In this document: positions 1-64,000 of the stretch, one piece after another
Layout: every line of letters starts with the position of its first letter
Numbering within the stretch: the stretch's first letter is position 1
From: Algoriphagus sp.
GTDB taxonomy: Bacteria > Bacteroidota > Bacteroidia > Cytophagales > Cyclobacteriaceae
Assembly (NCBI GenBank): GCA_018336015.1
Contig: JAGXQZ010000105.1
Coordinates: 62,001-126,000, forward strand
Direction of reading: 5' to 3'
DNA length: 64,000 bases
Notes under the pieces: generated by a model
What the model was told of the DNA's origin: nothing
Database searches by the model: none
What the model saw: only the letters and a program-made list of their open reading frames with translations
Program-made: the position numbers and the translations under genes

Positions 1-583
1 TGTTGGGATGAACCCCGTCAGGCAGGAGTTCGGGTTTGTCCATCAGCGGGGTGTAGAGATCGATCAGTTCCGCACCGGATTTTTGGATAATTTCCATCAG
101 CATCAGCCGCTGTTCGTTGTTCATCACCTCGGGATTGATGCCAAAGTTGACCCGGGTGACTGGCACCGGCATCACGACATAGACTTTGCCATCCTTGGGC
201 ATATGTGCACGAAACTCCGCGATTAGATCAAGGTAGTCTTTCACAAAATCGGCTTTATGGGCCCAGTTTTGAGGTTTGGAATCGTTGGTGCCGAGCTTGA
301 TGATGACCACATCGGGTTGGAAATCCTTGACCTGCTGGAATTGGGGCTCGTTCCAATAAGGATAGTCTCCTTTTTTGAGCAGGGTACGACCGCTGACGCC
401 GAAGTTTTTGACTTCATAGGAATCCCCGAGTAGGGCGGCTACCTGAAGAGGATAGGAATCGGGATTGTCCCTACCGGGGCCTTGGGTGATGCTGTTGCCG
501 ACGAAGGCTACTTTGATGGGGCTTTGGGAAAAAGCGGAAAAGCTGGCGAAAAGCGCCAAGAATAGGAGGGAGAGTTTATGCAT
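1..583 (-). CDS. SGNH/GDSL-family esterase, partial (3' end outside window)
   Basis: The first 194 residues are visible; the gene runs off the left edge. A Sec signal peptide (residues 1-20, ending AFSQ) is followed by the SGNH-hydrolase blocks. Block I is GNSIT with nucleophile Ser31, block III is GTND at 98-101, and block V is DGVHP with the catalytic Asp189 and His192. The family deacylates sugars or lipids; the secreted form suggests a carbohydrate or sialate acetylesterase, but the substrate cannot be read from the sequence. The start is the ATG whose complement lies at 581-583, directly before the hydrophobic signal. The upstream region carries only repeats. Confidence 0.88.
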   Translation of the reverse strand, partial: MHKLSLLFLALFASFSAFSQSPIKVAFVGNSITQGPGRDNPDSYPLQVAALLGDSYEVKNFGVSGRTLLKKGDYPYWNEPQFQQVKDFQPDVVIIKLGTNDSKPQNWAHKADFVKDYLDLIAEFRAHMPKDGKVYVVMPVPVTRVNFGINPEVMNNEQRLMLMEIIQKSGAELIDLYTPLMDKPELLPDGVHPN

Positions 584-1040
584 GGTTTTTTGGGGTTTGG
601 GTATGGAAATTGGTGATTTTTTACCACAAAGGCCACCAAGGAAGATGGAGAATTAGACATTTCTTGAACTTCAATCCTTTATCCTTTTAACTACCATTTT
701 AAAGGTCTCAGAGGGAAAGCTAAAGCTTTTTTATTCACCGTAGGGACGCAGAGGGCGCAAAGGATTTTTAACCACGAAGGTCACGAAGGACATGGGAGGG
801 CACGAAGGATTTTTTGGCCACAAAGTGAAATGAATAGGACCCCAAGGGTTAGTTAACTACCGAGCTCACTGAGAAAAGCTAAAGCTTTTTTGATTCACCT
901 CGAAGGCGCAGAGAACGCGGAGATTTTTTACCAAAGGAAAAAGGAAATCTTGTAAGTGGTCACAGATGCACAGATATAAAAGATTTATCTGTGAATCTGT
1001 GGCAATCTCGATCTTTAAAATTTCCAGTGTAATTTCGTCC
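584..1040. repeat. Intergenic region of degenerate repeats
   Basis: There is no credible gene here. The region is built of recurring short words such as CACAAAGGCCACCAAGG, CGAAGGTCACGAAGG and GACGCAGAGGGCGCAAAGG. It also holds two near-identical copies of a block starting AAAGCTAAAGCTTTTTT and ending ATTCACC, at about 716-739 and 875-899. Similar text reappears near 9720 and 42510. Words like CACAGATGCACAGAT run up to 1000, which is why the longer upstream start of the next gene is not preferred. Confidence 0.6.
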
Positions 1041-1871
1041 ATGAGCTTTTTACAAAGGACATTTCAATACCTTTCTTGGCTATCGCTTGACGTGGTGGTC
1101 GGGGCGATGGCGGGGATGTATTTTTTTATGGATCTATTTCATGTGCATTTGAAATGGCCCGCTTTTGCCTTGCTTGGATTGGCTGTGTGGAGTATCTATA
1201 CGCTTGATCACTTGATCGATGTGCAAACTGTACGGACTGAATTAGTCCCTAGAAGGGAATTTCACCGAAAATTCAGAAAAGCGCTTTGTGGCCTGTTGAT
1301 TTTGGTAGTTTTGATTGGCTTGGTTGGTGCGTTTACTTGGTTTGGATGGGGAAAAGAGCTTCAGCTTACCTTGATTCTGGCCCTGCTGATATTGGGAAGC
1401 CGGGTGATGATCCGCAAAATTGGTCCTGGATGGATGAAAGAATTTTCGATTGCTGTCTTCTATGTGGTAGGCATTGTTTGGCTGCCCATCCTGCGGGCTG
1501 AGGCAATCGATATTACCAAGAGTTCCCTGCTTTTTTTGCCGGGCTATATCCTGTTGGCATTTTTGAATCTGCTGATGTTATCCTTTTTGGATCGGGATGA
1601 AGATGCGAAGTCGGGCTTTTTTTCAGTGGCAAGCACGCTTCCTACCCAAAAAATCATCCAACTCATCCGTCAAGTCGCCTTTGGGTTGATTTTCCTTTCT
1701 TTGGCAGGATTTATCTTTTTACCCTCTTTTTATCGGCCATTTTCTTGTGTGGTAGTACTGATGGCTTTGGTTCATTATGTGAGCTTTTTCCAAAGTGGTT
1801 TACCGCTTCATCAGAAAAGGCAACGAATGGAACTCGCATTTTCAATTCCTTGGCTTTTGATGCTGCTCTGA
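1041..1871 (+). CDS. UbiA-like polytopic membrane protein
   Basis: A 276-residue protein with about seven to eight hydrophobic segments. Two acidic loop motifs, TLDHLID (Asp56, Asp60) and FLDRDED later, resemble the paired Asp-rich prenyl-diphosphate motifs of UbiA prenyltransferases, but the first is a reduced form of the usual NDxxDxxxD. The polar substrate is unknown; membrane location is clear. I chose ATG 1041 because the in-frame upstream stretch from 966 is repeat text and not hydrophobic protein. The gene stands alone; the next gene converges from the other strand 12 bp away. Function remains an inference from fold-like motifs. Confidence 0.6.
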   Translation: MSFLQRTFQYLSWLSLDVVVGAMAGMYFFMDLFHVHLKWPAFALLGLAVWSIYTLDHLIDVQTVRTELVPRREFHRKFRKALCGLLILVVLIGLVGAFTWFGWGKELQLTLILALLILGSRVMIRKIGPGWMKEFSIAVFYVVGIVWLPILRAEAIDITKSSLLFLPGYILLAFLNLLMLSFLDRDEDAKSGFFSVASTLPTQKIIQLIRQVAFGLIFLSLAGFIFLPSFYRPFSCVVVLMALVHYVSFFQSGLPLHQKRQRMELAFSIPWLLMLL

Positions 1872-1883
1872 ACTCTTTTTTTG

Positions 1884-2243
1884 CTAAGCCTGAGGGTCAA
1901 ATCTCACAAAAATCGCCAGCCAAATCGAGCGGCTTAGGCGGTAGGTCAGCGGAAGTGCCAAGATCACCACGGCAGTAAGCAAGCCCAGCAACATGCTGAG
2001 CGTGTAATCAGGATAAAGGATTGTTAAGGCCACCCAAGCTGCTATGAATAACGCGGTGTTGATCGCATAACTTACAAACATGGCTCCGAAGTAAAAACCG
2101 GGCTCTGGCTCGAGGGATTGCTGGCAATGCGGGCAATGGGAATGCATTTTAAACAAGCTTCCCGGACGCAGGAGGTTTCCTTCTTGAAAAAGGTTGCCTT
2201 TTCGACAGCGGGGACATTGAAAGGTGAAAATGGACTTGAGCAT
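1884..2243 (-). CDS. DUF983 family protein
   Basis: A 119-residue protein with a zinc-ribbon-like start (CPRC at 10-13 and CPHC at 37-40) followed by GFYFGAMFVSY and two transmembrane helices, the layout of DUF983. The family has no established function; members are small membrane proteins with a cytosolic Cys4 knuckle. It lies 5 bp downstream of the ceramidase-like gene on the same strand and is almost certainly co-transcribed with it. Confidence 0.85.
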   Translation of the reverse strand: MLKSIFTFQCPRCRKGNLFQEGNLLRPGSLFKMHSHCPHCQQSLEPEPGFYFGAMFVSYAINTALFIAAWVALTILYPDYTLSMLLGLLTAVVILALPLTYRLSRSIWLAIFVRFDPQA

Positions 2244-2248
2244 GGGGT

Positions 2249-3580
2249 TTATTTGCCTGCTTTGGTGATGATTTGGCGGATGAGTTGATCGAAATAAGCT
2301 CCATTTCCGGGGCCGTACCAGTTCATTTCTCGGACTTCATGAAAGTGCTCGTCATAGAGTTCATCGGGGGTAATGTACCCGATGTATCCTCCATTGAAGA
2401 CCGTCACCATGAGCTTAAGGCCCTGTTGATCGGCGAGTTTTTCCCATTCTTCATAGAAGACGCCTGACAGTTCGCCGCTTGAGGAGATAAATAGAATCCG
2501 ACCCACTTGGGTAATGTCCAAGTGAGCATTGGTCTCGCCTAATAAGTAGTTGAACAGCCAAGGTCGTATTCTCAGGTTATCCGAAATTCGCAAATGCGGT
2601 TCGCGAAGGGAAAGATCCAATCGGGAATGGAGGACTCTTGGGATTTTGTTGGAAGCAAAATTGGTCATCCGCAGCCAAATGACCGAGTCGAGTGCTGCCG
2701 CGTATTCTTCTACTTTTTCGGGCGTATTTCCTTTCGAAAGTGGCCGGTGACTTCCCACCGTTCCCGCAGCATAAAGGGCGAGATCGTATTCCCGAGCTTC
2801 CATTTTTTGAGTAAGTGCCTTGGGGTAGTCTCCTGACAGTCCCATAAACTTCGAACTCAAGCAAGTAGCATGTGCAGCGTAGGTGATGAATACCGCCTTT
2901 TTTCCATCCCTTTTGGTGAAAATGATCTGCCGGACAAAGGGATCAAATGGTCCGTCTTTGACAAATCGGTTGGCGACAAAGTTTTCTGCTTTGGTTTTTC
3001 GAAAGCTCATCGACACCGAATCCTCGGAAGCAAGGGCTGTTTGGAGGGCTTGGACACTTTTTGCAGCTAAGAGGTCTACTACTTTTTGATCATATCCGCC
3101 AAAAGCCAACTCTCCCAAGGGGCCTGGCATGTAGCCACCCATTCCGGAGTGGGTATGCGTGGCAGTGAAAATGATTTGGTTAGTCGGGATTCCTGCTTCT
3201 TTTACCGCATTTTCTACCGCTTGAGCCAAGGCAGGATGAACAATCAGTAACTCGTAATTGAGCCAGGCGATCCGGGTTTTGCCATTGCTCAGCGTAATAG
3301 CTTTGACATAGCTGGAGTCATGAACAAACTCATAGGGCCCTCTCGGGGCATAACCTACGAGATCGACGGGTTTGGGGGGAGTGACATTGGCTTTGGACCA
3401 TCCTGCAAGCCAAGTTTCGCCTTCCGATCCTTCCCATGGTGTGGAAGATAGTCTGTCGAAGGTTTCCCGGTAAAAATCCTGCTCTTTTATCGGGCTTCGG
3501 TCCACCGTGGTGATCGTCGCCAAGGCGATCAAACCGATCACTCCAAGGAAGTAGGCGAGGAATTTGAGTAGACGAGGCAA
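2249..3580 (-). CDS. Neutral/alkaline non-lysosomal ceramidase-like protein
   Basis: A 443-residue protein beginning with a signal anchor (about residues 7-25). It then carries the N-terminal catalytic domain of neutral ceramidases: AGWSKANVTPP near 60, GYAPRGPYEFVHD, and the metal-binding ATHTHSGMGGY near 140. A second conserved stretch YAAHATCLSS leads into GLSGDYP, corresponding to the nucleophile loop. Many Cytophagales proteins of this length lack the C-terminal Ig-like domain of classical ceramidases, as here. The family hydrolyses the amide bond of ceramide or related N-acyl lipids, which fits a sphingolipid-making phylum, but the exact substrate is inferred. It is followed by the DUF983 gene after 5 bp. 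Confidence 0.82.
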   Translation of the reverse strand: MPRLLKFLAYFLGVIGLIALATITTVDRSPIKEQDFYRETFDRLSSTPWEGSEGETWLAGWSKANVTPPKPVDLVGYAPRGPYEFVHDSSYVKAITLSNGKTRIAWLNYELLIVHPALAQAVENAVKEAGIPTNQIIFTATHTHSGMGGYMPGPLGELAFGGYDQKVVDLLAAKSVQALQTALASEDSVSMSFRKTKAENFVANRFVKDGPFDPFVRQIIFTKRDGKKAVFITYAAHATCLSSKFMGLSGDYPKALTQKMEAREYDLALYAAGTVGSHRPLSKGNTPEKVEEYAAALDSVIWLRMTNFASNKIPRVLHSRLDLSLREPHLRISDNLRIRPWLFNYLLGETNAHLDITQVGRILFISSSGELSGVFYEEWEKLADQQGLKLMVTVFNGGYIGYITPDELYDEHFHEVREMNWYGPGNGAYFDQLIRQIITKAGK

Positions 3581-3907
3581 GGGATTTACGAATTACGATT
3601 TACGAGTGACGAATTACGATTTACGAATTACGAGTGACGACATTTGATTGAATTTCAGAGATTTACTTGAATTCAGGCATCATTAAACTTAGAAAGTGAT
3701 TTTTGACTTAGACGCCTCTGTGATTGCCCTCACTCAGGGATAGCAAACGAACCTTGAACTCTGAACCAATAACTTAATAGCCAATAACTGAATATCGAAT
3801 TTCGAACTCAGAACATCTAACGCCGAACAAATAACTCAATAACCAATAACTGAATATCGAATGTCGAATGTCGAACTCCGAACATCGAATGTAGAACCCC
3901 GATGGGA
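3581..3907. repeat. Intergenic word-repeats (ACGAATTACGATTTACGA and CGAATATCGAAC types)
   Basis: No gene is seen. Bases 3588-3645 are near-tandem copies of ACGAATTACGATTTACGA and GAGTGACGA. Bases 3750-3900 are degenerate copies of the words CGAACTC/TGAATATCGAA/CAATAACTGAATATCG. The same two word families recur at 6200-6232, 9770-9890, 21090-21170, 42353-42615 and 55045-55080. Confidence 0.7.
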
Positions 3908-5071
3908 TCAATACTCAAACGTCCCGTGTGGACTCTGAATCGTGACTTTTTTGCCTTCATGAGGTTCCACTCTGCCGATGATTTGTGCTTCCACTCCGTA
4001 AGACTCGGCGATGTCGATGATTTCCTCGGCATAGCGCTCGTCTAGGTACACTTCCATGCGGTGGCCCATGTTGAAGACCTTGTACATTTCTTTCCAATCG
4101 GTACCGCTTTCTTCCTGGATGATTCGGAACAAGGGCGGCGTCTCAAACAGGTTGTCTTTGATCACATGGACATTGTCCACAAAGTGCAGCACCTTAGTCT
4201 GTGCACCTCCGGAGCAATGCACCAAGCCGTGGATGTTTGGACGCATGTAGTTCAGCACGTCTACCATGATGGGGGCATAGGTTCGGGTAGGCGAAAGCAC
4301 CAATTTACCCATGTTCACAGGAGCATCCGGTGCCGGATCGGTGAGGTTGTATTTGCCGGTGTAAACCAAACTGTCCGGAACAGCCGGATCAAAACTTTCG
4401 GGATACTTCGTTTTTAGGACTTTGTTAAATACATCATGACGGGCAGAGGTCAGGCCATTGCTTCCCATGCCCCCGTTGTATTCGGTTTCGTAATTGGCTT
4501 GACCATAGGAGGAAAGCCCTACGATCACGTCACCCGCTTGAATTTTGTCATTGGAGATGACCTCATCGCGGCGCATTCGGCAAGTCACCGTACTGTCCAC
4601 GATGATGGTTCTTACCAAATCTCCTACGTCGGCAGTTTCCCCTCCAGTAAGTACGACATTGACTCCGTTGTCTCGGAGCATTTGGAGTACTTCCTCTGTG
4701 CCTTGGATGATGGCAGAGATGACTTCGCCAGGTACCAGATTTTTATTTCTTCCAATGGTGGAGGAGACGAGAATATTATTGATGGCGCCTACACACAGCA
4801 GGTCGTCGGTATTCATGATAATGGCGTCCTGCGCGATGCCTTTCCACACGCTGAGGTCGCCGGTTTCCTTCCAATAGAGGTAGGCCAAAGAGGACTTGGT
4901 GCCCGCCCCATCTGCATGCATGATATTGCAAAAGTCCGGGTCATTGCCTAGCGTGTCTTCGACGATTTTACAGAAAGCCTTGGGAAAAAGGCCCTTGTCC
5001 AACTTGGAGATGGCGTTGTGGACGTCTTCTTTGGATGCGGAAACACCGCGCTGCATGTAGCGCTCGTTCAT
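3908..5071 (-). CDS. purM: Phosphoribosylformylglycinamidine cyclo-ligase (AIR synthase)
   Basis: A 387-residue PurM that closes the imidazole ring of FGAM to AIR with ATP in de novo purine synthesis. The start MNERYMQRGVSASKEDVH, the DGAGTKSSLAYLYW stretch, the VLTGGETADVGD nucleotide-binding loop and the C-terminal GHRMEVYLDE are characteristic of the Bacteroidota branch, longer than the roughly 345-residue E. coli enzyme. The ATG at 5069-5071 (complement) is preferred over one nine codons upstream because family members begin with MNERYM. The gene stands alone between repeat-filled spacers. Confidence 0.92.
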   Translation of the reverse strand: MNERYMQRGVSASKEDVHNAISKLDKGLFPKAFCKIVEDTLGNDPDFCNIMHADGAGTKSSLAYLYWKETGDLSVWKGIAQDAIIMNTDDLLCVGAINNILVSSTIGRNKNLVPGEVISAIIQGTEEVLQMLRDNGVNVVLTGGETADVGDLVRTIIVDSTVTCRMRRDEVISNDKIQAGDVIVGLSSYGQANYETEYNGGMGSNGLTSARHDVFNKVLKTKYPESFDPAVPDSLVYTGKYNLTDPAPDAPVNMGKLVLSPTRTYAPIMVDVLNYMRPNIHGLVHCSGGAQTKVLHFVDNVHVIKDNLFETPPLFRIIQEESGTDWKEMYKVFNMGHRMEVYLDERYAEEIIDIAESYGVEAQIIGRVEPHEGKKVTIQSPHGTFEY

Positions 5072-5541
5072 AGCGGAGGAAAGATTTGGTTGGGGCAAAG
5101 GTAGCCAATTGAAAAATTGAAAGAGGGAAATAATTGAATTTTTAGAATTGACTTTCCCATTAGATGTTTGAGTTTAATCTCCTTTTGTTTTTTTCGTTCT
5201 TTTGGCTTAACCCAAAAGAACCAAAAGGTCAAGATAGGGCAAAAACGAGAGTTTTTGAGCCAGTAAGTGCGGCGGGAAGCTCCAGCCACACTAGGCCAGA
5301 CGCTTGCCCGCTGCTGCGTCGGCCCCACGGGCCTAACAAAGGCAAGTGATCTGCTAAAAAATGATAGCTCACTAAAGAGGGTAAATAAACATTAATCTGG
5401 TTTAAATGCTATCGATTTGGATTCATTCATACGTAGAATTTAGTGGCATAAGTCAAAGGAACAATCCATTCTATTGGGCGTTTTTTAAATTCTGCAAAAC
5501 TTTAATTTCGAATGATGTGTATATTTATCAAAAACATACAC
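5072..5541. repeat. Gene-free spacer with perfect hairpin repeat
   Basis: No convincing gene. At 5196-5221 there is a perfect 10-bp inverted repeat (GTTCTTTTGG / CCAAAAGAAC, loop CTTAAC). It is followed by GC-rich text to about 5340 (GCGGCGGGAAGC, CTGCGTCGGCCC) that differs from the AT-rich flanks and looks like a dispersed intergenic repeat. A long minus-strand reading frame through it has a non-protein-like composition. Confidence 0.55.
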
Positions 5542-5748
5542 ATGAGAACCAATATCGATATTGATGAAAACCTGATTCAGGAGGCGATGAAGCTTACCGG
5601 GATCACCACCAAAAAAGCTGCAGTGGAAGAAGCGCTACGACAAATGGTATCATTAAAAAAGCAGGAAAGAATCAAAGAGCTTAGAGGTAAGTTTAAATGG
5701 GAGGGAAATTTGGACGAAATGAGAGAAGGTCGTGATTTTGGGAGATAG
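5542..5748 (+). CDS. VapB-like type II antitoxin
   Basis: A 68-residue protein beginning MRTNIDIDENLIQEAM, the ribbon-helix-helix start of the VapB family with the DNA-contacting beta strand TNIDID. The helix TTKKAAVEEALRQMV follows, and a short toxin-binding tail ends EMREGRDFGR. It would neutralise the downstream PIN toxin and autorepress the operon. The start at 5542 gives the canonical N-terminus; an upstream in-frame ATG would add ten poor residues. The 3' end overlaps the toxin start by 17 bases, which implies coupled translation. Confidence 0.85.
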   Translation: MRTNIDIDENLIQEAMKLTGITTKKAAVEEALRQMVSLKKQERIKELRGKFKWEGNLDEMREGRDFGR

Positions 5749-6124
5749 TTCCGTTTGGATTTCATATTTGAATGCTAAATCTACCCAAGAAACTGAGTTT
5801 CTTGAAAGCATTCTAGGAAAAAGCCCCATTGTCATGCCTGACTTGGTATACTCAGAAATCCTGCAAGGCTACCGGGAAGATTTTGTTTTTCAAGAGACCA
5901 AAAAATTTTTAGACGAATTCCCCTTTGCAATTTTGGGAAGCAAGGAACTTGCTCTATCCTCTGCGGAGAATTACCTCTTTCTAAGGAAAAAAGGGATCAC
6001 AATCCGCAAAACCATTGACTGCTATATCGCATCGTATTGCATTTCTAAAAATATTCCGCTCCTGCATTCTGATCGGGATTTTGATCCATTTGTGGAGCAT
6101 TTGGGTTTGAAGTCTATTTTTTAG
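5732..6124 (+). CDS. PIN-domain toxin, VapC-like ribonuclease
   Basis: A 130-residue PIN domain with the expected acidic quartet: Asp5 (GDSSVWI), Glu42 (SEILQGY), Asp96 (TIDCYIA) and Asp114 (HSDRDFD). Members are Mg-dependent RNases that cleave tRNA or rRNA. Translation probably begins at GTG 5732, inside the antitoxin gene; no later ATG would keep Asp5. A solitary TA pair flanked by repeat-rich spacers is typical of a small mobile or stability module. Confidence 0.86.
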   Translation: MILGDSSVWISYLNAKSTQETEFLESILGKSPIVMPDLVYSEILQGYREDFVFQETKKFLDEFPFAILGSKELALSSAENYLFLRKKGITIRKTIDCYIASYCISKNIPLLHSDRDFDPFVEHLGLKSIF

Positions 6125-6234
6125 AGTGGTTAAAACACTCATCAAGGAATTTATATTTTTTAAAATCCTATATCCTAAAGAATCTCAAACTCCTTAGACA
6201 ATGTCGTAATTCGTATATCGCAAATCGTAAATCA

Positions 6235-6258
6235 AAAAGGCTGGTTGCCCAGCCTTTT
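6235..6258 (-). terminator. Intrinsic terminator after the M24 peptidase gene
   Basis: A perfect 10-bp stem AAAAGGCTGG / CCAGCCTTTT with a 4-nt loop. Read on the minus strand it is followed by T residues, 15 bp beyond the stop codon at 6274. Confidence 0.85.
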
Positions 6259-6273
6259 CAATAGTTGCGATTT

Positions 6274-7611
6274 TTATTTTTTTCCAACCAAGATCAAGTC
6301 TTCTTGAGGAGTAATCAGGTATCTCGCCCCGTCAGCTGTGACTACCGCCATTTCTTCGACGGAGATGGTTTTTTCTGTACCATCAGGCTGCTTCCAGCAA
6401 TGAAATCCGTCAAATGCGAAGACCATTCCTTCTTTGAGTAGCTTTTGTGCTGCAGGTCGTGGTTGAGGCAGTCGGGCACCGCCTAGGTTTGGTCCTACGT
6501 CGTGTGCCACGTAGCCGACCGGGTGACCGGTACTCCAAGGCACATAGAGGGAACCCGCTGCGTCCATCAAGTCGCGCTGGGCCCGGTCTACATCTTCCCC
6601 TTTCACGCCCGGCTTCATCGCACCGAGTGCGGCACGGCTGCCGGCTTTTCCATTTTCCCAATATTTCTGAATAGCTGCTGGAGCGGCAGTTTCTCCTTCC
6701 TTCAAGACATAAGCAAATCGCTGAATATCTGACACCCAAATGCCGTAAAGTTTTACTCCAAAGTCGGTTTGAATCACATCTCCGGGCATAATGACTTTGT
6801 CTGTGGCATGGGAGTGACCACGGTCAGGCCCTGAATTGACATTGGGGTTTTGGTCGGGATGCCAAGCGTCAGTGACTCCGTACTCGGCCATCTTGGCTTT
6901 GAGAAATTTGGCTACGTCAGCGTCTGTGGTTTTTCCCGGCTCGATCATCGCATAAGCTTCATGCTGGAAGTCAGAGGCCAACTGGGCTGCTTTGGTGAGG
7001 ATTTCCACTTCTTCAGGAAGTTTAATGGATAGCCATTCGTACACGAGTTCGTCTGAGGAAATCAATTTTTTCTCATCCGCGCCCATCAGACCAGCTAGTT
7101 CTTGATACTGACTGTGTGTGATGCCATCCGCCATTTCATTGCTAGCGGAGGAGTTGATGGCTACTTTTTGGAAGCCCTTGGATTTGATAAATTCCACAGC
7201 TTTGGCGACAGCAGATTCTCCACGCGGAACACGTTCTACCTTTTCGTGAATAACGAGATCATCAAGAGCCGTAGCTTCTCCCTCGGGAGAAAATACCAAG
7301 GAATGAAACCCACTTTCGTCATTGAAAAACAAGAATGCGGCAGTTCCGCTTGCATTTTCACCTCCTACATGGGTAGCAATAGGATCATTGTAATTTTCCC
7401 GGCAGACGACCAGCCATACATCCACTCCTGCGTTTTTCAGCGCAGTGGGTAGGAGTTGATTAATCCGTTTTTTTCGGATTTCAGGCCAAGGATTTTCTCC
7501 CCAATAGGTGACAGGGTCTATTTTTTCCTGTTTTTCCGAGGTGGTTTCCGCGTTGGGTTGGCAGGCCCAAAGAGCTGCCATAAACCCAAAGAGTAGAAGT
7601 TTCTTTTGCAT
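6274..7611 (-). CDS. M24-family (Xaa-Pro aminopeptidase/creatinase-like) lipoprotein
   Basis: A 445-residue exported protein with a lipobox (LWAC, Cys near 17), so probably anchored in the membrane facing the periplasm. The pita-bread catalytic domain occupies the C-terminal half: QTDFGVKL and SDIQRF give two Asp ligands, GHPVGYVAHDVGP the His, and SVEEMAVV the last Glu. The fourth ligand, usually Glu in an EPG motif, reads FAFDG here, so Asp replaces Glu or the site is altered. The family cleaves X-Pro bonds or related amides. The ATG at 7609-7611 is chosen because it starts directly before the signal sequence. The promoter region is shared with divergent bshA. Confidence 0.85.
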   Translation of the reverse strand: MQKKLLLFGFMAALWACQPNAETTSEKQEKIDPVTYWGENPWPEIRKKRINQLLPTALKNAGVDVWLVVCRENYNDPIATHVGGENASGTAAFLFFNDESGFHSLVFSPEGEATALDDLVIHEKVERVPRGESAVAKAVEFIKSKGFQKVAINSSASNEMADGITHSQYQELAGLMGADEKKLISSDELVYEWLSIKLPEEVEILTKAAQLASDFQHEAYAMIEPGKTTDADVAKFLKAKMAEYGVTDAWHPDQNPNVNSGPDRGHSHATDKVIMPGDVIQTDFGVKLYGIWVSDIQRFAYVLKEGETAAPAAIQKYWENGKAGSRAALGAMKPGVKGEDVDRAQRDLMDAAGSLYVPWSTGHPVGYVAHDVGPNLGGARLPQPRPAAQKLLKEGMVFAFDGFHCWKQPDGTEKTISVEEMAVVTADGARYLITPQEDLILVGKK

Positions 7612-7787
7612 AGATTGGCTGTAATTCTTTGGTAAATTAATCAGGATTTTGACATGCAAAAAGAACCGCTCGAAGGATGCAACAACCTTTCATTCATAAT
7701 TCGAATCATAAAAATCTTTTATTTTGAACAAAAACACAGGACAAGCGTGTTAAAGTGCAAATCGAATCCGCCTTATCCCGGCATTAA

Positions 7788-8924
7788 ATGAAAATAGGAA
7801 TTGTCTGTTATCCCACCTTTGGTGGGAGTGGTGTAGTGGCTACTGAGCTTGGAAAAGGTCTGGCCAAAGTGGGGCATGAGGTTCACTTTATCACCTACAA
7901 GCAGCCCATGCGATTGGATTTTTTCAGCGAAAATCTCTTCTACCATGAAGTGGATATCAAGAGTTATCCATTGTTTGAATTTGCACCTTACGAACTCGCC
8001 TTGGCCAGTAAGATGGTTAGCGTGGTGAAATACGAAAACCTGGATTTGCTGCATGTGCATTACGCGATTCCGCACGCTTCGGCTGCCTACATGGCCAAGC
8101 AAATTCTAAAGACCGAGGGAATTCAGATTCCTGTGGTGACGACACTGCATGGTACAGATATTACCCTAGTGGGAAAAGATCCAAGCTACGAGCCAGTGGT
8201 GACCTTCTCTATCAATCAATCCGATGGCGTGACAGCCGTTTCAGAAGATTTGAAAAAGGAAACGTTTGAGCATTTCGACATCAAGCGGGACATTGAGGTG
8301 ATTCCAAATTTTATTGATTTGGAGCGTTTCAAGAAGCAGCGTAAAGAGCATTTCAAGCTAGCCATCTGCCCTAATGGAGAAAAACTCCTCGTCCATACCT
8401 CCAATTTTAGAAAAGTGAAGCGGGTGGAGGATGTTATTCATGTCTTTTACAATGTCCGAAAGGAAATTCCTGCGAAACTTCTTTTGGTCGGTGACGGACC
8501 GGAAAGAGATCGGATGGAGCGCCTATGCCGTACTTTGGGGACCTGTGATGATATTCGGTTTTTGGGCAAGTTGGAAGCCGTAGAGGAAGTGCTTTCGGTT
8601 GCCGATTTGTTTTTGATGCCTTCGGAAAAAGAAAGTTTTGGATTAGCGGCTTTGGAGGCTATGGCTTGCGAAGTCCCTGTTTTATCTTCCAATGCAGGAG
8701 GAATACCCGAGCTTAATTTGGACGGAATCACAGGCTTTGCCTGTGAGGTGGGAGAGGTAGAGGATATGACCAAAAAAGCCAAATTCATCCTTTCCGATGA
8801 AAATCTCCCCGGATTCAAAGAGCGTGCTTTGGCTAGAGCTAAGGAATTTGATATCGATCAGATCCTACCAAAGTATGTAGCTTATTATGAGAAAACCATT
8901 GCGACTACCCTGAGTGCAGTTTGA
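7788..8924 (+). CDS. bshA: N-acetyl-alpha-D-glucosaminyl L-malate synthase BshA
   Basis: A 378-residue GT4 glycosyltransferase (GT-B fold) with MKIGIVCYPTFGGSGVVA at the N-terminus and VVTTLHGTDITLVG near 120. It also has IEVIPNFIDLERF and the nucleotide-sugar EX7E region PSEKESFGLAALEAM. It transfers GlcNAc from UDP-GlcNAc to L-malate, the first step of bacillithiol synthesis. This implies that the host uses bacillithiol as its low-molecular-weight thiol, as known for many Bacteroidota. The bshB and bshC genes are not in the window. The gene diverges from the M24 lipoprotein gene. Confidence 0.93.
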   Translation: MKIGIVCYPTFGGSGVVATELGKGLAKVGHEVHFITYKQPMRLDFFSENLFYHEVDIKSYPLFEFAPYELALASKMVSVVKYENLDLLHVHYAIPHASAAYMAKQILKTEGIQIPVVTTLHGTDITLVGKDPSYEPVVTFSINQSDGVTAVSEDLKKETFEHFDIKRDIEVIPNFIDLERFKKQRKEHFKLAICPNGEKLLVHTSNFRKVKRVEDVIHVFYNVRKEIPAKLLLVGDGPERDRMERLCRTLGTCDDIRFLGKLEAVEEVLSVADLFLMPSEKESFGLAALEAMACEVPVLSSNAGGIPELNLDGITGFACEVGEVEDMTKKAKFILSDENLPGFKERALARAKEFDIDQILPKYVAYYEKTIATTLSAV

Positions 8925-8975
8925 TTTTCTGAGCTAAATCAGTTTTAAGAATATTCTTTGGTTTTTTGAAACCCT

Positions 8976-8983
8976 TATCTTTG
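8976..8983 (+). promoter_or_regulatory. Bacteroidota -7 box before the fatty acid hydroxylase gene
   Basis: TATCTTTG matches the TAnnTTTG -7 consensus exactly, 37 bp before the ATG. A TTTG lies upstream at 8957-8960, closer than the usual 19-21 bp gap, so the -33 assignment is weak. Confidence 0.45.
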
Positions 8984-9020
8984 CGTTGCAGTTTACGGAT
9001 TGAAGTTAACCCACGAACTC

Positions 9021-9677
9021 ATGCAAGCAACTGTTAAACCAACTACAAACATGAAAAAGATTGGGCGATTGGACAGACCGGATAATTTCGGTTCAGCCCA
9101 GATGTTTTCTAACCCGATTTTGGAAAGAATTTCCAGAACCCACATTATGGTTCCGATCACGCTTTTTTTCGCGATTTCTTCGGTATCTTTTTACTACGCA
9201 TTGACGGCAACTTCCATCGGCCTTTCAGTAGGATTACCAGTCATGCTCCTCGGAATCTTTGCCTTCACTTTTGTGGAATATATGATGCATAAGCATTTCT
9301 TCCACATGGAGCCTGACACACCCTTCAAGGATAAGCTTCAGTATTCTATACATGGTGTGCATCACGATTATCCTAAGGACAAAGATCGCTTGGCGATGCC
9401 TCCATTTGTGAGTGCCGCCTATGCAGCGATTTTTTATTTGGTGTTTCAGCTGATCATGGGAGACTACTCCCTGTACTTTCTTCCTGGTTTTTTGATAGGA
9501 TACTCGGCCTATTTGGGTGTGCATTACATTGTGCATGCGTACAACCCCCCAAAGAACTTCCTGAAAATTCTATGGGTCAATCATGCCATCCATCATTATA
9601 AAGATCCGGATACTTCATTTGGAGTAAGTTCTCCGCTTTGGGACTACCTCCTGGGTACCATGCCTAAAAAAGACTAA
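9021..9677 (+). CDS. Fatty acid hydroxylase / sterol desaturase superfamily membrane protein
   Basis: A 218-residue integral membrane di-iron enzyme. The histidine clusters are HKHFFH, HGVHHDYP, HYIVHAY and NHAIHHYKDPD, with four hydrophobic segments between them, matching the FA2H-like branch. A role in 2-hydroxylation of fatty acids or sphingolipids is plausible given the phylum's lipids but is an inference. ATG 9021 is the first ATG; a TTG seven codons upstream is possible but not needed. A strong terminator follows 7 bp after the stop. Confidence 0.85.
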   Translation: MQATVKPTTNMKKIGRLDRPDNFGSAQMFSNPILERISRTHIMVPITLFFAISSVSFYYALTATSIGLSVGLPVMLLGIFAFTFVEYMMHKHFFHMEPDTPFKDKLQYSIHGVHHDYPKDKDRLAMPPFVSAAYAAIFYLVFQLIMGDYSLYFLPGFLIGYSAYLGVHYIVHAYNPPKNFLKILWVNHAIHHYKDPDTSFGVSSPLWDYLLGTMPKKD

Positions 9678-9683
9678 AAATGG

Positions 9684-9707
9684 CCTCCCTTCGGGGAGGT
9701 TTTTTGT
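9684..9707 (+). terminator. Intrinsic terminator (TTCG tetraloop)
   Basis: CCTCCC-TTCG-GGGAGG followed by TTTTTTG, 7 bp after the hydroxylase stop codon. Confidence 0.92.
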
Positions 9708-9764
9708 TTTTGGGATCAGCCACAAAGACGCAAGGACTCTAAGGAAGGTGTAAAGACTTCGAAA

Positions 9765-9890
9765 ATCATTATTCAATGTTCGACATTCGAGATTGAATAG
9801 TGGATTTCGAACTCCGAACTTTAAATGTCAAATAATGAAGGTTGACAGAACACCGAACACTGAACTTCGAACATCGAATGATGAAGAAAA
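9765..9890. repeat. CGAACNNCGAA-type word repeats
   Basis: Degenerate runs such as CATTCGAGATTGAATAG, CGAACTCCGAAC and GAACACTGAACTTCGAACA fill the spacer directly before the SDR gene. They belong to the family seen at 3750-3900, 21090-21170 and 42580-42615. Confidence 0.7.
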
Positions 9891-9894
9891 TAGC

Positions 9895-10716
9895 ATGAAA
9901 ACAATATCCATCATCGGTCTAGGCTGGATTGGCGAGCCATTGGCTTTTTACCTGCAGGAAAAAGGCATGCATGTCATTGGCTCCACGACCTCATCAGAAA
10001 AGCAGGAAAAGCTTTTGAAGGAAGGACTTCAAGCCATTCGTTTTTCACTCAATCCCCATCCTGAAGGGGTAGGATTTAATGCATTTTTTCAATCCGGAAT
10101 TTTGGTGGTCAATATTCCTCCGAGAACTCGAAGTGTAAACGGTGCTTTTCATTTGGAACAACTCAAATACCTGAGAAGCTTGATCGATAATTCGCCGATT
10201 CAGAAAGTGATTTTTGTTTCCAGTACTGGAGTGTATCCTGAAGTGACTTCTCCCGAAAAATATGGGGAGGATTTCCCGATTTCCTTGGTAAATACTGGTA
10301 ATGACACGATTTTCCAGGCAGAGCAACTGATGGAGAAAAGACGAAAGTACGACTTGACTATCATCCGCTTTGGTGGCTTGATGGGAGATGCAAGAGTACC
10401 GGGTAAATATTTTTCAGGCAGAGAAAATGTAGCAGGACATACCCGGGTCAATTTTATTCATAGAAAAGATGCCGTTCGCATGCTGGCTTGGGTAATGGAA
10501 AAAGAACTTTGGAACGAGACCTTTAATGGAGTAGCTCCAATCCATCCGCTGCGGAGAGACATTTACGAGAAAAACGCTCTTGACCTAGGTATAGCCCCGC
10601 CTGCCAGTTACCAGAATGAGCTTGAAGGCAATGGCCGATTGATCGATTCCGGCAAGATCATTAAGACAGGATTTGAGTTTGATTATCCTGATCCTTTGGG
10701 ATTTAGATACAGTTGA
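9895..10716 (+). CDS. NAD(P)-dependent epimerase/dehydratase family protein (YeeZ-like SDR)
   Basis: A 273-residue atypical short-chain dehydrogenase. The N-terminus ISIIGLGWIGEPLA is a Rossmann GxGxxG loop. VIFVSSTGVYPE gives the Ser and Tyr region with YxxxK weakened, and IIRFGGLMGDAR is the conserved substrate-side strand. The pattern resembles YeeZ-like proteins whose substrate is unknown. ATG 9895 starts directly at the nucleotide-binding strand; in-frame upstream sequence is repeat text. No clear operon partner. Confidence 0.8.
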   Translation: MKTISIIGLGWIGEPLAFYLQEKGMHVIGSTTSSEKQEKLLKEGLQAIRFSLNPHPEGVGFNAFFQSGILVVNIPPRTRSVNGAFHLEQLKYLRSLIDNSPIQKVIFVSSTGVYPEVTSPEKYGEDFPISLVNTGNDTIFQAEQLMEKRRKYDLTIIRFGGLMGDARVPGKYFSGRENVAGHTRVNFIHRKDAVRMLAWVMEKELWNETFNGVAPIHPLRRDIYEKNALDLGIAPPASYQNELEGNGRLIDSGKIIKTGFEFDYPDPLGFRYS

Positions 10717-11134
10717 AACATGGTTGAAATACATTTGAAATAAAGCTACCTGCGGTAGCGAACTATTTTTGTCACTAGCACCTTTGGACTTGAATTTTAT
10801 AGATAGTTATTTCTCTTTTTTCGCCCGACTAAGGAGGGCTTATTTCCACAGTATTTCATGCAGCCTATCTACGCTTTATTTCGCAAATCATCTTTCAATA
10901 ATAATATCTCCATCATATTCCGCGACCGAAGGGAGCCTATTTCTATTGTATCTCGTGCAACATATCCCTTTTTCTATTCTGCCAACTGTGACTGGTTACT
11001 GATCACTTTTACCTTCCGCCTTCGTGCCTTTGTGGCAACATTCAAATGCCATCTTGTCACTTTTTCACGCTTGGAACGGGCATTGATACCTCCCTCTCGT
11101 CAAATTTTGTGTTCAACTAAACCGATTTATACCC
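10717..11134. repeat. Spacer with dispersed hairpin-type repeats upstream of htpG
   Basis: No gene is supported. The stretch holds a hairpin GCTACCTGCGGTAGC (about 10743-10757) and the words TTATTTCCACAGTATTTCA (10840-10858) and GAAGGGAGCCTATTTC (10929-10944). Related text occurs at 19620-19745 and 24150-24285, pointing to one dispersed intergenic repeat family. The last 70 bp contain a possible htpG promoter. Confidence 0.5.
11071..11087 (+). promoter_or_regulatory. Candidate sigma-54-type promoter of htpG
   Basis: TTGGAACGGGCATTGAT lies 48 bp before the htpG start and resembles the sigma-54 consensus TTGGCACG-N4-TTGCW. The -24 GG is intact, while the second base of the -12 GC doublet is A instead of C. 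There is no Bacteroidota -7 box nearby. This is a motif match only. Confidence 0.35.
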
Positions 11135-13021
11135 ATGCAGGAAAAAGGCACGATCTCGATCCATACCGAGAACATTTTCCCGATTATCAAGAAATTCCTC
11201 TATTCCGACCATGAGATTTTCCTTCGGGAACTCGTCTCCAATGCAGTAGACGCTACGCAGAAAATCAAAAGACTGGCTACCCTAGGTCAGTACACCGGCG
11301 AACTCGGTGACATTACCGTGGAGGTGGCTTTTGACGAGAAAAAGAAGACCATCACCATCTCTGACAAAGGCCTTGGAATGACCGCCGAAGAGATCAAAAA
11401 GTACATCAATCAGATTGCATTCTCCGGCGCAACCGAGTTTGTGGAGAAATTCAAAGATGCCAAAGATGCCAATGAGATCATCGGTAAGTTTGGCTTGGGT
11501 TTCTACTCCGCCTTCATGGTGGCCAAAAACGTGGAAATCCACACCCTTTCCTATCAGGACGGCGCAGAACCGGCCATCTGGACTTGTGACGGCAGTACCG
11601 AATTTGAAATCAAAAAAGGAAAGAAGAAAGAACGAGGTACTGACATTATTCTTCATATCAACGAGGATTCTGAAGAATTCCTCGACAAATGGAAGCTGCA
11701 AGGCATCCTGGATAAATACTGCAAGTTCCTCCCTGTGCCGATCAAGTTTGGAACCAAATCCGAGTCTGTGGAGGATGGAGTCGATGACAAGGGCGATAAA
11801 AAGTGGAAGTCTATCGAGGTAGACAACATCATCAACACCACTTCTCCGATTTGGACCAAGTCTCCAAGCGACCTAAAGGACGAAGACTACCTGGCTTTCT
11901 ACAAGAGCCTGTATCCGATGGGGGAGGATCCGCTTTTCTGGATTCACCTCAATGTGGACTATCCGTTCAACCTGACCGGAGTGCTGTATTTCCCCAAGGT
12001 CAAAAACGAATTCGAGCTTCAGCGTAATAAGATCAAGCTTTTCAGCCGTCAGGTATTCATTACCGATGAGGTGAAAGACATCGTGCCGGAATTTTTGATG
12101 CTGCTTCACGGGGTGATTGATTCTCCGGACATTCCGCTCAACGTATCCCGAAGCTTCCTGCAGGCCGATGGCAACGTGAAGAAAATCAACAACTACATCA
12201 CCAAAAAAGTAGCCGACAAGCTGTCCGAACTTTTCAAAAAGGATCGCAAAGCCTACGAGGAAAAGTGGAACGACATCGGACTGTTTGTAAAGTACGGCAT
12301 GATCTCCGAGGAGAAATTCTACGAAAAAGGCAAGGAATTCACCCTGCTCAAAAACACCAAAAACGAATATTTCACGCTGGATGAATACCGTGAAAAGGTG
12401 AAAGCTGTGCAAACGGATAAAAACGAGCAGACCATCTTCCTCTACTCCACCGACCTCAACAAACAGGACAGCTTCATCGATTCGGCCAACAAGAAGGATT
12501 ACGATGTGCTCGTGCTTGACTCTCCGATCGACAGCCATTTTATCCAACATATCGAGACCAAGATCGAGAAGACCCAACTTAAGCGAGTGGATGCCGATGT
12601 GGTGGAAAAGCTCATCCAAAAAGACTCCACCTATGCCAATCTCCTGACCGAAGATCAGAGCAAATCCGTGAAAGAACTCTTCGAAAAGGCGATCAACAAC
12701 AAAAACTACAGCGTGGAGATCGAAGGCTTGAGTCCTGAGGAGATGCCTGTGACCATCACCATGGAAGAGTGGATGCGTCGTATGAAGGACATGGCACAGA
12801 CCGGAGGAGGACCAATGAGCTTCTACGGCAGCTTGCCGGACAGCTACAAAGTCGCCATCAACGGCAACCATCCTGTGGTGGACAAAATCCTCAAAGCCGA
12901 AGGCGAGGAAGCCCAACTGAAACTAGCCAAGCAGGCCTTTGATTTGGCCATGTTGTCTCAGGGCTTGCTAACCGGCAAAGACCTGACTGCCTTTGTGAAG
13001 CGAAGTGTAGAGATGATTTGA
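11135..13021 (+). CDS. htpG: Molecular chaperone HtpG (Hsp90)
   Basis: A 628-residue Hsp90. The GHKL ATPase domain includes FLRELVSNAVDATQKIK near residue 33, the ISDKGLGMT loop and GKFGLGFYSAFMVA. The middle domain has PLNVSRSFLQ carrying the catalytic Arg. The C-terminal dimerisation domain ends VKRSVEMI. It assists folding and stress recovery in the cytosol. A long antisense reading frame across it is a codon-bias shadow. The last 60 codons and the downstream hairpins are repeated at 15077-15385. Confidence 0.97.
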   Translation: MQEKGTISIHTENIFPIIKKFLYSDHEIFLRELVSNAVDATQKIKRLATLGQYTGELGDITVEVAFDEKKKTITISDKGLGMTAEEIKKYINQIAFSGATEFVEKFKDAKDANEIIGKFGLGFYSAFMVAKNVEIHTLSYQDGAEPAIWTCDGSTEFEIKKGKKKERGTDIILHINEDSEEFLDKWKLQGILDKYCKFLPVPIKFGTKSESVEDGVDDKGDKKWKSIEVDNIINTTSPIWTKSPSDLKDEDYLAFYKSLYPMGEDPLFWIHLNVDYPFNLTGVLYFPKVKNEFELQRNKIKLFSRQVFITDEVKDIVPEFLMLLHGVIDSPDIPLNVSRSFLQADGNVKKINNYITKKVADKLSELFKKDRKAYEEKWNDIGLFVKYGMISEEKFYEKGKEFTLLKNTKNEYFTLDEYREKVKAVQTDKNEQTIFLYSTDLNKQDSFIDSANKKDYDVLVLDSPIDSHFIQHIETKIEKTQLKRVDADVVEKLIQKDSTYANLLTEDQSKSVKELFEKAINNKNYSVEIEGLSPEEMPVTITMEEWMRRMKDMAQTGGGPMSFYGSLPDSYKVAINGNHPVVDKILKAEGEEAQLKLAKQAFDLAMLSQGLLTGKDLTAFVKRSVEMI

Positions 13022-13117
13022 TGTGAGAGACCTTTGAGGTCTCAAAGACCTCGAAGGTCTTCTTTAATTATGTAAATATTCAAACCTTCCAGGTTTAAAA
13101 AACCTCAAAGGTTTTCC
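13022..13117 (+). repeat. Tandem hairpins of the ACCTCGAAGGT family after htpG (copy 1)
   Basis: Three successive inverted repeats: GAGACCT-ttg-AGGTCTC at 13027-13043, AAGACCT-cg-AAGGTCTT at 13045-13061, and AACCTTCC...AAAGGTT at about 13083-13113. The unit recurs after the htpG fragment at 15260-15355, and a related perfect palindrome lies at 29732-29762. Confidence 0.8.
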
Positions 13118-13145
13118 AAATCCCCGGCCTTGGTCGGGGATTTTT
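13118..13145 (+). terminator. htpG intrinsic terminator
   Basis: AAATCCCCGGCC-TT-GGTCGGGGATTT stem followed by T residues, about 100 bp past the htpG stop. An almost identical terminator lies at 15356-15385. Confidence 0.88.
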
Positions 13146-13312
13146 CGTGTTTATTTCTAGGAGAAATCTAATTTTAAAAACTAAAATTTCACTATTTAGC
13201 AACATATTGTATAACAGCAAGTTGTAATTTGTATTCTACTAAGAAATTAGAAATAATTTCATTGAAAATCAACTAGTTATGATTTACTAATAAAAAATAT
13301 TCAGTTGAAGTC

Positions 13313-13340
13313 TTGACTTTTTGAAATGAGGGAGTATTTT
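13313..13340 (+). promoter_or_regulatory. Candidate promoter block of peptide cassette A
   Basis: TTGACTTTTTGAA followed by a G-rich stretch and TATTTT. The same block (TTGACTTTTTGAA, G-run, TATTTA) precedes cassette B at 15523-15552, although most of the two upstream regions has diverged. Conservation of this block suggests a shared promoter or regulator site. It looks closer to TTGACA/TATAAT than to the Bacteroidota consensus. Confidence 0.45.
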
Positions 13341-13400
13341 CAATTAAAGTTTTCGGAAATGGACGCTTTATAACAAATTGTTAACTTAAATGAATAGAAG

Positions 13401-13622
13401 ATGCTTGAAATTAAAAAAAGTGTATTTGGTATATGTGCAATCTTAGGGCTAACTACTGGAATTTGTGTAGCGCAATCTACTTGTGATACGACACCAGACC
13501 CAGGCCAAACCGTAGGAAGATGCCTTCTTGTTACTACCTCACAAGGGGATTTAGCGACCTGTAATGTCACAAATCCTGAAGGAGAAACCTGGTATTTTGG
13601 CAAGCTTGAAGTAGGGGGATGA
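13401..13622 (+). CDS. Small secreted cysteine-containing peptide A
   Basis: A 73-residue protein with a signal peptide (hydrophobic core about 8-22, likely cut after VAQ at 25). The mature chain is about 48 residues with three cysteines (28, 41, 54) and a C-terminal Gly-Gly. No family is recognised with certainty. Its position, directly before a DUF4221-type lipoprotein, matches the way NVEALA-type peptides sit beside propeller lipoproteins in Bacteroides. The stop codon overlaps an ATG in the +2 frame (ATGA), and a terminator-like hairpin follows. Base composition is AT-rich compared with htpG. Confidence 0.62.
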   Translation: MLEIKKSVFGICAILGLTTGICVAQSTCDTTPDPGQTVGRCLLVTTSQGDLATCNVTNPEGETWYFGKLEVGG

Positions 13623-13652
13623 ATTTAATTCTTATGTATTCAAATCTAATTG

Positions 13653-13681
13653 GCGGCAAGAATAATCGCGCCGCTTTTTTT
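13653..13681 (+). terminator. Terminator-like hairpin between peptide A and lipoprotein A
   Basis: GCGGC (13653-13657) pairs with GCCGC (13670-13674) and is followed by seven T residues, just before the lipoprotein ATG at 13688. It may attenuate read-through, giving more peptide than lipoprotein. Cassette B has an equivalent at 15901-15937 with unrelated bases. Confidence 0.55.
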
Positions 13682-13687
13682 ACTCTT

Positions 13688-14839
13688 ATGAAAAGTCTTT
13701 TCAAGATTATTTTATTACTTTTATTCAGTTGCAAAGTTGATTCCGGGGATGATAAATCCGAGATATTTAGGGTTCTAGGTTATAAATTTGGTGATGATTT
13801 TGTTCTTGGGATAGATGATGAAACAAATATTTTTAATTATCTAAGTGTTCCTGTAAATTTAGGAAATGAAAGTAAACTCTTTTTTTTTAGTGAAATTTCT
13901 AATACCCTTAACATTTATGATGTCGCAAATGGGACACTTGATAAAAAATTAAAATATCCCATTCAAGGTCCTAATTCAATATTTGGTATTGGATTTAATT
14001 CAGGATTTGTAATCGCGAATTATGATTCAATAATTTATTATAGTCGATTGATGGAAAGGGTGTATATATCAAATTCAGAAGGTGATATATATAAATCATT
14101 AAATTTAAGCAATGATTCAAATAGTTTCGGATCTATTGACTTAACTTCCCCAATGGCATATCGAGATAAATCAATTTATTTACAAAGTTTGCCTAAAATA
14201 TCTGCCTATTCGTCTTCAGACTCTATCAAAGTATTAAATGAAATATCAAAAATAAATTTGGAAACTGGCTTAGTAACAAAACTCCAAATTCAAAGCCCTG
14301 CGATTTATTTTTCTGGAAATTTTTCTTACCAATTGAAAATGCTTGACTTTGTATATAATCCAAAAATAGACAAATTTATATTTAGCTATCCACTGTCTGA
14401 TTCTTTATATGTTGTAGACTTTGAAGGTTACTCAAAGGCTTACCTTGCTAAAAGTAATTTGGTGTCTGATTTTATCGAAACAGATTTTCAAAATAAGATT
14501 GTATCCAAATCAAAATTAACAAATTATTATTTTTGGATAAATGATTCTTATGGTAAATTAATTTACGATCCTATTAATGATATTTATTTAAGGGAAGCGA
14601 GGAAAGGGATCACAGAAGAAAATTTTCTGGCAAGAAAGTTAAAGACAAAAAAGGAGGTTTTGATTTTGAATAACAAGTTTAAGAAAATTGGGACTATTCC
14701 TCATAATGGCGGTGACTTTATTTATTATTTTTTTAAAAAAAATAGAATCTATTGGAACAAGGATCTTGTTGAGTTTAATTTAGAGGCAAGTCAAGAAGAT
14801 TCTATATTTTTTGACTCGATTGAGATAGAATTTAATTGA
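13688..14839 (+). CDS. DUF4221-like beta-propeller lipoprotein A
   Basis: A 383-residue lipoprotein: MKSLFKIILLLLFSC ends in a lipobox with Cys near 15. The rest is a string of short beta-rich repeats with the QGPNSIFG motif near 95, a counterpart of NGPNAVND in the cassette B protein. It resembles DUF4221 / six-bladed propeller lipoproteins, which have no established role. The start at 13688 is chosen for the signal sequence; an in-frame ATG at 13619 overlaps the peptide stop and adds a hairpin-encoding stretch. Codon use is strikingly AT-rich (many AAT, ATA, TTA), unlike htpG and cassette B, which suggests separate acquisition. Confidence 0.68.
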   Translation: MKSLFKIILLLLFSCKVDSGDDKSEIFRVLGYKFGDDFVLGIDDETNIFNYLSVPVNLGNESKLFFFSEISNTLNIYDVANGTLDKKLKYPIQGPNSIFGIGFNSGFVIANYDSIIYYSRLMERVYISNSEGDIYKSLNLSNDSNSFGSIDLTSPMAYRDKSIYLQSLPKISAYSSSDSIKVLNEISKINLETGLVTKLQIQSPAIYFSGNFSYQLKMLDFVYNPKIDKFIFSYPLSDSLYVVDFEGYSKAYLAKSNLVSDFIETDFQNKIVSKSKLTNYYFWINDSYGKLIYDPINDIYLREARKGITEENFLARKLKTKKEVLILNNKFKKIGTIPHNGGDFIYYFFKKNRIYWNKDLVEFNLEASQEDSIFFDSIEIEFN

Positions 14840-14949
14840 GTTCCCTACACTTGTAAGCCTGTATTTACCTTTTTTTTCCATTTGAGGTGGTGCTTTTATT
14901 CTCTCCTCCAAACTTGTTTAATTCCCAAAATTTAGCATTTATAGCCAAG
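14840..14949. other. Spacer between lipoprotein A and the rrf2 fragment
   Basis: No gene and no clear terminator. Text such as CCTTTTTTTTCC and ATTCTCTCCTCC leads into the decayed rrf2 5' end at about 14950. Confidence 0.5.
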
Positions 14950-15060
14950 CCTTTCTCAAAAGACCAACTACGGCTGCATGCCTGCACCTCCCTCTGTAAG
15001 AATCGGGAACATAAGACGGTTTTGATTCAGGAATTTGCCGAGGAGCAGGTGGTTAATAAA
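14950..15060 (+). pseudogene. Decayed 5' fragment of an Rrf2-family regulator gene
   Basis: About 110 bp align with the start of the intact Rrf2 gene at 17171. Shared blocks include AAAAGACCAA, CTGCATGCC, CGGGAA and CTGATTCAGGA (here TTGATTCAGGA). In one frame it reads CKNREHKTVLIQEFAEEQ against GKHRENKTVLIQDIAEEH. By eye the best 50 bp are near 80 percent identical. Small indels break the frame before this block, and homology stops where the htpG fragment begins. Confidence 0.8.
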
Positions 15061-15076
15061 TACTGAGAAAATATTT

Positions 15077-15259
15077 GACAGTTACAAAGTCGCCATCAAC
15101 GGTAACCATCCCGTGGTGGACAAAATCCTCAAAGCGGAAGGGGAAGAGGCCCAGTTGAAACTAGCCAAGCAAGCATTTGATTTGGCCTTGCTTTCTCAGG
15201 GCTTGCTGACCGGCAAGGACCTGACAGCCTTTGTAAAGCGAAGTGTGGAGATGATTTGA
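15077..15259 (+). pseudogene. Duplicated 3' end of htpG (last 60 codons)
   Basis: The sequence encodes the terminal 60 residues of HtpG, from DSYKVAINGN to VKRSVEMI, with one amino-acid change (Met to Leu). I count 19 nucleotide differences from 12839-13021, of which 18 are silent. Such silent-only divergence implies the copy evolved as part of a working htpG before being stranded here, perhaps in another strain. Homology begins abruptly at 15077 and continues through the downstream hairpins and terminator. A reading frame starting at 15035 is a by-product. Confidence 0.92.
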
Positions 15260-15385
15260 TGTGAGAGACCTTTGAGGTCTCAAAGACCTCGAAGGTCTTC
15301 TTTAATTATGTAAATATTCAAACCTTCGAGGTTCCCAAAACCTCAAAGGTTTTCCAAATCCCCGGCCTTGGTCGGGGATTTTTTT
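15260..15385 (+). repeat. Copy 2 of the htpG downstream hairpins and terminator
   Basis: Near-identical to 13022-13145, with only about five substitutions, fewer per base than in the adjoining coding fragment. It includes the terminator AAATCCCCGGCC-TT-GGTCGGGGATTT at 15356-15381. Confidence 0.92.
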
Positions 15386-15522
15386 ATATGAAACATAGAA
15401 AAATTTGATTTAACGATCTGAATTATAGATTTATAAGTAAACTTTATAAATCTCAAAAATGAATTTTTCAGCCTGAAAATCAATTAGTTAAAAACCATTT
15501 TAATTTCTCTTTAGCTTTACAC

Positions 15523-15552
15523 TTGACTTTTTGAATTTGGGGGGCATATTTA
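15523..15552 (+). promoter_or_regulatory. Candidate promoter block of peptide cassette B
   Basis: TTGACTTTTTGAA, a G-run and TATTTA, matching the block before cassette A at 13313-13340. It lies about 63 bp before the peptide B start. Confidence 0.45.
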
Positions 15553-15614
15553 GTTCAAGTTCAATGCGCTGCGAGCTTTTTAATAAGTATTTTAACTTCA
15601 ATCATCTTTATATT

Positions 15615-15884
15615 ATGAAAAAGAAAACTCTCTATTTAGCATCCTTCTGTATTATTTCTTTTGCTTTTAGTTTAATTCTAAATTTAATTTCGGAAAAAGG
15701 ATCTAATCTTAATTCTTTATTTAGTCAAGTTTATGCTCAAGATGAAGAGCTAGAAGAATCTGGGTCAGGTAAAACTGATTGGTATTATTTTGACTGTCCA
15801 TATAACACTGGAAAATATTGTAGTTCTGTTCAGAGTTCAGAATCTTGTGGAAAATCAAAGAAAAAACCAATTGGAAATTGTTAA
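15615..15884 (+). CDS. Small secreted cysteine-rich peptide B (NVEALA-like)
   Basis: An 89-residue protein. The N-terminal MKKKTLYLASFC...SLILNL is a signal/leader hydrophobic segment, followed by SNLNSLFSQVYAQDEE. That stretch is reminiscent of the leader end of NVEALA-family peptides (a Leu-rich stretch then xVxAxA). The C-terminal part has four cysteines (61, 69, 78, 89) in an aromatic and Lys/Ser-rich tail. Export and disulphide formation are likely; function is unknown. It is the counterpart of peptide A, with little sequence identity between them, so the pair may have diversified or come from different sources. Confidence 0.66.
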   Translation: MKKKTLYLASFCIISFAFSLILNLISEKGSNLNSLFSQVYAQDEELEESGSGKTDWYYFDCPYNTGKYCSSVQSSESCGKSKKKPIGNC

Positions 15885-15900
15885 TAATTTAAGTTAAAGA

Positions 15901-15937
15901 ACTCAACTCTGCCTAAGGGGTTGAGTCTTTTCCTTTT
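15901..15937 (+). terminator. Terminator-like hairpin between peptide B and lipoprotein B
   Basis: ACTCAAC (15901-15907) pairs with GTTGAGT (15920-15926), followed by CTTTTCCTTTT, 19 bp before the lipoprotein ATG. It has the same position relative to the genes as the hairpin in cassette A. Confidence 0.6.
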
Positions 15938-15955
15938 AAAACAGTTTTATTCCTA

Positions 15956-17089
15956 ATGAATCGAATTCTTCCCTTAATCTTCGTAATTGTTTTTATTTTT
16001 TCTTGTTCTCAGCCAAATTCCAATGACAGAAAAGTGGATTTTTTTGTTGATCCAAAATTCATTTCCACGGGAAATTCCCTAGCCCAGTTTTACCTTTTCA
16101 ACCAAGTCCGAAATGATTCATTGTTTCTGTACAATTCATTTAATCACTCCCTTGATCTCGTTGATTTAAAATCAGATTCGGTAGTAAATCGGATAAAGTT
16201 TGAATTGAATGGCCCCAATGCGGTAAATGACATCAGCTCCTTTTATTTTCATAATCGGGACTCCATTTTTCTATCAGAGGAAAATTTTTCTGTTGCTCTG
16301 GTTAACTCCAAAGGTGAATTGAAAAACAGATACACTGATTTCCTGTCAAGCTTTCCTACAGAGGAAAAAGAGAAACTCTATTCCAATAGCCCTTCCTTGG
16401 GGTTTGCTTCCCAGATGCTGTATGATCCTTCTCAAAAGGAAATACTACTCTACTTCATGCCCTTCAATCAGGCGGAACAGAAGCGGATCTTTGCTGCCTA
16501 TTCTTTGGAGAGCGGAAAATCCAAATCCCTGCCGATTCACCTGCCTGACCAGTATTTGGATAAAAAATTGGATCTGAGCAAGTTGTTTTTGACTTCAGGC
16601 ACAGTGGATAAATCTGGCTTTACTTACCTCTTTTCCGGTAGTCCGTTTGTTTTCCGATATGATTTTCATACTAAGAAAGTAGCATCATTTGAAGCTAATC
16701 CTCCTTGGGAAAAGGTAAAGGCGGATGATATTCCTTTTGGTTCCATGAGTTCAGAGCAAAAACAGGACTTTATGAAGGAGAATCCATTTTACTATAAAAT
16801 CTACTTTGACCCCTATCGAAATCTGTACTACCGACTGAGTAGCCCACCAAGGCCAAATGCCACAGAGCCGGACTTTCATTATGTCAATTACAACACCATT
16901 TGTGTTACTGTATTGGACAAAGAGCTTCAGGTATTGGATCATCTTTTTCTCCCTAAAGAAAATGTGTACAATGTTGGATTCTCCTTTGTGACTTCAGAAG
17001 GGCTTTGGATCAGCTACAATGGAGGAAATCAAGATGATGAAAACTGGATCAAAGGAGATTTGATCAAATTCGATAACGTGACGAATTGA
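15956..17089 (+). CDS. DUF4221-family beta-propeller lipoprotein B
   Basis: A 377-residue lipoprotein with signal MNRILPLIFVIVFIFSC (lipobox FSC, Cys 17). Repeats of short strands carry NGPNAVND near 80, SVALVNSKGEL and a C-terminal WISYNGGN. The layout and length fit DUF4221, a family of predicted propellers on the cell surface or periplasmic face with unknown role. Codon use is closer to the flanking chromosome than that of lipoprotein A. The two share the signal, the GPN motif and overall length, so they are paralogues or xenologues. Confidence 0.78.
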   Translation: MNRILPLIFVIVFIFSCSQPNSNDRKVDFFVDPKFISTGNSLAQFYLFNQVRNDSLFLYNSFNHSLDLVDLKSDSVVNRIKFELNGPNAVNDISSFYFHNRDSIFLSEENFSVALVNSKGELKNRYTDFLSSFPTEEKEKLYSNSPSLGFASQMLYDPSQKEILLYFMPFNQAEQKRIFAAYSLESGKSKSLPIHLPDQYLDKKLDLSKLFLTSGTVDKSGFTYLFSGSPFVFRYDFHTKKVASFEANPPWEKVKADDIPFGSMSSEQKQDFMKENPFYYKIYFDPYRNLYYRLSSPPRPNATEPDFHYVNYNTICVTVLDKELQVLDHLFLPKENVYNVGFSFVTSEGLWISYNGGNQDDENWIKGDLIKFDNVTN

Positions 17090-17170
17090 TTTGAATACTG
17101 CTAAACCCTCCGAAGGTTTATCTCCCCACTCCCGTACTAGGCTATTCCGATTTTTCGGTTATTTTTGATC

Positions 17171-17587
17171 ATGCTTTCCAAAAAGACCAAGTACGCCCTG
17201 CATGCCCTGACTTACCTCGGTAAGCATCGGGAAAACAAGACCGTCCTGATTCAGGACATCGCCGAAGAACATGGCATTTCGCATAAGTTTCTCGAAAATA
17301 TCCTCCTCGAACTCCGAAAGGCCGGCTACCTCGGCAGCAAAAAGGGCAAAGGCGGTGGCTACTACCTGATCAAAGAACCCAAAGACATCCCACTTTCCCG
17401 AGTGATTCGACTCCTAGACGGGCCTATTGCCCTACTTCCCTGCGTCAGTCTCAACTACTACGAACCCTGCGCCGAGTGCAAGGATGAGTCCCACTGTGGC
17501 ATCAATCGGGTCATGGCTCAAGTCCGGGATGAAACGCTTAAAATACTGGAAAATAAGACCTTGCAGGATATATTGGAGCGGGAATAA
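17171..17587 (+). CDS. Rrf2-family transcriptional regulator
   Basis: A 138-residue protein with the Rrf2 winged helix (KKTKYALHALTYLG, HGISHKFLENILLELRKAGYL, KGKGGGYYL wing). A C-terminal cysteine motif PCVSLNYYEPCAEC...CG could hold a cluster or sense thiols. ATG 17171 is preferred over the upstream TTG at 17165. Its place directly before cysH suggests control of sulfate assimilation, like CymR in Firmicutes. The palindromes at 17605-17623 and 21224-21233 are candidate operators. A diverged fragment of a second copy lies at 14950-15060. Confidence 0.9.
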   Translation: MLSKKTKYALHALTYLGKHRENKTVLIQDIAEEHGISHKFLENILLELRKAGYLGSKKGKGGGYYLIKEPKDIPLSRVIRLLDGPIALLPCVSLNYYEPCAECKDESHCGINRVMAQVRDETLKILENKTLQDILERE

Positions 17588-17604
17588 AAATTTTTATCCA
17601 TAAA

Positions 17605-17623
17605 CCCTATAAAAAACATAGGG
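17605..17623 (+). promoter_or_regulatory. Candidate Rrf2 operator (CCCTAT-N7-ATAGGG) before cysH
   Basis: Inverted half-sites CCCTAT at 17605-17610 and ATAGGG at 17618-17623. The left half falls exactly where a -33 box is expected for the -7 box at 17630. The same half-sites form CCCTATAGGG at 21224 before the sulfite reductase gene. Confidence 0.5.
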
Positions 17624-17629
17624 AATATA

Positions 17630-17637
17630 TACTTTTG
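17630..17637 (+). promoter_or_regulatory. Bacteroidota -7 box of cysH
   Basis: TACTTTTG matches TAnnTTTG exactly. No TTTG lies 19-21 bp upstream; that place is taken by a CCCTAT half-site. Transcription would start near 17645, giving a leader of about 130 nt. Confidence 0.6.
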
Positions 17638-17644
17638 CTTTTCC

Positions 17645-17777
17645 TTGCCGTAAAGACAGCAATGATTTTAGATTTATTTGTAAAAAGCGCTTCTCTTCCG
17701 TGGAGAAGGCAAGTCTAAAATCTTGCTTGATTACCTTCACGAGCGAGTTTGGGAAAATGTAACAAAAGAAAAAAACA
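17645..17777 (+). ncRNA. Possible structured leader of cysH
   Basis: The leader contains GATTTTAGA (about 17664) complementary to TCTAAAATC (about 17713). Between them are CTTCTC/GAGAAG, and CTTGCC near 17645 can pair with GGCAAG near 17707. GCAAG/CTTGC can alternatively form a hairpin that hides TCTAAAAT in its loop. Mutually exclusive stems are a riboswitch or attenuator trait, but no known class (SAM-I, SAM-II) could be matched by eye. Confidence 0.35.
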
Positions 17778-18482
17778 ATGAGTCAGCCACTGAACTTGTC
17801 CGATCTTGAATCTCAGCTTGCAAGTTTGAGCGCTGAGGAAGGGCTCAAGCTGGTTGCTGATCTTTTTCCCGGGAAAGTGGTGTTTTCGACTTCTCTCGGT
17901 CAGGAAGATCAGGTCATCACCCAATTGATTGCTTCGCAAAAGCTTTCGATTCAGATCTTTTCTCTGGATACGGGCAGGTTGTTTCCTGAGACTCTGGAAT
18001 TGTTGTCCAGAACTGAGAGTAAATACAAAACCCGGATCAAGGTTTACTACCCGGAGACTGCTTCGGTCGAAAAATTGGTGGAGGACATCGGAATCAATGG
18101 GTTCTATGAATCAGTCGAAAACCGCAAATCCTGCTGCTTTGTCCGAAAAGTAGCGCCTTTGAAGCGAGCTTTGGCAGGGAATGCCGTTTGGGTAACCGGA
18201 CTGCGAGCCGAGCAAAGTGCCAACCGGAGTGAGATGAAGCGGATCGAGTGGGATGAGGCCAATCAGATCATTAAATACAATCCGCTATTGGATTGGACCT
18301 TTGATCAGATGATCTCCTACATCGAAGAGCAGAAAATTCCCTACAATCCACTCCACAATCAGGGATTTATCAGCATCGGCTGTGCTCCATGTACCAGGGC
18401 TATTCTCCCTGGAGAAGATGCCCGGGCCGGTAGATGGTGGTGGGAGGATTCGAAGAAGGAGTGTGGGTTGCATGCCAAATAA
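17778..18482 (+). CDS. cysH: Assimilatory APS/PAPS reductase
   Basis: A 234-residue enzyme that reduces adenylyl sulfate (APS) or PAPS to sulfite using thioredoxin. The PAPS-reductase PP-loop region FSTSLGQEDQ is near 36-45. The Cys pairs C119-C120 and C202-x2-C205 are the ligands of the [4Fe-4S] cluster found in APS-type reductases. ECGLH near the end carries the catalytic Cys229. The iron-sulfur ligands indicate APS as substrate, consistent with no cysC kinase in this cluster. First gene of the sulfate-reduction cluster after the Rrf2 regulator. Confidence 0.93.
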   Translation: MSQPLNLSDLESQLASLSAEEGLKLVADLFPGKVVFSTSLGQEDQVITQLIASQKLSIQIFSLDTGRLFPETLELLSRTESKYKTRIKVYYPETASVEKLVEDIGINGFYESVENRKSCCFVRKVAPLKRALAGNAVWVTGLRAEQSANRSEMKRIEWDEANQIIKYNPLLDWTFDQMISYIEEQKIPYNPLHNQGFISIGCAPCTRAILPGEDARAGRWWWEDSKKECGLHAK

Positions 18483-18532
18483 GACACAAGATTTTAGACA
18501 CAAGACATTAGACACAAAGACTTCGAGTTGAC

Positions 18533-18652
18533 GTCACTGCGAGGAGGCACGACGAAGCAGTCTCCAAATCAGGAAAATAGTGGCTGAGATTGCTTCGGGG
18601 CCGCTAGAAAATTAAAAATGGATTAAGTATCAGCTTGGCCCCTCGCAATGAC
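18533..18652. repeat. REP-like palindromic intergenic repeat
   Basis: Outer arms GTCACTGCGAGG (18533-18544) and CCTCGCAATGAC (18641-18652), inner arms CGAAGCAGTCTC and GAGATTGCTTCG. This is a familiar bacterial intergenic repeat layout. A half copy (GCGTCATTGCGAGGGAGGAA) starts at 19582. It is preceded by TAGACACAAGAC word repeats at 18482-18525. Confidence 0.75.
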
Positions 18653-18684
18653 GGCCAAGCGCATAAATAAAAATCGTATTTCCT

Positions 18685-19581
18685 ATGAACCTATTTATAC
18701 CTAACCCCAAAGAGGCAGAATCCATCTACATCCTGAGGGAAGTAGCGGCGCAGTTTGAGCGTCCGGTTCTGCTTTTTTCCGGGGGAAAAGACTCGATTAC
18801 CTTGGTGAGGCTGGCTCAAAAGGCCTTTTTCCCTGCCAAAATCCCTTTCCCTCTCCTCCATGTGGACACCGGGCACAATTTCCCAGAGACCATTGAATTC
18901 AGGGATTGGCTGGTCAAAGAATTGGGACTTGAACTGATCGTCAGAAACGTGCAGGACTCCATCGACCAAGGCAAAGTTCGTGAAGAGCGCGGTCGCTATG
19001 CAAGCCGAAATACGCTTCAGACGACCACACTTTTGGATGCCATCGAAGAGTTCAAGTTTGACGCTTGTATCGGTGGTGCAAGACGGGATGAAGAAAAAGC
19101 CCGAGCCAAAGAGCGCGTGTTTTCCGTCCGAGACGACTTTGGTCAGTGGGATGAAAAAAACCAGCGTCCGGAGCTATTCGACATGCTCAATGGGAAAATC
19201 CACGTGGGTCAAAACGTCCGAGTCTTCCCGATTTCCAACTGGACCGAGCTCGATGTGTGGGAATACATCCGCACTGAAAATATCGCCATTCCGAGCATCT
19301 ACTTTGCCCATAAACGGGAGGTGTTTTTCCGAGATGGAATGATTTGGACTGCCAATGAACACGTCTTCCGTGAAGCCCACGAAGAAGTGGTGGAGCGAAT
19401 GGTCAGATTTCGAACCGTCGGCGACATGACCTGTACCGCAGCGGTACTTTCAGAAGCGACGTCATTAGATGATGTGGTTGCAGAAATCCGCGAATCCACC
19501 ATCTCTGAACGCGGTGCCCGAATCGACGACAAGCGCTCCGAAGCAGCGATGGAGACGAGGAAGAAAGTCGGATACTTCTAG
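18685..19581 (+). CDS. cysD: Sulfate adenylyltransferase subunit 2
   Basis: A 298-residue ATP sulfurylase small subunit. The PP-loop LLFSGGKDSITLV is near residues 30-42. PLLHVDTGHNFPE, ACIGGARRDEEKARAKER and the C-terminal RGARIDDKRSEAAMETRKK are family signatures. With CysN it makes APS from sulfate and ATP. It is separated from cysH by 202 bp of repeats yet clearly in the same cluster. Confidence 0.96.
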   Translation: MNLFIPNPKEAESIYILREVAAQFERPVLLFSGGKDSITLVRLAQKAFFPAKIPFPLLHVDTGHNFPETIEFRDWLVKELGLELIVRNVQDSIDQGKVREERGRYASRNTLQTTTLLDAIEEFKFDACIGGARRDEEKARAKERVFSVRDDFGQWDEKNQRPELFDMLNGKIHVGQNVRVFPISNWTELDVWEYIRTENIAIPSIYFAHKREVFFRDGMIWTANEHVFREAHEEVVERMVRFRTVGDMTCTAAVLSEATSLDDVVAEIRESTISERGARIDDKRSEAAMETRKKVGYF

Positions 19582-19761
19582 GCGTCATTGCGAGGGAGGA
19601 ACGACCGAAGCAATCTTAATAATTAGGAAATACGCTAGAAATAGGTCCCGCAAGCGGGACGAAATACCTTACTTGAACCGAATGCTAATATTTCGCCGAA
19701 CGTAGTGAGGCCTATTTCAACTTATTTCCACGGTATTTCAATTGTGTATAAAAAATTAAAC
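19582..19761. repeat. Half REP plus dispersed hairpin repeat between cysD and cysN
   Basis: A half copy of the TCATTGCGAGG repeat (19582-19616). Then come hairpin GGTCCCGCAAGCGGGAC (about 19645-19661), GCCGAACGTAGTGAGGC, and the TTATTTCCACGGTATTTCA word (about 19722-19740) shared with 10840 and 24263. Confidence 0.65.
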
Positions 19762-21021
19762 ATGGATATACAAGGCAGAAAACTCATCAAAATCGCTACC
19801 GCAGGTTCTGTGGATGATGGCAAAAGTACGCTCATCGGACGCTTGCTATACGATACGCATTCCCTGACCACAGACAAGATCGAAGCGATCGAGCGTAGCT
19901 CAAAGCAGCGGGGATACGATTACTTGGATTTTTCACTGGCTACCGATGGCTTGGTGGCCGAGCGTGAGCAGGGCATCACCATTGACGTGGCTCATATTTA
20001 TTTCAATACCGATAAGACCAACTTCATCGTGGCAGATACTCCCGGGCATGTGGAGTACACCCGAAACATGGTGACGGGTGCCTCTACCTCTCAAGTGGCA
20101 ATCATCTTGATCGATGCCCGCAAAGGAGTCATCGAACAGACCTACCGCCACTTTTTCATCAGCAATCTTCTTCGCATTAGCCATGTCGTGGTAGCTATCA
20201 ACAAAATGGATTTGGTGGAGTACAGTGAAGATGTGTTTTTGAAAATCAAGGCAGACTTTGATGTCTTGGTGGAGAAAAGTGACTTTGCTGAAGAGCAGAT
20301 TACCTTTATTCCTTTGTCTGCGCTGAAGGGAGAAAATGTGACCCGAAAGTCAGAACACATGCCTTGGTATGTGGGGAATACGCTTTTGGATCATTTGGAA
20401 GTGTTGGAACCTGAGGATTTGCAAGAAAGTGCCGCGGCGAGATTTCCTGTTCAGTTGGTGATCCGTCCCAAAACCGAAGCCTACCATGATTTCAGAGGCT
20501 TTTCTGGAAAGCTTTATGGCAATTCTCTTCAAGTGGGAGACAGAGTTACCGTGCTTCCTTCCGGCAATGAATCCACCATTAAAAGCATTCATTTCTTCGA
20601 TCAGGAGTTGGAAAGTGCCGCTCCTGGTTCGTCCATCGTTCTTACTTTGGCTGATGAAGTTGATTGCAGCCGGGGTGATATGATCGTGAAAAGTGGAGAA
20701 GCTCCAAGTAGCGAGAAGACCATTTCAGCCACCGTTTGCCAAGTAAACAGCAAGGCCTTGAAAGTCGGGGGGAAATATATCCTGCAGCATGGAATTAATC
20801 GGGTATTGGCCAAAGTCGATCAGATCGAAGCTAGAATTCATACCGATTTCTCAGGAACCGAAGAGGCCGATCAGCTGAAACTGAATGATATCGGTAAGGT
20901 AAATCTTAGACTCAGCAAGCCGATTCACTTTGATTCCTACCATCATTCCAAGTCAAACGGAGCCTTTATCCTGATCGATGAGGGGACTTTTGATACGGTG
21001 TCGGTGGGGTTTATTGAGTAA
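19762..21021 (+). CDS. cysN: Sulfate adenylyltransferase subunit 1 (GTPase)
   Basis: A 419-residue EF-Tu-like GTPase that drives APS formation by CysD. Motifs: G1 GSVDDGKST, G2/G3 REQGITID and DTPGHVEYTRN, G4 NKMD. Beta-barrel domains follow. It is not fused to an APS kinase (CysC), in line with the APS-type reductase. ATG 19762 gives the standard N-terminus; in-frame codons upstream lie in the repeat. Confidence 0.95.
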   Translation: MDIQGRKLIKIATAGSVDDGKSTLIGRLLYDTHSLTTDKIEAIERSSKQRGYDYLDFSLATDGLVAEREQGITIDVAHIYFNTDKTNFIVADTPGHVEYTRNMVTGASTSQVAIILIDARKGVIEQTYRHFFISNLLRISHVVVAINKMDLVEYSEDVFLKIKADFDVLVEKSDFAEEQITFIPLSALKGENVTRKSEHMPWYVGNTLLDHLEVLEPEDLQESAAARFPVQLVIRPKTEAYHDFRGFSGKLYGNSLQVGDRVTVLPSGNESTIKSIHFFDQELESAAPGSSIVLTLADEVDCSRGDMIVKSGEAPSSEKTISATVCQVNSKALKVGGKYILQHGINRVLAKVDQIEARIHTDFSGTEEADQLKLNDIGKVNLRLSKPIHFDSYHHSKSNGAFILIDEGTFDTVSVGFIE

Positions 21022-21223
21022 GAGAATAGATGCTAGACACAAGACGCTAGACATAAGCCTTCTTTACCTGCCTGCCGCAGGCAGGTTCATTATTCAGTGT
21101 TCGCCATTCGATATTTAAAAATTCAGAACGTCGAATATTGAATTTCGAACCCTGAACGCCGAACCAAAAACAACTAGCCCTGACTTCGGTCTTGGCTTTT
21201 TCTCATAACCTATAACCTATTAT
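21022..21223. repeat. Word repeats between cysN and the sulfite reductase gene
   Basis: TAGACACAAGACGCTAGACA (21034-21053), the hairpin CCTGCCTGCCGCAGGCAGG (about 21066-21084) and CGAATATTGAATTTCGAAC-type words (21090-21165). No gene is seen. Confidence 0.65.
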
Positions 21224-21233
21224 CCCTATAGGG
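21224..21233 (+). promoter_or_regulatory. Candidate Rrf2 operator CCCTATAGGG before sulfite reductase
   Basis: A perfect 10-bp palindrome 15 bp before the ATG, sharing CCCTAT/ATAGGG half-sites with 17605-17623. A protein bound here would overlap the start of the transcript. Confidence 0.45.
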
Positions 21234-21248
21234 AAAAAAATTAAACCT

Positions 21249-23351
21249 ATGCAAAGCTTTCGAACCGAACTGGAAAACCCTATTGTAGAGCGGGATATTA
21301 TCGAATTGGAGCGAAAAATCGCCCTTTTCCGCGAGGGTAAAATCGATGAAGAGAAATTCAGAAGCCTTCGCCTTGCCCGTGGAGTCTATGGACAGCGTCA
21401 ACAAGGTGTGCAAATGGTACGGATCAAGCTCCCCTATGGAAGGGCTACTTCGGCACAGTTGAGAAGGATTTGCAAGGTTTCGGAGGAGTACTCTATCGGG
21501 CGCCTGCACATCACTACCCGTCAGGATATTCAAATTCACTTCGTAAGCTTGGACAGGACTCCTCAGCTTTGGGCAGAGTTGGAAAAGGACGATGTCACGC
21601 TTCGAGAGGCCTGCGGAAATACGGTAAGAAATGTCACCGCTTCGGAGACCGCAGGTATAGATCCAAAGGAACCCTTTGATGTGACCCCTTATGCCGATGC
21701 GACCTTCCGTTATTTTTTGAGAAATCCGGTTTGTCAGGAGATGGGGCGCAAGTTTAAGATGGCCTTTTCTTCCACAGATGAAGACACGGGCTTGGCTTAC
21801 ATGCACGATTTGGGCTTTATCCCCAAAGTCAAAGAAGTCGATGGAAATCAGTTGAGGGGTTTCAAGGTGTTGCTTGGTGGTGGTTTAGGCTCTCAGCCTC
21901 GACATGCGGATTTGATTACCGAGTTTTTGGAGACCGATCAGCTGATTCCCTTTATCGAAGCGGTGCTGCGAATCTTTGACCGGCACGGAGAGCGCGCAAG
22001 GAGAAATAAAGCGCGGATGAAGTTTTTGATCAAAGAGATCGGTTTGGAGGCCTTTTTGGATTTGGTAGAAAAAGAGAAAAAAGCACTTCCATTCCAACGC
22101 TTTCCCCTTCATTTTGAAAACTATGAGCAGGGAAGAACGCTACCCAATCCACCGGCTGTGGCGGTCAATCCCGCCGACTTGGGGCTGGACTTTGAGCTTT
22201 GGAAACTGACTAATGTGCTGCCGCAAAAGCAGGCTGGGTACGTTTCCATTGGGGTTCGCGTGCCTTTAGGGGATTTTTACCTGGATCAGGCTCGGCCTTT
22301 GGCAGATTTGGTGGAGCACTACGCTGCCGGAGAAATTCGATTTACCCTTCGCCAAAACATCTTGATCCGCGATGTGCGGGAAGATTTAGTGCCGTTCTTC
22401 TACCAGGAACTGAAAAAGATCAACCTTGCCCAGCGAGGCTATAATTCCCTTGGGGACATCACCGCCTGTCCGGGTACAGACACCTGCAACTTGGGCATTG
22501 CCAGCTCGACGGGAATTGCCAAGGAGCTGGAAAAGGTCATTGAGCAGGAGTATCCTCAATACCTCAGCAACCGCGACCTCGTGATCAAGATTTCCGGCTG
22601 CATGAATGCCTGCGGACAGCACAACATGGCCCACATTGGCTTTCAAGGCATGTCCATGAAGGCCGGCAAAACCGTCATTCCAGCTCTTCAAGTGCTGTTG
22701 GGTGGAGGAAATCTCGGCGATGGCAACGGTCGATTTGCCGACAAAGTAACCAAAGTTCCCAGCCGTCGTGGGCCTCAGGCACTGCGTGTTTTGCTGGAAG
22801 ATTTTGAGAAAAATGCAAGTGGAAAAGACTTCCTCAGCTACTATGATCGGCAAGGGCAGATGTATTTCTACGACTTGCTCAAGGAATTGAGTGATCCCGC
22901 TACCGTCACCGAAGCAGATTCGGTGGATTGGGGACATCAGGATGCCTATGAAGTGGCAGTGGGAGTTGGCGAATGTGCCGGAGTGGTGATTGACCTAGTG
23001 GCGACTTTGCTTTTGGAAGCTTTGGAAAAACTCGATCAAGGTCAGGAAGCCCTCGAGCAGGGTCGCTGGTCTGACAGCATTTACCATCATTATGCCGGCT
23101 TGATCAATGCTGCTAAAGCGCTTTTGCTAAGCGACGACATCAGCACCAACAGCTATGCGAGCATCGTAAGTCTTTTCGATGAGAAGTTTGTCGAGACCGG
23201 CAAAATCCAGTTGGAAGGCACCTTTGCCGACAAAGTCTATCAGATCAATCAGCACGAACCATCCGAAGAGTTTGCCAAGTCCTACGCCAAGCAAGCCATG
23301 GAGATCTACAGCCTGCTGAAAACCTATCGGGAAGAGGAGGTAGAGGCATGA
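21249..23351 (+). CDS. Assimilatory sulfite (nitrite/sulfite) reductase fused to a C-terminal HEPN domain
   Basis: A 700-residue protein. Two ferredoxin-like plus nitrite/sulfite reductase repeats fill residues 1 to about 560: RGVYGQRQQGVQMVRIKLPYG, RLHITTRQDIQIHFV, and the siroheme/[4Fe-4S] ligands CPGTDTC near 408-414 and GCMNACG near 452-456. The last 130 residues form a HEPN domain: helical EQGRWSDSIYHHYAGLINAAKALLLS then SLFDEKFVETG. Genomic context (cysHDN upstream, siroheme genes downstream) argues for sulfite reduction to sulfide. The HEPN role is unknown; it could recruit a partner or bind a nucleotide. The stop overlaps the start of the next gene (ATGA). Confidence 0.9.
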   Translation: MQSFRTELENPIVERDIIELERKIALFREGKIDEEKFRSLRLARGVYGQRQQGVQMVRIKLPYGRATSAQLRRICKVSEEYSIGRLHITTRQDIQIHFVSLDRTPQLWAELEKDDVTLREACGNTVRNVTASETAGIDPKEPFDVTPYADATFRYFLRNPVCQEMGRKFKMAFSSTDEDTGLAYMHDLGFIPKVKEVDGNQLRGFKVLLGGGLGSQPRHADLITEFLETDQLIPFIEAVLRIFDRHGERARRNKARMKFLIKEIGLEAFLDLVEKEKKALPFQRFPLHFENYEQGRTLPNPPAVAVNPADLGLDFELWKLTNVLPQKQAGYVSIGVRVPLGDFYLDQARPLADLVEHYAAGEIRFTLRQNILIRDVREDLVPFFYQELKKINLAQRGYNSLGDITACPGTDTCNLGIASSTGIAKELEKVIEQEYPQYLSNRDLVIKISGCMNACGQHNMAHIGFQGMSMKAGKTVIPALQVLLGGGNLGDGNGRFADKVTKVPSRRGPQALRVLLEDFEKNASGKDFLSYYDRQGQMYFYDLLKELSDPATVTEADSVDWGHQDAYEVAVGVGECAGVVIDLVATLLLEALEKLDQGQEALEQGRWSDSIYHHYAGLINAAKALLLSDDISTNSYASIVSLFDEKFVETGKIQLEGTFADKVYQINQHEPSEEFAKSYAKQAMEIYSLLKTYREEEVEA

Positions 23352-24121
23352 GAACGACAGTCAATCCAAAAGTAACCCTAGTCGGGGCAGGTCCCGGAGA
23401 TCCGGAACTGATGACTTTGAAAGGAATCCTGGCGCTCAATACGGCTGATGTGGTGCTGTATGACGCCTTGATTGATCCGGTTTTGCTGAAGCATGCTCCG
23501 GCTACTGCATTGAAACTATTTGTGGGAAAACGAGTGGGCAAGCACAGCACTCCTCAGGAAGACACCAATCAGCTTTGTGTCGAGCTCGCCCGAAAGCACG
23601 GTCACGTGGTCCGATTGAAAGGTGGAGACCCCTTTGTTTTTGGTAGGGGAGGAGAAGAAATCGAGTACATCGAGGCCTTTGGAATTCCTACAGCAGTGGT
23701 ACCGGGGATCACTTCGGCGATTGCAGTTCCTGCGCATGTGGGAATTCCAGTGACCAAAAGGGGTATTTCAGAGAGCTTCTGGGTAGTAACAGGGACGACC
23801 ACTGCAGGAGAACTTTCGCGGGATTTGGCGTTTGCGGCACAGTCCACAGCCACAGTAGTCATCTTAATGGGCACCAAAAAATTGGGAGAAATCACTGAAA
23901 CCTACAGAAAGGCTGGAAAGGAACACCTTCCCATCGCAATCATTCAAAGCGGAACCACCCGAGAAGAAAAAATCACGGCAGGATATATCCACGACATCGA
24001 GCAAAAGGCGGCAGAAAATCAGGTGGAAGCCCCTGCGGTCATCATTGTTGGCGAAGTCGTGAGGGAAAGTATGCGATTGGCGGAGGTGTATCGGGAAGTG
24101 GTGAAAATGGAAATGCGGTAG
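23348..24121 (+). CDS. cobA: Uroporphyrinogen-III C-methyltransferase
   Basis: A 257-residue SUMT that methylates uroporphyrinogen III twice with SAM to give precorrin-2, the precursor of the siroheme needed by the reductase just upstream. Signatures: VTLVGAGPGDPELMTLKG, VRLKGGDPFVFGRGGEE, TAVVPGITSAIAVPAHVGIPVTKRG (split over 75-115), and VVILMGTKKL. Its start overlaps the sulfite reductase stop by four bases, so they are translationally coupled. Confidence 0.95.
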   Translation: MRTTVNPKVTLVGAGPGDPELMTLKGILALNTADVVLYDALIDPVLLKHAPATALKLFVGKRVGKHSTPQEDTNQLCVELARKHGHVVRLKGGDPFVFGRGGEEIEYIEAFGIPTAVVPGITSAIAVPAHVGIPVTKRGISESFWVVTGTTTAGELSRDLAFAAQSTATVVILMGTKKLGEITETYRKAGKEHLPIAIIQSGTTREEKITAGYIHDIEQKAAENQVEAPAVIIVGEVVRESMRLAEVYREVVKMEMR

Positions 24122-24326
24122 AAAATTTCCTTGGTGAAATACCATTGAAACATACTTCGCGTTGCTCGGTGAAATAGGCTCCCTGCGGTCGCGAGATATA
24201 ACGCAGAGCAGTTATTTAATTATTTCGCTCGACGAAGTCGAGCCTTTCTCTATAGTATTTCCACTGTATTTCAAAAATTCTATTTCAAAAAGTCTTGCAT
24301 CTTGTGTCTAATGTCTAAAATCTGAA
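24122..24326. repeat. Dispersed hairpin repeats between the two siroheme genes
   Basis: GAAATAGGCTCCCTGCGGTC (24171-24190), hairpin GCTCGACGAAGTCGAGC (24227-24243) and TATTTCCACTGTATTTCA at about 24258-24275 recall 10740-10858 and 19640-19740. It ends in TGTGTCTAATGTCTAAA words. Confidence 0.65.
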
Positions 24327-24920
24327 ATGAACCATCTCTACCCCATCTTTCTCAAAGTCCATGAACTCAACGTCCTCTTGGTCGGTGGTGGTTTTGTGGC
24401 TACGGAAAAGCTGGAATTCCTGCTCAAGTCCAGTCCTTTGGCTCAAGTCACCGTGGTGTCTCGGGAGTTTAGACCTGAATTTTTGGAAGTAGCTTCAAAG
24501 GCAGATACTGTAACCTTGATTGAGGATCTGTATCATGAAAAGTATTTGGGAGGAAAGCACCTCGTAATCGGAGCGACAGATAACAAGGCGGTCAACCGAC
24601 AAATCCGCGATGAGGCCAAGGAGCGTTTTCTCCTAGTGAATATTGCTGATACCCCCGAACTGTGTGATTTTTACTTGGGAGGTATTGTGACCAAAGGCAA
24701 TCTGAAAATCGCCATTTCCACCAACGGAAAGTCTCCTACCACTGCCAAGCGCCTCCGACAATTGCTCGAAGAAGTGCTGCCTGAGGAGATCGATGACCTG
24801 CTCGAAAACCTAAATGCCTACCGTGCTACCCTCAAGGGAGACTTTGAGTACAAGGTCAAGGCGATGAATGAGATTACGGAGGGCTTGGTGAGGAAAGAGA
24901 TACAAGACCATAGACAGTAG
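24327..24920 (+). CDS. Precorrin-2 dehydrogenase / sirohydrochlorin ferrochelatase (siroheme synthase, Met8-like)
   Basis: A 197-residue protein equivalent to the N-terminal half of CysG. NVLLVGGGFVATEKLEFLL is the NAD-binding loop, VIGATDN and LVNIADTPELCDFYLGGIV the conserved centre, and ISTNGKSPTTAKRLRQLLEE the C-terminal helix. It oxidises precorrin-2 and inserts iron to make siroheme. Together with CobA it completes the cofactor pathway for the sulfite reductase. Confidence 0.93.
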   Translation: MNHLYPIFLKVHELNVLLVGGGFVATEKLEFLLKSSPLAQVTVVSREFRPEFLEVASKADTVTLIEDLYHEKYLGGKHLVIGATDNKAVNRQIRDEAKERFLLVNIADTPELCDFYLGGIVTKGNLKIAISTNGKSPTTAKRLRQLLEEVLPEEIDDLLENLNAYRATLKGDFEYKVKAMNEITEGLVRKEIQDHRQ

Positions 24921-25031
24921 ACACAAGACTTAAGTAGCAAGTAGCTAGGATCAAGAAAGAGGTGAGAAAGTGAATGGAGTTGATGCCGGGTTATTCTTCA
25001 GTGGTATGTTTGCTTGAGATGAACTACTAAG

Positions 25032-25095
25032 AAAATCACAAGTTAAGTTCCGATTATGTGATTTTTTACACATTTTTGGAACATAAAGTGTGATT
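25032..25095 (+). repeat. Left copy of palindromic direct repeat bracketing the ATPase gene
   Basis: TCACAAGTTAAGTTCCG (25036-25052) faces an imperfect right arm (25077-25093, 13 of 17 bases complementary). Over the first 51 bp (25032-25082) it differs from the copy at 26493 by four bases. It ends one base before the ATPase ATG, so it must also contain the gene's promoter. Confidence 0.85.
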
Positions 25096-25096
25096 A

Positions 25097-26413
25097 ATGT
25101 TTTTTGACAGAAATATTCTTGCTCAACTTCAAGCTTGGACTGCACGTCCAACCCCAAAGCCTCTTTTGCTAAAAGGTGCGCGGCAGGTAGGCAAAACCTC
25201 CTTGCTGAAATGGTACGGTCAGACCTATTATTCAAAAACAGCTTACTTCAACTTTGATCGGCAGCCTGACCTGAAGCAGTTTTTTGAACTGACCAAAGAC
25301 CCACTTCGAATCATTCAGAATCTCTCCCTCGTGGCGGGATTTCCGATTGAGCCAAAAAACACACTGATCATTTTTGATGAGATCCAAGAATGTAAGGAAG
25401 CCCTGAACTCTCTTAAATATTTCGAGGAACTGGAAGAGTCCTTCCATCTTGTTGGTGCAGGATCGCTTTTGGGAGTCACTTTAGGAAATTTCTCTTCCTT
25501 TCCTGTGGGAAAAGTTGATTTTTTAGAATTATTCCCACTGACATTCATGGAATTTTTGTCTCAAAAGGACTCAGAGATGGCTAACTATCTGGAGTCTATT
25601 CAGGCAATAGAGCCAATACCTGATTATTTTTTCAATAGGATTTTGGAGAGCTTTCGTCTTTATATGATTTCGGGTGGAATGCCCGAAGCTGCCAAAGAAT
25701 TGGTCGAAAGCGCTGATTTGCAACGAGTGGAGGACCTATTGGACAACATCAATCAGGCGTATGAGTTGGATTTTTCCAAACATGTACCTGCTAGAGATAT
25801 TCAAAAAATCAACTTTATCTGGAATTCAATTCCCTCACAGCTGGCCAAGGAAAATAAGAAATTTCTCTACCAGGTGGTCAAACCCGGTGCCCGAGCAAGA
25901 GAATATGAAGATGCCCTCACGTGGTTGATTCAGGCAGGTTTGGTTTATAAAGTCAACCGAGTGACTAAGGTCGGTGTACCGCTGTCTGTCTATCAGGATC
26001 TTAACGCTTTTAAGATTTATTTTCTTGACATGGGGTTACTGAGGCGCAAGGCTCGACTTCAGCCAGCTGCTATTCTCAATCCGACCGAACTCTTTTCTGA
26101 ATTTAAAGGGGCTTTGGCCGAAAATTACGTGCTACAGTCTTTGCTGGTTCAGTTTGGCGAATTGCCATCCTATTGGACTTCTGATGGAAAAGCGGAAGTC
26201 GATTTTTTACTTTCTTACCAAAATGAAATCCTTCCGGTTGAGGTTAAATCCGGTGAGAATACCCGTGGTAGGAGCCTTTCTGTTTATGATCAGGAAAACA
26301 ACCCCCGAGTAAAACTCAGGTTTTCGATGAAAAATCTGATCAATCAAGATGGACTGATCAATATTCCACTTTTTATGGCGGACCGTACTCGTTATTTATT
26401 GGACTTGGTATGA
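25097..26413 (+). CDS. AAA+ ATPase with DUF4143 domain
   Basis: A 438-residue protein. Walker A KGARQVGKTS is near 26-35, Walker B LIIFDEIQEC near 93-102 and sensor-like HLVGAGSLLG near 120. The DUF4143 domain is in the C-terminal half, ending in a PD-(D/E)XK-like stretch EVDFLLSYQNEILPVEVKSG, which recalls a nuclease core (D, ExK). The family is widespread and patchily distributed, with no settled function. Here it is bracketed by two direct copies of a palindromic sequence (25032-25095, 26493-26557), like a self-contained cassette inserted between the siroheme gene and the DUF885 gene. Confidence 0.9.
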   Translation: MFFDRNILAQLQAWTARPTPKPLLLKGARQVGKTSLLKWYGQTYYSKTAYFNFDRQPDLKQFFELTKDPLRIIQNLSLVAGFPIEPKNTLIIFDEIQECKEALNSLKYFEELEESFHLVGAGSLLGVTLGNFSSFPVGKVDFLELFPLTFMEFLSQKDSEMANYLESIQAIEPIPDYFFNRILESFRLYMISGGMPEAAKELVESADLQRVEDLLDNINQAYELDFSKHVPARDIQKINFIWNSIPSQLAKENKKFLYQVVKPGARAREYEDALTWLIQAGLVYKVNRVTKVGVPLSVYQDLNAFKIYFLDMGLLRRKARLQPAAILNPTELFSEFKGALAENYVLQSLLVQFGELPSYWTSDGKAEVDFLLSYQNEILPVEVKSGENTRGRSLSVYDQENNPRVKLRFSMKNLINQDGLINIPLFMADRTRYLLDLV

Positions 26414-26492
26414 GTCCATTAGTGGAAAAGTGGTCTAGAATGAACTAATTGAAAGGCCATTTAAGTCATTTCTCAAAAGAGCTAAATTTTAA

Positions 26493-26557
26493 AAAATCAC
26501 AGGTTAAGTTCCGATTATGTGATTTTTTGCACGTTTTCGGAACTTAACCTGTGAATT
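26493..26557 (+). repeat. Right copy of palindromic direct repeat bracketing the ATPase gene
   Basis: A perfect 17-bp inverted repeat, TCACAGGTTAAGTTCCG (26497-26513) with its complement at 26538-26554. The 24-base spacer holds TATGTGATTTTTTGCACG. It lies 80 bp past the ATPase stop and 17 bp before the next gene's end, in the same orientation as the left copy. Confidence 0.9.
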
Positions 26558-26573
26558 CTACTCTTTTGTCGGC

Positions 26574-28235
26574 CTACTTGACCTTTTCTTGCAAAGGATC
26601 CACCCCAGTCATCTCCCAATGTCCCAAAGCAATCGGAATCCCTCCGATGGCGTTCAGCTGATCAAAAAACTCCCGAAGCTTGAATTCTTCGCCTTTTTCT
26701 TCCTTGACTCGGGCATAGTCTGCGAGGGCATTTTCCAAGAGGTATTTGCCGGTGATGTAGCTTGTTCCATACCCGGGCTGCCTCATGTAGAGGTGTTGCT
26801 CAAAAAGCAAAAGCTCCTTTTCTGTCTTCATCCAGCCTCTAGGCGTGTAGTTGGAGTGAATTCCTCCCGCCTCGACCATGGTCATTTCGTTGGCTTGCGC
26901 ATAGAGTGAGCCTAGACCTCTGGCAGCTCGCTGGGCAATCATGATGTAGACAATTTCACGGGACCTTGGAGAATTCTGATATAGCCCTGCATCCATAAAC
27001 ATCTCTTCCACTGCCGTAGCAGTACCTTCATTTCTGCTGTCGAAAATATTGTACAGCAAAGGCCCTTTTCGAATCGGACTCACATGCGGTTCATTGTCCA
27101 TAATAGCCAACTCAAACCAATGGTAAAAGTGCGAATACAGCGGAAGCGGATCGATGTGCATCCCGATGGTGAAAAAATTGCGCTTTTCTTTGGGGATAAA
27201 ACTTCCCCTATGCTCTCTCAAAGCTGGTTCGAAGTAATCTTTAACCGTGACAATTTCTTGTTTTTCCAAAAAGGCCATGAATTCCTGAATGGACTCTTCC
27301 GTGAGCTTTTCGAAATCCTCAGGCGTATTGGCCTCCGGAAGCTGGGGAAGGTTTCGGTTTTGGTGTTCTTCTAATTTAAGCGAGTTCCAAGCTCGGGCGA
27401 GTTCGCGTTTGAGAATCATCACTTCATCTTCCCAAGTCAGCGGAACCAAGTGGACATTTTGCAGGTACCAGGTATAGTTTTCCTTACCGATACCGGAGGG
27501 CTCGGTTTTGTTAGGCGCTTCGGCGTGAAGCCAACTGACAAGGTCTTTGGTAGAGAGGGATGCCGACTGGATGGCTTCTACCAGTTCGCCATCTTCTTTT
27601 ACACCGGGCAGATCCAGCAATGAGGCTAGATCTTCCACTTGTTGTTCGATCGTTGGAATTCCTGCTTCCCAAAGTTCTTTGGCATTGCCGGTCAGGTTTT
27701 CTTTTGCCTGGGTATTCAAGGCTTCGATGGATTGAATTTTTGCAAGAAAGCTTGCTCTTTCTTCTGAGCTTAAGGGAAAAGAAAACTGCCAAACCTCTGT
27801 CACTCCATGGTGCGTAGGGCCCTCGTGGTCAGGTACATCACTCCGCTCCATCCAGATGGATTTGTAAAAAGCAGGATCGCGTTCCCATGGCTTCAGCACC
27901 CGGTAGTTAAAGTCGAAGCCGTTCATTTCAGCCCATACAATTCGCCAGTCTACCTGCTCGGCAATAGTCCAGCCAGCGGTGTCCATGCTTAGGAGTTTTT
28001 CCCGAAGGACTTCGAAATCCGCCATTCTTTTCTCAAAAGTGGACTTTCTGTAATCCGGAGCACCTTCCCAAGTAGGAGGCATTTCAAAGGCCCTCCATTC
28101 TGAAAATAAAGAGACTAGATCTGAATGGGTGGCGGGGAGCTTTGAAATAGAGTTGGTTGATGGGTCAGCAGCACCTTTACAGCTCAGTAAAAAGCTGAAA
28201 ATACAGCCAAAAAGGAAATAGTATGTCGTTCGCAT
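26574..28235 (-). CDS. DUF885-like lipoprotein (predicted peptidase-like)
   Basis: A 553-residue protein with signal and lipobox (FLLSC, Cys near 18), probably periplasmic-facing. The body is all-helical and resembles DUF885: [36 protein letters not shown], a [10 protein letters not shown] stretch and a C-terminal [18 protein letters not shown]885 proteins usually contain an HExxPGH zinc motif; I cannot find it here, so the protein may be inactive or belong to a sister branch. The start at 28235 is chosen because the longer frame adds 18 residues without signal character. Confidence 0.72.
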
Positions 28236-28396
28236 GGCAATGGAAAAGGAGACAGTCTGAAAGATAATCTCTTGCCAAGCAGAATCCAACCCAAGAAATT
28301 AGGATAAACCATTCAGTAAATTGACTCCATCCCATGGAAGGGGAGATAAAAACCTTTCAGGACTACGTTGAGGTTTTTTATTTCCCTCAGTTCCTG

Positions 28397-28404
28397 TAAT
28401 TTTG
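28397..28404 (+). promoter_or_regulatory. Bacteroidota -7 box of metK
   Basis: TAATTTTG matches TAnnTTTG exactly, 33 bp before the ATG. A TTTT at 28374-28377 sits at the -33 position with a 19-bp gap. Confidence 0.6.
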
Positions 28405-28437
28405 GGCTTCTTTTACAACGAATCAATACTCTAGTTT

Positions 28438-29691
28438 ATGGCATATTTATTTACCTCAGAGTCAGTGTCTGAGGGTCATCCTGACAAAATCGCTGACCAA
28501 ATCTCTGATGCGCTGATTGATAACTTTTTGGCCTTCGATCCCAGTTCCAAAGTAGCCTGTGAAACCCTCGTGACTACCGGTCAGGTGGTATTGGCAGGTG
28601 AGGTGAAATCCAACACCTACCTTGACGTGCAGAAGATCGCCCGTGATGTGATCAATCGAATCGGCTATACCAAGAGTGAATACATGTTTGAAGGCAACTC
28701 TTGTGGTGTACTATCTGCCATTCACGAGCAGTCTGCTGATATCAATCAGGGTGTAGAGCGTAAGAATCCTGAAGAGCAAGGTGCAGGTGACCAAGGGATG
28801 ATGTTTGGCTATGCCACTAACGAGACCGAAAACTACATGCCGCTTGCCTTGGATCTGTCTCACATGATCCTCCGTGAGCTGGCTGCTCTAAGAAGAGAAA
28901 ATAAAGAGATTACGTACCTCCGCCCTGACTCCAAGTCTCAGGTGACGATCGAGTACAGTGACGATAATGTGCCTCAGCGAATTGACGCGATTGTGGTTTC
29001 TACCCAGCACGATGACTTCGATGCAGAAGAGGCGATGCTTGCCAAAATCAAATCCGATATCATCCACATATTGATTCCTAGAGTAAAAGCTAAGCTTAAG
29101 CCTGAGCTTCAAAAGCTTTTCACAGATAAAATCACCTACCATATCAACCCAACCGGTAAGTTCGTGATCGGTGGACCTCATGGTGACACCGGTCTGACCG
29201 GAAGAAAAATCATCGTGGATACTTACGGGGGCAAAGGCGCTCACGGCGGTGGAGCTTTCTCTGGAAAAGATCCATCCAAAGTGGACCGCTCAGCAGCTTA
29301 TGCTACCCGACACATTGCCAAAAACATGGTGGCTGCGGGTGTAGCCGACGAAATCCTGGTTCAAGTGTCTTACGCAATCGGTGTGGCTAAGCCAATGGGT
29401 ATCTACATCAATACCTACGGCACGGCCAAAGTGAACCTGACCGATGGCGAAATTGCCAAGAAGGTGGAAGCTATATTTGATATGAGACCTTATGCTATCG
29501 AGCAGCGACTGAAGCTGAGAAACCCGATCTATGAGGAAACTGCAGCTTACGGCCACATGGGTAGAGCAAATGAGGTGGTGACCAAAGTTTTCAAATCACC
29601 ATATCAAGAAGCAAAAACCGTAGAGGTCGAACTCTTCACTTGGGAAAAGCTAGACTACGTCGATAAAATCAAGGCTGAATTTGGCCTATAA
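28438..29691 (+). CDS. metK: S-adenosylmethionine synthetase
   Basis: A 417-residue enzyme making SAM from methionine and [19 protein letters not shown] near 15-30, the ATP-binding [15 protein letters not shown] near 118 and [19 protein letters not shown] near 270 are diagnostic. SAM also feeds the CobA methyltransferase of this window. I see no SAM riboswitch in the short leader. A strong terminator follows. Confidence 0.97.
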
Positions 29692-29696
29692 ACAGA

Positions 29697-29724
29697 AAGC
29701 CCTGAAGCGATTCGGGGCTTTTTT
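29697..29724 (+). terminator. metK intrinsic terminator
   Basis: AAGCCCTGAA-GCGA-TTCGGGGCTT (10 bp including one G-U pair, GNRA-type loop) followed by T residues, 5 bp after the stop. Confidence 0.93.
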
Positions 29725-29731
29725 GTGACAT

Positions 29732-29762
29732 AACCTTCGAGGTTTTCAAAACCTCGAAGGTT
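29732..29762. terminator. Perfect palindrome AACCTTCGAGGTTTT, terminator of the M1 gene
   Basis: A 15-bp perfect inverted repeat around a single base, with T runs on both strands. It lies 14 bp past the M1 peptidase stop and probably ends transcription from the right. Its core is shared with the hairpins after htpG (13022-13117, 15260-15355). Confidence 0.8.
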
Positions 29763-29775
29763 TTTCAATTAAACT

Positions 29776-31350
29776 TTATCGGGCTAGTATCAACCAACCT
29801 CGCGGGTCAACCACCGGAGGGGTTTTGCTTTTTACTTCCACTCCTTTTTTCCCAACAGGGATTCCCTGTACTCCCTCAGAAGTCTCAATTTCAACAGGCA
29901 TCTCAAAATCAATTCCCTGAAGAGAGATCAAATAGCCTTCTTTTCCTTTTTTGCTGACTTTCAAAGTGGGGACAGACGTGGTATACAGGTACAGGTCAAA
30001 GAATCCCTGAAGGTCCTTTCCGGTGTAGCTTTGGACAAAATCAGTAAAGTCCTTGGTCGTTACCTGATTGAGGTATGTGAAGTGCTCGTCCATCACGAAT
30101 GCCTTAATCGCAGAGAAAAACAGCTCATCTCCCAACACGCCCCGTAAGGCATGAATGACCCAAGCGCCCTTGGTATAGATCTCGGGATGATAGGCTTCCT
30201 CTTCGGTCGAATTCGGTGGGCTCACGACCGGTTTAGCATGTGGGATATTTCTTGATTCGGATTTTACCTTGGCAAAATAGGTCTCCGGACCGCCATGCTC
30301 CCAATAAAACAGCCAATCCCCATAGGCGGTCAACCCTTCATGAATCCACATATCCGCCCAGTCACTCACCGATACCTTGTTTCCAAACCACTCGTGGCCC
30401 AGCTCATGGTGCAGTAGCCAGTCGTAGCGTACCTTGCCCATAGGGATGGATTGAAAATTGTTTCCGTAGGCATTGATGGTCTGGTGTTCCATACCCAGGT
30501 AGGGGGTTTCGACTACTGCGATTTTGTCTTTTGGAAAAGGGAAGGGACCGAAGTACTTCTCCAAGGTTTCGGTACTGACTTTCAGGTTTTCCAAAAGGCC
30601 TTTTGCTTTTGCCCGATTTTCCTGAAGCACCCATACTTGCATGGGGATGACGTCACCTGATGAGGAGGTGAAATCCAGCTTTTCTTCATAAAATACCCCT
30701 AGCGTAAAGTTGATGTTGTAATTGCTGATTGGGTAGTCCGTTTGCCAGTGGTAGGTCATTTTTGGCCCCGTTTCCTGCGTGTCGATCAGTCGACCATTGG
30801 AAGCGACAAAGTAGGGTTTGGGTACAGTGAAAATCAGATCCACTCCTTCACTCGGTTCGCTGGATGGATGATCTAAGGCGGGCATAAAGACTTTTGCCCC
30901 CTCACCTTGACAAGACAAACCCATCCAGTGGTTTTCTAGCAGGTCTTTCTCCCAAGTGAATCCTCCTGTCCAAGGTGGATTCTGAGCGATAGGTGTTTTT
31001 CCTCCATAAAAAATTTGAACCTGATCGCAGGTACAGTCCACTGGGATGATATCCAACAGGTCATTTTGGTGCGAGAATTTGACTTCCTTACCATCCATCA
31101 GGACTTTACTCACTTCGTATTCATCGATGAGTTGGAATCGGAGGGTGTCCAGTTTTTCGGCTGCAGAAAAGGTAATGGTATTGGAACCCTGGATGCCCTG
31201 GCTTTCGGGTAAAAGCTCCAATTCCAAGCGATAATGACGAATTTTCATCTTTGCCTGAAGCGGATCGAGCGGTCCTCCCCAGTCCCAGTTTTGGGCAAAG
31301 GCACTGGACCAAAAGCAAGTAAGTAAAAGGAGAAAAGTGAGCTTTTTCAT
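29776..31350 (-). CDS. M1-family zinc metallopeptidase, secreted
   Basis: A 524-residue aminopeptidase-N-like enzyme with signal peptide (1-19, ending AFAQ). The beta-sandwich N-domain is followed by TPYLGMEHQTINAYG (in place of GAMEN) and the zinc site HELGHEWFG near 317-325, with the third ligand in IHEGLTAYGDWL about 20 residues on. It lacks the large C-terminal helical domain of PepN, as do other short Bacteroidota M1 enzymes. It likely trims peptides in the periplasm or outside the cell. Confidence 0.92.
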   Translation of the reverse strand: MKKLTFLLLLTCFWSSAFAQNWDWGGPLDPLQAKMKIRHYRLELELLPESQGIQGSNTITFSAAEKLDTLRFQLIDEYEVSKVLMDGKEVKFSHQNDLLDIIPVDCTCDQVQIFYGGKTPIAQNPPWTGGFTWEKDLLENHWMGLSCQGEGAKVFMPALDHPSSEPSEGVDLIFTVPKPYFVASNGRLIDTQETGPKMTYHWQTDYPISNYNINFTLGVFYEEKLDFTSSSGDVIPMQVWVLQENRAKAKGLLENLKVSTETLEKYFGPFPFPKDKIAVVETPYLGMEHQTINAYGNNFQSIPMGKVRYDWLLHHELGHEWFGNKVSVSDWADMWIHEGLTAYGDWLFYWEHGGPETYFAKVKSESRNIPHAKPVVSPPNSTEEEAYHPEIYTKGAWVIHALRGVLGDELFFSAIKAFVMDEHFTYLNQVTTKDFTDFVQSYTGKDLQGFFDLYLYTTSVPTLKVSKKGKEGYLISLQGIDFEMPVEIETSEGVQGIPVGKKGVEVKSKTPPVVDPRGWLILAR

Positions 31351-31422
31351 GATTGTTGATTCGGTGAATAAAAGAAAGCAGGGTTTAATGCTTCTTATTT
31401 GCTGAGGGATGTAAGATAAAAA

Positions 31423-31452
31423 AAGCCGTCCGGAATTGATTCAGGACGGCTT
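31423..31452 (-). terminator. Terminator after UPF0158 gene
   Basis: GCCGTCC/GGACGGC stem with AA/TT extensions. Read on the minus strand it runs into a T tract, 4 bp after the stop. Confidence 0.88.
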
Positions 31453-31456
31453 CAAA

Positions 31457-31894
31457 TTAGTCTTCGGCGTAGTTGAAGGAGTCAACCTGTTCTTTGACCC
31501 AGTCAGAGTATTTTCCTTTTCGGTAGTCTACCCATTCCTCTTTGTATTTGGATTCTTCGATCAAAAACTTGAAGCCGGTGGCTGCCTTGGGTTTGCTCAG
31601 GGCATTTACCAAGTCTTCGGCAAGGTTTTTCTCTTTTACTTTTCGGTCGATGAAGTCCTGCATCATTTGATGCTCTTGAGCGGGTTCCATCTTGGTGAAT
31701 TCCGCAAAATTGTCGGGTTGATCTTCGATTTCGTCCAGGATATCTTCCTCCTCTTCGGTCAGATCATAGTTGAAGTAGTCCTCATCATCCGGCATGTGAT
31801 GGATTTTCTTCTTGTCGATTTGGTAAAAGCAGACATTACCCTTCAGTAATTGGGCTGCGATGAAGTCTACCTCTTTTTCAGTAAGCGAAAGCAT
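31457..31894 (-). CDS. UPF0158 family protein
   Basis: A 145-residue acidic protein (EEEEDILDEIEDQ) with the family pattern of a C-terminal NALSKPKAATGFKFLIEES followed by WVDYRKGKYSDWVKE. No function is established. It has no signal and is probably cytosolic. A strong terminator follows directly; upstream genes on the same strand are 90 bp away. Confidence 0.8.
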   Translation of the reverse strand: MLSLTEKEVDFIAAQLLKGNVCFYQIDKKKIHHMPDDEDYFNYDLTEEEEDILDEIEDQPDNFAEFTKMEPAQEHQMMQDFIDRKVKEKNLAEDLVNALSKPKAATGFKFLIEESKYKEEWVDYRKGKYSDWVKEQVDSFNYAED

Positions 31895-31984
31895 GGATGG
31901 GTTTCAAGATTTTTGGAAAAATAATGAAAGTTGAAATTTCAACAAATTGTTTCAAACATAGCAATGTCAAGGCCAAAAAATAGC

Positions 31985-32632
31985 CTAAATCTCGTGATTC
32001 ATGATTTTTTCGAGTAAATGAGCGTCTAGTTCATGCCCTCCGGGAAAGGTCAGAACCTGAATCGACTTTCCCAAGGACTGAACAAGTGCCATTTGCTGCG
32101 CTTTATGTTCCTCTTGGATCAACTCGTCTTGGTCTCCAAAGGCCAAAATCAGTTGGGTGTTTTCAAATTTTTCCCTTCCCAAATCCAGGGAAAGGTCCTG
32201 CGCAAAGCCACCTGCCCAAAGTACCAAAGTGGCGATTTGACCTTTCCACTGACTTGCCCATCTCGTGCATGTAGCGGCACCTTGCGAAAATCCCAACACG
32301 TGGATTTTTGGAAGACTTTCAAAGTTCTCGAGAGTTTGCTCCAGCAAGAGATTCAGATAGCGATGATTGTTTGCGATGGCAACTTCCCGCTCATGCTTGG
32401 TCATCCAGTTGGCACCGACCCTTCCCTGAAATTCCTTTAAATACCCATAATTGGTTCCTTCTGGTGCAAGGATGACTCGATCTGCCGAATCAAAGGGGAG
32501 GAATTTGCGGATAAAGAATTCCGACAACTGTCCGTATCCGTGGAAGACCAGCCAAAGCTCTTTCTCTTTTCCGCTGGGTTCGTGGGAGATGGAATAGTGT
32601 GCTTCGTAAGAGAACCGGATGGACTTTTTCAC
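31985..32632 (-). CDS. Alpha/beta hydrolase (carboxylesterase/phospholipase-like)
   Basis: A 215-residue serine esterase: WLVFHGYGQ (oxyanion side), nucleophile elbow GFSQGAAT, Asp in AFGDQDELI and catalytic His in FPGGHELD. Length and motif order fit the YpfH / phospholipase-carboxylesterase group. The substrate is unknown. It begins 3 bp after the cdd stop, so it is probably co-transcribed with cytidine deaminase. Confidence 0.86.
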   Translation of the reverse strand: MKKSIRFSYEAHYSISHEPSGKEKELWLVFHGYGQLSEFFIRKFLPFDSADRVILAPEGTNYGYLKEFQGRVGANWMTKHEREVAIANNHRYLNLLLEQTLENFESLPKIHVLGFSQGAATCTRWASQWKGQIATLVLWAGGFAQDLSLDLGREKFENTQLILAFGDQDELIQEEHKAQQMALVQSLGKSIQVLTFPGGHELDAHLLEKIMNHEI

Positions 32633-32635
32633 CGA

Positions 32636-33115
32636 TCAGCTGTTGAGGTCATCAAACTTCAAGGGAAGCAAATTGGCAATTCCCTTGATCCGCATCACGT
32701 TTCCATTGGAGCAAAGGATCAGCATCGTGATCGGTTTTTCAAACCGATTTTCGACCTCATTGATGGTCTGGCGACATACCCCGCAAGGGGAGACGCCGGC
32801 CCAAATCTCCTCACCTGCCCGCTGGGCGACAATCGCCAGCATGGTGGGAGGCGAATCTGGATGGTTTGCACCTGCATAGCCTAGCAGCAATCGCTCGGCA
32901 CATACGCCTGTGGGAAAGCTGACATTTTCCTGATTTGAAGATTGAAGGATTTCATCGTTTTCGAGCAGGACAGCAGCACCCACATGAAATCCTGAATAAG
33001 GTGCGTAGGCTCTTTTGGACACTTCTTTGGCGCGGTCGATCAGCAGCTTTTCCATGGTGGAAAGCTCTTCAGGAAGCAGTTCCTCGATCTCGGTACTCAG
33101 ATTAATTTTTTTCAC
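32636..33115 (-). CDS. cdd: Cytidine deaminase
   Basis: A 159-residue homotetramer-type enzyme converting cytidine and deoxycytidine to uridine and deoxyuridine. PYSGFHVGAAVL, the catalytic CAE (FPTGVCAERLLL) and the zinc ligands PCGVC define it. It salvages pyrimidines in the cytosol. It diverges from the saccharopine dehydrogenase-like gene. Confidence 0.95.
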   Translation of the reverse strand: MKKINLSTEIEELLPEELSTMEKLLIDRAKEVSKRAYAPYSGFHVGAAVLLENDEILQSSNQENVSFPTGVCAERLLLGYAGANHPDSPPTMLAIVAQRAGEEIWAGVSPCGVCRQTINEVENRFEKPITMLILCSNGNVMRIKGIANLLPLKFDDLNS

Positions 33116-33235
33116 TTCAAAAATCGGTTTGGGAAAATCCTAACGGTCAAAGTAAGGAATTGTTCCTTAATTAAAAGTGAATGGCCTTTTTCCCACAAAA
33201 AAAAAGGATCAATTTAGCTCGATAAACCCAAGTGC

Positions 33236-34564
33236 ATGAAGACTATTCTGATTCTCGGAGCTGGTAAATCGGCCACCTATTTGATAGATTATTTGGCAGA
33301 TTCCTGTGTGGAAAAAGAACGAACACTCATTTTGGCCGATTTGGATCAATCCACAGCGGCGACCAAACTCAAAAATCGGGCGAATACCCAATCGGCATCC
33401 ATTGATATCGAAAATGGAGACTCCAGAAAAGGGCTCATCGTTCAGGCGGACCTGGTTATTTCCATGTTGCCTGCATTCATGCATCCTGTAGTGGCGAAAG
33501 ATTGCCTGGAGTTGGGTAAGCATTTTTTCACGGCTTCCTATGAGAGCGATGCTCTTCGGGAAATGGCTCAAGAGATTGAAGCAAAACAACTATTCTTCCT
33601 CAATGAGTGTGGACTAGATCCGGGGATCGATCACATGTCTGCCATGAAAATCATCCATGAAGCCAAAGCAAAGGGTGAAGAAATCATCTCCTTCAAGTCC
33701 TATTGTGGAGGGTTGCTTTCTCCCCAAAGCGAGGACAATCCTTGGAAATACAAATTCACCTGGAATCCCCGAAATGTAATCTTGGCAGGTCAAGCCACTT
33801 CCCGATTTATTGAAAAAGGCGAACTGAAATACGTGCCCTATCACCAACTGTTTAAGCGGATTGAAACAGTCAAATTTCCGGGATTGGGGGATTTTGACGG
33901 GTATCCCAACAGGGATTCACTCAGTTATCGTAAAGTATATGGCTTGGAAGACATCCCCACGATGCTCCGCGGTACGCTGCGCCGTGCTGGATTTTGCAAA
34001 GGATGGGATGTGTTTGTGCAGCTGGGATTGACGGATGACAGTTTTCAGTTGGAGCTGCATGAGGGGAGCACCTACCGGCAGTTTTTGAATGCTTTTTTAC
34101 CTTGGTCGGAGACCCTGAGTGTGGAGGAAAAATTGGCCGAACTGATCCCCGATTTGGATTTTCCAACTTTCGAGAAGTTGCAGTGGCTTGGGTTTTTTGA
34201 AAACCGGAAGCTACCGCTCCTGAAGGGAAGTCCTGCTCAAATTCTTCAAGCGATCTTGGAAAAGGACTGGGCACTCCAGCCTGAGGACAAAGACATGATC
34301 GTGATGCAGCATCAGTTTGAGATCAAAACTGAGCGAGGTATCAAAAAGCTGACCTCAAGTTTGGTTGATTTAGGAAAAGATGCAGTTTACACGGCGATGG
34401 CCAAGACGGTGGGATTACCCTTGGCGATTGCGGTGGATTTGTTTTTGGAAGGAAAAATCAAAGGGACAGGACTGCACCTTCCTGTATTGCCTGAAATCTA
34501 CCTCCCGATTTTAGCGGAATTAGAGAAGCAGGGAATCCGATTTGTCGAGCAGGAATGGTATTGA
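33236..34564 (+). CDS. Saccharopine dehydrogenase-like protein (C-terminal-domain type)
   Basis: A 442-residue protein. The Rossmann start ILILGAGKSATYLIDYL and LVISMLPAFMHPVVAKDCL are followed by NECGLDPGIDHMSAMKII and the catalytic-domain FKSYCGGLLSPQSEDNPWKYKFTWNPRNVI. This is typical of Lys9-type saccharopine reductases. It may act in lysine degradation or a related amino-acid conversion; no lysine genes adjoin it, so the substrate is inferred. Confidence 0.88.
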   Translation: MKTILILGAGKSATYLIDYLADSCVEKERTLILADLDQSTAATKLKNRANTQSASIDIENGDSRKGLIVQADLVISMLPAFMHPVVAKDCLELGKHFFTASYESDALREMAQEIEAKQLFFLNECGLDPGIDHMSAMKIIHEAKAKGEEIISFKSYCGGLLSPQSEDNPWKYKFTWNPRNVILAGQATSRFIEKGELKYVPYHQLFKRIETVKFPGLGDFDGYPNRDSLSYRKVYGLEDIPTMLRGTLRRAGFCKGWDVFVQLGLTDDSFQLELHEGSTYRQFLNAFLPWSETLSVEEKLAELIPDLDFPTFEKLQWLGFFENRKLPLLKGSPAQILQAILEKDWALQPEDKDMIVMQHQFEIKTERGIKKLTSSLVDLGKDAVYTAMAKTVGLPLAIAVDLFLEGKIKGTGLHLPVLPEIYLPILAELEKQGIRFVEQEWY

Positions 34565-34590
34565 GGGTGAATCGAATAAAACAAAACATG

Positions 34591-34645
34591 AATATCCGCA
34601 ATCTTACCACTAGGTAAGTCATCGGCTCTAAAGATCGCGGATATT
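34591..34645. repeat. Long imperfect palindrome with nested hairpin
   Basis: AATATCCGCAATCTT (34591-34605) faces AAAGATCGCGGATATT (34630-34645), one mismatch in about 15. The loop contains TTACC-ACTA-GGTAA. It could fold as a small RNA element or a cruciform; it has no T tract and so is not a simple terminator. Confidence 0.55.
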
Positions 34646-34740
34646 CGTCGACTGACCACAGACCACAGCACCTCTAATCGGACTTCAAACCTTATCTTAT
34701 TTGGTTACTGGTAGAAAAGCGGATAATCATAAAACAAAAA

Positions 34741-34768
34741 ACGCCCAAAGAACCTTTGGGCGTTTTTT
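34741..34768. terminator. Bidirectional terminator
   Basis: ACGCCCAAAG-AAC-CTTTGGGCGT with an A tract on the left and TTTTTG on the right. It sits between the convergent saccharopine dehydrogenase-like and DUF4249 genes. Confidence 0.9.
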
Positions 34769-34771
34769 GTT

Positions 34772-35833
34772 TTAAGGATTCCAATCAGCAGGGGGATTGA
34801 GGGACGCTCCTGCTACCTCTCGACAATCGTCGGGGATGATTGCACGGTTTTGCTTGAAAGTCAGGTCATTTCTGTCAATGTAAATCCGCCGGCTAGTTTC
34901 CCCTCCTGCCATGAAATAACCAAGAACCACCTCATCAGGATTATCCAAGCTGATCATATTTCCTCGAATGGTCGCCGGAGGAGGATCGAAGATCGAACCG
35001 TTGATTTCTGCCTGTTGCTTCACCAACCTAAGGAATCGAAATGCGCCTTGGGAAATGCTGTACTGCTTTAGGTCCATCCTGAATTTGTTGACAAATCTCA
35101 GCCCATTGTCCTCGATGAATGAGGCAGGTATTCTTGCTTTGAGCCCATTAAAGTTATCATCGTTGACTACAAATAGACCTTGGTTATCGCTAACTTCTGT
35201 TCGAAAACACTGAATACAACAAGGTTTCGGCTGAGGTGTGCGATTTGGGTTTTGAGGAGAAGGTCTCGGTGTAAAAAGGTCAGGGCGAGTTTCCAAAATA
35301 TAAACAGCCGGTCCATTTCTCCAATAGTAGAAATTATTTTGATCTCCGGGGTCATTCACCTCTGCAATCAGCTGTACCCCTGATCTGGGAGCTTGGCTTC
35401 CTGGAGATGGGATAGTGACTGTACGGAGTTCAAGGGACGCAATCGGTGGCACAGATTCTACCCGCTCTGGAGTAGAAGTGTAAACTTTCCCCTCGGCTGT
35501 TAAGATCTGCAGGGTGTAAGATTTGCCGACTTCTGCTCGAAAGCTAGCAGGAGTAAAATATGTTCCTTTTGCTTCATCTCCTTCTGTCAAAAAAGTCACA
35601 TTTCCATCATTGTCTCTTACCACTACAGTAGCCAAAGAAACGGGTCGGATTAATCCTTCAAAAACACTCCCATAGGTAGCACTGCGAGTGAGCGTAATTG
35701 CATGAGGACCCGGACCTGTAGAAATGATTCCTTCTACAGTCAAAAGCTGTTCACCCTCCGGGACATCTACTTGATACGGGTCGATGCAGGCAAAGGGAAT
35801 AAAAAAGAATAGATATATAAGTCGTCTCAGCAT
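34772..35833 (-). CDS. DUF4249 lipoprotein
   Basis: A 353-residue lipoprotein with lipobox FAC (Cys 16). The N-terminal VPEGEQLLTVEGIISTGPGPHAITLTRSA is the DUF4249 signature, followed by a beta-rich body with ATVVVRDNDG and SYTLQILTAEGK. Such proteins accompany TonB receptors and are thought to sit at the outer membrane as partners. Here the receptor gene lies 3 bp upstream in the same operon. Function is unknown. Confidence 0.9.
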   Translation of the reverse strand: MLRRLIYLFFFIPFACIDPYQVDVPEGEQLLTVEGIISTGPGPHAITLTRSATYGSVFEGLIRPVSLATVVVRDNDGNVTFLTEGDEAKGTYFTPASFRAEVGKSYTLQILTAEGKVYTSTPERVESVPPIASLELRTVTIPSPGSQAPRSGVQLIAEVNDPGDQNNFYYWRNGPAVYILETRPDLFTPRPSPQNPNRTPQPKPCCIQCFRTEVSDNQGLFVVNDDNFNGLKARIPASFIEDNGLRFVNKFRMDLKQYSISQGAFRFLRLVKQQAEINGSIFDPPPATIRGNMISLDNPDEVVLGYFMAGGETSRRIYIDRNDLTFKQNRAIIPDDCREVAGASLNPPADWNP

Positions 35834-35836
35834 GGT

Positions 35837-38239
35837 TTAAAACTTAATGGCGTAACTCAAACTTGGAAGCGGGATACCCAAAAGGGCCAATCGAAGTGCC
35901 TGAGGAGGCTGTCCTTGCGCATCGTCAAAGAAGATAGAGAATGGATTTTTGCGGCCATAGACATTCAGAATCGAGAAGGTCCAATTGCCATCGTAGAATT
36001 TGCCAGTCCCTTTCAGTTTAAAATTCACAGCAAAGTCCAAACGGTGAAAATCGGGCAGACGCTGCTGATTTCGATCGTTAAAATAAGCCAGATTGTTTCC
36101 CGAAAAGTCAAATTTGGCATCGGGGAAGGTAATCGGTCGACCGGTGCTGTAGGCAAAAGTGGCAGAGATCGAAGTGTAGGTGCTGACCTTGTAATTTCCA
36201 ATCAAGGTCAGATCGTGCGGCTTGTCGAAGTTGGAGGCATACCACTTGCCGTTATTGATGTTTTCTTCTTCAAATGGGGTGATGACTCTTCTAAGCGATC
36301 TGGAATAAGTGTAAGAAACCCAACCAGTCAATCGCCCTAGGTTCTTTTTCACATAGAATTCCGCTCCAAAAGATTGACCCTCTGCAGGGATCAATTCGGT
36401 TTCAAGATGGTTTTGAAGAATGAGATTTGCTCCGTCTTTGTACTCGACAACATTTTGAAGGTCTTTGTAATAGACTTCCACGGAGGTTTCGAAGATGTTT
36501 CCTTTGAAGTTGTTGTAAAAGCCTAAGGAAACTTGGTCTGCAATCTGAGGCTCTATGAATCCATCACTAAGCTTCCATACGTCCGAAGGTGCGATAGTCG
36601 CTGTATTGGAGATCAGGTGGATGAATTGGTACATTTTATTGTATCCTAACTTGATCGAACTCGCCTTGTTAAACGAGTAACGGAAAGATGCCCTTGGAGC
36701 CAGTCCATCGTAGGTTTGGATTAATTCTCCATCGGCAAAGGTGGTTTCCGAAATAGCGCTCCCATCCGAAATGGGCTTGCCGGACTGATAGCTGCGGACC
36801 ACTCTAGGCCCTAGGTATTGGTATAGATCATACCTCAGTCCATAGGAAATGCCGATTTTTTCTCCCAATTCCAGTTCATGCTGAAAGTGAGCCCCCATCT
36901 CTCGACCTGCTTCGTTTTGCACCTTTTTGGGTAAAATATCCTCCTCTACACCGGTAGGAATCAGCTCTCCGGGTTGGATGCTGACTTGCTTGTATTCTCC
37001 ACCGACGGTGATCTTATTGCTCTCCCTCAGGGCATAGTTTAGATAGGCCCTGGCCCCCATGTCTTGGATATCAGAGTTGATTTCAAAGTCATTGATTCCT
37101 GATCGGTTGAATATTCCATAGTCATAGAGGGTATAAAACCCATTGGCTTCCAAGCTGAGCTTGTTGCTGAGTTTGCTTTTCCAGATCAGTGAATGAGCCT
37201 GATTCTGCCAGGATATGGTTGTGTCGGAGGCAAAAGCAAAATCATCATAGCTGGTATAGTAGCTGTAGGTAAATTCATTTTTGTCAGAAATAGGCGCATT
37301 GATGATCAGGTTGCCATCGTAAAAATTGGCATTGGAAGTATTGAGCGTGGGATTGCTCAGAGACTGCAAAAGCCAGTTGATATAAGAAATCCGGAAGCCA
37401 CCGAGAATGGATACTTTTTCCCTGATCAAGGGACCGTTAAGGGAAACTTTGCCAGAAAAATTACTCAGCATGACTTCTCCTCCCCATTTGTCCACGCTGC
37501 CGGCTTTTGGCAGAATATCCAAGATCGCAGAGCTACGTCCACCAAATCTTGCCGGGACCACTGCCTTGTATAGCGTGACATCATTGACCATGTCAGGATT
37601 GAATGCCGTGAAAAGTCCAAACATGTGAGATGGATTGTAGATGGGGGCTCCGGCAAACTGAATCAGGTTTTGGTCCACGCCGCCACCCCTCACGTTCAGT
37701 CCGGAGGAAGCTTCTCCCACCTGACTTACCCCGGGTAGGGTGGCCAAGGATCTTACAATATCTACTTCGCCCAAGAATGGAGGCATTTCGCGCATGGTAT
37801 TTACACTTAGGGTGACTGCACCCATATTGGTAGATCGGATGTTTTTTTCCGGGTCACTGCCATAAATCACGACATCGTCGAGGGTAAAGTCTTCTTGCAG
37901 CATCCGGATCGAAAGTCTTCCGTCTCCTACTGCAGTGATAGGATAGATCTTGGTCTCATAGCCCACGTAACGGAATTCCAAGGTGTATTCAGCACGGTCC
38001 ACGACCAGTTCAAAGCTCCCGTTGTTGTCCGTGATACGGGTCAGGTTGATTTCTGGAATTCTGACTGTTGCACCTACCAAGGCCTGTCCGGTGATCTCAT
38101 CGATGATTCTTCCTGAGATTTTGATGCCTTTGAGCTGACCGATATCCCGGCCTACGACTTCCCGCTTGAGGGCTTCTGTCTGTGCCAAAGCGGAGAAGCA
38201 CCCCAATAGTAAAAAGGTAAATAGGAGTAAGTTCTTCAT
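35837..38239 (-). CDS. TonB-dependent receptor with carboxypeptidase-like N-terminal domain
   Basis: An 800-residue outer membrane transporter: signal peptide (MKNLLLFTFLLLGCFSALAQ), a carboxypeptidase-regulatory-like beta domain (about 40-110), then the plug. The plug contains GEVDIVRSLATLPGV and GLNVRGGGVDQNLIQFAGAP. The beta-barrel ends in an aromatic-rich strand (LPSLSYAIKF). The substrate is unknown. Flanking kelch/IPT and DUF4249 lipoprotein genes with 10- and 3-bp gaps form a three-gene operon. ATG 38239 is chosen because it starts directly at the signal. Confidence 0.94.
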   Translation of the reverse strand: MKNLLLFTFLLLGCFSALAQTEALKREVVGRDIGQLKGIKISGRIIDEITGQALVGATVRIPEINLTRITDNNGSFELVVDRAEYTLEFRYVGYETKIYPITAVGDGRLSIRMLQEDFTLDDVVIYGSDPEKNIRSTNMGAVTLSVNTMREMPPFLGEVDIVRSLATLPGVSQVGEASSGLNVRGGGVDQNLIQFAGAPIYNPSHMFGLFTAFNPDMVNDVTLYKAVVPARFGGRSSAILDILPKAGSVDKWGGEVMLSNFSGKVSLNGPLIREKVSILGGFRISYINWLLQSLSNPTLNTSNANFYDGNLIINAPISDKNEFTYSYYTSYDDFAFASDTTISWQNQAHSLIWKSKLSNKLSLEANGFYTLYDYGIFNRSGINDFEINSDIQDMGARAYLNYALRESNKITVGGEYKQVSIQPGELIPTGVEEDILPKKVQNEAGREMGAHFQHELELGEKIGISYGLRYDLYQYLGPRVVRSYQSGKPISDGSAISETTFADGELIQTYDGLAPRASFRYSFNKASSIKLGYNKMYQFIHLISNTATIAPSDVWKLSDGFIEPQIADQVSLGFYNNFKGNIFETSVEVYYKDLQNVVEYKDGANLILQNHLETELIPAEGQSFGAEFYVKKNLGRLTGWVSYTYSRSLRRVITPFEEENINNGKWYASNFDKPHDLTLIGNYKVSTYTSISATFAYSTGRPITFPDAKFDFSGNNLAYFNDRNQQRLPDFHRLDFAVNFKLKGTGKFYDGNWTFSILNVYGRKNPFSIFFDDAQGQPPQALRLALLGIPLPSLSYAIKF

Positions 38240-38249
38240 AAAATAAGGC

Positions 38250-39710
38250 TTAAATCGCATCAGGTTCAAATTTGTAGAGCTCCATTGGAAGTACTCCGTT
38301 GGTAGATTCCTCTGCCGATCGTAGAATGTAGATCACCCCGTTGGATTGAAAATGGCCGGCATTGATACTTTGAGGAAGGCCGATGATTTGATTTTTTGAC
38401 TTCCATACCCCAGTTTCCAAGTCGAGCTCCCAGATCTCTTGGGTACGTCGGTAAAGTCCCAAGTATGCTTTTTTGCCAATCACCTGAGCGAATGGGAATC
38501 CTTGTCCGGTATTGCCGGGGTAGGTACCTCTTGTCAGCCAGGAGTCTTGGCTTGGGAGATATTCCCATACTTGGCCTGAGTCAGCCAAAACGTAAATTCT
38601 TTCCCCATATTTAAATACCGCAGTGGTTCCGCTCATGTCAAATGGAGCAGGTCTTTTTTGGCTCCAGGTTCTTCCGATTGCGTCGTATTCCCTAACCACA
38701 CTTCCAGCCCCGTCTCTGCCACCAAAAAGAAAAAGCTTCCCATTCCAATCTACGGCCATTGCCTCACGGGTATTGAATGGCAGATCAGGCAGGCGCTCGA
38801 AAGAACTTCCATTGATCTTATAAAAACTGCGGTCAAACTGAAACACATCTCGATCTACTTCCAAAGCACCTCCACCAAGGTAACTCGAGGATGCAAACGC
38901 AAATCGCCTTGGATTTCCGGGGAAATTAATCTCAGTCCAAGTGCCGTTCGTCGGATCAAAGCGCTGAAAAGACCGGTAAGAATCCGATAGTCTCAGCCTT
39001 CCCAATCCGACATGGAAGCCGGATGAATTGGTGAAAAACGTATTGTCGTAGATCCTTGCTTGGGCGGGAAACTCGGAGACTTTGGTGTATTTGCCGGCTT
39101 GGTACTCAAAGGGCTGTGGCAAAACAATTTCCTTGTCCTGGATGACCAACTTAACCGGCACAACGACTTGGCCTGCTGCCACAGGTATCCGAATGGTGAG
39201 TTTTGATTCAAACAGGTTTTGAAGGACTTGAGCCTCCTGAGTCCCGAAAAAAACCTTAGTGCCTTGAGGGAAATTTTTCCCTTGGATCACCATTTCATTG
39301 CCTGCGGAGGCATAGGTCGGTGAAAAACTGGACACAGAAGGAGTTAGCGTCTTGAGTTCTACTACATCGCCTTCGATACGTTGACCATTGATTTCGGCAA
39401 ATGCCTTGGCAAAGTAAGTTTGACCGATTTTGAATCCCGTAGATTCTCCGATAAAGCGCCCCGGACCGTTTTTCTGACCCAAAGAGAGGGTTTGGGCACC
39501 GGCAAAAGACGACTCCGTGGAGAATAAGAAGCCATGATCGGTAGCCAGTACATCTTGATTGGTCAACAACCTGCCGGAAATCCGGACTTTGTCTCCACCG
39601 ACGAAGAGCAGGTCTTCGGTAGAAACCAAAATGGGAGTGTCACTTTCTTGGGTGCATGACCCAAAGGCAAGGAGCATAAAAAAAATGCAGGATGCCAGTA
39701 GTTTTTGCAT
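38250..39710 (-). CDS. IPT/TIG and kelch-repeat lipoprotein
   Basis: A 486-residue lipoprotein (lipobox FGSC, Cys near 19). An Ig-like region with FAKAFAEING is followed by an IPT/TIG domain (SPTYASAGNEMVIQGKNFP, about 130-200). A kelch-type propeller follows (repeats such as GKLFLFGGRDGAGSVVREY). It is likely surface exposed and may present or bind the ligand taken up by the receptor encoded directly downstream. First gene of the operon. Confidence 0.86.
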   Translation of the reverse strand: MQKLLASCIFFMLLAFGSCTQESDTPILVSTEDLLFVGGDKVRISGRLLTNQDVLATDHGFLFSTESSFAGAQTLSLGQKNGPGRFIGESTGFKIGQTYFAKAFAEINGQRIEGDVVELKTLTPSVSSFSPTYASAGNEMVIQGKNFPQGTKVFFGTQEAQVLQNLFESKLTIRIPVAAGQVVVPVKLVIQDKEIVLPQPFEYQAGKYTKVSEFPAQARIYDNTFFTNSSGFHVGLGRLRLSDSYRSFQRFDPTNGTWTEINFPGNPRRFAFASSSYLGGGALEVDRDVFQFDRSFYKINGSSFERLPDLPFNTREAMAVDWNGKLFLFGGRDGAGSVVREYDAIGRTWSQKRPAPFDMSGTTAVFKYGERIYVLADSGQVWEYLPSQDSWLTRGTYPGNTGQGFPFAQVIGKKAYLGLYRRTQEIWELDLETGVWKSKNQIIGLPQSINAGHFQSNGVIYILRSAEESTNGVLPMELYKFEPDAI

Positions 39711-39817
39711 GTAGTTGTATAGTGGTTTGATTTTTAAAAATAGGGGTTGAATCTGCTAAGGTTAGCTGTTTCAAATGGCTAAATAAGGAAAATTAGTAGA
39801 TAATTGGGCCAATATTT

Positions 39818-40525
39818 TCAAAAACCCAATAAAAATCCGGAAATCAGGGAGGAATATTCATCGGAAAAAAATCCCTCTACTTTTTTCAGGGTAATTTCTT
39901 TTTGATCTGGCTCCCCTTTTATACATGTGAAGCCTACAATTTCCCTGATAATTGGCTTGGCAGGATTATCTCTTACCTGCACAATACATTTTGGAAAAAG
40001 CCCCCATTCTGAGGCGAATTCAGAAAAATCCCTCATCTGCCGAGGGGGTAAAATGACCCAGAGTTGACCGTCTTTTTTGAGGAGCTTGACTGCTTTTTGG
40101 ATTAACTCTTCAAAAGACAAATCATCGGTATGTAAGGCCTGATTTCGCTTAGCATCTTTTGATTTGAGATGTTCTGGAAAATAAGGGGGATTGCTCACAA
40201 TCAAATCAAAAAGTTGATCCTCTGGTAAATCCTGGAACCGGAGTTTGACCACCCTTAGCCTGGCGGAAAAAGGACTTTCTCGGAAGTTTTCAGCTGCTTG
40301 ATCGGCAGCATCCTCATCGAGTTCGACAGCCGTGATGCGGGCCTCTTGAAACCTTTGCGCCAGCATCAGGGAAATCACCCCGGTACCAGTGCCAACATCC
40401 AAAATGGTAGCTGAAGAGACGGTTTCAGCCAATGCTCCAAGAAGCACCGCATCCGTGCTGATCTTCATCGCACAGCGGTCCTGTTGGACTCTGAACTGTT
40501 GAAACTGAAACCAAGAGTTGCCCAT
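39818..40525 (-). CDS. tRNA1(Val) (adenine(37)-N6)-methyltransferase-like protein
   Basis: A 235-residue SAM-dependent N6-adenine methyltransferase of the TrmN6/YfiC group. FQFQQFRVQQDRCAMKISTDAVLLG opens the protein, ILDVGTGTGVISLMLAQR is the SAM loop, and FDLIVSNPPYFP carries the NPPY catalytic motif. It would methylate A37 of tRNA(Val). Its start overlaps the stop of the UPF0316 gene by one base (TAATG), indicating coupling. Confidence 0.9.
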   Translation of the reverse strand: MGNSWFQFQQFRVQQDRCAMKISTDAVLLGALAETVSSATILDVGTGTGVISLMLAQRFQEARITAVELDEDAADQAAENFRESPFSARLRVVKLRFQDLPEDQLFDLIVSNPPYFPEHLKSKDAKRNQALHTDDLSFEELIQKAVKLLKKDGQLWVILPPRQMRDFSEFASEWGLFPKCIVQVRDNPAKPIIREIVGFTCIKGEPDQKEITLKKVEGFFSDEYSSLISGFLLGF

Positions 40526-41127
40526 TAGGTGCGCGCTCGGCTAAAAAATTTGGATCGGAATCGGGATTTTTCTTCCATTACGTTGAGCTCTTCTTCAGAC
40601 ACCCTTTTCACGCCTTCAATGGTATAGAAAGCCTTTTCATCGATTTCCTTCACCTTGGAAATAAACTCCTGAAGCTGATCACGCTTCATCACGGTGAAGA
40701 GCAGGTTTACTTTTCCATACCTTCCTTCGGCCCCCACATTGGTGAATCGGTAGTTTTTCTCCTTCATAAACTCCAGCAGCAAAGGCAAAGGATGAGGGGT
40801 AATGACTCGGACCAGTACCCTGCCGAGGGCAAGCTTTTCATCTAAAGTCATCCCCACATAGGTTCCAGTGGCAAATCCTCCTGCATAGGCAATGTAGGAT
40901 AGCGGATTGTTGACATTCTGGAAAATCTGTCCAATCGCCAAGAGCCAAATCATGGCTTCAAAAAAGCCCAAAATGGGAACAATGTTCTTTTTCCCGTTCA
41001 TCATAAACATGATGCGGAGGGTATTGATCGACACATCTCCGATACGCGCCACAAAGATCAACAAGGGCATGAGCACATAGTTGAGCAGGTTGTCGGAAAT
41101 GCCTAGGGAGTGAAAGAGATCTTGCAT
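40525..41127 (-). CDS. UPF0316 / DUF2179 membrane protein
   Basis: A 200-residue protein. Three N-terminal transmembrane segments (FVARIGDVSINTLRIMFMMNG, split around residues 20-60) are followed by a DUF2179 ligand-like domain (ITPHPLPLLLEFMKEKNYRFTNV, FTVMKRDQLQEFI). Function is unknown. The ATG at 41127 fits the family start; a longer frame to 41229 overlaps the upstream transporter gene. Confidence 0.86.
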   Translation of the reverse strand: MQDLFHSLGISDNLLNYVLMPLLIFVARIGDVSINTLRIMFMMNGKKNIVPILGFFEAMIWLLAIGQIFQNVNNPLSYIAYAGGFATGTYVGMTLDEKLALGRVLVRVITPHPLPLLLEFMKEKNYRFTNVGAEGRYGKVNLLFTVMKRDQLQEFISKVKEIDEKAFYTIEGVKRVSEEELNVMEEKSRFRSKFFSRART

Positions 41128-41188
41128 GATGGTACAAAAATACCCCATTATTCGGAGAGGGGGACACAAAAAGTAGAGGAATCCGAGA

Positions 41189-42352
41189 TCAGATTTTTTT
41201 ATCTCTGCCGGCAGGCCAGCCAAAAACAATAAACTGAACCGTCATCGCCAATAGAAACCAGATCAGAATGTTCCAATTGTCAAACAGATCCAGTGAAATG
41301 CCAAATACCAGAGGCCCCAAAGCAGCCAACACATAACCCGCCGATTGGACCATTCCTGAGAGTTTAGCGGTGGTTAAATCTTCCGCTGTCCTCATGGAAA
41401 TCAGCGTATATGCAATACTCAAACTCGCTCCACTTCCGATGCCGATGATCGTAAGCGCAGCAAAAGTGACGATTTCATTGGTGATAAATAGCGATCCATA
41501 TCCAACCAAATATCCAATGCCCACGATGAGCACCACACCGGATTGCTGCCTGAGTCGCATAAGGAGATTTGGCGCAAAAAAGGTCCCGATCAGAGAGATC
41601 AACTGCATGTAGGAAAGTGCAATTCCTGCATTGACAGGACTCATCCCGCGTGCGATCAGCATATCAGGCAGCCATGTGATCATGGTAAAATACATCACGG
41701 ATTGAGCTCCCATAAAGAGCGTGACTTGCCAAGCCAAGCGGGATTTCCAGACATTTTTTGCTGGCTTGGCTGAACCAGTTTGCTGAGTTGAATGAGGCTT
41801 CAATTGGGGAATCCAGACAATGAGCGCCAAAACCATCAAGATCACCCAAGAAATCAAGGATCCTCTCCAGCCCAGCCCCCAATCCTCTGCAAGCGGCACA
41901 CTCACGCCGGACGCTATCGCCGCAAAAAGCGACATGCCGGTAGAAAGTAGCGCGGTCATCAATCCGATTTGCTCAGGAATCCGTGCTTTGAAAAACGGAA
42001 TCATCAACACATTGGCGGTGACAATGCCGATTCCGGTCAGTGCTGTACCCAGATAAAGTAGCTCGATTCCTCCCAAAACCCGGATCACCACTCCGATTGA
42101 CAAAAGGGATATCCCCAGGAAAATGGCTTTTCCATGGCCCAGCTTTTTCCCCAAACTCGGAGCAAAAAGTGAAAAAATGGCAAAGGTGATGAGACTCAAC
42201 GTAGTCAGAAAACCAGCCAATCCGTTGGAAATCCCCAAGTCCTCTCGGATAAATGGAATCAAAGGTCCCACCGAAGCGATCGACGTCCTCAGATTGATCG
42301 AGATCAAGATGATGCCGAGGATTAGGAGGAATTTGGAGGTGGGTTTAGACAT
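41189..42352 (-). CDS. MFS transporter, CynX/NimT type
   Basis: A 387-residue protein with about 12 transmembrane helices. INLRTSIASVGPLIPFIREDLG and GLAGFLTTLSLITFAIFSLFAP (residues 17-65) match the CynX/NimT group of major facilitator transporters. Substrates in the group include cyanate and nitroimidazole-type compounds, but the real substrate is not readable here. It is followed on the same strand by UPF0316 after 61 bp. Confidence 0.86.
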   Translation of the reverse strand: MSKPTSKFLLILGIILISINLRTSIASVGPLIPFIREDLGISNGLAGFLTTLSLITFAIFSLFAPSLGKKLGHGKAIFLGISLLSIGVVIRVLGGIELLYLGTALTGIGIVTANVLMIPFFKARIPEQIGLMTALLSTGMSLFAAIASGVSVPLAEDWGLGWRGSLISWVILMVLALIVWIPQLKPHSTQQTGSAKPAKNVWKSRLAWQVTLFMGAQSVMYFTMITWLPDMLIARGMSPVNAGIALSYMQLISLIGTFFAPNLLMRLRQQSGVVLIVGIGYLVGYGSLFITNEIVTFAALTIIGIGSGASLSIAYTLISMRTAEDLTTAKLSGMVQSAGYVLAALGPLVFGISLDLFDNWNILIWFLLAMTVQFIVFGWPAGRDKKI

Positions 42353-42627
42353 TAGATAAGTACGAATTACGAAGTACGATTTACGACATTGAATTGCACT
42401 TCAAAGACTTTCACAATAAGTTCGAACTTGGAGAAACAGGAGTGAAGTGAATCACGATTTTTGATGTACGAATTACGACGTTTTAAGGAACCTCTATCCT
42501 TTTAATTAAAGCTTAAGCTTTATGGTGAGTATTTGAAGTGCCTGATAATGTCGTCAATCGTCATTCATAAATCGTAACTAATTTCGAATATCGAACACCG
42601 AACGTTGAAAATTGAACTAGGTCCCAA
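42353..42627. repeat. Word repeats between hemH and the MFS gene
   Basis: TACGAATTACGAAGTACGA (42361-42379), GTACGAATTACGACG (42465-42480), AATCGTCATTCATAAATCG and CGAATATCGAACACCGAAC (42580-42605). These are the two main word families of the window, plus an AAAGCTTAAGCTT word shared with the first kilobase. No gene is seen. Confidence 0.7.
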
Positions 42628-43659
42628 TCAAGCCCTAGATTCCACCAAATCCTTCACGCAGTCCACCCAAGTATCGTTGGAATTTAAGCTGGGCACCAAG
42701 TCCCAATGTTCGCCTCCGAGTTCTTCAAACTGTTCTTTGTATTCTTCGCCCACTTCCACGGTAGTTTCCAGACAGTCTGCCACAAAGGCCGGGGAGAAAA
42801 CCAATACTTTTTTCACGCCCTCTTTTGCCAATTCTTTGATCATGTCTTCGGTATATGGCTTGATCCAAGGATCTTTTCCCAAGCGGGACTGAAAGCAGGT
42901 CACCACCTTATCTTTCGGAAGTCCGAGTTTTTCTGCCACCAATCGGGTCGTCTGAAAGCATTGTGCACGGTAGCAGAACTGATTTTTCAAGCCGTACTTG
43001 TTGCAGCAGGCACCCAACTGACAGTAGCCTTCCACACTTCCTTTTCGGATTTGTCTTTCGGGTAGGCCGTGATACGAAAACAAGTAGCGGTCATAGTCGT
43101 GCTTTTGCATGGCTTCTCGTCCAAGTTCGGCCCAAGCCTCCAAGAAAAGTGGGTGATCCACGTAGTTGCTGATGAACGTGATCTCAGGGATAATCTGCCA
43201 GCCACGGGCGATCTCCATCACCCGATCCATGACTGAGCCATTGGTCGCAGAGGCATATTGTGGGAAAAGCGGCAGTACGATGATTTTTCGCACTTTGGCC
43301 TCCATCAGTTCCTTCAGGCCCTTTTCGATACTTGGATTCTGATAGCGCATGGCCATGGCCACCAGGTATTTTTCCGGATCCAGCTTTTTGATCAGCTTCT
43401 CTTTGAGGTCTTCGGTATGGAAAAGTAGGGGAGAACCACGTTCTGTCCACAATTTGCGGTATTCGCCAGCGGATTTTGGGGCGCGGAAAGGTGCAATAAT
43501 CAAGTTGACCAGCATCCATCGGGGGATAAAGGGGAAATCTATGACCCGTCCGTCCATCAAAAATTCCCTCAAATACTTTCTTACATCTCCTGTTTTGGTG
43601 CTGTCAGGCGTACCTAGATTGACGAGAAGGACCCCGATTTTTGCTTTATTCTTAGCCAT
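42628..43659 (-). CDS. hemH: Ferrochelatase
   Basis: A 343-residue enzyme inserting Fe(II) into protoporphyrin IX. KIGVLLVNLGTPDS, LPLFPQYASATNGSV and FSYHGLPERQI (metal-side His) are diagnostic, with FSPAFVADCLETTVEVGEE near the end. A Cys-rich stretch GYCQLGACC...FCYRAQC near residues 207-230 follows the HGLP motif; it may hold a metal or cluster, which is inference. The gene stands alone between word repeats and the antiporter operon. Confidence 0.95.
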   Translation of the reverse strand: MAKNKAKIGVLLVNLGTPDSTKTGDVRKYLREFLMDGRVIDFPFIPRWMLVNLIIAPFRAPKSAGEYRKLWTERGSPLLFHTEDLKEKLIKKLDPEKYLVAMAMRYQNPSIEKGLKELMEAKVRKIIVLPLFPQYASATNGSVMDRVMEIARGWQIIPEITFISNYVDHPLFLEAWAELGREAMQKHDYDRYLFSYHGLPERQIRKGSVEGYCQLGACCNKYGLKNQFCYRAQCFQTTRLVAEKLGLPKDKVVTCFQSRLGKDPWIKPYTEDMIKELAKEGVKKVLVFSPAFVADCLETTVEVGEEYKEQFEELGGEHWDLVPSLNSNDTWVDCVKDLVESRA

Positions 43660-43765
43660 GGCTTGGATTCAATTTCCTTTGGAAAGTCCAAAAATAGCCC
43701 CTTTGTTTGATTTCTTTGATTGATGTTTTCTAAGTGGAATAGCTGTAAGGATTTAGAGAAACGAA

Positions 43766-43790
43766 AAAATCCCGGCAGTACCGGGATTTT
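43766..43790 (-). terminator. Terminator of the antiporter operon
   Basis: A perfect 10-bp stem AAAATCCCGG / CCGGGATTTT with loop CAGTA, just beyond the antiporter stop at 43797. Confidence 0.9.
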
Positions 43791-43796
43791 AATGAG

Positions 43797-45041
43797 TTAC
43801 GAAGCAGCAGCTTTCTTTTTAAGGGCCCATTTCATCAGTGGTCCGGAAGTCATTGAGGTGACCAAGGCCATGACTACCAAAGCCACGAAAAGCTTCTCAT
43901 TGATCAATCCATTTTCTAAAGCGATAAGACCTAAAATAATTTCCATTGCCCCACGTGCATTCATGCCAAAGCCAATGGCCATGGATTCCCATTTGTCCAA
44001 TCCTCCCCGATAGGAGCCAAATCCACAGCCAATCACTTTTCCGGCATAGGCTACTAAAATAACGATAAGCACTAGCCAGAAATCGAAATTTGCGATGAAG
44101 TTTACTTTGAGACCAATGGATACAAAGAAGACCGGAGCAAAGATGTTATTGACAAATTGGTGGATGATTTCTTTGGCGCGCTCGGTCATGTGTTCGGAAT
44201 CTCCAATGGCTACTCCTATTATGAAAGCGCCGAAAATGGCATGAATACCAATAAATTCTGTGAATGCTGCTGCCAGAAAACAGGCTGCTAAAGACAGAGA
44301 AATCAAGCCTCCTGGCCAAGCCAAGCGTTTATTGATCCAGGGAAGTACACGATTGATCAGGGATTTCCCCACCGTCACCATAAATGCAGCAAAGCCTACT
44401 GTAAGTAATATCGTATATCCGAGTCCAATGCCTCCTGATTCTTTACCCATGAAACTCAGAATAATGGAGAAAATCATCCATCCTATAATATCATCAACCA
44501 TGGCTGCTGATACGATCATCATTCCCATCCGACTTTTGAAAAGGTTGAGATCCATGAGTGTCCTTACGATTACGGGTAGGGCACTAATGGCCATTGCGGT
44601 GCCCATGAAAAGGGAAAAGAGTAATTTGCTGCCTTCGGAAAATCCAAAAAACTCAGCAAAGAAAAACGGCGCAGTAAACCCAAAAGCAAACGGGATTACC
44701 AATCCAAAGAAGCTGATGTTTAAAGCTTTTCGACCTTGAGAAAAGACCAGATTTAATTCGACTTCCAAGCCCGCGATAAACAGCAAAAGCACCACAGCCA
44801 CTTGAGTATATCCAGCCAATGCAATGTTGCTCATGGGGTGGGAGCGAAACAGAAATTCAAATGATTCGGGAGAGAAGGTTCCCAAAATGGTAGGCCCTAA
44901 TAAGATGCCAGCCAGAATTTCCCCTACCACAGCAGGTTGTTTGAATTTTTGTGCGATTTCGGCAAATACCCTTGCCAATACCAGCATGGTTGCCAATTGA
45001 AGCAATAAGGTGACTACCTCGCTATGCGTTAGTTTTTCCAT
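43797..45041 (-). CDS. Cation:proton antiporter (CPA2 / KefB-like)
   Basis: A 414-residue membrane protein with about 12 helices. QPAVVGEILAGILLGPTILG near 35-55, GLEVELNLV and the helix-5 type VSAAMVDDIIGW with paired acids are typical of Na+(K+)/H+ exchangers. It has no C-terminal RCK/TrkA-N domain. A universal stress protein gene ends 8 bp upstream, a common pairing that suggests the UspA-like protein regulates the exchanger. Confidence 0.9.
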   Translation of the reverse strand: MEKLTHSEVVTLLLQLATMLVLARVFAEIAQKFKQPAVVGEILAGILLGPTILGTFSPESFEFLFRSHPMSNIALAGYTQVAVVLLLFIAGLEVELNLVFSQGRKALNISFFGLVIPFAFGFTAPFFFAEFFGFSEGSKLLFSLFMGTAMAISALPVIVRTLMDLNLFKSRMGMMIVSAAMVDDIIGWMIFSIILSFMGKESGGIGLGYTILLTVGFAAFMVTVGKSLINRVLPWINKRLAWPGGLISLSLAACFLAAAFTEFIGIHAIFGAFIIGVAIGDSEHMTERAKEIIHQFVNNIFAPVFFVSIGLKVNFIANFDFWLVLIVILVAYAGKVIGCGFGSYRGGLDKWESMAIGFGMNARGAMEIILGLIALENGLINEKLFVALVVMALVTSMTSGPLMKWALKKKAAAS

Positions 45042-45049
45042 GTTGCCTC

Positions 45050-45877
45050 TTATTTAACGATGAGTAAATTACAAGGGAGCTCTTCCAGAATCTCCTCCAA
45101 ATCATGAGGAAATAGACGGTCTATGAAAGAATAGCCATTCTCATCTCCCAAAATCAACAGATCTGCTTCGATCGATTCGCAATATCTGACAAGCTCTACA
45201 GCCCATTTCCCTGCGGTCACTTTGATGTTTATTTTCAGGCCAGTCTGATCCAGCCCGTCGAGAATTTCCTGTACATATTTAATTTCTTGCTGTACAAGCT
45301 TTCTTCTAGTTAATGATACTTCATCCTCAGAACCTTCACCGGCTGTAGCCATTTGCAGTCCATAGAGTTTGATTTCATTGAGGATGTGAACTTGAGAAGC
45401 ACTTTCTGCCTGGCAAAACTTTAACCCTCTTTCGATGACTTTGGGAGTAACTTCTAGCTGAGTTCCATTGATGACGACCTTGGAAAATCGGGTGGTTTCT
45501 GTTTTAGGATCTATGAGAGTCAATACCGAGCAGGGTGATTTTCGGATTACCTTTCTGGCCACGGAGCCTAGGTAATAGGTGAGCAGCCCTTCTTTTTTCA
45601 AAGCCCCCAACACCAGTAAGTCCACCCCTTCTTCTTCACAGGTCTTGAGGATGGTTTTTGCAGGTTTGCCTTCTTTCCACAATACCTTGACCTTGCCCAG
45701 ATCTGCACAAAGTCGATTTAAGATTTCATCCAGCTTGGCCTCTAATTCCGGGGTTTTCACACCCACATGGATCAGTACTAATTCCCCCTTAAAAAGTCCT
45801 TTCAACCTTCTCGCCTCAGCGATGAGGGCTTCCATTCGGGGAGAAAACGCAATGGCAAGGGCTACTTTTTGATACAT
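45050..45877 (-). CDS. Universal stress protein, two UspA domains
   Basis: A 275-residue tandem UspA protein. The first domain ends with LLVLGALKKEGLLTYYLGSVARKVIRKSPCSVLTL, the G-2x-G-9x-G(S) nucleotide-binding signature (seen here split across about 95-130). The second ends LLILGDENGYSF...LPCNLLIVK without the full signature. It is the first gene of the operon with the antiporter. ATG 45877 is preferred over a GTG two codons upstream. Confidence 0.87.
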   Translation of the reverse strand: MYQKVALAIAFSPRMEALIAEARRLKGLFKGELVLIHVGVKTPELEAKLDEILNRLCADLGKVKVLWKEGKPAKTILKTCEEEGVDLLVLGALKKEGLLTYYLGSVARKVIRKSPCSVLTLIDPKTETTRFSKVVINGTQLEVTPKVIERGLKFCQAESASQVHILNEIKLYGLQMATAGEGSEDEVSLTRRKLVQQEIKYVQEILDGLDQTGLKINIKVTAGKWAVELVRYCESIEADLLILGDENGYSFIDRLFPHDLEEILEELPCNLLIVK

Positions 45878-46088
45878 ATCCACTAGCTTAGTTTAGTTGA
45901 AATACGGCATTTTTTGCCACTTGACCAAGTTTGGTAAGGTTCTCCGCCACTTATCACAAACCCTTTCCGCTCGAGTCTGTATTCGGATTTCTGAAAAAGC
46001 CGGAATTATTTTCCCATCATTTTTTCCTAAACTTCCCATTCAATTTTTAATTCTATCCTTCAGAATTAACCCGAAAAACAAATTTCCT

Positions 46089-47675
46089 ATGCGAAAATTC
46101 TTACTCACCGGGCTGCTGTTGGGAAGTCTCATTTTTGGCAATGCCAATGCCCAAAGCGACTATCCTACCCTCAGTCAGGTCACTCAGCGACTCCAAAAGC
46201 TAGGCAGCAATGCCTCGGTGGAGTTGAAAACCCTCACCAAAACCGAGGGTGGAAAGGATATACACGTCCTGAAAATCGGAACCGGTGCCAAAGACCAAAA
46301 GCCCGCCATTGCTGTCGTAGGTGGGGTGGAGGGATTCCATGTCCTTAGCGTAGAGTTGGCGCTTCAGTTTGCCGAAAAGCTGGTGAATGAAAACTCCAAA
46401 GTCCTGGAGTCAACCACTTTTTACATATTCCCAAACCTATCTCCCGATGCCTATGAGCAATACCATGCAGCGCTGAAGTATGAGCGGAGAGGAAATGCAG
46501 TGGCAGTTGATCATGACCGTGATGGCACACCGGGTGACAATGGCTACTCAGATCTCAATGGTGATGGCATGATCACTTGGATGCGCGTAGAGGATCCGAT
46601 GGGTGACTGGACAGTCTCCAAGGAAGACGAAAGAGTCTTGGTCAAAGCGGATCGCTCCAAAGGAGAAGCAGGGAAATACCGAATATTCAAGGAGTCCAAA
46701 GACGATGATAAAGACGGGAAATTTGCCGAGGACTTGAAAGAAGGAATTGCCTTCAATAAGTCTCTGACTTACAAATTCCCGGTGTTTGAACCTTTGGCCG
46801 GGGACATCGCGGTTTCCCAAAAGGAAAGTCGAGCACTCTTGGATTACTTGTTTGAGCAGTGGAATATTTTCGCTTTTGTCACGTTCTCCCCCGCTAATAA
46901 CCTGAGTGCGCCGCTGAAATATAATGGACCCGATGCCCGTAAGCGGGTAGTGACTTCCATTTTGGAAAAAGATCAAGCCATCAATGCCATGGTCTCGGAG
47001 ATATACAACAAAACCGTGACTCCAAAGGCTTTCCAACAAACCAATCAGGGAACAGACGGGGATTTTTTCCAGTGGGCCTATTTCCATTTTGCCCGACTGA
47101 GCTTCTCTACTCCGGGATACTGGACACCTGAGTTTAAAGGGAAAACCAATGCCGAGGCCAATTATTTGGCGTGGTCAGATTCCTTGGGTTGGAATTCATT
47201 CGTGCCTTGGAAAGAGGTGAAGCACCCTGATTTTCCAAACCAAAAAGTAGAAGTTGGAGGCATCAAGCCTTTTGTGATGGTCAATCCTCCTTTTGAAAAA
47301 GTAGGAGAAATTGCCAAGCAGCACACGGATTTTATCCTAAAACTCGCTGCCATGCAGCCTAAACTTGAGTTTCATAACCTGAAAACGGAGGCACTTGGAA
47401 ATGGGCTGACTCGCATCACGGTGGATTTATACAATAATTCTCCGCTGCCTACCCATTCTGAAATGGGTGCAAGATCACGATGGCTCAGAAAAGTGCGAAT
47501 CGATATCGACACTACGCAAGACAAGTTGATCTCCGGTGATAAAATCAAGCTGGTCGATTCGATGGCGGCTTATGAAAAAGCCACTTTCAGCTGGATTGTC
47601 CGAGGTACCGGAAATGTGACCATCAAAGCCGGTGCTTCGCATACCGGATTTGCTACCCAAACCATTAAACTCTAA
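46089..47675 (+). CDS. M14-like carboxypeptidase homologue lacking the zinc site (probable pseudoenzyme)
   Basis: A 528-residue secreted protein (signal 1-22, ending ANAQ). It aligns with the next gene along its length, but the zinc and catalytic residues differ. HxxE (HSNE in the neighbour) reads VEGFH, the third ligand His (SFHNSGG) reads FSPANN, and the catalytic Glu (YTNEL) is missing at STPGYW. The acidic DLNGDGMITWM calcium-type loop is kept. It probably binds a partner or peptide without cleaving. The longer upstream frame from 45897 is discarded because MRKFLLTGLLLGS is a clear signal peptide. Confidence 0.8.
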   Translation: MRKFLLTGLLLGSLIFGNANAQSDYPTLSQVTQRLQKLGSNASVELKTLTKTEGGKDIHVLKIGTGAKDQKPAIAVVGGVEGFHVLSVELALQFAEKLVNENSKVLESTTFYIFPNLSPDAYEQYHAALKYERRGNAVAVDHDRDGTPGDNGYSDLNGDGMITWMRVEDPMGDWTVSKEDERVLVKADRSKGEAGKYRIFKESKDDDKDGKFAEDLKEGIAFNKSLTYKFPVFEPLAGDIAVSQKESRALLDYLFEQWNIFAFVTFSPANNLSAPLKYNGPDARKRVVTSILEKDQAINAMVSEIYNKTVTPKAFQQTNQGTDGDFFQWAYFHFARLSFSTPGYWTPEFKGKTNAEANYLAWSDSLGWNSFVPWKEVKHPDFPNQKVEVGGIKPFVMVNPPFEKVGEIAKQHTDFILKLAAMQPKLEFHNLKTEALGNGLTRITVDLYNNSPLPTHSEMGARSRWLRKVRIDIDTTQDKLISGDKIKLVDSMAAYEKATFSWIVRGTGNVTIKAGASHTGFATQTIKL

Positions 47676-47678
47676 GCC

Positions 47679-49424
47679 ATGAATACCATGAAATTGAAAA
47701 ATACGATAGTTGCCCTGGCTTTGGGAGCGTTGACCTTGGGCTCCTTTGAAACTACTGCGCAGCAGGAAAATTACTTCCGTGCGATCGGTACGCCCCACAA
47801 GCCTAAAGTGGAGATTGCCTGGAATAGGTATTACACCGCAGAGGGTCTTTGGGACTGGATGAAAAAAATTGCCGCTGCGCATCCTGGTTTGGCCAAAATC
47901 GAATCGATCGGGAAATCTGTGGAAGGCAGGGATATCCTGACCTTGACGATTACGGATTTTTCCGCAGGAAAAGACACCGAAAAGCCTGCCATGTGGATCG
48001 ATGGCAATATCCACTCCAATGAAATCCAAGGGGGTGAATTTTCCCTTTACGTGGCTTGGTACCTGACCGAAATGCATGCAGACAATGAGTTTGTCAAGCA
48101 ATTGCTGAAGGACAAGACCTTTTACATCACTCCGACGATCAATCCGGATGCCCGGAATAACTTCTTTAAGGAGCCAAACACGGCCAGTTCGCCAAGATCG
48201 GGCATGCTCGTTTTGGACAATGACGGAGACGGACAGGCAGGTGAGGACATGATGAATGACCTCGACGGCGACGGTAGCATCACCATGATGATCCGCAAGT
48301 CACCGACGGGCAGATTTATCAAAGATCCCCTAGATCCCAGAAGACTGATGCAAGTCGGACCTGATCAGGTAGGAGAATATGAAATGCTGGGTCAGGAAGG
48401 CATTGACAATGATGGTGACGGCGAGGTCAATGAAGATGGTGTAGGGTACTATGATCCCAACAGAGATTGGGGCTGGAACTGGCAGCCGGACTACATTCAG
48501 CGTGGTGCCTTGAGGTATCCGTTTACTCTGCCAGAAAATCGTGCTGTGATGGAGTTTGTGATGAAGCATCCCAACATAGCCGGAGCTCAAAGTTTTCACA
48601 ACTCAGGAGGGATGATCCTCAGAGGTCCAGGTGCCGAGGAAGATATCAATACTTACAATCGTGAGGATATCCGAATCTACGATGCTATCGGCAAAAAGGG
48701 GGAAGAGATGATCCCGGGATATCGCTATTTGACAGTTTACAAAGACTTGTATTCCGTATTTGGGGGTGAATTGGATTGGTTTTATGGTAACCGAGGCATT
48801 TTCACCTATACCAATGAGCTAATGGTTTCCTACCTTTATTTCAATAAAGAAGCAGGCAGAGGTAATCAGGAAGAGCAGCTAAAAGTTGATGAACTGCTCA
48901 CTTTTGGTGATGCTTTTGTCAACTGGAAGGAATTTAAGCACCCACAGTTTGGTACAGTAGAGATCGGAGGATTCAAAAAGAATTTTGGCAGAGCACATCC
49001 AGGCTTCTTATTGGAGCAGGACGCTCATCGAAATGCAGCTTTCACCATTTATCACGCCTACCATACTCCCAAATTGTCGGTGATGGATGTAAAAGAGGAA
49101 GATCTCGGGGGAGGTTTGAAGGCCATCACCGCGACCATCTTTAATGAGCGGATGATGCCTACCCATGCCAGTCAGGATTTGAAGTACAAAATCGAACGTC
49201 CCGACTATGTGACGATCTCTGGTGCTAAAGTCATTGCCGGATTTGTGGTTGAAGACGAAGACATGAAGAAATTCAAGGAGCAGAAAGCCTCTCCCGAAAA
49301 AATGGCTGTGGAAAATATTCCGGGCATGGGAGCTGTGAAAGTAAGATGGATCGTCTCTTCGGCTTCCAATTACAGCGTCACTGTGGATTCTGCCAAGGGT
49401 GGAAAAGCCACCTGGAAGAAGTAA
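47679..49424 (+). CDS. Secreted M14-family zinc carboxypeptidase
   Basis: A 581-residue protein with signal peptide (ending TTAQ). The zinc site is complete: DGNIHSNE gives His and Glu, SFHNSGGM the third His, and YTNELMVSY the catalytic Glu. Calcium-loop-like repeats DNDGDGQAGED, DLDGDGSITMM and DNDGDGEVNEDG suggest a metal-stabilised insertion. It cleaves C-terminal residues or peptidoglycan-type peptides outside the cytosol. It starts 3 bp after the catalytically degraded paralogue, so the two are made together. Confidence 0.9.
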   Translation: MNTMKLKNTIVALALGALTLGSFETTAQQENYFRAIGTPHKPKVEIAWNRYYTAEGLWDWMKKIAAAHPGLAKIESIGKSVEGRDILTLTITDFSAGKDTEKPAMWIDGNIHSNEIQGGEFSLYVAWYLTEMHADNEFVKQLLKDKTFYITPTINPDARNNFFKEPNTASSPRSGMLVLDNDGDGQAGEDMMNDLDGDGSITMMIRKSPTGRFIKDPLDPRRLMQVGPDQVGEYEMLGQEGIDNDGDGEVNEDGVGYYDPNRDWGWNWQPDYIQRGALRYPFTLPENRAVMEFVMKHPNIAGAQSFHNSGGMILRGPGAEEDINTYNREDIRIYDAIGKKGEEMIPGYRYLTVYKDLYSVFGGELDWFYGNRGIFTYTNELMVSYLYFNKEAGRGNQEEQLKVDELLTFGDAFVNWKEFKHPQFGTVEIGGFKKNFGRAHPGFLLEQDAHRNAAFTIYHAYHTPKLSVMDVKEEDLGGGLKAITATIFNERMMPTHASQDLKYKIERPDYVTISGAKVIAGFVVEDEDMKKFKEQKASPEKMAVENIPGMGAVKVRWIVSSASNYSVTVDSAKGGKATWKK

Positions 49425-49510
49425 TTGTAACTTACGGTAAAGAAGTCCCCATTTCATTGTTGAGATGGGGGCTTTTTTTTGCCAACTTGTCTGTTCTAAA
49501 TAGCCATTCC

Positions 49511-50092
49511 ATGAGCCTAAAAATTTCCCTTGTTGGTTTGTTGATTTTTCTATCCATAGCTGGCTATAGTCAGAATTCCCCGTCGGTCCTGATTACCTAT
49601 TATTCTGCATCAGGTAGTACCAAAAAGATGGCAGAAGCGATTTATGAAGGCGCAAAATCTGTGGAGGGTGTTCAGGTGAAACTTTTGCCTGTCTCGGAAG
49701 TAAAGTCCCAGGATTTGATGGAGGCTACCGCAGTGATAGTCGGCTCACCGGTGTACAATTCTAATCCTGCGCCTCAGGTACTGGAATTTCTCAATTCATT
49801 GCCCTTTGACGGAAGACCGATGAAAGATAAACTTGGAGCCGCCTTTGCCACCGGTGGAGGCATTTCGATCGGTGAGGAAGGGGTCATGTTGGATATTTTG
49901 CGTGCAATGCTGATTCACGGAATGATCGTGATGGGCGGAGAGGAAGTTGAATCTGCTTTTGGAGCATCTGCGATCACGGGCGAGGGGCCGTTTGGAAAAG
50001 AAAAAGTAGATGATCTTTTTTTGAAAAAAGGAGCCGGATTGGGGAAAAGGGTCGCTCAAAATGCGCTCAATTGGAAATTGATGACAAAATAA
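49511..50092 (+). CDS. Exported flavodoxin/WrbA-like protein
   Basis: A 193-residue flavodoxin fold: ITYYSASGSTKKMAEAIYEGA is the FMN phosphate loop, VIVGSPVYNSNPAPQVLEFL the second FMN loop, and GAAFATGGGISIGEEG the third. Unusually it carries an N-terminal signal (MSLKISLVGLLIFLSIAGYSQ), so it would act outside the cytosol. ATG 49511 is the only start that includes this signal. The stop overlaps a bidirectional terminator. Confidence 0.85.
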   Translation: MSLKISLVGLLIFLSIAGYSQNSPSVLITYYSASGSTKKMAEAIYEGAKSVEGVQVKLLPVSEVKSQDLMEATAVIVGSPVYNSNPAPQVLEFLNSLPFDGRPMKDKLGAAFATGGGISIGEEGVMLDILRAMLIHGMIVMGGEEVESAFGASAITGEGPFGKEKVDDLFLKKGAGLGKRVAQNALNWKLMTK

Positions 50093-50122
50093 AACCCCGC
50101 CAAGGTTACCTCAGCGGGGTTT
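50092..50122. terminator. Bidirectional terminator
   Basis: AAACCCCGC / GCGGGGTTT (50092-50100, 50114-50122), between the flavodoxin-like gene and the convergent small secreted protein gene. Confidence 0.85.
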
Positions 50123-50141
50123 CGAACTAAGTTGGTTTAGC

Positions 50142-50711
50142 TTATTTGGATGCTACGTAAGCGGAAAAGCCAGTTGAAGTGGATACTTTGAAGCTGATTG
50201 CCTCTGGGAAACCTGGTCTGTTGATGGTGTACACTTTGTGAAGTCCCTGAGGATTGTCTACCTGCTCCGTGTGAATCAGCTTGTCTCCGTCAAAGATTTG
50301 AACCGTCACTTCTTGAGCTACCAAGTTGGCAACCAAGAGTCTGTACTGATTGTCTCCCAGTGCAGTTACTCTTGAAAATACCTCAGGCTTGGTTTTCACC
50401 TCGGTATTGAAAGTAGCCGTTCTCAAAGTACCGCTGGCGTCAGATACTTCGATAGAATACTGTCCTACCGGAAGGGCATTCAGATCGTATCGCTTTGCAA
50501 AAGCTTCAGTTTTTGAGATTCTATCTCTGAGTACGAGCTGATTTTGAGCGTCTGTGATTTTCACTACAAGAGTGCTTTGTGGAGCCTCAGCCACTGCTAT
50601 CATTACTTTGGCAGGCTCAGTCTGTCTGATTTCTACCGTCTTCTCGTCATTGTAAGCAAACGCTCCTGATGCGATCCCCGCAACAAAAAGCATGGTCATT
50701 AATTTTCTCAT
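50142..50711 (-). CDS. Secreted beta-rich protein of unknown function
   Basis: A 189-residue protein with signal peptide (1-19, ending AFA). It has two Ig-like or DUF3244-like beta repeats with LPVGQYSIEVSDASG and the turn VQIFDGDKLIHTEQV. There are no cysteines in the mature part. Its function is not recognised. It stands alone, with a 500-bp AT-rich spacer upstream. Confidence 0.6.
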   Translation of the reverse strand: MRKLMTMLFVAGIASGAFAYNDEKTVEIRQTEPAKVMIAVAEAPQSTLVVKITDAQNQLVLRDRISKTEAFAKRYDLNALPVGQYSIEVSDASGTLRTATFNTEVKTKPEVFSRVTALGDNQYRLLVANLVAQEVTVQIFDGDKLIHTEQVDNPQGLHKVYTINRPGFPEAISFKVSTSTGFSAYVASK

Positions 50712-51164
50712 TGTTTTAGTTGGTTTAATAAGTTGTACTTGATTGAATAAATTCTTGGAATTGCTCCAAGTGGTTTGAGTTGAAATAGGTTTCTAGATTT
50801 TTTGTAACCACAGGATGGACGATTCCATCAGGGGAGGAGATTTTGGGTTACAGGGCCTTCGATGCAATTCGAATTACTGTACAAAGGTACCAAACGGAAT
50901 CAATATTGCAATAGTTTCAATGAAATGATTAAAAAATTTTCAAAATGGCAATTAATATCATTAAATTTTAACAATAATATAAAATCACTTCGCAATCGAT
51001 CGCATACCTGTTTCTATTTTGAGTTTTTGACTGTTTATAGAATTTAATTCTGATTTACTTTAAAAAAACAAATAAATAAGGCTAAATGAATCCAAGAAAA
51101 AGCCTCTCCGCAATCGATTGTATGGAAATGAAAAAAAAATCAACTTTTTTGAATAAGTAAAAAA
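50712..51164. other. AT-rich spacer, no gene seen
   Basis: The region is very AT-rich and has no plausible reading frame or structural RNA. The word CGCAATCGAT occurs twice, at 50991 and 51109, each partly palindromic. It presumably contains the promoter of the 50142-50711 gene. Confidence 0.5.
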
Positions 51165-51186
51165 AAGGCCCGGAAACTCGGGCCTT
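51165..51186 (-). terminator. Terminator of the sigma/DUF4252 operon
   Basis: AAGGCCCG / CGGGCCTT stem with loop GAAACT and a T tract on the minus strand, 27 bp past the DUF4252 stop. Confidence 0.88.
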
Positions 51187-51212
51187 GAACAGTAAAATGA
51201 AGCGCTTTAAAC

Positions 51213-51692
51213 TCAGTTAAGTTGGGTTTTAGCTTTGGCTAGCATCTCTTGAGTGAAGCTTCCTTTGAGTTCTACCACTACCAGATCTCCTTCTTTTTCA
51301 TCTCCTACCAAGATGACTAAGTCAGATAGTGTTCTAGCACCTTTTCCATAGATCAATACACCGCTTTTTCCCTCAGCTGCTTCCATGAGCAAGTCATAAT
51401 TTTCTCGTTCGAGGCCTTTTTGGAGGGATTTATATTCGGTGATAGCTTGTGCACCTTCCGGAAGTGTGAAGAAATTGAGCTTTTCGACAGATTTGGCTAC
51501 AGTGGCCATGTCATTTTTGTCCATGTTGATTTTAAAGCCGTCAGCAAAATTCATGAAGTTGCCTCCGAGTTCCAGTTGGAAGAAGTCATCATGGCTTTTG
51601 TATTTCTCTTTCAGGGCAGCGATACTTTTGCTTTGTGCCTGCACACCCAACACGACGGCAAATAGCATGAGAGTTAAGATTAGCTTTTTCAT
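51213..51692 (-). CDS. DUF4252 protein (second of the operon)
   Basis: A 159-residue exported protein with signal peptide (1-19, ending VQAQ). The mature part has FFQLELGGNFMNFADGF, LEREN-YDLLMEA and a C-terminal LVVVELKGSFTQEML, as in DUF4252. Members co-occur with ECF sigma operons; their role is unknown. Last gene of the four-gene operon beginning at 53179. Confidence 0.84.
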   Translation of the reverse strand: MKKLILTLMLFAVVLGVQAQSKSIAALKEKYKSHDDFFQLELGGNFMNFADGFKINMDKNDMATVAKSVEKLNFFTLPEGAQAITEYKSLQKGLERENYDLLMEAAEGKSGVLIYGKGARTLSDLVILVGDEKEGDLVVVELKGSFTQEMLAKAKTQLN

Positions 51693-51714
51693 TTTTAGAT
51701 TGGTTTAGTTTAAA

Positions 51715-52260
51715 TTATTTAGGGCCTTTCGATCCTTTTGAGCCTTTGTTGTATTGCTCCATGCCGGGAATGTTGGTTTTTTCCGAGAGCATGTTTAGGT
51801 CATCATAGGTAAAGCTTCCCAACATGGAAATCAGGGAGAAGCTTTTGGTATCTCCCGAGATCATGGTCAATTCCTTAATTAGCCCACCTTCTTCTCGGAT
51901 CATAAATTTTAAGCTGCTCCCTTTGTCCTGCACATCCATGAGCTCCTCATACCTATTTCGGCTGAGCGTACTCATGGCTTCGGTGTAAAGCGTTTTGCCA
52001 TTTACTTCTTCAGAAGAGAGGATGCGGATACCTTTGATTTTTCCGATCAAGGCTCCAAGCTGCTCTGCATCCTTGTCGCCTTCTGCATTGTTTTTCAGAA
52101 ATCCTCCGGCCATCTGCATCATTTTGGGTGAGATGTACACCCTTGAGAAACGCTCATCTTCCATGTATTTGGAAAAAAAGCGCTGGATAGCATCTTCCTG
52201 AGCAAAAGCCTGAAGGCCTATTCCTAGAGCCAAAATGGCTAATAATAAGATCTTTTTCAT
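51715..52260 (-). CDS. DUF4252 protein (first of the operon)
   Basis: A 181-residue exported protein with signal peptide ending AFAQ. DERFSRVYISPKMMQMAGG, KGIRILSS and FSLISMLGSFTYDDLNML match the family. The C-terminus is a low-complexity tail KGSKGSKGPK, absent from the paralogue. Its start overlaps the anti-sigma stop by four bases. Confidence 0.84.
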   Translation of the reverse strand: MKKILLLAILALGIGLQAFAQEDAIQRFFSKYMEDERFSRVYISPKMMQMAGGFLKNNAEGDKDAEQLGALIGKIKGIRILSSEEVNGKTLYTEAMSTLSRNRYEELMDVQDKGSSLKFMIREEGGLIKELTMISGDTKSFSLISMLGSFTYDDLNMLSEKTNIPGMEQYNKGSKGSKGPK

Positions 52261-52691
52261 TTTTGTGATGTCGTTTGAAACAGCTGATTTGTTGTGTTGA
52301 GGTACTTTAGGTCATTGAGCGGCTGCATCTGTTCTTGACCTTTGGAGAGGTTGGTTTGGATCAGTGCCAAAGCTTCCATCACCTGTTGATAGGCGAGTTC
52401 TTCTTGCTTTTTTTGCTCATAATCCTGCCATACCCAAGCGGCACTTGCCAGCAAGGCGATCGAAGCTGCCCAACCTAACCACTGGATTCGGATGGTTCGA
52501 ATTCGTTTTTGTTCTGGCAATTTGACCTTTTGGGGAACTTCATTTTTGAAGTCTTCCAAGATTCCGAAAAGGGCTTTCTCTTTAGGATATCCATCAGCAG
52601 CCTTGAGGAGGGATTTAAGTTCTCTCTCTTCGTCGAGGCTGGTTTCTGCTTCCCAGTATTTTTCCAAAAGGATCTCTAATCTTGTTTTCAT
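52257..52691 (-). CDS. Putative anti-sigma factor
   Basis: A 144-residue protein with a helical N-terminal part (EILLEKYWEAETSLDEEREL, as in small anti-sigma cytosolic domains), one transmembrane segment (WLGWAASIALLASAAWVW, about 72-89) and a short outer tail. It would sequester the co-transcribed ECF sigma factor. Starts and stops overlap both neighbours by four bases (ATGA). Confidence 0.8.
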   Translation of the reverse strand: MKTRLEILLEKYWEAETSLDEERELKSLLKAADGYPKEKALFGILEDFKNEVPQKVKLPEQKRIRTIRIQWLGWAASIALLASAAWVWQDYEQKKQEELAYQQVMEALALIQTNLSKGQEQMQPLNDLKYLNTTNQLFQTTSQK

Positions 52692-53179
52692 CGGTTGATT
52701 CCTTGGTGGACTAATTTTTCTCTTACACTTTTTCTTGCTCTGTGGAGGTTGATTTTGACTTGCTCCAGTGTGATTTCCAGCTGTGTCGCAATCTCTTCAT
52801 AGCTCATTTCTTCCACTTCGCGGAGGAGGAAAATCTCCTTCTGCTTCTGAGGAAGTAGGTCGACCAATGTGAAAATGTGCCTTTCCTGATCGCTACTGTC
52901 CAAGCCGTGGCTTTCAGGTTGAGGGAGTTCTTCGGTTCCTTCCAGTCCGGTCAATCTGTTTGTTTTCCGGTAGTGCATCAGGGTTTCGTTTTTTAGGCTT
53001 TTGACTAGCCAGCCACCGAGATTGGGATGGCTTTCCAGTTCCGTCTGACGCTCCACGGTTTTGGTGAAGACATTTTGAAGCAGATCCTCAGACAGGTCAC
53101 GATCTTTGGTCCATAGGTAGACCATCCGATACAGCCTTCCTCTCAAGGGCCAGATGTGTGCTTCGAAAAATGACTTCAT
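52688..53179 (-). CDS. ECF-type RNA polymerase sigma factor
   Basis: A 163-residue sigma-70 family factor. Region 2 contains WTKDRDLSEDLLQNVFTK, and region 4 ends FLLREVEEMSYEEIATQLEI followed by INLHRARKSVREKL. It is the first gene of a sigma / anti-sigma / DUF4252 / DUF4252 operon, so the two secreted proteins may be targets or sensors of this circuit. Upstream text GTAACTTTTT may be an ECF-type -35, which would imply autoregulation, but no matching -10 was found. Confidence 0.91.
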   Translation of the reverse strand: MKSFFEAHIWPLRGRLYRMVYLWTKDRDLSEDLLQNVFTKTVERQTELESHPNLGGWLVKSLKNETLMHYRKTNRLTGLEGTEELPQPESHGLDSSDQERHIFTLVDLLPQKQKEIFLLREVEEMSYEEIATQLEITLEQVKINLHRARKSVREKLVHQGINR

Positions 53180-53424
53180 TCAGGAAGATGATGTGCGAAA
53201 CAGGAAAAAGTTACAGCTGCGCGATTTTTTTTTCGATTTTTCCGAAAAAACCATTTCCAAAGGCCCATGTTATTCCTTGGTCATAAGGTTAAGGCTTGTG
53301 CAAACAGGTTAGATTGATTTTAAATTTCTTGAAAAATAGTATGCATGCAGACTATTTTATATTTTGGCAGTGATGAAAAAGGAAATCAACAAACCGAACT
53401 TCGCTGGGAAAAGGGCAAAAAAAA

Positions 53425-53448
53425 TCCCGATCCTTGGGGGGATCGGGA
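53425..53448 (-). terminator. tRNA-Phe terminator
   Basis: TCCCGATCC / GGATCGGGA 9-bp stem, followed on the minus strand by a run of T residues. Confidence 0.9.
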
Positions 53449-53451
53449 CCG

Positions 53452-53524
53452 TGGTGATAAGTGGACTCGAACCACCGACTCACGGATTTTCAGTCCGATG
53501 CTCTACCAACTGAGCTATATCACC
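53452..53524 (-). tRNA. tRNA-Phe (anticodon GAA)
   Basis: A 73-nt cloverleaf on the minus strand. The acceptor GGTGATA pairs with TATCACC, with discriminator A. The D arm has AGCTCAGTTGGTAGAGC, the anticodon loop is CTGAAAA and the T arm is GTGGTTCGAGTCCAC. The 3' CCA is not encoded. Confidence 0.97.
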
Positions 53525-53540
53525 ATCGTTTAAAGTGTTG

Positions 53541-53571
53541 CAAAGGTAGAAAAATGAGTATTCCCTACAAA
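53541..53571 (-). promoter_or_regulatory. Promoter of tRNA-Phe (TTTG-N19-TAnnTTTG)
   Basis: On the minus strand: TTTG (complement of 53568-53571), 19 bases, then TACCTTTG (complement of 53541-53548). This is an exact match to the Bacteroidota promoter, 16 bp before the tRNA start. Confidence 0.85.
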
Positions 53572-53626
53572 TCCTTTTCAGAAAAAATAGACCCAAATTT
53601 TACAAAAACCAGTTAATCCGATCAAT

Positions 53627-54961
53627 ATGAGCATTTTACCACAACTCGCTTTTGTCCTCATTTTGGGTGTTGCGGGCTATATTTTGAGCAAAAGGATCCA
53701 ATTTCTCCGGAGAAACATCCTGCTCGGTAAGGCTGAGACCCGCAACGACCAATCTGAAAATCGCTGGAAGACGATGCTTCTGGTAGCCTTCGGTCAGCAG
53801 AAAATGTTTTCCAGAATTGTTCCTGCTTTCCTACACTTATTAATATACGTGGGTTTCCTCGTGATCAATTTGGAAGTACTCGAATTCGTCTTGGATGGGC
53901 TATTGGGGACGCACCGTCTATTTGCTCCGTTACTTGGAAGTGCCTACACGGTAGCGATCAATATGTTTGAATTTCTTGCTGTAGCGGTTTTAGTTTCTTG
54001 TGTGGCTTTCCTGATCCGCAGAAATGTGATGAAAGTCGAGCGATTCGCCAAGCCGGAGTTGAAAGGTTGGGCTACCTTGGACGCCAATCTGATTTTGGTG
54101 ATTGAGATCATCTTGATGTTTGCCATTTTGACGATGAATGCCACAGATCAGCTTTTGGCGACAAGAGGAGACGAGCATTATTTGGCTCTAGGGACCCTGT
54201 TTTTCAGCAGTCTGCTGCAGCCTTTGTTTGAAGGATTTTCCAACGGTGCCTTGGTAGCTATCGAGCGATTTGCTTGGTGGTTTCACATTGTGGGAATTTT
54301 GGCTTTCGCAGTGTATGTCACTTATTCCAAACACTTACACATTTTCTTGGCTTTCCCCAATACTTGGTATTCCAACCTGAAAGCTAAAGGCGAAATGCAA
54401 AACATGCCTGAAGTGACCCATGAAGTGAACATGATGCTTGGAATCCCGGTGGAAACTCCTGCAGCTCCACCGGCAGAAATCGGTCGATTTGGTGCCAAAG
54501 ACATCAATGACCTGAGCTGGATTAATGTGCTCAATGCCTACTCCTGCACCGAGTGCGGTCGCTGTACGTCGGAGTGCCCTGCGAATTTGACAGGGAAAAA
54601 GCTCTCCCCAAGAAAAATCATGATGGATGTGCGTGACCGAGCAGAGGAAGTAGGAAAAAGCATCGATGCAGGAGGTCCGGGATTGGCGGATGGCAAATCA
54701 CTCCTGGGAGACTACATCACCAAAGAAGAAATCAATGCCTGCACGAGCTGTAATGCCTGTGTGGAAGCCTGTCCAGTCAACATCGATCCGCTTTCGATTA
54801 TCCTCCAGCTTCGCCGCTATGTGGCCATGGAAGAGTCCGGTACTCCGGCTCAATGGAACTCCATGTTTCAAAATATGGAAACCAGCTTCTCTCCTTGGAA
54901 ATTCAGCCCTTCTGACCGCTTCAACTGGGCTGATAAAGTGAAAGATGAGGAAATGAAATAG
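53627..54961 (+). CDS. Membrane (Fe-S) protein, HdrC/NarI-like electron carrier
   Basis: A 444-residue protein. Five or so N-terminal transmembrane helices carry His residues (FLHLLIYVGF, WWFHIVGILAF, SKHLHIFLAF) of the type that bind haem b in NarI-like cytochromes. Two ferredoxin motifs follow: CTECGRCTSECPAN and CTSCNACVEACPVN near residues 307 and 375. It probably passes electrons between quinone and the soluble partner encoded next. The electron donor is unknown. Confidence 0.88.
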   Translation: MSILPQLAFVLILGVAGYILSKRIQFLRRNILLGKAETRNDQSENRWKTMLLVAFGQQKMFSRIVPAFLHLLIYVGFLVINLEVLEFVLDGLLGTHRLFAPLLGSAYTVAINMFEFLAVAVLVSCVAFLIRRNVMKVERFAKPELKGWATLDANLILVIEIILMFAILTMNATDQLLATRGDEHYLALGTLFFSSLLQPLFEGFSNGALVAIERFAWWFHIVGILAFAVYVTYSKHLHIFLAFPNTWYSNLKAKGEMQNMPEVTHEVNMMLGIPVETPAAPPAEIGRFGAKDINDLSWINVLNAYSCTECGRCTSECPANLTGKKLSPRKIMMDVRDRAEEVGKSIDAGGPGLADGKSLLGDYITKEEINACTSCNACVEACPVNIDPLSIILQLRRYVAMEESGTPAQWNSMFQNMETSFSPWKFSPSDRFNWADKVKDEEMK

Positions 54962-55081
54962 GAGAATGTCCGATGTCGGATGACTGATGTCCGATGAAAT
55001 CAGGAAAGTTGAATTTCAAGGAAAGGTCAAAAGCTTCTCAGCCCCTCGTAAATCGTAATTCTAAAATCGTAAATCCAAATT

Positions 55082-55873
55082 ATGTCTACATACAAAGTCC
55101 CTACCATGGCCGAAATGGCCTCTAACGGCCAAACCCCAGAAGTACTTTTTTGGGTGGGGTGCGCCGGTTCATTTGACGAACGCTACAAGGCCGTCACGCA
55201 GGCTTTTGTGAAAATATTGAACAAAGTCGGAGTTAGCTTTGCGGTCCTCGGACCCGAAGAGACTTGCACTGGAGATCCGGCCCGCCGTGCCGGAAATGAG
55301 TTTCTCTTCCAAATGCAAGCGGTAGCCAATATCCAAGTCATGAACGGTTACGAAGTCAAAAAAGTCGTGACGGCATGTCCTCATTGCTTCAATACCATCA
55401 AAAATGAATATCCTGCCTTGGGAGGAAATTATGAAGTGATCCACCATTCCCAGTTTCTCCAGCAGTTGATCAATGAAGGCAAAGTAAGATTGCAGGGTGG
55501 GGGTGAGTTTAAAGGAAAGAAGATAACCTTTCACGATTCCTGCTACCTCGGTCGGGCAAACAATGTCTATGAGGCCCCACGTGAAGTCATCAAAGCGCTC
55601 GATGTGGAGCTTGTCGAAATGAAGCGCTGCAAAACCAAGGGCTTGTGCTGTGGAGCCGGCGGGGCACAGATGTTTAAGGAGCCGGAAGCAGGCAAAAAAG
55701 ACATCAACATCGAGCGTACCGAGGAGGCCTTGGCTACCGGAGCGCAAGCGATTGCAGTAGGTTGTCCGTTTTGCCTGACCATGATGATGGATGGCGTCAA
55801 AAACAAGAACCGGGAAAATGATGTCCAAGTGTATGACCTTTCCGAAATGATTGCCAAAGAAATGGGCATTTAG
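55082..55873 (+). CDS. HdrB/GlpC-like (Fe-S) protein with CCG motifs
   Basis: A 263-residue protein with two cysteine-rich CCG repeats. The first includes VGCAGSFDERY, EETCTGDPARRAGNE and ACPHCFNT; the second includes HDSCYLGRANN, CKTKGLCCGAGGAQMF and GCPFCLTMMM. These bind a non-cubane [4Fe-4S] cluster in heterodisulfide-reductase-like enzymes. It partners with the upstream membrane protein across a 120-bp repeat-containing gap (TCCGATGTCGGATGACTGA, CGTAAATCGTAATTC). Confidence 0.9.
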   Translation: MSTYKVPTMAEMASNGQTPEVLFWVGCAGSFDERYKAVTQAFVKILNKVGVSFAVLGPEETCTGDPARRAGNEFLFQMQAVANIQVMNGYEVKKVVTACPHCFNTIKNEYPALGGNYEVIHHSQFLQQLINEGKVRLQGGGEFKGKKITFHDSCYLGRANNVYEAPREVIKALDVELVEMKRCKTKGLCCGAGGAQMFKEPEAGKKDINIERTEEALATGAQAIAVGCPFCLTMMMDGVKNKNRENDVQVYDLSEMIAKEMGI

Positions 55874-55951
55874 AAATCCTAAGTTTGAATCAATTCAACC
55901 CTTTTTGCCGTTATGCAGAAAGGGTTTTTCTTTGAAAAAATATTCCACCTT

Positions 55952-56440
55952 ATGCTTCTTCCATTTAACCAACTGCCCGACTATTCAAGAGTATGGGTCT
56001 ATCAGGCCGAGCGAAAGCTAACTGAGCAGGAATTAGAATTAGTCAGGCATCGACTTTCCCGTTTTTGTGAAGGATGGAACACGCATGGAAATGGCATGCC
56101 AACCTCTTTTGAATTATTTGATAGCCAGATTTTGGTTTTGGCAGTAGACGAAAGTGGATTGGGAGCGAGCGGTTGCTCCATCGATAGTTCGGTAAGGGTT
56201 CTCAGAGAATTGGAATCACAGCTTGGAATTAATCTGACAGACCAGGGAAAAGTAAGTGTTCGCAATTCCAACGGAGACTTAAAGGTATTTCCGGCTTTGG
56301 GCCTAAAAAGCAAAGTCCAGGCTGGAGAGTTGACCATGGAGCAAGAAGTAATCAATCCGATGATTCGAACTAAAGCCGATCTTCACCAGCTTTGGCAGCC
56401 TGTCCGAAATAGCTGGTTGAACAAATACTTTCCAAATTAA
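55952..56440 (+). CDS. Conserved Bacteroidota protein, about 160 residues (often mislabelled ABC transporter ATPase)
   Basis: A 162-residue cytosolic protein with MLLPFNQLPDYSRVWVYQAER at the start and the hallmark ILVLAVDESGLGASGCSIDSSVR near residue 70 (split over 68-92). It has no Walker motifs, so an ATPase label would be wrong. The Cys in ASGCSID may be functional. Its role is unknown. ATG 55952 matches the family start. Confidence 0.78.
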   Translation: MLLPFNQLPDYSRVWVYQAERKLTEQELELVRHRLSRFCEGWNTHGNGMPTSFELFDSQILVLAVDESGLGASGCSIDSSVRVLRELESQLGINLTDQGKVSVRNSNGDLKVFPALGLKSKVQAGELTMEQEVINPMIRTKADLHQLWQPVRNSWLNKYFPN

Positions 56441-56478
56441 TTAGTAATATTCAGGACTAGACCTTCAATCGCCAGTAC

Positions 56479-58410
56479 ATGAAACAGTATTTTTTATGGA
56501 TTTCGACGTTTGCTCTCCTTGGCTTGGTAAGCTGCAAAAGCTTGGTCGAAAAAGGAGATAATCAATTTCTTTCTGGCCAGTATCACTATGCTATTTCCAC
56601 ATTTGGCCAAATCCTTCAAACCGATTCTACCAATCTAAAGGCCAATCAGACCATTGCCGAAAGCTACCGACTCTCCAATCGAATCGAAAAAGCAGAACCG
56701 TATTATCGCCAAGTGGTCGAGCAGGAACCCACATTTAACAATTACTTTTTCCTTGGCCAAAGCTTAAAAGCCCAGCAAAAGAATGCCGAGGCAAAAGAAG
56801 CCTTCGACAAAGCAAAGGGCTATACGTCTGATGAAAGTCTCCTTGCCCGAACCCAACGAGAAATTGAAGCTATCAAGCTAGCCGAAGGAATTTCAGATTA
56901 TTGGCCAAACCACGTGTTGGTAAATTTTAAGGAGCTGAATACCCAAGGAGCAGATTATGCCCCTGTTTTAAGTGAGGATTTCCTCTATTTCACCTCAGGG
57001 AGACAAGCTTCGGGAATCTATGCTGCTACAGGTACACCTTACCACAAGCTGTTTAGAACCAGAGCGGATGGGTTGAAAGTGGATGTATCTGGAGTGCAGG
57101 CATTACCTGAATTCAAGAATGAAGAAGGGTTGAATCAGGCAGCAATAGCTATCAGCCCGGACGGAAATACGATTATTTATGCCCGAGGAAACTCAACTTC
57201 TTCCAAAGATCTACCCGACGTAGCGCTATTTGCATCCTATTTTCGAGGAGCAGGATTTACCCAGCCGATCTGGATGCCTGTCAATGAAGATGAATATTGG
57301 TGGAATTCTACTCCGGCGTTTAGCCCGGATGGCTCCGAGCTTTATTTTGCCTCCAATAGACCCGGAGGATTTGGGGGGATAGACCTATACAAAGCTACCA
57401 AGTTGGCTAATGGAGATTTTGGAAATGCAGTGAACCTTGGCCCGACCATTAATACCCCGGGCAATGAAATGTTTCCACGACCTGCCCGAGATGGTAAGTT
57501 TTTCTTTGCCTCCGATGGACATCCCGGTTATGGAAAGCTCGATCTTTTTGTAGCTGAAAAAGACAATACTGGAGGGATGGTAATCAAAAACCTAGGTCAA
57601 AACTTCAACAGCAAGGATGATGACTTTGGGATTTTTTTCACTGAATATCCAAAAGCAGGCTTTATTTCTTCCAACCGTGAAGGTGGCGTTGGAGATGATG
57701 ACATTTACTTTTTCGAGGATAAAACCCCAAAACCAAAGATTGTCAACGTTCTCCTTAATGTATATACCAAGGAATCCAAAGGGGAGGGCACTCCGGCAGT
57801 ACTGTCTCAAGCCAGAGTAACTTTGTATGGTTCAGATAATAAGCAGCAGGGGGGTGACTTCTCCAATGCTCAAGGAAGAGTGAGATTTACCATGGCACCG
57901 GAGCAAGACTACACCATTATTGCTTCCAAGTCAGGGTATTTCTCCAAATCAATTCCATATACGACCAAAGGAAAAACTCCTGACCCGAAGACGCTGGTTC
58001 AAGAGGTTACCAATGTAACTTTAGATACCACCATCATTCTGGATCAGTTGATTTTGGAAAAAGCCATTGTGTTGGATAACATCTACTATGACTTGGACAA
58101 GGCAGAGATCCGTGCTGATGCAGCTGTCGAGTTGGATAAATTGGTAAAAATCCTCAAAGACAATCCCTCGATTCGAATCGAATTGAGTTCCCACACCGAC
58201 TCACGCTCCAGCGATGCTTATAACCTAAGCCTCTCCCAGAGAAGAGCTCAATCCGCTGTGGATTACATCGTTTCCCAAGGGATTGCTTCCGAGCGATTGG
58301 TGGCCAAAGGCTATGGGGAAAGTCAGCTGATCATCAAAGATGCCAAGACCGAAGAGGAGCATCAGACCAACCGACGAACCGAATTTAAAGTGATCGAGAT
58401 AAAGGAATAA
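56479..58410 (+). CDS. OmpA-family lipoprotein with TPR, WD40-like propeller and carboxypeptidase-like domains
   Basis: A 643-residue lipoprotein (lipobox LVSC, Cys 19). TPR helices occupy about 20-125, a PD40 propeller about 150-410 (SPDGNTIIYARGN, SPDGSELYFASNRPGGFGG, FASDGHPGYGKLDLF), and a carboxypeptidase-like beta domain about 420-510. The OmpA peptidoglycan-binding domain is at the end (IYYDLDKAEIRADAA, LSSHTDSRSSDAYNLSLSQRRA split). This order matches PorE of the type 9 secretion system and its paralogues; which it is cannot be told here. A strong terminator follows. Confidence 0.9.
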   Translation: MKQYFLWISTFALLGLVSCKSLVEKGDNQFLSGQYHYAISTFGQILQTDSTNLKANQTIAESYRLSNRIEKAEPYYRQVVEQEPTFNNYFFLGQSLKAQQKNAEAKEAFDKAKGYTSDESLLARTQREIEAIKLAEGISDYWPNHVLVNFKELNTQGADYAPVLSEDFLYFTSGRQASGIYAATGTPYHKLFRTRADGLKVDVSGVQALPEFKNEEGLNQAAIAISPDGNTIIYARGNSTSSKDLPDVALFASYFRGAGFTQPIWMPVNEDEYWWNSTPAFSPDGSELYFASNRPGGFGGIDLYKATKLANGDFGNAVNLGPTINTPGNEMFPRPARDGKFFFASDGHPGYGKLDLFVAEKDNTGGMVIKNLGQNFNSKDDDFGIFFTEYPKAGFISSNREGGVGDDDIYFFEDKTPKPKIVNVLLNVYTKESKGEGTPAVLSQARVTLYGSDNKQQGGDFSNAQGRVRFTMAPEQDYTIIASKSGYFSKSIPYTTKGKTPDPKTLVQEVTNVTLDTTIILDQLILEKAIVLDNIYYDLDKAEIRADAAVELDKLVKILKDNPSIRIELSSHTDSRSSDAYNLSLSQRRAQSAVDYIVSQGIASERLVAKGYGESQLIIKDAKTEEEHQTNRRTEFKVIEIKE

Positions 58411-58481
58411 AATGATATCTAGAAGCTAGAATCAAGACTCTTGAATAGTTCAGGTTTTTCAAGAAAAAGCCAAATAAATTG

Positions 58482-58525
58482 AAAGAATGCCACACGGATA
58501 AAAGATCTGTGTGGCATTCTTTTTT
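58482..58525 (+). terminator. Terminator after the OmpA-family gene
   Basis: AAAGAATGCCACAC / GTGTGGCATTCTTT 14-bp stem followed by T residues, 70 bp past the stop. Confidence 0.9.
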
Positions 58526-58612
58526 AGTTGGTCGAAGGGGAGTCTTTAGATTTTTGAGGTAAGAAAACCTTATCCGACTTCACATCTCTTTTTCATAAAG
58601 TCCTATTTAAGT

Positions 58613-61555
58613 TTAATCCACCATCGCCTCATAGATCAAATCATGGATTTGTGTTCTGATTCCGGCATCCAATAGCTTGTTGTTTCCACCGTCCGGATGT
58701 ACTCGATTGGAGAGGAAGACATAGATCAGGTCATTTTCAGGATCAGCCCAGACACAGGTGCCCGTGAATCCGGTGTGTCCAAAAGTGCTCTTTGGAGCCA
58801 ATTTTCCGGCTGATCCGCCTTTCCCTCTTTCAGGTTCGGGTTTATCCCAACCCCAACCCCGTCTACTCATGTGTGATTGACGCTTGGTAAATGCTTCAAT
58901 GGTTTCGGGTTTGATTAAGGAGACTTCTCCATAAGATCCTTTATTCAGCATCAATTGCATCATTACCGCAAGATCATTGGCAGTACCAAATAGCCCTGCG
59001 TGACCGGCTACTCCACCGTACATCGCTGCACCCGGGTCGTGGACATATCCTTGAATTTGTCTTTTTCTAAAGGAAAAATCATTTTCAGTAGGGGCGATTC
59101 TTTCGATAGGCATTTTCTGAGCAGGATTGAAGGTAAGTGTTTTCAACCCCAGAGGTGCGTAGAAAATCTGATCGACAAACTCATCCAAGGGCTGATTGAC
59201 GATTCGCTCTATCACTGATTGCATAAAATACATGGTCAGATCGGAGTAGACATACTTATTTGGTTTGGGAAGGAGATCCGACTTTACAGTCCAGTGCCAG
59301 ATGCTGTCTCGGAGTCCATCCATGGCATACATGTCATTCGAGACAGGTCTGCTAAAACCTGGGCTGGGGCTCGCTTGGTAGTAAGTTGGCTTCCATTGTC
59401 CACCCTGCACGGTATGGACAAAATGAGGAATAAAGGCCTTTAATCCAGCCTCATGCGCCAACACATCTTTGAGTACAAGTGGAGCTTTGTTGGTTCCTTT
59501 CAACTCCGGTAGGTAGTCTCCCAATGTTTTGTTCATGTCCAGTTCGCCGCGGCTGTGAAGAAACATGACTGCCTGGGTTGTTGCAAGGACTTTGGTAATG
59601 GATGCGAGGTCATATACCGTTTCTGAGGACACCGGAGCTGATTGCTGGTAATCTAGATGCCCATAGGATCGTTCAAAAACTACTTTCCCATTTTTTACTA
59701 TCAGCACATTGGCTCCAGGAGCAGCTTTCATTTCAATCATTTGCTGAGCGACTTCATCGATTTTATCCAGCTTTTTACTGTCGAGACCCACGCTTTCGGG
59801 CTCTCCGTAGGATAACCTGCGAATGTCAGCCAAATAGCCTCCTACCCCATGAGAAAATTGACCGCTTACAGTTACTGGAAGGATTCCTTTTCCAGGCCTT
59901 CCTCCAAATAGAATCTGTGGCACCAGCTGCTGGGTGATGGTATTGTTTTCATAGGCGAGTACTACATGTCCCATACCTTCGAGTGCACTTGCGGCGTAAG
60001 CATTTCCAAAGAGAACCGTGACCACCTGCTGACGCCTTTCCAGGTTTCTAATCAAATCAATATCACCAGGAGCGACTCCAAATGCCCGTTGCGGACTGTT
60101 TGTGATTCCCATCATCCCTACTACCACTACATCATAATCCTCCAACTGTTTCATCAGATTGTAGTGCGTGGTCTCATTAGATGCTTTTGGAATGGTAAAA
60201 TGATCTACAGCTGTATATTTATTGAGGTATTGGCTGAAAACTTTACCGTCATCTCCAATGGTCAAGCTAGCTATCTTTTTCAAATCCAGCTGCTTGAATG
60301 GTAAAAGATCATCTTTGTTAGAAGCTACTGTAATTGCCTCAGCATACAGTTTTTCGACCACTTCTTTGGTCTTTTCGGTAGTGATCCGGTCGGCTATTTT
60401 GTAAGTATCCAAAGGCTTGTATTCATTCAATCCTGCCCAATATTTGGCCTTTAGGATTTTTTTGACCCTTCGGTTAATTTCATTTTCACTGATCATTCCC
60501 CGGGCTACGGCATCTTTGATGAGGGCTTTGGCTTTGGTCACATCCTGCGAATAGAGGAGCACATCATTTCCTGCCAATAAGGCTTTAAGATCCACCTCAC
60601 CAGGCCTGCTAAAGTTTGCCACTCCTTTCATGTTTAGTGCATCTGTAAAAATCAGCCCTTGGAAATTCATTCGGTTTTGAAGCAAATCGGTCACCACGGG
60701 CTTGGAAAGGCTGGTTGGAATATTGGCGCCATTATCCAGACTTGGGACATTGAGATGGGCGACCATGACGGACATGAGATTTTCCCTGAAGAGTGTTTGG
60801 TAAGGATACAAGTCAATGTCCCATATTCTTTTTTCGGCATGTTTGATTACAGGCAAAGCATAATGACTGTCCGTCTCCGTATCTCCGTGTCCCGGAAAAT
60901 GCTTGGCGTTGGCAATGATGCCGTTTTCCTGAAGCCCTTTCATGTAAGCTACAGCTCTTTGTGTGACACGGTCTTTGTTTTCTCCGAAGGCTCGATACCC
61001 TATTACTGGGTTTAACGGATTGGAATTGACGTCCACCACGGGTGCAAAATTCACATGCATACCCAGTTCTTTGAACTGCCTGGCAATCTCAGATCCCATT
61101 TCATAAATCAAGTCAGTGTTCTGAACTGCTCCAAGAGTCATGGCTTTGGGAAAGTTCAACACAGAATCCAACCTCATCCCTATGCCCCATTCGGCATCCA
61201 TGGCAATCATGAGGGGAGTTTTGGCTTGGGCCTGATAATAATTGGTCAGTCGGGCCTGGCGGTTGGGACCACCCTGGAAAAAAATCAGTCCCCCGAGATT
61301 TTCCTCCTTGACCAATTTGCTGATTTCATCTACATGCTTCTGGTCCTTGTTGGAGTAGGCAGCTACCATGAAAAGTTGTCCAAGCCTTTCTTCAAAAGTC
61401 ATTGCATTGAAAACACTGTCTACCCAATGAAGTTGGAGTTGGTCATCAGCGCTTTCTAAAGGATCCACATTGGCCACGAAAGGGTCAGATTTTCCGGAGG
61501 AAAATAGTCCGATCAAGGCAGTCAATGATAGAAGGATCCAATGCTTTTTCTTCAT
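58613..61555 (-). CDS. Glycoside hydrolase family 3 fused to a beta-lactamase-like serine hydrolase
   Basis: A 980-residue exported protein. After the signal comes a NagZ-type GH3 domain (about 35-370: LIFFQGGPNRQARLTN, AKHFPGHGDTETDSHYALP with the His/Asp dyad, FTDALNMKGVA with the nucleophile Asp). A GH3 C-terminal-like domain spans about 400-560. A class C beta-lactamase/PBP-like domain spans about 600-970 (SITK SxxK near 652, YSD, HTG). It probably acts on peptidoglycan in the periplasm, removing GlcNAc and perhaps cutting peptide or amide links. The combination is known in Bacteroidota; coupling of the two activities is inference. Confidence 0.92.
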   Translation of the reverse strand: MKKKHWILLSLTALIGLFSSGKSDPFVANVDPLESADDQLQLHWVDSVFNAMTFEERLGQLFMVAAYSNKDQKHVDEISKLVKEENLGGLIFFQGGPNRQARLTNYYQAQAKTPLMIAMDAEWGIGMRLDSVLNFPKAMTLGAVQNTDLIYEMGSEIARQFKELGMHVNFAPVVDVNSNPLNPVIGYRAFGENKDRVTQRAVAYMKGLQENGIIANAKHFPGHGDTETDSHYALPVIKHAEKRIWDIDLYPYQTLFRENLMSVMVAHLNVPSLDNGANIPTSLSKPVVTDLLQNRMNFQGLIFTDALNMKGVANFSRPGEVDLKALLAGNDVLLYSQDVTKAKALIKDAVARGMISENEINRRVKKILKAKYWAGLNEYKPLDTYKIADRITTEKTKEVVEKLYAEAITVASNKDDLLPFKQLDLKKIASLTIGDDGKVFSQYLNKYTAVDHFTIPKASNETTHYNLMKQLEDYDVVVVGMMGITNSPQRAFGVAPGDIDLIRNLERRQQVVTVLFGNAYAASALEGMGHVVLAYENNTITQQLVPQILFGGRPGKGILPVTVSGQFSHGVGGYLADIRRLSYGEPESVGLDSKKLDKIDEVAQQMIEMKAAPGANVLIVKNGKVVFERSYGHLDYQQSAPVSSETVYDLASITKVLATTQAVMFLHSRGELDMNKTLGDYLPELKGTNKAPLVLKDVLAHEAGLKAFIPHFVHTVQGGQWKPTYYQASPSPGFSRPVSNDMYAMDGLRDSIWHWTVKSDLLPKPNKYVYSDLTMYFMQSVIERIVNQPLDEFVDQIFYAPLGLKTLTFNPAQKMPIERIAPTENDFSFRKRQIQGYVHDPGAAMYGGVAGHAGLFGTANDLAVMMQLMLNKGSYGEVSLIKPETIEAFTKRQSHMSRRGWGWDKPEPERGKGGSAGKLAPKSTFGHTGFTGTCVWADPENDLIYVFLSNRVHPDGGNNKLLDAGIRTQIHDLIYEAMVD

Positions 61556-61790
61556 GCAGGAGTTTGATTTTATTTCCTTGACTTTTAAAGTAAATTTGTC
61601 CTTAAGGTGAATCTAAAAGAGGGTAGGCGTTGCAAAAAACGAAACCTACACAATTCAAGATACTAAAGATCCCCCAACAAATGCCCAACTTTAGGGTTTA
61701 ATTGCTCATAAAGTTGATAGTCGGACGATCTGTGGCTTTCTGATTGTAATACAGACAAAACGCCCAATCTCACTAAAAATTGAACGGATT

Positions 61791-62195
61791 ATGAAACTTC
61801 CTTCCATATTCAAAACTCCAAATTACCAAAGGTTTGACATCAAGCCGAGGTATTATGATCCGATCAAGGAGGAGATTGAAGAAAGGACAGCAAGGATCAA
61901 AAAGGAATTGGAACAGGAAAAGGGACTTCAGGAGGAAGAGGATTTGGGAAATTACCGAGGGGCCTCCATCAGAGGATCCTTTGCCTCTTACCGAGGAGGA
62001 AAGTCAAATCAAACTACTTCTGTATTTAGCTCAATTTCTTTGGTCAGGACCTTCTTTTTTTTCGGGTTGATCATCGCTGCATTTGGCTATCTGTATATCG
62101 GACCTGAGATTTTCACCTATTTATCCGTATTGGTGTTGCTTATTGTGGTGGTTTATTTCTTTTTCAAATACATCAAGAAAGGAAAAAATGAGTGA
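61791..62195 (+). CDS. Small conserved membrane protein upstream of mutL
   Basis: A 134-residue protein. A basic/acidic coiled-coil-like region (PIKEEIEERTARIKKELEQE, about 25-44), a Gly/Arg-rich linker (NYRGASIRGSFASYRGGK) and two transmembrane helices near the C-terminus (FFFFGLIIAAFGYLYIG, FTYLSVLVLLIVVVYFFF). Function is unknown. It overlaps mutL by eight bases, so they are translated together. Confidence 0.75.
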   Translation: MKLPSIFKTPNYQRFDIKPRYYDPIKEEIEERTARIKKELEQEKGLQEEEDLGNYRGASIRGSFASYRGGKSNQTTSVFSSISLVRTFFFFGLIIAAFGYLYIGPEIFTYLSVLVLLIVVVYFFFKYIKKGKNE

Positions 62196-64000
62196 TATCA
62201 TCCAGCTTCTTCCTGATGCAATTGCCAATCAGATTGCAGCAGGAGAAGTGGTACAACGACCAGCCTCCGCACTCAAAGAACTCCTCGAAAATGCCATCGA
62301 TGCGGGTGCTACGCAGATTCAAGTACTTGTCAAAGATGCCGGCAAACAGCTTATCCAGGTCATCGACAATGGCAAAGGGATGTCTCCCACCGATGCGCGA
62401 ATGAGTTTTGAGCGGCACGCTACTTCCAAAATCAGATCTTCCCAAGACCTATTTGCCATTCGTACGTTTGGTTTTAGAGGAGAAGCGCTTGCTTCTATCG
62501 CGGCAGTAGCTCAGGTGGAGCTAAAAACCCGTCAGGCTGACAGTGAGTTGGGTACGCTCATCCAAATCGAAGGATCGGAAGTGAAAAAGCAGGAACCTGC
62601 TGCTCTTCCCGTGGGTACCTCGGTATCCATGAAAAATCTGTTTTTTAACGTGCCTGCACGCAGGAATTTCCTAAAATCCAATCCTGTAGAGATGCGCCAT
62701 ATCGTGGACGAATTCCAACGGGTGGCACTTTCTTACCCCGAGGTTGGATTCACCTTGTTCCAACAGGATCTTGAGACGTACAACCTGACTTCAGGCAAGT
62801 TGAGTAACCGCATCGTGGGGATTTTTGGCAAATCCTACCAAGGACAGCTCATCCCCTGTGACGAACCCACCCCTCATGTCAATGTCAAGGGGTATATCGG
62901 TAAGCCTGAGCATGCTAAAAAAACCAGAGGAGAGCAGTTTTTCTTTGTCAATAACCGCTACATCAAAAGCAGCTACTTGCATCATGCGGTGAGTTCAGCT
63001 TTTGAAGGATTGATTCAGCCCGATCAACACCCATTTTATGTGCTTTTCTTGGAAATTGATCCTGCCCATATAGATATCAATGTGCATCCCACCAAAACGG
63101 AGATCAAATTTGACGACGAGCGGACGGTCTATGCGGTCATCCGATCTGCGGTGAAGCAATCTCTTGGAGCGCACCATGTAATGCCTGCCTTGGATTTCAG
63201 CATAGATGTTAATTTTCAGGAAAACTGGACCAAAAATCCCGATACTGCTGTTCAAGTGGATCGCGAATACAGCTACAAGACATTCAATACACCTGAATTT
63301 AAGAAGTCTTCTGTATCCGGCTGGCAGCGACTTTTTGAAGGTAATGTTGATTTTCCAAAAGACCCGACCCCTAGGATACTTACGGAGGAAGATCAGGAAA
63401 TCCTGACTTTTCCAAGCCGAGTGAGTACGGATGAAAGCAGGTTTTCGATACAGCCGCTGGAAGTAGAGGCGACGGGCACAACCTTTCAGGTGGAGCTAAG
63501 CTATATCGTTGCCCAGATGTCTACAGGCCTTCTCATTGTCGATCAGCAGATGGCACATGAGCGCATTCTCTATGAGCGCTATGTCAAGCAGCTTCAATTG
63601 GCACAGGGAGCATCTCAGCAATGTCTCTTTCCATCTACTTTGGCCCTTAATCCTTCCGATTTTGCCTTGGTGATGGATATGCTGCCCGAGTTGCACAGCT
63701 TAGGGTTTGTGGTGGAGGAGTTCGGCAAAGACACCGTTTTGATACAGGGAGTGCCTGCTGATGTGCAAGTGAAAAATGAGAAAGAATTGTTTGAAGGATT
63801 GATAGAGCAGTTTAAGAATTTCAAAAATGAATTGTCTCTTGACAAAAGAGAAAATCTTGCGCGCTCACTTTCCCGTAAATCTTCTCTGAAGAAAGGTCAA
63901 AAACTCAATTCTCAGGAAATGGAAACCTTGGTCGGACAGCTTTTTGCCTGCCATAATCCCAACTATTCGCCCGCGGGGAACAAAACATTCGTAAAATTGG
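62188..64000 (+). CDS. mutL: DNA mismatch repair protein MutL, partial (3' end outside window)
   Basis: The first 604 residues are visible. The GHKL ATPase part has IANQIAAGEVVQRPASALKE, VIDNGKGMS and RTFGFRGEALASIAAV. The S5-like domain has FFFVNNRYIKSS and INVHPTKTEIKF. The C-terminal dimerisation/endonuclease domain begins near 430: DQQMAHERILYE at about 452 corresponds to DQHA(x)2E(x)4E, with Gln-Met instead of His-Ala. LFACHNPNYSPAG follows near 590. MutL coordinates mismatch repair; metal-dependent nicking is likely if the later motifs are present. ATG 62188 is the first start and overlaps the upstream gene. Confidence 0.96.
   Translation, partial: MSDIIQLLPDAIANQIAAGEVVQRPASALKELLENAIDAGATQIQVLVKDAGKQLIQVIDNGKGMSPTDARMSFERHATSKIRSSQDLFAIRTFGFRGEALASIAAVAQVELKTRQADSELGTLIQIEGSEVKKQEPAALPVGTSVSMKNLFFNVPARRNFLKSNPVEMRHIVDEFQRVALSYPEVGFTLFQQDLETYNLTSGKLSNRIVGIFGKSYQGQLIPCDEPTPHVNVKGYIGKPEHAKKTRGEQFFFVNNRYIKSSYLHHAVSSAFEGLIQPDQHPFYVLFLEIDPAHIDINVHPTKTEIKFDDERTVYAVIRSAVKQSLGAHHVMPALDFSIDVNFQENWTKNPDTAVQVDREYSYKTFNTPEFKKSSVSGWQRLFEGNVDFPKDPTPRILTEEDQEILTFPSRVSTDESRFSIQPLEVEATGTTFQVELSYIVAQMSTGLLIVDQQMAHERILYERYVKQLQLAQGASQQCLFPSTLALNPSDFALVMDMLPELHSLGFVVEEFGKDTVLIQGVPADVQVKNEKELFEGLIEQFKNFKNELSLDKRENLARSLSRKSSLKKGQKLNSQEMETLVGQLFACHNPNYSPAGNKTFVKL

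What the first reader, a model, noticed from the sequence alone, without database searches (positions are those of the whole stretch)
12839..17587. Duplicated or imported htpG-rrf2 interval: two peptide/lipoprotein cassettes separated by gene scraps
The order is htpG, hairpins+terminator, cassette A, rrf2 5' scrap (14950-15060), htpG 3' scrap (15077-15259), hairpins+terminator, cassette B, intact rrf2. The simplest reading is that two homologous htpG-cassette-rrf2 intervals were joined head to tail. The htpG scrap differs from the intact gene by 19 bases in 60 codons, 18 of them silent. It therefore diverged as part of a working gene, more likely imported from a related strain than decaying in place.
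Basis: partly seen in the sequence, partly recalled or inferred. Interest (0 to 1): 0.72.

Follow-up and report, generated by a model that had tools for sequence, protein, structure and literature searches.

The report
Swappable two-gene cassettes behind htpG
Behind the heat-shock gene htpG, Algoriphagus bacteria keep a site where small two-gene cassettes (an exported peptide or lipoprotein plus a partner protein) are repeatedly swapped in, leaving scraps of the neighbouring genes behind, much as competing bacteria stack up toxin and immunity genes.

Summary
In detail: cassette A, an rrf2 5' scrap, an htpG 3' scrap and cassette B lie between intact htpG and rrf2. The "head-to-tail import" reading is only partly right. 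Of 37 Algoriphagus loci that show both genes, the gap is under 400 bp in 15 and 0.5-9.6 kb in 22; 18 of those 22 hold cassettes behind a shared ~70-nt promoter/leader. The window's rrf2'|htpG' junction recurs with the same breakpoints in Algoriphagus sp. AK58, probably in a third species, so it is old; its two halves differ in age. In four locus pairs the cassette is more alike between species (85-92%) than the genes around it (67-78%); in others it is not. Broken cassettes keep the second gene: 7 second-gene orphans, no first-gene orphan, and the last unit seen in all five arrays holding other cassettes. Best reading: one-sided, homology-anchored insertion of foreign cassettes that behave like effector-immunity modules, as in Vibrio type VI arrays. 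Toxin and immunity roles are inference; no toxin family matched in the proteins scanned. I found no report of this site in the library searched.

The parts
11135..13021 (+). htpG, intact; its 3' end is the upstream anchor of the hotspot
   Evidence: HtpG NF003555; compared in 48 genomes
13022..13150 (+). hairpins and terminator, block A; close to identical to block B, unlike the relatives' copies aligned
13306..13386 (+). conserved promoter/leader A (degenerate)
   Evidence: model R1 E 8.9e-10; it is one of the 27 sequences the model was built from
13401..13622 (+). cassette A gene 1: 73-aa peptide with signal-peptide-like start (by eye); no Pfam or NCBIfam match
13688..14839 (+). cassette A gene 2: 383-aa lipoprotein, DUF4221
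   Evidence: PF13970 E 1.2e-17
14950..15074 (+). rrf2 5' scrap, decayed
15077..15259 (+). htpG 3' scrap, 60 codons, open frame
15260..15384 (+). hairpins and terminator, block B
15516..15596 (+). conserved promoter/leader B
   Evidence: model R1 E 1.2e-14; also one of the model's own sequences
15615..15884 (+). cassette B gene 1: 89-aa peptide with signal-peptide-like start (by eye)
   Evidence: relatives in L075, L115
15956..17089 (+). cassette B gene 2: 377-aa lipoprotein, DUF4221
   Evidence: PF13970 E 4.8e-23; 84% relative without peptide or leader hit in G037
17171..17587 (+). rrf2, intact; downstream border of the hotspot
   Evidence: PF02082 E 3.3e-39

Best explanation
The htpG-rrf2 gap is an insertion hotspot for mobile two-gene cassettes: a shared promoter/leader, then gene 1 (an exported peptide or a lipoprotein), then gene 2 (a beta-propeller lipoprotein or a membrane protein). 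Foreign DNA pairs with the 3' end of htpG and the conserved stretch behind it, and its other end joins by chance elsewhere (homology-facilitated illegitimate recombination). The new cassette comes to lie next to htpG; the displaced htpG tail and older cassette move downstream, and a piece of the donor's rrf2 may remain at the join. That yields htpG-A-rrf2'-htpG'-B-rrf2 in one step; later ordinary recombination refreshes or replaces parts. The cassettes most likely work as exported effector plus cognate protector (immunity). Shown here: hotspot, shared leader, exchange of some cassettes between species and loci, orphan pattern. Inferred: route of insertion, effector and immunity roles.
For: Hotspot: 15 of 37 gaps under 400 bp, 22 of 37 from 548 to 9567 bp, 18 of the 22 with a leader match. 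Scraps: htpG tails in 8 of 27 stretches over 300 bp searched (two of the 8 only 36-39 nt), rrf2 starts in 4 of 27; G007 has another junction, at an 8-nt word shared by rrf2 and htpG (by eye). Leader: 63 hits in 31 of 72 genus genomes; in 55 of 64 leader hits a first gene starts at once behind it (corrected by hand). Exchange, in 4 of the 27 locus pairs printed: L113/L122 cassette 92% against 68-76% for the genes around; L113/L114 89 against 72-76; L118/L113 85 against 72-78; L121/L114 86 against 67-77. One family in three neighbourhoods of two host genes (htpG-rrf2, htpG-metK, bshA locus); in 5 of 5 pairs over 80% its alignments between loci end 1-11 nt behind the gene 2 stop. Pairing: 12 of 14 gene 1 families with two or more partnered members have one gene 2 family. 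Orphans: 7 second genes, 0 first genes; last unit seen in 5 of 5 arrays with other units. G003: two loci share leader and about 31 codons of gene 1, then differ in the rest and in gene 2. A second site in this genome, leuB, has leuB-tail copies on both sides of a cassette. The route is modelled on Kirchberger 2017 (PMC5361080, section 13 read).
Against: No toxin or immunity family over cut-off in the first genes scanned, of which there were few: 15 peptides and 2 class ii lipoproteins in Pfam, fewer in NCBIfam. The htpG tail is not more discordant with the rest of the gene than other htpG windows, which a frequently replaced tail would lead one to expect. In the four fresh scraps neither copy is clearly native. 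At the bshA locus the host gene's coding tail is not duplicated. The orphan counts are small and were made by hand; short orphan peptides are easier to miss than long second genes; in L114, L122 and L124 the stretch seen ends soon after the orphan. Same-family pairs share descent, so the pairing is not a set of independent tests. Other locus pairs show no excess: L117/L133 93% throughout, L124/L050 82 against 81, L065/L057 69 against 74. For this window, cassette B is 88% to G037 (core 89-90) and 69% to G050 (core 82), so no recent transfer of its own cassettes is shown.
Confidence: 0.55

Rival explanations
1. One reading: one recent event joined two homologous intervals head to tail, one of them imported.
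For: Tandem topology; clean htpG scrap at between-species divergence.
Against: Same junction in G037 and probably G053; rrf2' and htpG' of unequal age, and the reverse in G037.
Confidence: 0.15
2. Plain tandem duplication within a lineage by short-homology slippage, followed by divergence and conversion; no import needed for the scraps.
For: The junction is what a tandem duplication gives; G007 shows an 8-nt shared word (by eye); terminator blocks A and B are far more alike than the relatives' copies, so copies in one genome do seem to convert.
Against: The cassettes on either side are unlike (peptides in different families at E 1e-4; lipoproteins 23% identical) and change between close relatives; the fresh scraps in G000, G007 and G003 are 9-13% from the own gene.
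Confidence: 0.15
3. Functional rival: gene 1 is a signal or ligand and gene 2 its surface receptor or export partner (recognition or signalling, not toxin and immunity).
For: Signal-peptide-like, mostly cysteine-bearing peptides (by eye); propeller lipoproteins are plausible binders; consistent pairing; receptor-only remnants would also be tolerated.
Against: Does not by itself predict that orphans are only second genes and distal, nor a second cassette class with CPBP or small membrane partners behind the same leader.
Confidence: 0.3
4. A site-specific mobile element whose recombinase acts in trans inserts behind genes.
For: Cassettes sit just behind htpG and leuB with their terminators; the empty site is compact.
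Against: No recombinase seen inside the two-gene units read (by eye); scrap breakpoints vary. Transposase-like frames do lie behind a cassette in L127 and in the gap of L048 (by eye; not searched).
Confidence: 0.08
5. Assembly artefact.
For: Some relatives' contigs end in this gap.
Against: Copies differ by about 10%; junction shared with another genome.
Confidence: 0.01

Closest known systems
Type VI effector-immunity arrays of Vibrio cholerae (Kirchberger 2017, PMC5361080; passages and section 13 read)
   Same: Two-gene modules exchanged between strains, older second genes kept downstream without their first gene, remnants of displaced genes, anchored one-sided insertion proposed.
   Different: No type VI genes seen in the cassettes; gene 1 has its own signal-peptide-like or lipoprotein-like start; cassettes have a private promoter/leader and several loci.
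SitA/SitI lipoprotein toxins of myxobacteria (PMC5562445, passages read)
   Same: Class ii: lipoprotein with shared N-terminus and variable rest, with its own partner gene next to it.
   Different: No toxin domain in the two class ii lipoproteins scanned; partners are membrane proteins (CPBP or small); no delivery system shown.
Bacteroidetocins (PMC6671954, only the start of the abstract in a search listing seen)
   Same: Small peptides of Bacteroidetes that act on relatives.
   Different: [quoted passage not shown] the peptides scanned here match no family over cut-off.
Pfam propeller families DUF4221 / DUF5128 / TolB_like
   Same: Many gene 2 proteins of class i match these profiles.
   Different: Pfam describes fold or 'unknown function' only; no paper in the library for DUF4221, nor for DUF5128, DUF4934 or PF17170.

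Membership tests
Effector-immunity module arrays (type VI / CDI / Rhs kind) | Specific two-gene pairing | tested here: met
   12 of 14 gene 1 families with two or more partnered members have one gene 2 family; the two exceptions are class ii families; a further family had only one partner in sight (one misassigned gene corrected by hand)
Effector-immunity module arrays (type VI / CDI / Rhs kind) | Orphan immunity genes kept downstream | tested here: met
   7 second-gene orphans, 0 first-gene orphans; 5 of 5 the last unit seen in arrays with other units (counted by hand, small numbers)
Effector-immunity module arrays (type VI / CDI / Rhs kind) | Horizontal exchange of modules | tested here: met
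   Cassette identity above that of the genes around it in 4 of 27 locus pairs printed; several other pairs show no excess, the window's own cassettes among them
Effector-immunity module arrays (type VI / CDI / Rhs kind) | Recognisable toxin domain or delivery carrier in gene 1 | tested here: not met
   No match over cut-off in 15 peptides and 2 class ii lipoproteins scanned against Pfam; NCBIfam only for some of them
Effector-immunity module arrays (type VI / CDI / Rhs kind) | Toxicity and protection | not testable with these tools
   needs the bench
NVEALA peptides (PF14055; name and accession recalled) | Match to the Pfam profile | tested here: not met
   No match for the two window peptides nor for ten peptides of relatives at E up to 1
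DUF4221 (PF13970) | Profile match over the gathering score | tested here: met
   64.9 and 82.7 bits, cut-off 23.4
DUF4221 (PF13970) | Six-bladed propeller fold (assumed from related families; not stated by the Pfam entry) | tested here: inconclusive
   Model of lipoprotein B has mean pLDDT 42; not used

The most novel reading that the evidence does not exclude
A new class of interbacterial competition genes in Bacteroidota: exported cysteine-bearing peptides or lipoproteins with beta-propeller lipoproteins or membrane proteins as their immunity partners, driven by one shared leader that also serves as the recombination anchor for moving cassettes between htpG, bshA, leuB and other loci and between species.
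Probability: 0.35. Interest if true: 0.82.

Novelty: new variant of a known kind. Interest (0 to 1): 0.62.

Why it matters
It gives a testable function for propeller lipoprotein families (DUF4221, DUF5128, TolB_like) for which I found none described, offers a leader motif with which such cassettes can be looked for in Algoriphagus-like genomes, and shows a natural site where foreign gene pairs are stacked behind a housekeeping gene with the scars of insertion still readable.

Tried and rejected
Considered and rejected: assembly error (shared junction, divergent copies); unique recent fusion (junction shared); tail replacement inside htpG as a general effect (the tail is not more discordant than other windows); host-tail duplication at every locus (not found at the bshA locus); NVEALA membership. 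A tree of htpG tails (53 rows; 5 of the 10 scraps left out as too short or decayed) left the window scrap unresolved among its nearest rows.

Led nowhere: structure models of peptide B (mean pLDDT 61, single sequence) and lipoprotein B (42, three sequences) were too poor to search with; a search of solved structures with a glycine-rich peptide of another genus gave nothing with E below 0.24; paper searches for NVEALA and DUF4221 gave no paper, those for propeller names nothing on point in the listings; ComEC is present but was found in 10 of 14 control genomes and decides nothing. The leader hairpin, whose 8 pairs I named after seeing the alignment, has only modest support: 84.6% of cells paired; 2, 2 and 5 of 500 shuffles reach paired cells, doubly changed cells and covariation score, but 56 and 184 of 500 reach the two counts of pairs and types. 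Script error found on checking: the first gene of L058's first leader was taken as a short chance frame; the real one (+189 nt) belongs with family 10. In the same call a lone second gene (L051) was entered as a first gene. Both are corrected in my counts.
Full report
What is there. The repeat 12839-13138 / 15077-15376 is 300 nt at 92%. The htpG scrap has identity 0.896 over 183 nt to the own gene, 19 differences, with one residue changed. The rrf2 scrap is 78% identical to the own rrf2 over 98 nt and, by eye, reaches about 15074, so the two scraps meet within 2-3 nt.

Survey of the genus. A protein match to rrf2 was found in 59 of 72 genomes (in 8 of them only near 57% identity). I fetched the surroundings of 40, mostly the best matches on longer contigs, and added the window. 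In 37 of these 41 loci htpG and rrf2 are both in the stretch; in 4 they are not (L048, L052 and L061 end with their contig, L045 has htpG elsewhere). In 15 of 37 the gap is under 400 bp (101-313), in 22 of 37 it is 548 to 9567 bp. Of those 22, 18 hold at least one leader match; G070 has a lone second gene, G005 a peptide and lipoprotein without a leader hit, and G026 and G068 other genes. Near relatives differ freely: G030 (core htpG 90%) has an empty 114-bp gap and G004 (91%) two other cassettes. Further loci were fetched later because they had a leader or lay near rrf2 and are not in these counts; in G021 rrf2 has no htpG beside it (L136).

The cassettes. Each begins with a conserved element: a TTGAC-like box, a run of G, TATGTTTAG, then a short inverted repeat around GCGC (27 aligned copies; model R1). 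It resembles a Bacteroidota promoter (motif recalled). The hairpin has modest support only. Of 64 leader hits, the script put a gene start directly behind 57. Checking by hand, 55 are first genes; one of the 57 is a lone second gene (L051) and in one the real first gene starts 189 nt on (L058). Of the other 7, two are cut by a contig end (L120, L125), L074's second has gene 2 only, and four have a later or unclear start. Class i: gene 1 is a peptide of about 55-101 aa with a signal-peptide-like start (by eye), gene 2 a lipoprotein that matches DUF4221, DUF5128 or TolB_like in many but not all cases scanned. Class ii: gene 1 is a lipoprotein of about 186-285 aa, gene 2 a CPBP-type membrane protein (Rce1-like PF02517, one scanned) or a small membrane protein. 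CPBP proteins are tied to bacteriocin self-immunity in some Gram-positives (recalled; listing only). No peptide scanned gave a Pfam match over cut-off.

Exchange. In 4 of the 27 locus pairs printed the cassette is more alike than the genes around it: L113/L122, 92% against 68-76%; L113/L114, 89% against 72-76%; L118/L113, 85% against 72-78%; L121/L114, 86% against 67-77% (the neighbouring glycosyltransferase I call bshA from recall). L113/L129 is 84% over cassette plus the gene behind it, against 73-76% upstream. Not so elsewhere: L117/L133 93% throughout; L125/L057 91.5 against 88.6; L124/L050 82 against 81; L065/L057 69 against 74; and for this window lipoprotein B to rrf2 is 87.7% to G037 (core 89-90%) and 69% to G050 (core 82%), as descent would give. 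One family (gene 1 family 1) is found at htpG-rrf2 (L058, L056), htpG-metK (L128) and the bshA locus (L113, L122). In 5 of 5 of its pairs over 80% between loci the alignment ends 1-11 nt behind the gene 2 stop; in other families the ends scatter from -120 to +138 nt. In G003 two loci share leader and about the first 31 codons of gene 1 and then part, with different second genes.

Scraps. htpG tails were found in 8 of 27 stretches over 300 bp searched (in L069 and L071 only 36-39 nt), rrf2 starts in 4 of 27: window, G037, G053, G007. The window and G037 junctions align without gaps over 46 nt (by eye); two variants, present in 1 of 48 and 2 of 48 intact htpG tails, are in these two scraps and in none of the other eight. 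G053 fits with a 2-nt gap but is decayed. G007 has its own junction at an 8-nt word common to rrf2 and htpG (by eye). So the window's junction predates this species or was passed on with its surroundings. In the window rrf2' is old and htpG' fresh; in G037 rrf2' is 94% and htpG' 73% identical to its own genes, the latter nearest to G019 (0.870). Four of ten scraps are fresh (window, G007 first, G003 first and third): 9-13% from the own gene, but about as near to neighbouring species as the intact tail is (means 0.861/0.885, 0.848/0.829, 0.882/0.884, 0.868/0.860 for scrap/intact). They are alleles from the wider pool, but which copy is native cannot be told. The tree leaves the window scrap unresolved within a supported group of 26 rows.

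A second site in this genome. Behind leuB (contig C28) a further cassette has the same upstream stretch (72% over about 250 nt), a weak leader match (E 0.0125), a 71-aa peptide and a 362-aa lipoprotein. Copies of the leuB tail lie before it (66 nt, 73%, E 2e-4) and behind it (109 nt, 72%, E 1e-12). At the bshA locus stretches behind the host gene are repeated but its coding tail is not.

How it works, most likely. I propose one-sided insertion: incoming DNA pairs with htpG and the stretch behind it, and its far end joins without homology, for example donor rrf2 to the recipient's htpG tail. One such step gives the window's order. The model follows Kirchberger et al. 2017 (PMC5361080, section 13 read). 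It predicts that older units lie far from htpG. The orphan second genes agree: G037 lipoprotein B, G014 second unit, G016 and G024 CPBP, G019 TolB-like, each the last unit seen in an array with other units (in G024 the contig, in G016 and G019 the fetched stretch, ends soon after); G022 and G070 stand alone. Two further scraps of second-gene ends were seen (L122, and L135 at a contig end). No first-gene orphan was found; single first genes occurred only where a contig ends (L052, L126). If the five were placed at random in arrays of 2 or 3 units the chance is about 1 in 72 (my arithmetic). Pairing: 12 of 14 gene 1 families with two or more partnered members have one gene 2 family, the exceptions being class ii. 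This is what effector-immunity modules show; no toxin was identified, so a signal-receptor pair remains possible.

Against it. The htpG tail is not more discordant than other windows of htpG (rho 0.775, other windows 0.410-0.816), so frequent tail replacement from far away is not shown. Counts are small; orphan calls were made by hand; short peptides are harder to find; few first genes were scanned. Transposase-like frames lie behind a cassette in L127 and in the gap of L048 (by eye), so another route of movement is not excluded.

Spread. In the family the leader was found in 10 of 196 genomes and 4 of 76 genera. In two genomes of one other genus it lies behind htpG with a peptide and lipoprotein (L140, L142); in another genus near rrf2 (L144) with a 155-aa protein, a glycine-rich 108-aa peptide and a 94-aa membrane protein. 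The peptide looks bacteriocin-like by eye; neither it nor its neighbours match a family over cut-off, the 94-aa protein being below cut-off to Colicin V production (22.5 of 29.3 bits).

Literature. Searches for NVEALA and DUF4221 gave no paper; Algoriphagus with htpG one, not on point by its listing; DUF5128, DUF4934 and PF17170 none, BF3164 one table entry. Other searches, seen as listings. Within that library and these searches I found no account of these cassettes or this site.

Noticed in passing
L144 (another genus of the family), 403-1509, minus strand: Behind the leader and near rrf2: a 155-aa lipoprotein-like protein, a 108-aa very glycine-rich peptide (bacteriocin-like by eye) and a 94-aa membrane protein; no family match over cut-off.
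   Followed up: partly
L130 / G000 contig C28, about 31.0-33.9 kb of that contig: Further cassette behind leuB in the window's own genome, with leuB tail copies on both sides.
   Followed up: partly
L045 and L124 (G019, contig C72): htpG with its cassette and rrf2 lie about 31 kb apart on opposite strands of one contig, as if a rearrangement had its breakpoint in the hotspot.
   Followed up: no
L117 (G018) and L128 (G035): htpG with its cassette is followed by a metK-like gene (by eye) instead of rrf2.
   Followed up: no
window 13077-13115 and 15318-15358: Hairpin segments that match other places of the genome at 86-94% over about 30-43 nt, as repeated extragenic palindromes do.
   Followed up: no
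L133 3646-3926 and L117 1643-2012: Tandem-like direct repeats upstream of htpG in G016 and G018.
   Followed up: no
L127 6066-6983 (oriented) and L048: Transposase-like frames next to a cassette and in the hotspot gap, recognised by eye only.
   Followed up: no
L048, L052, L061, L115, L120, L135: Contigs of relatives end inside or beside these arrays, as repeated framework sequences could cause.
   Followed up: no
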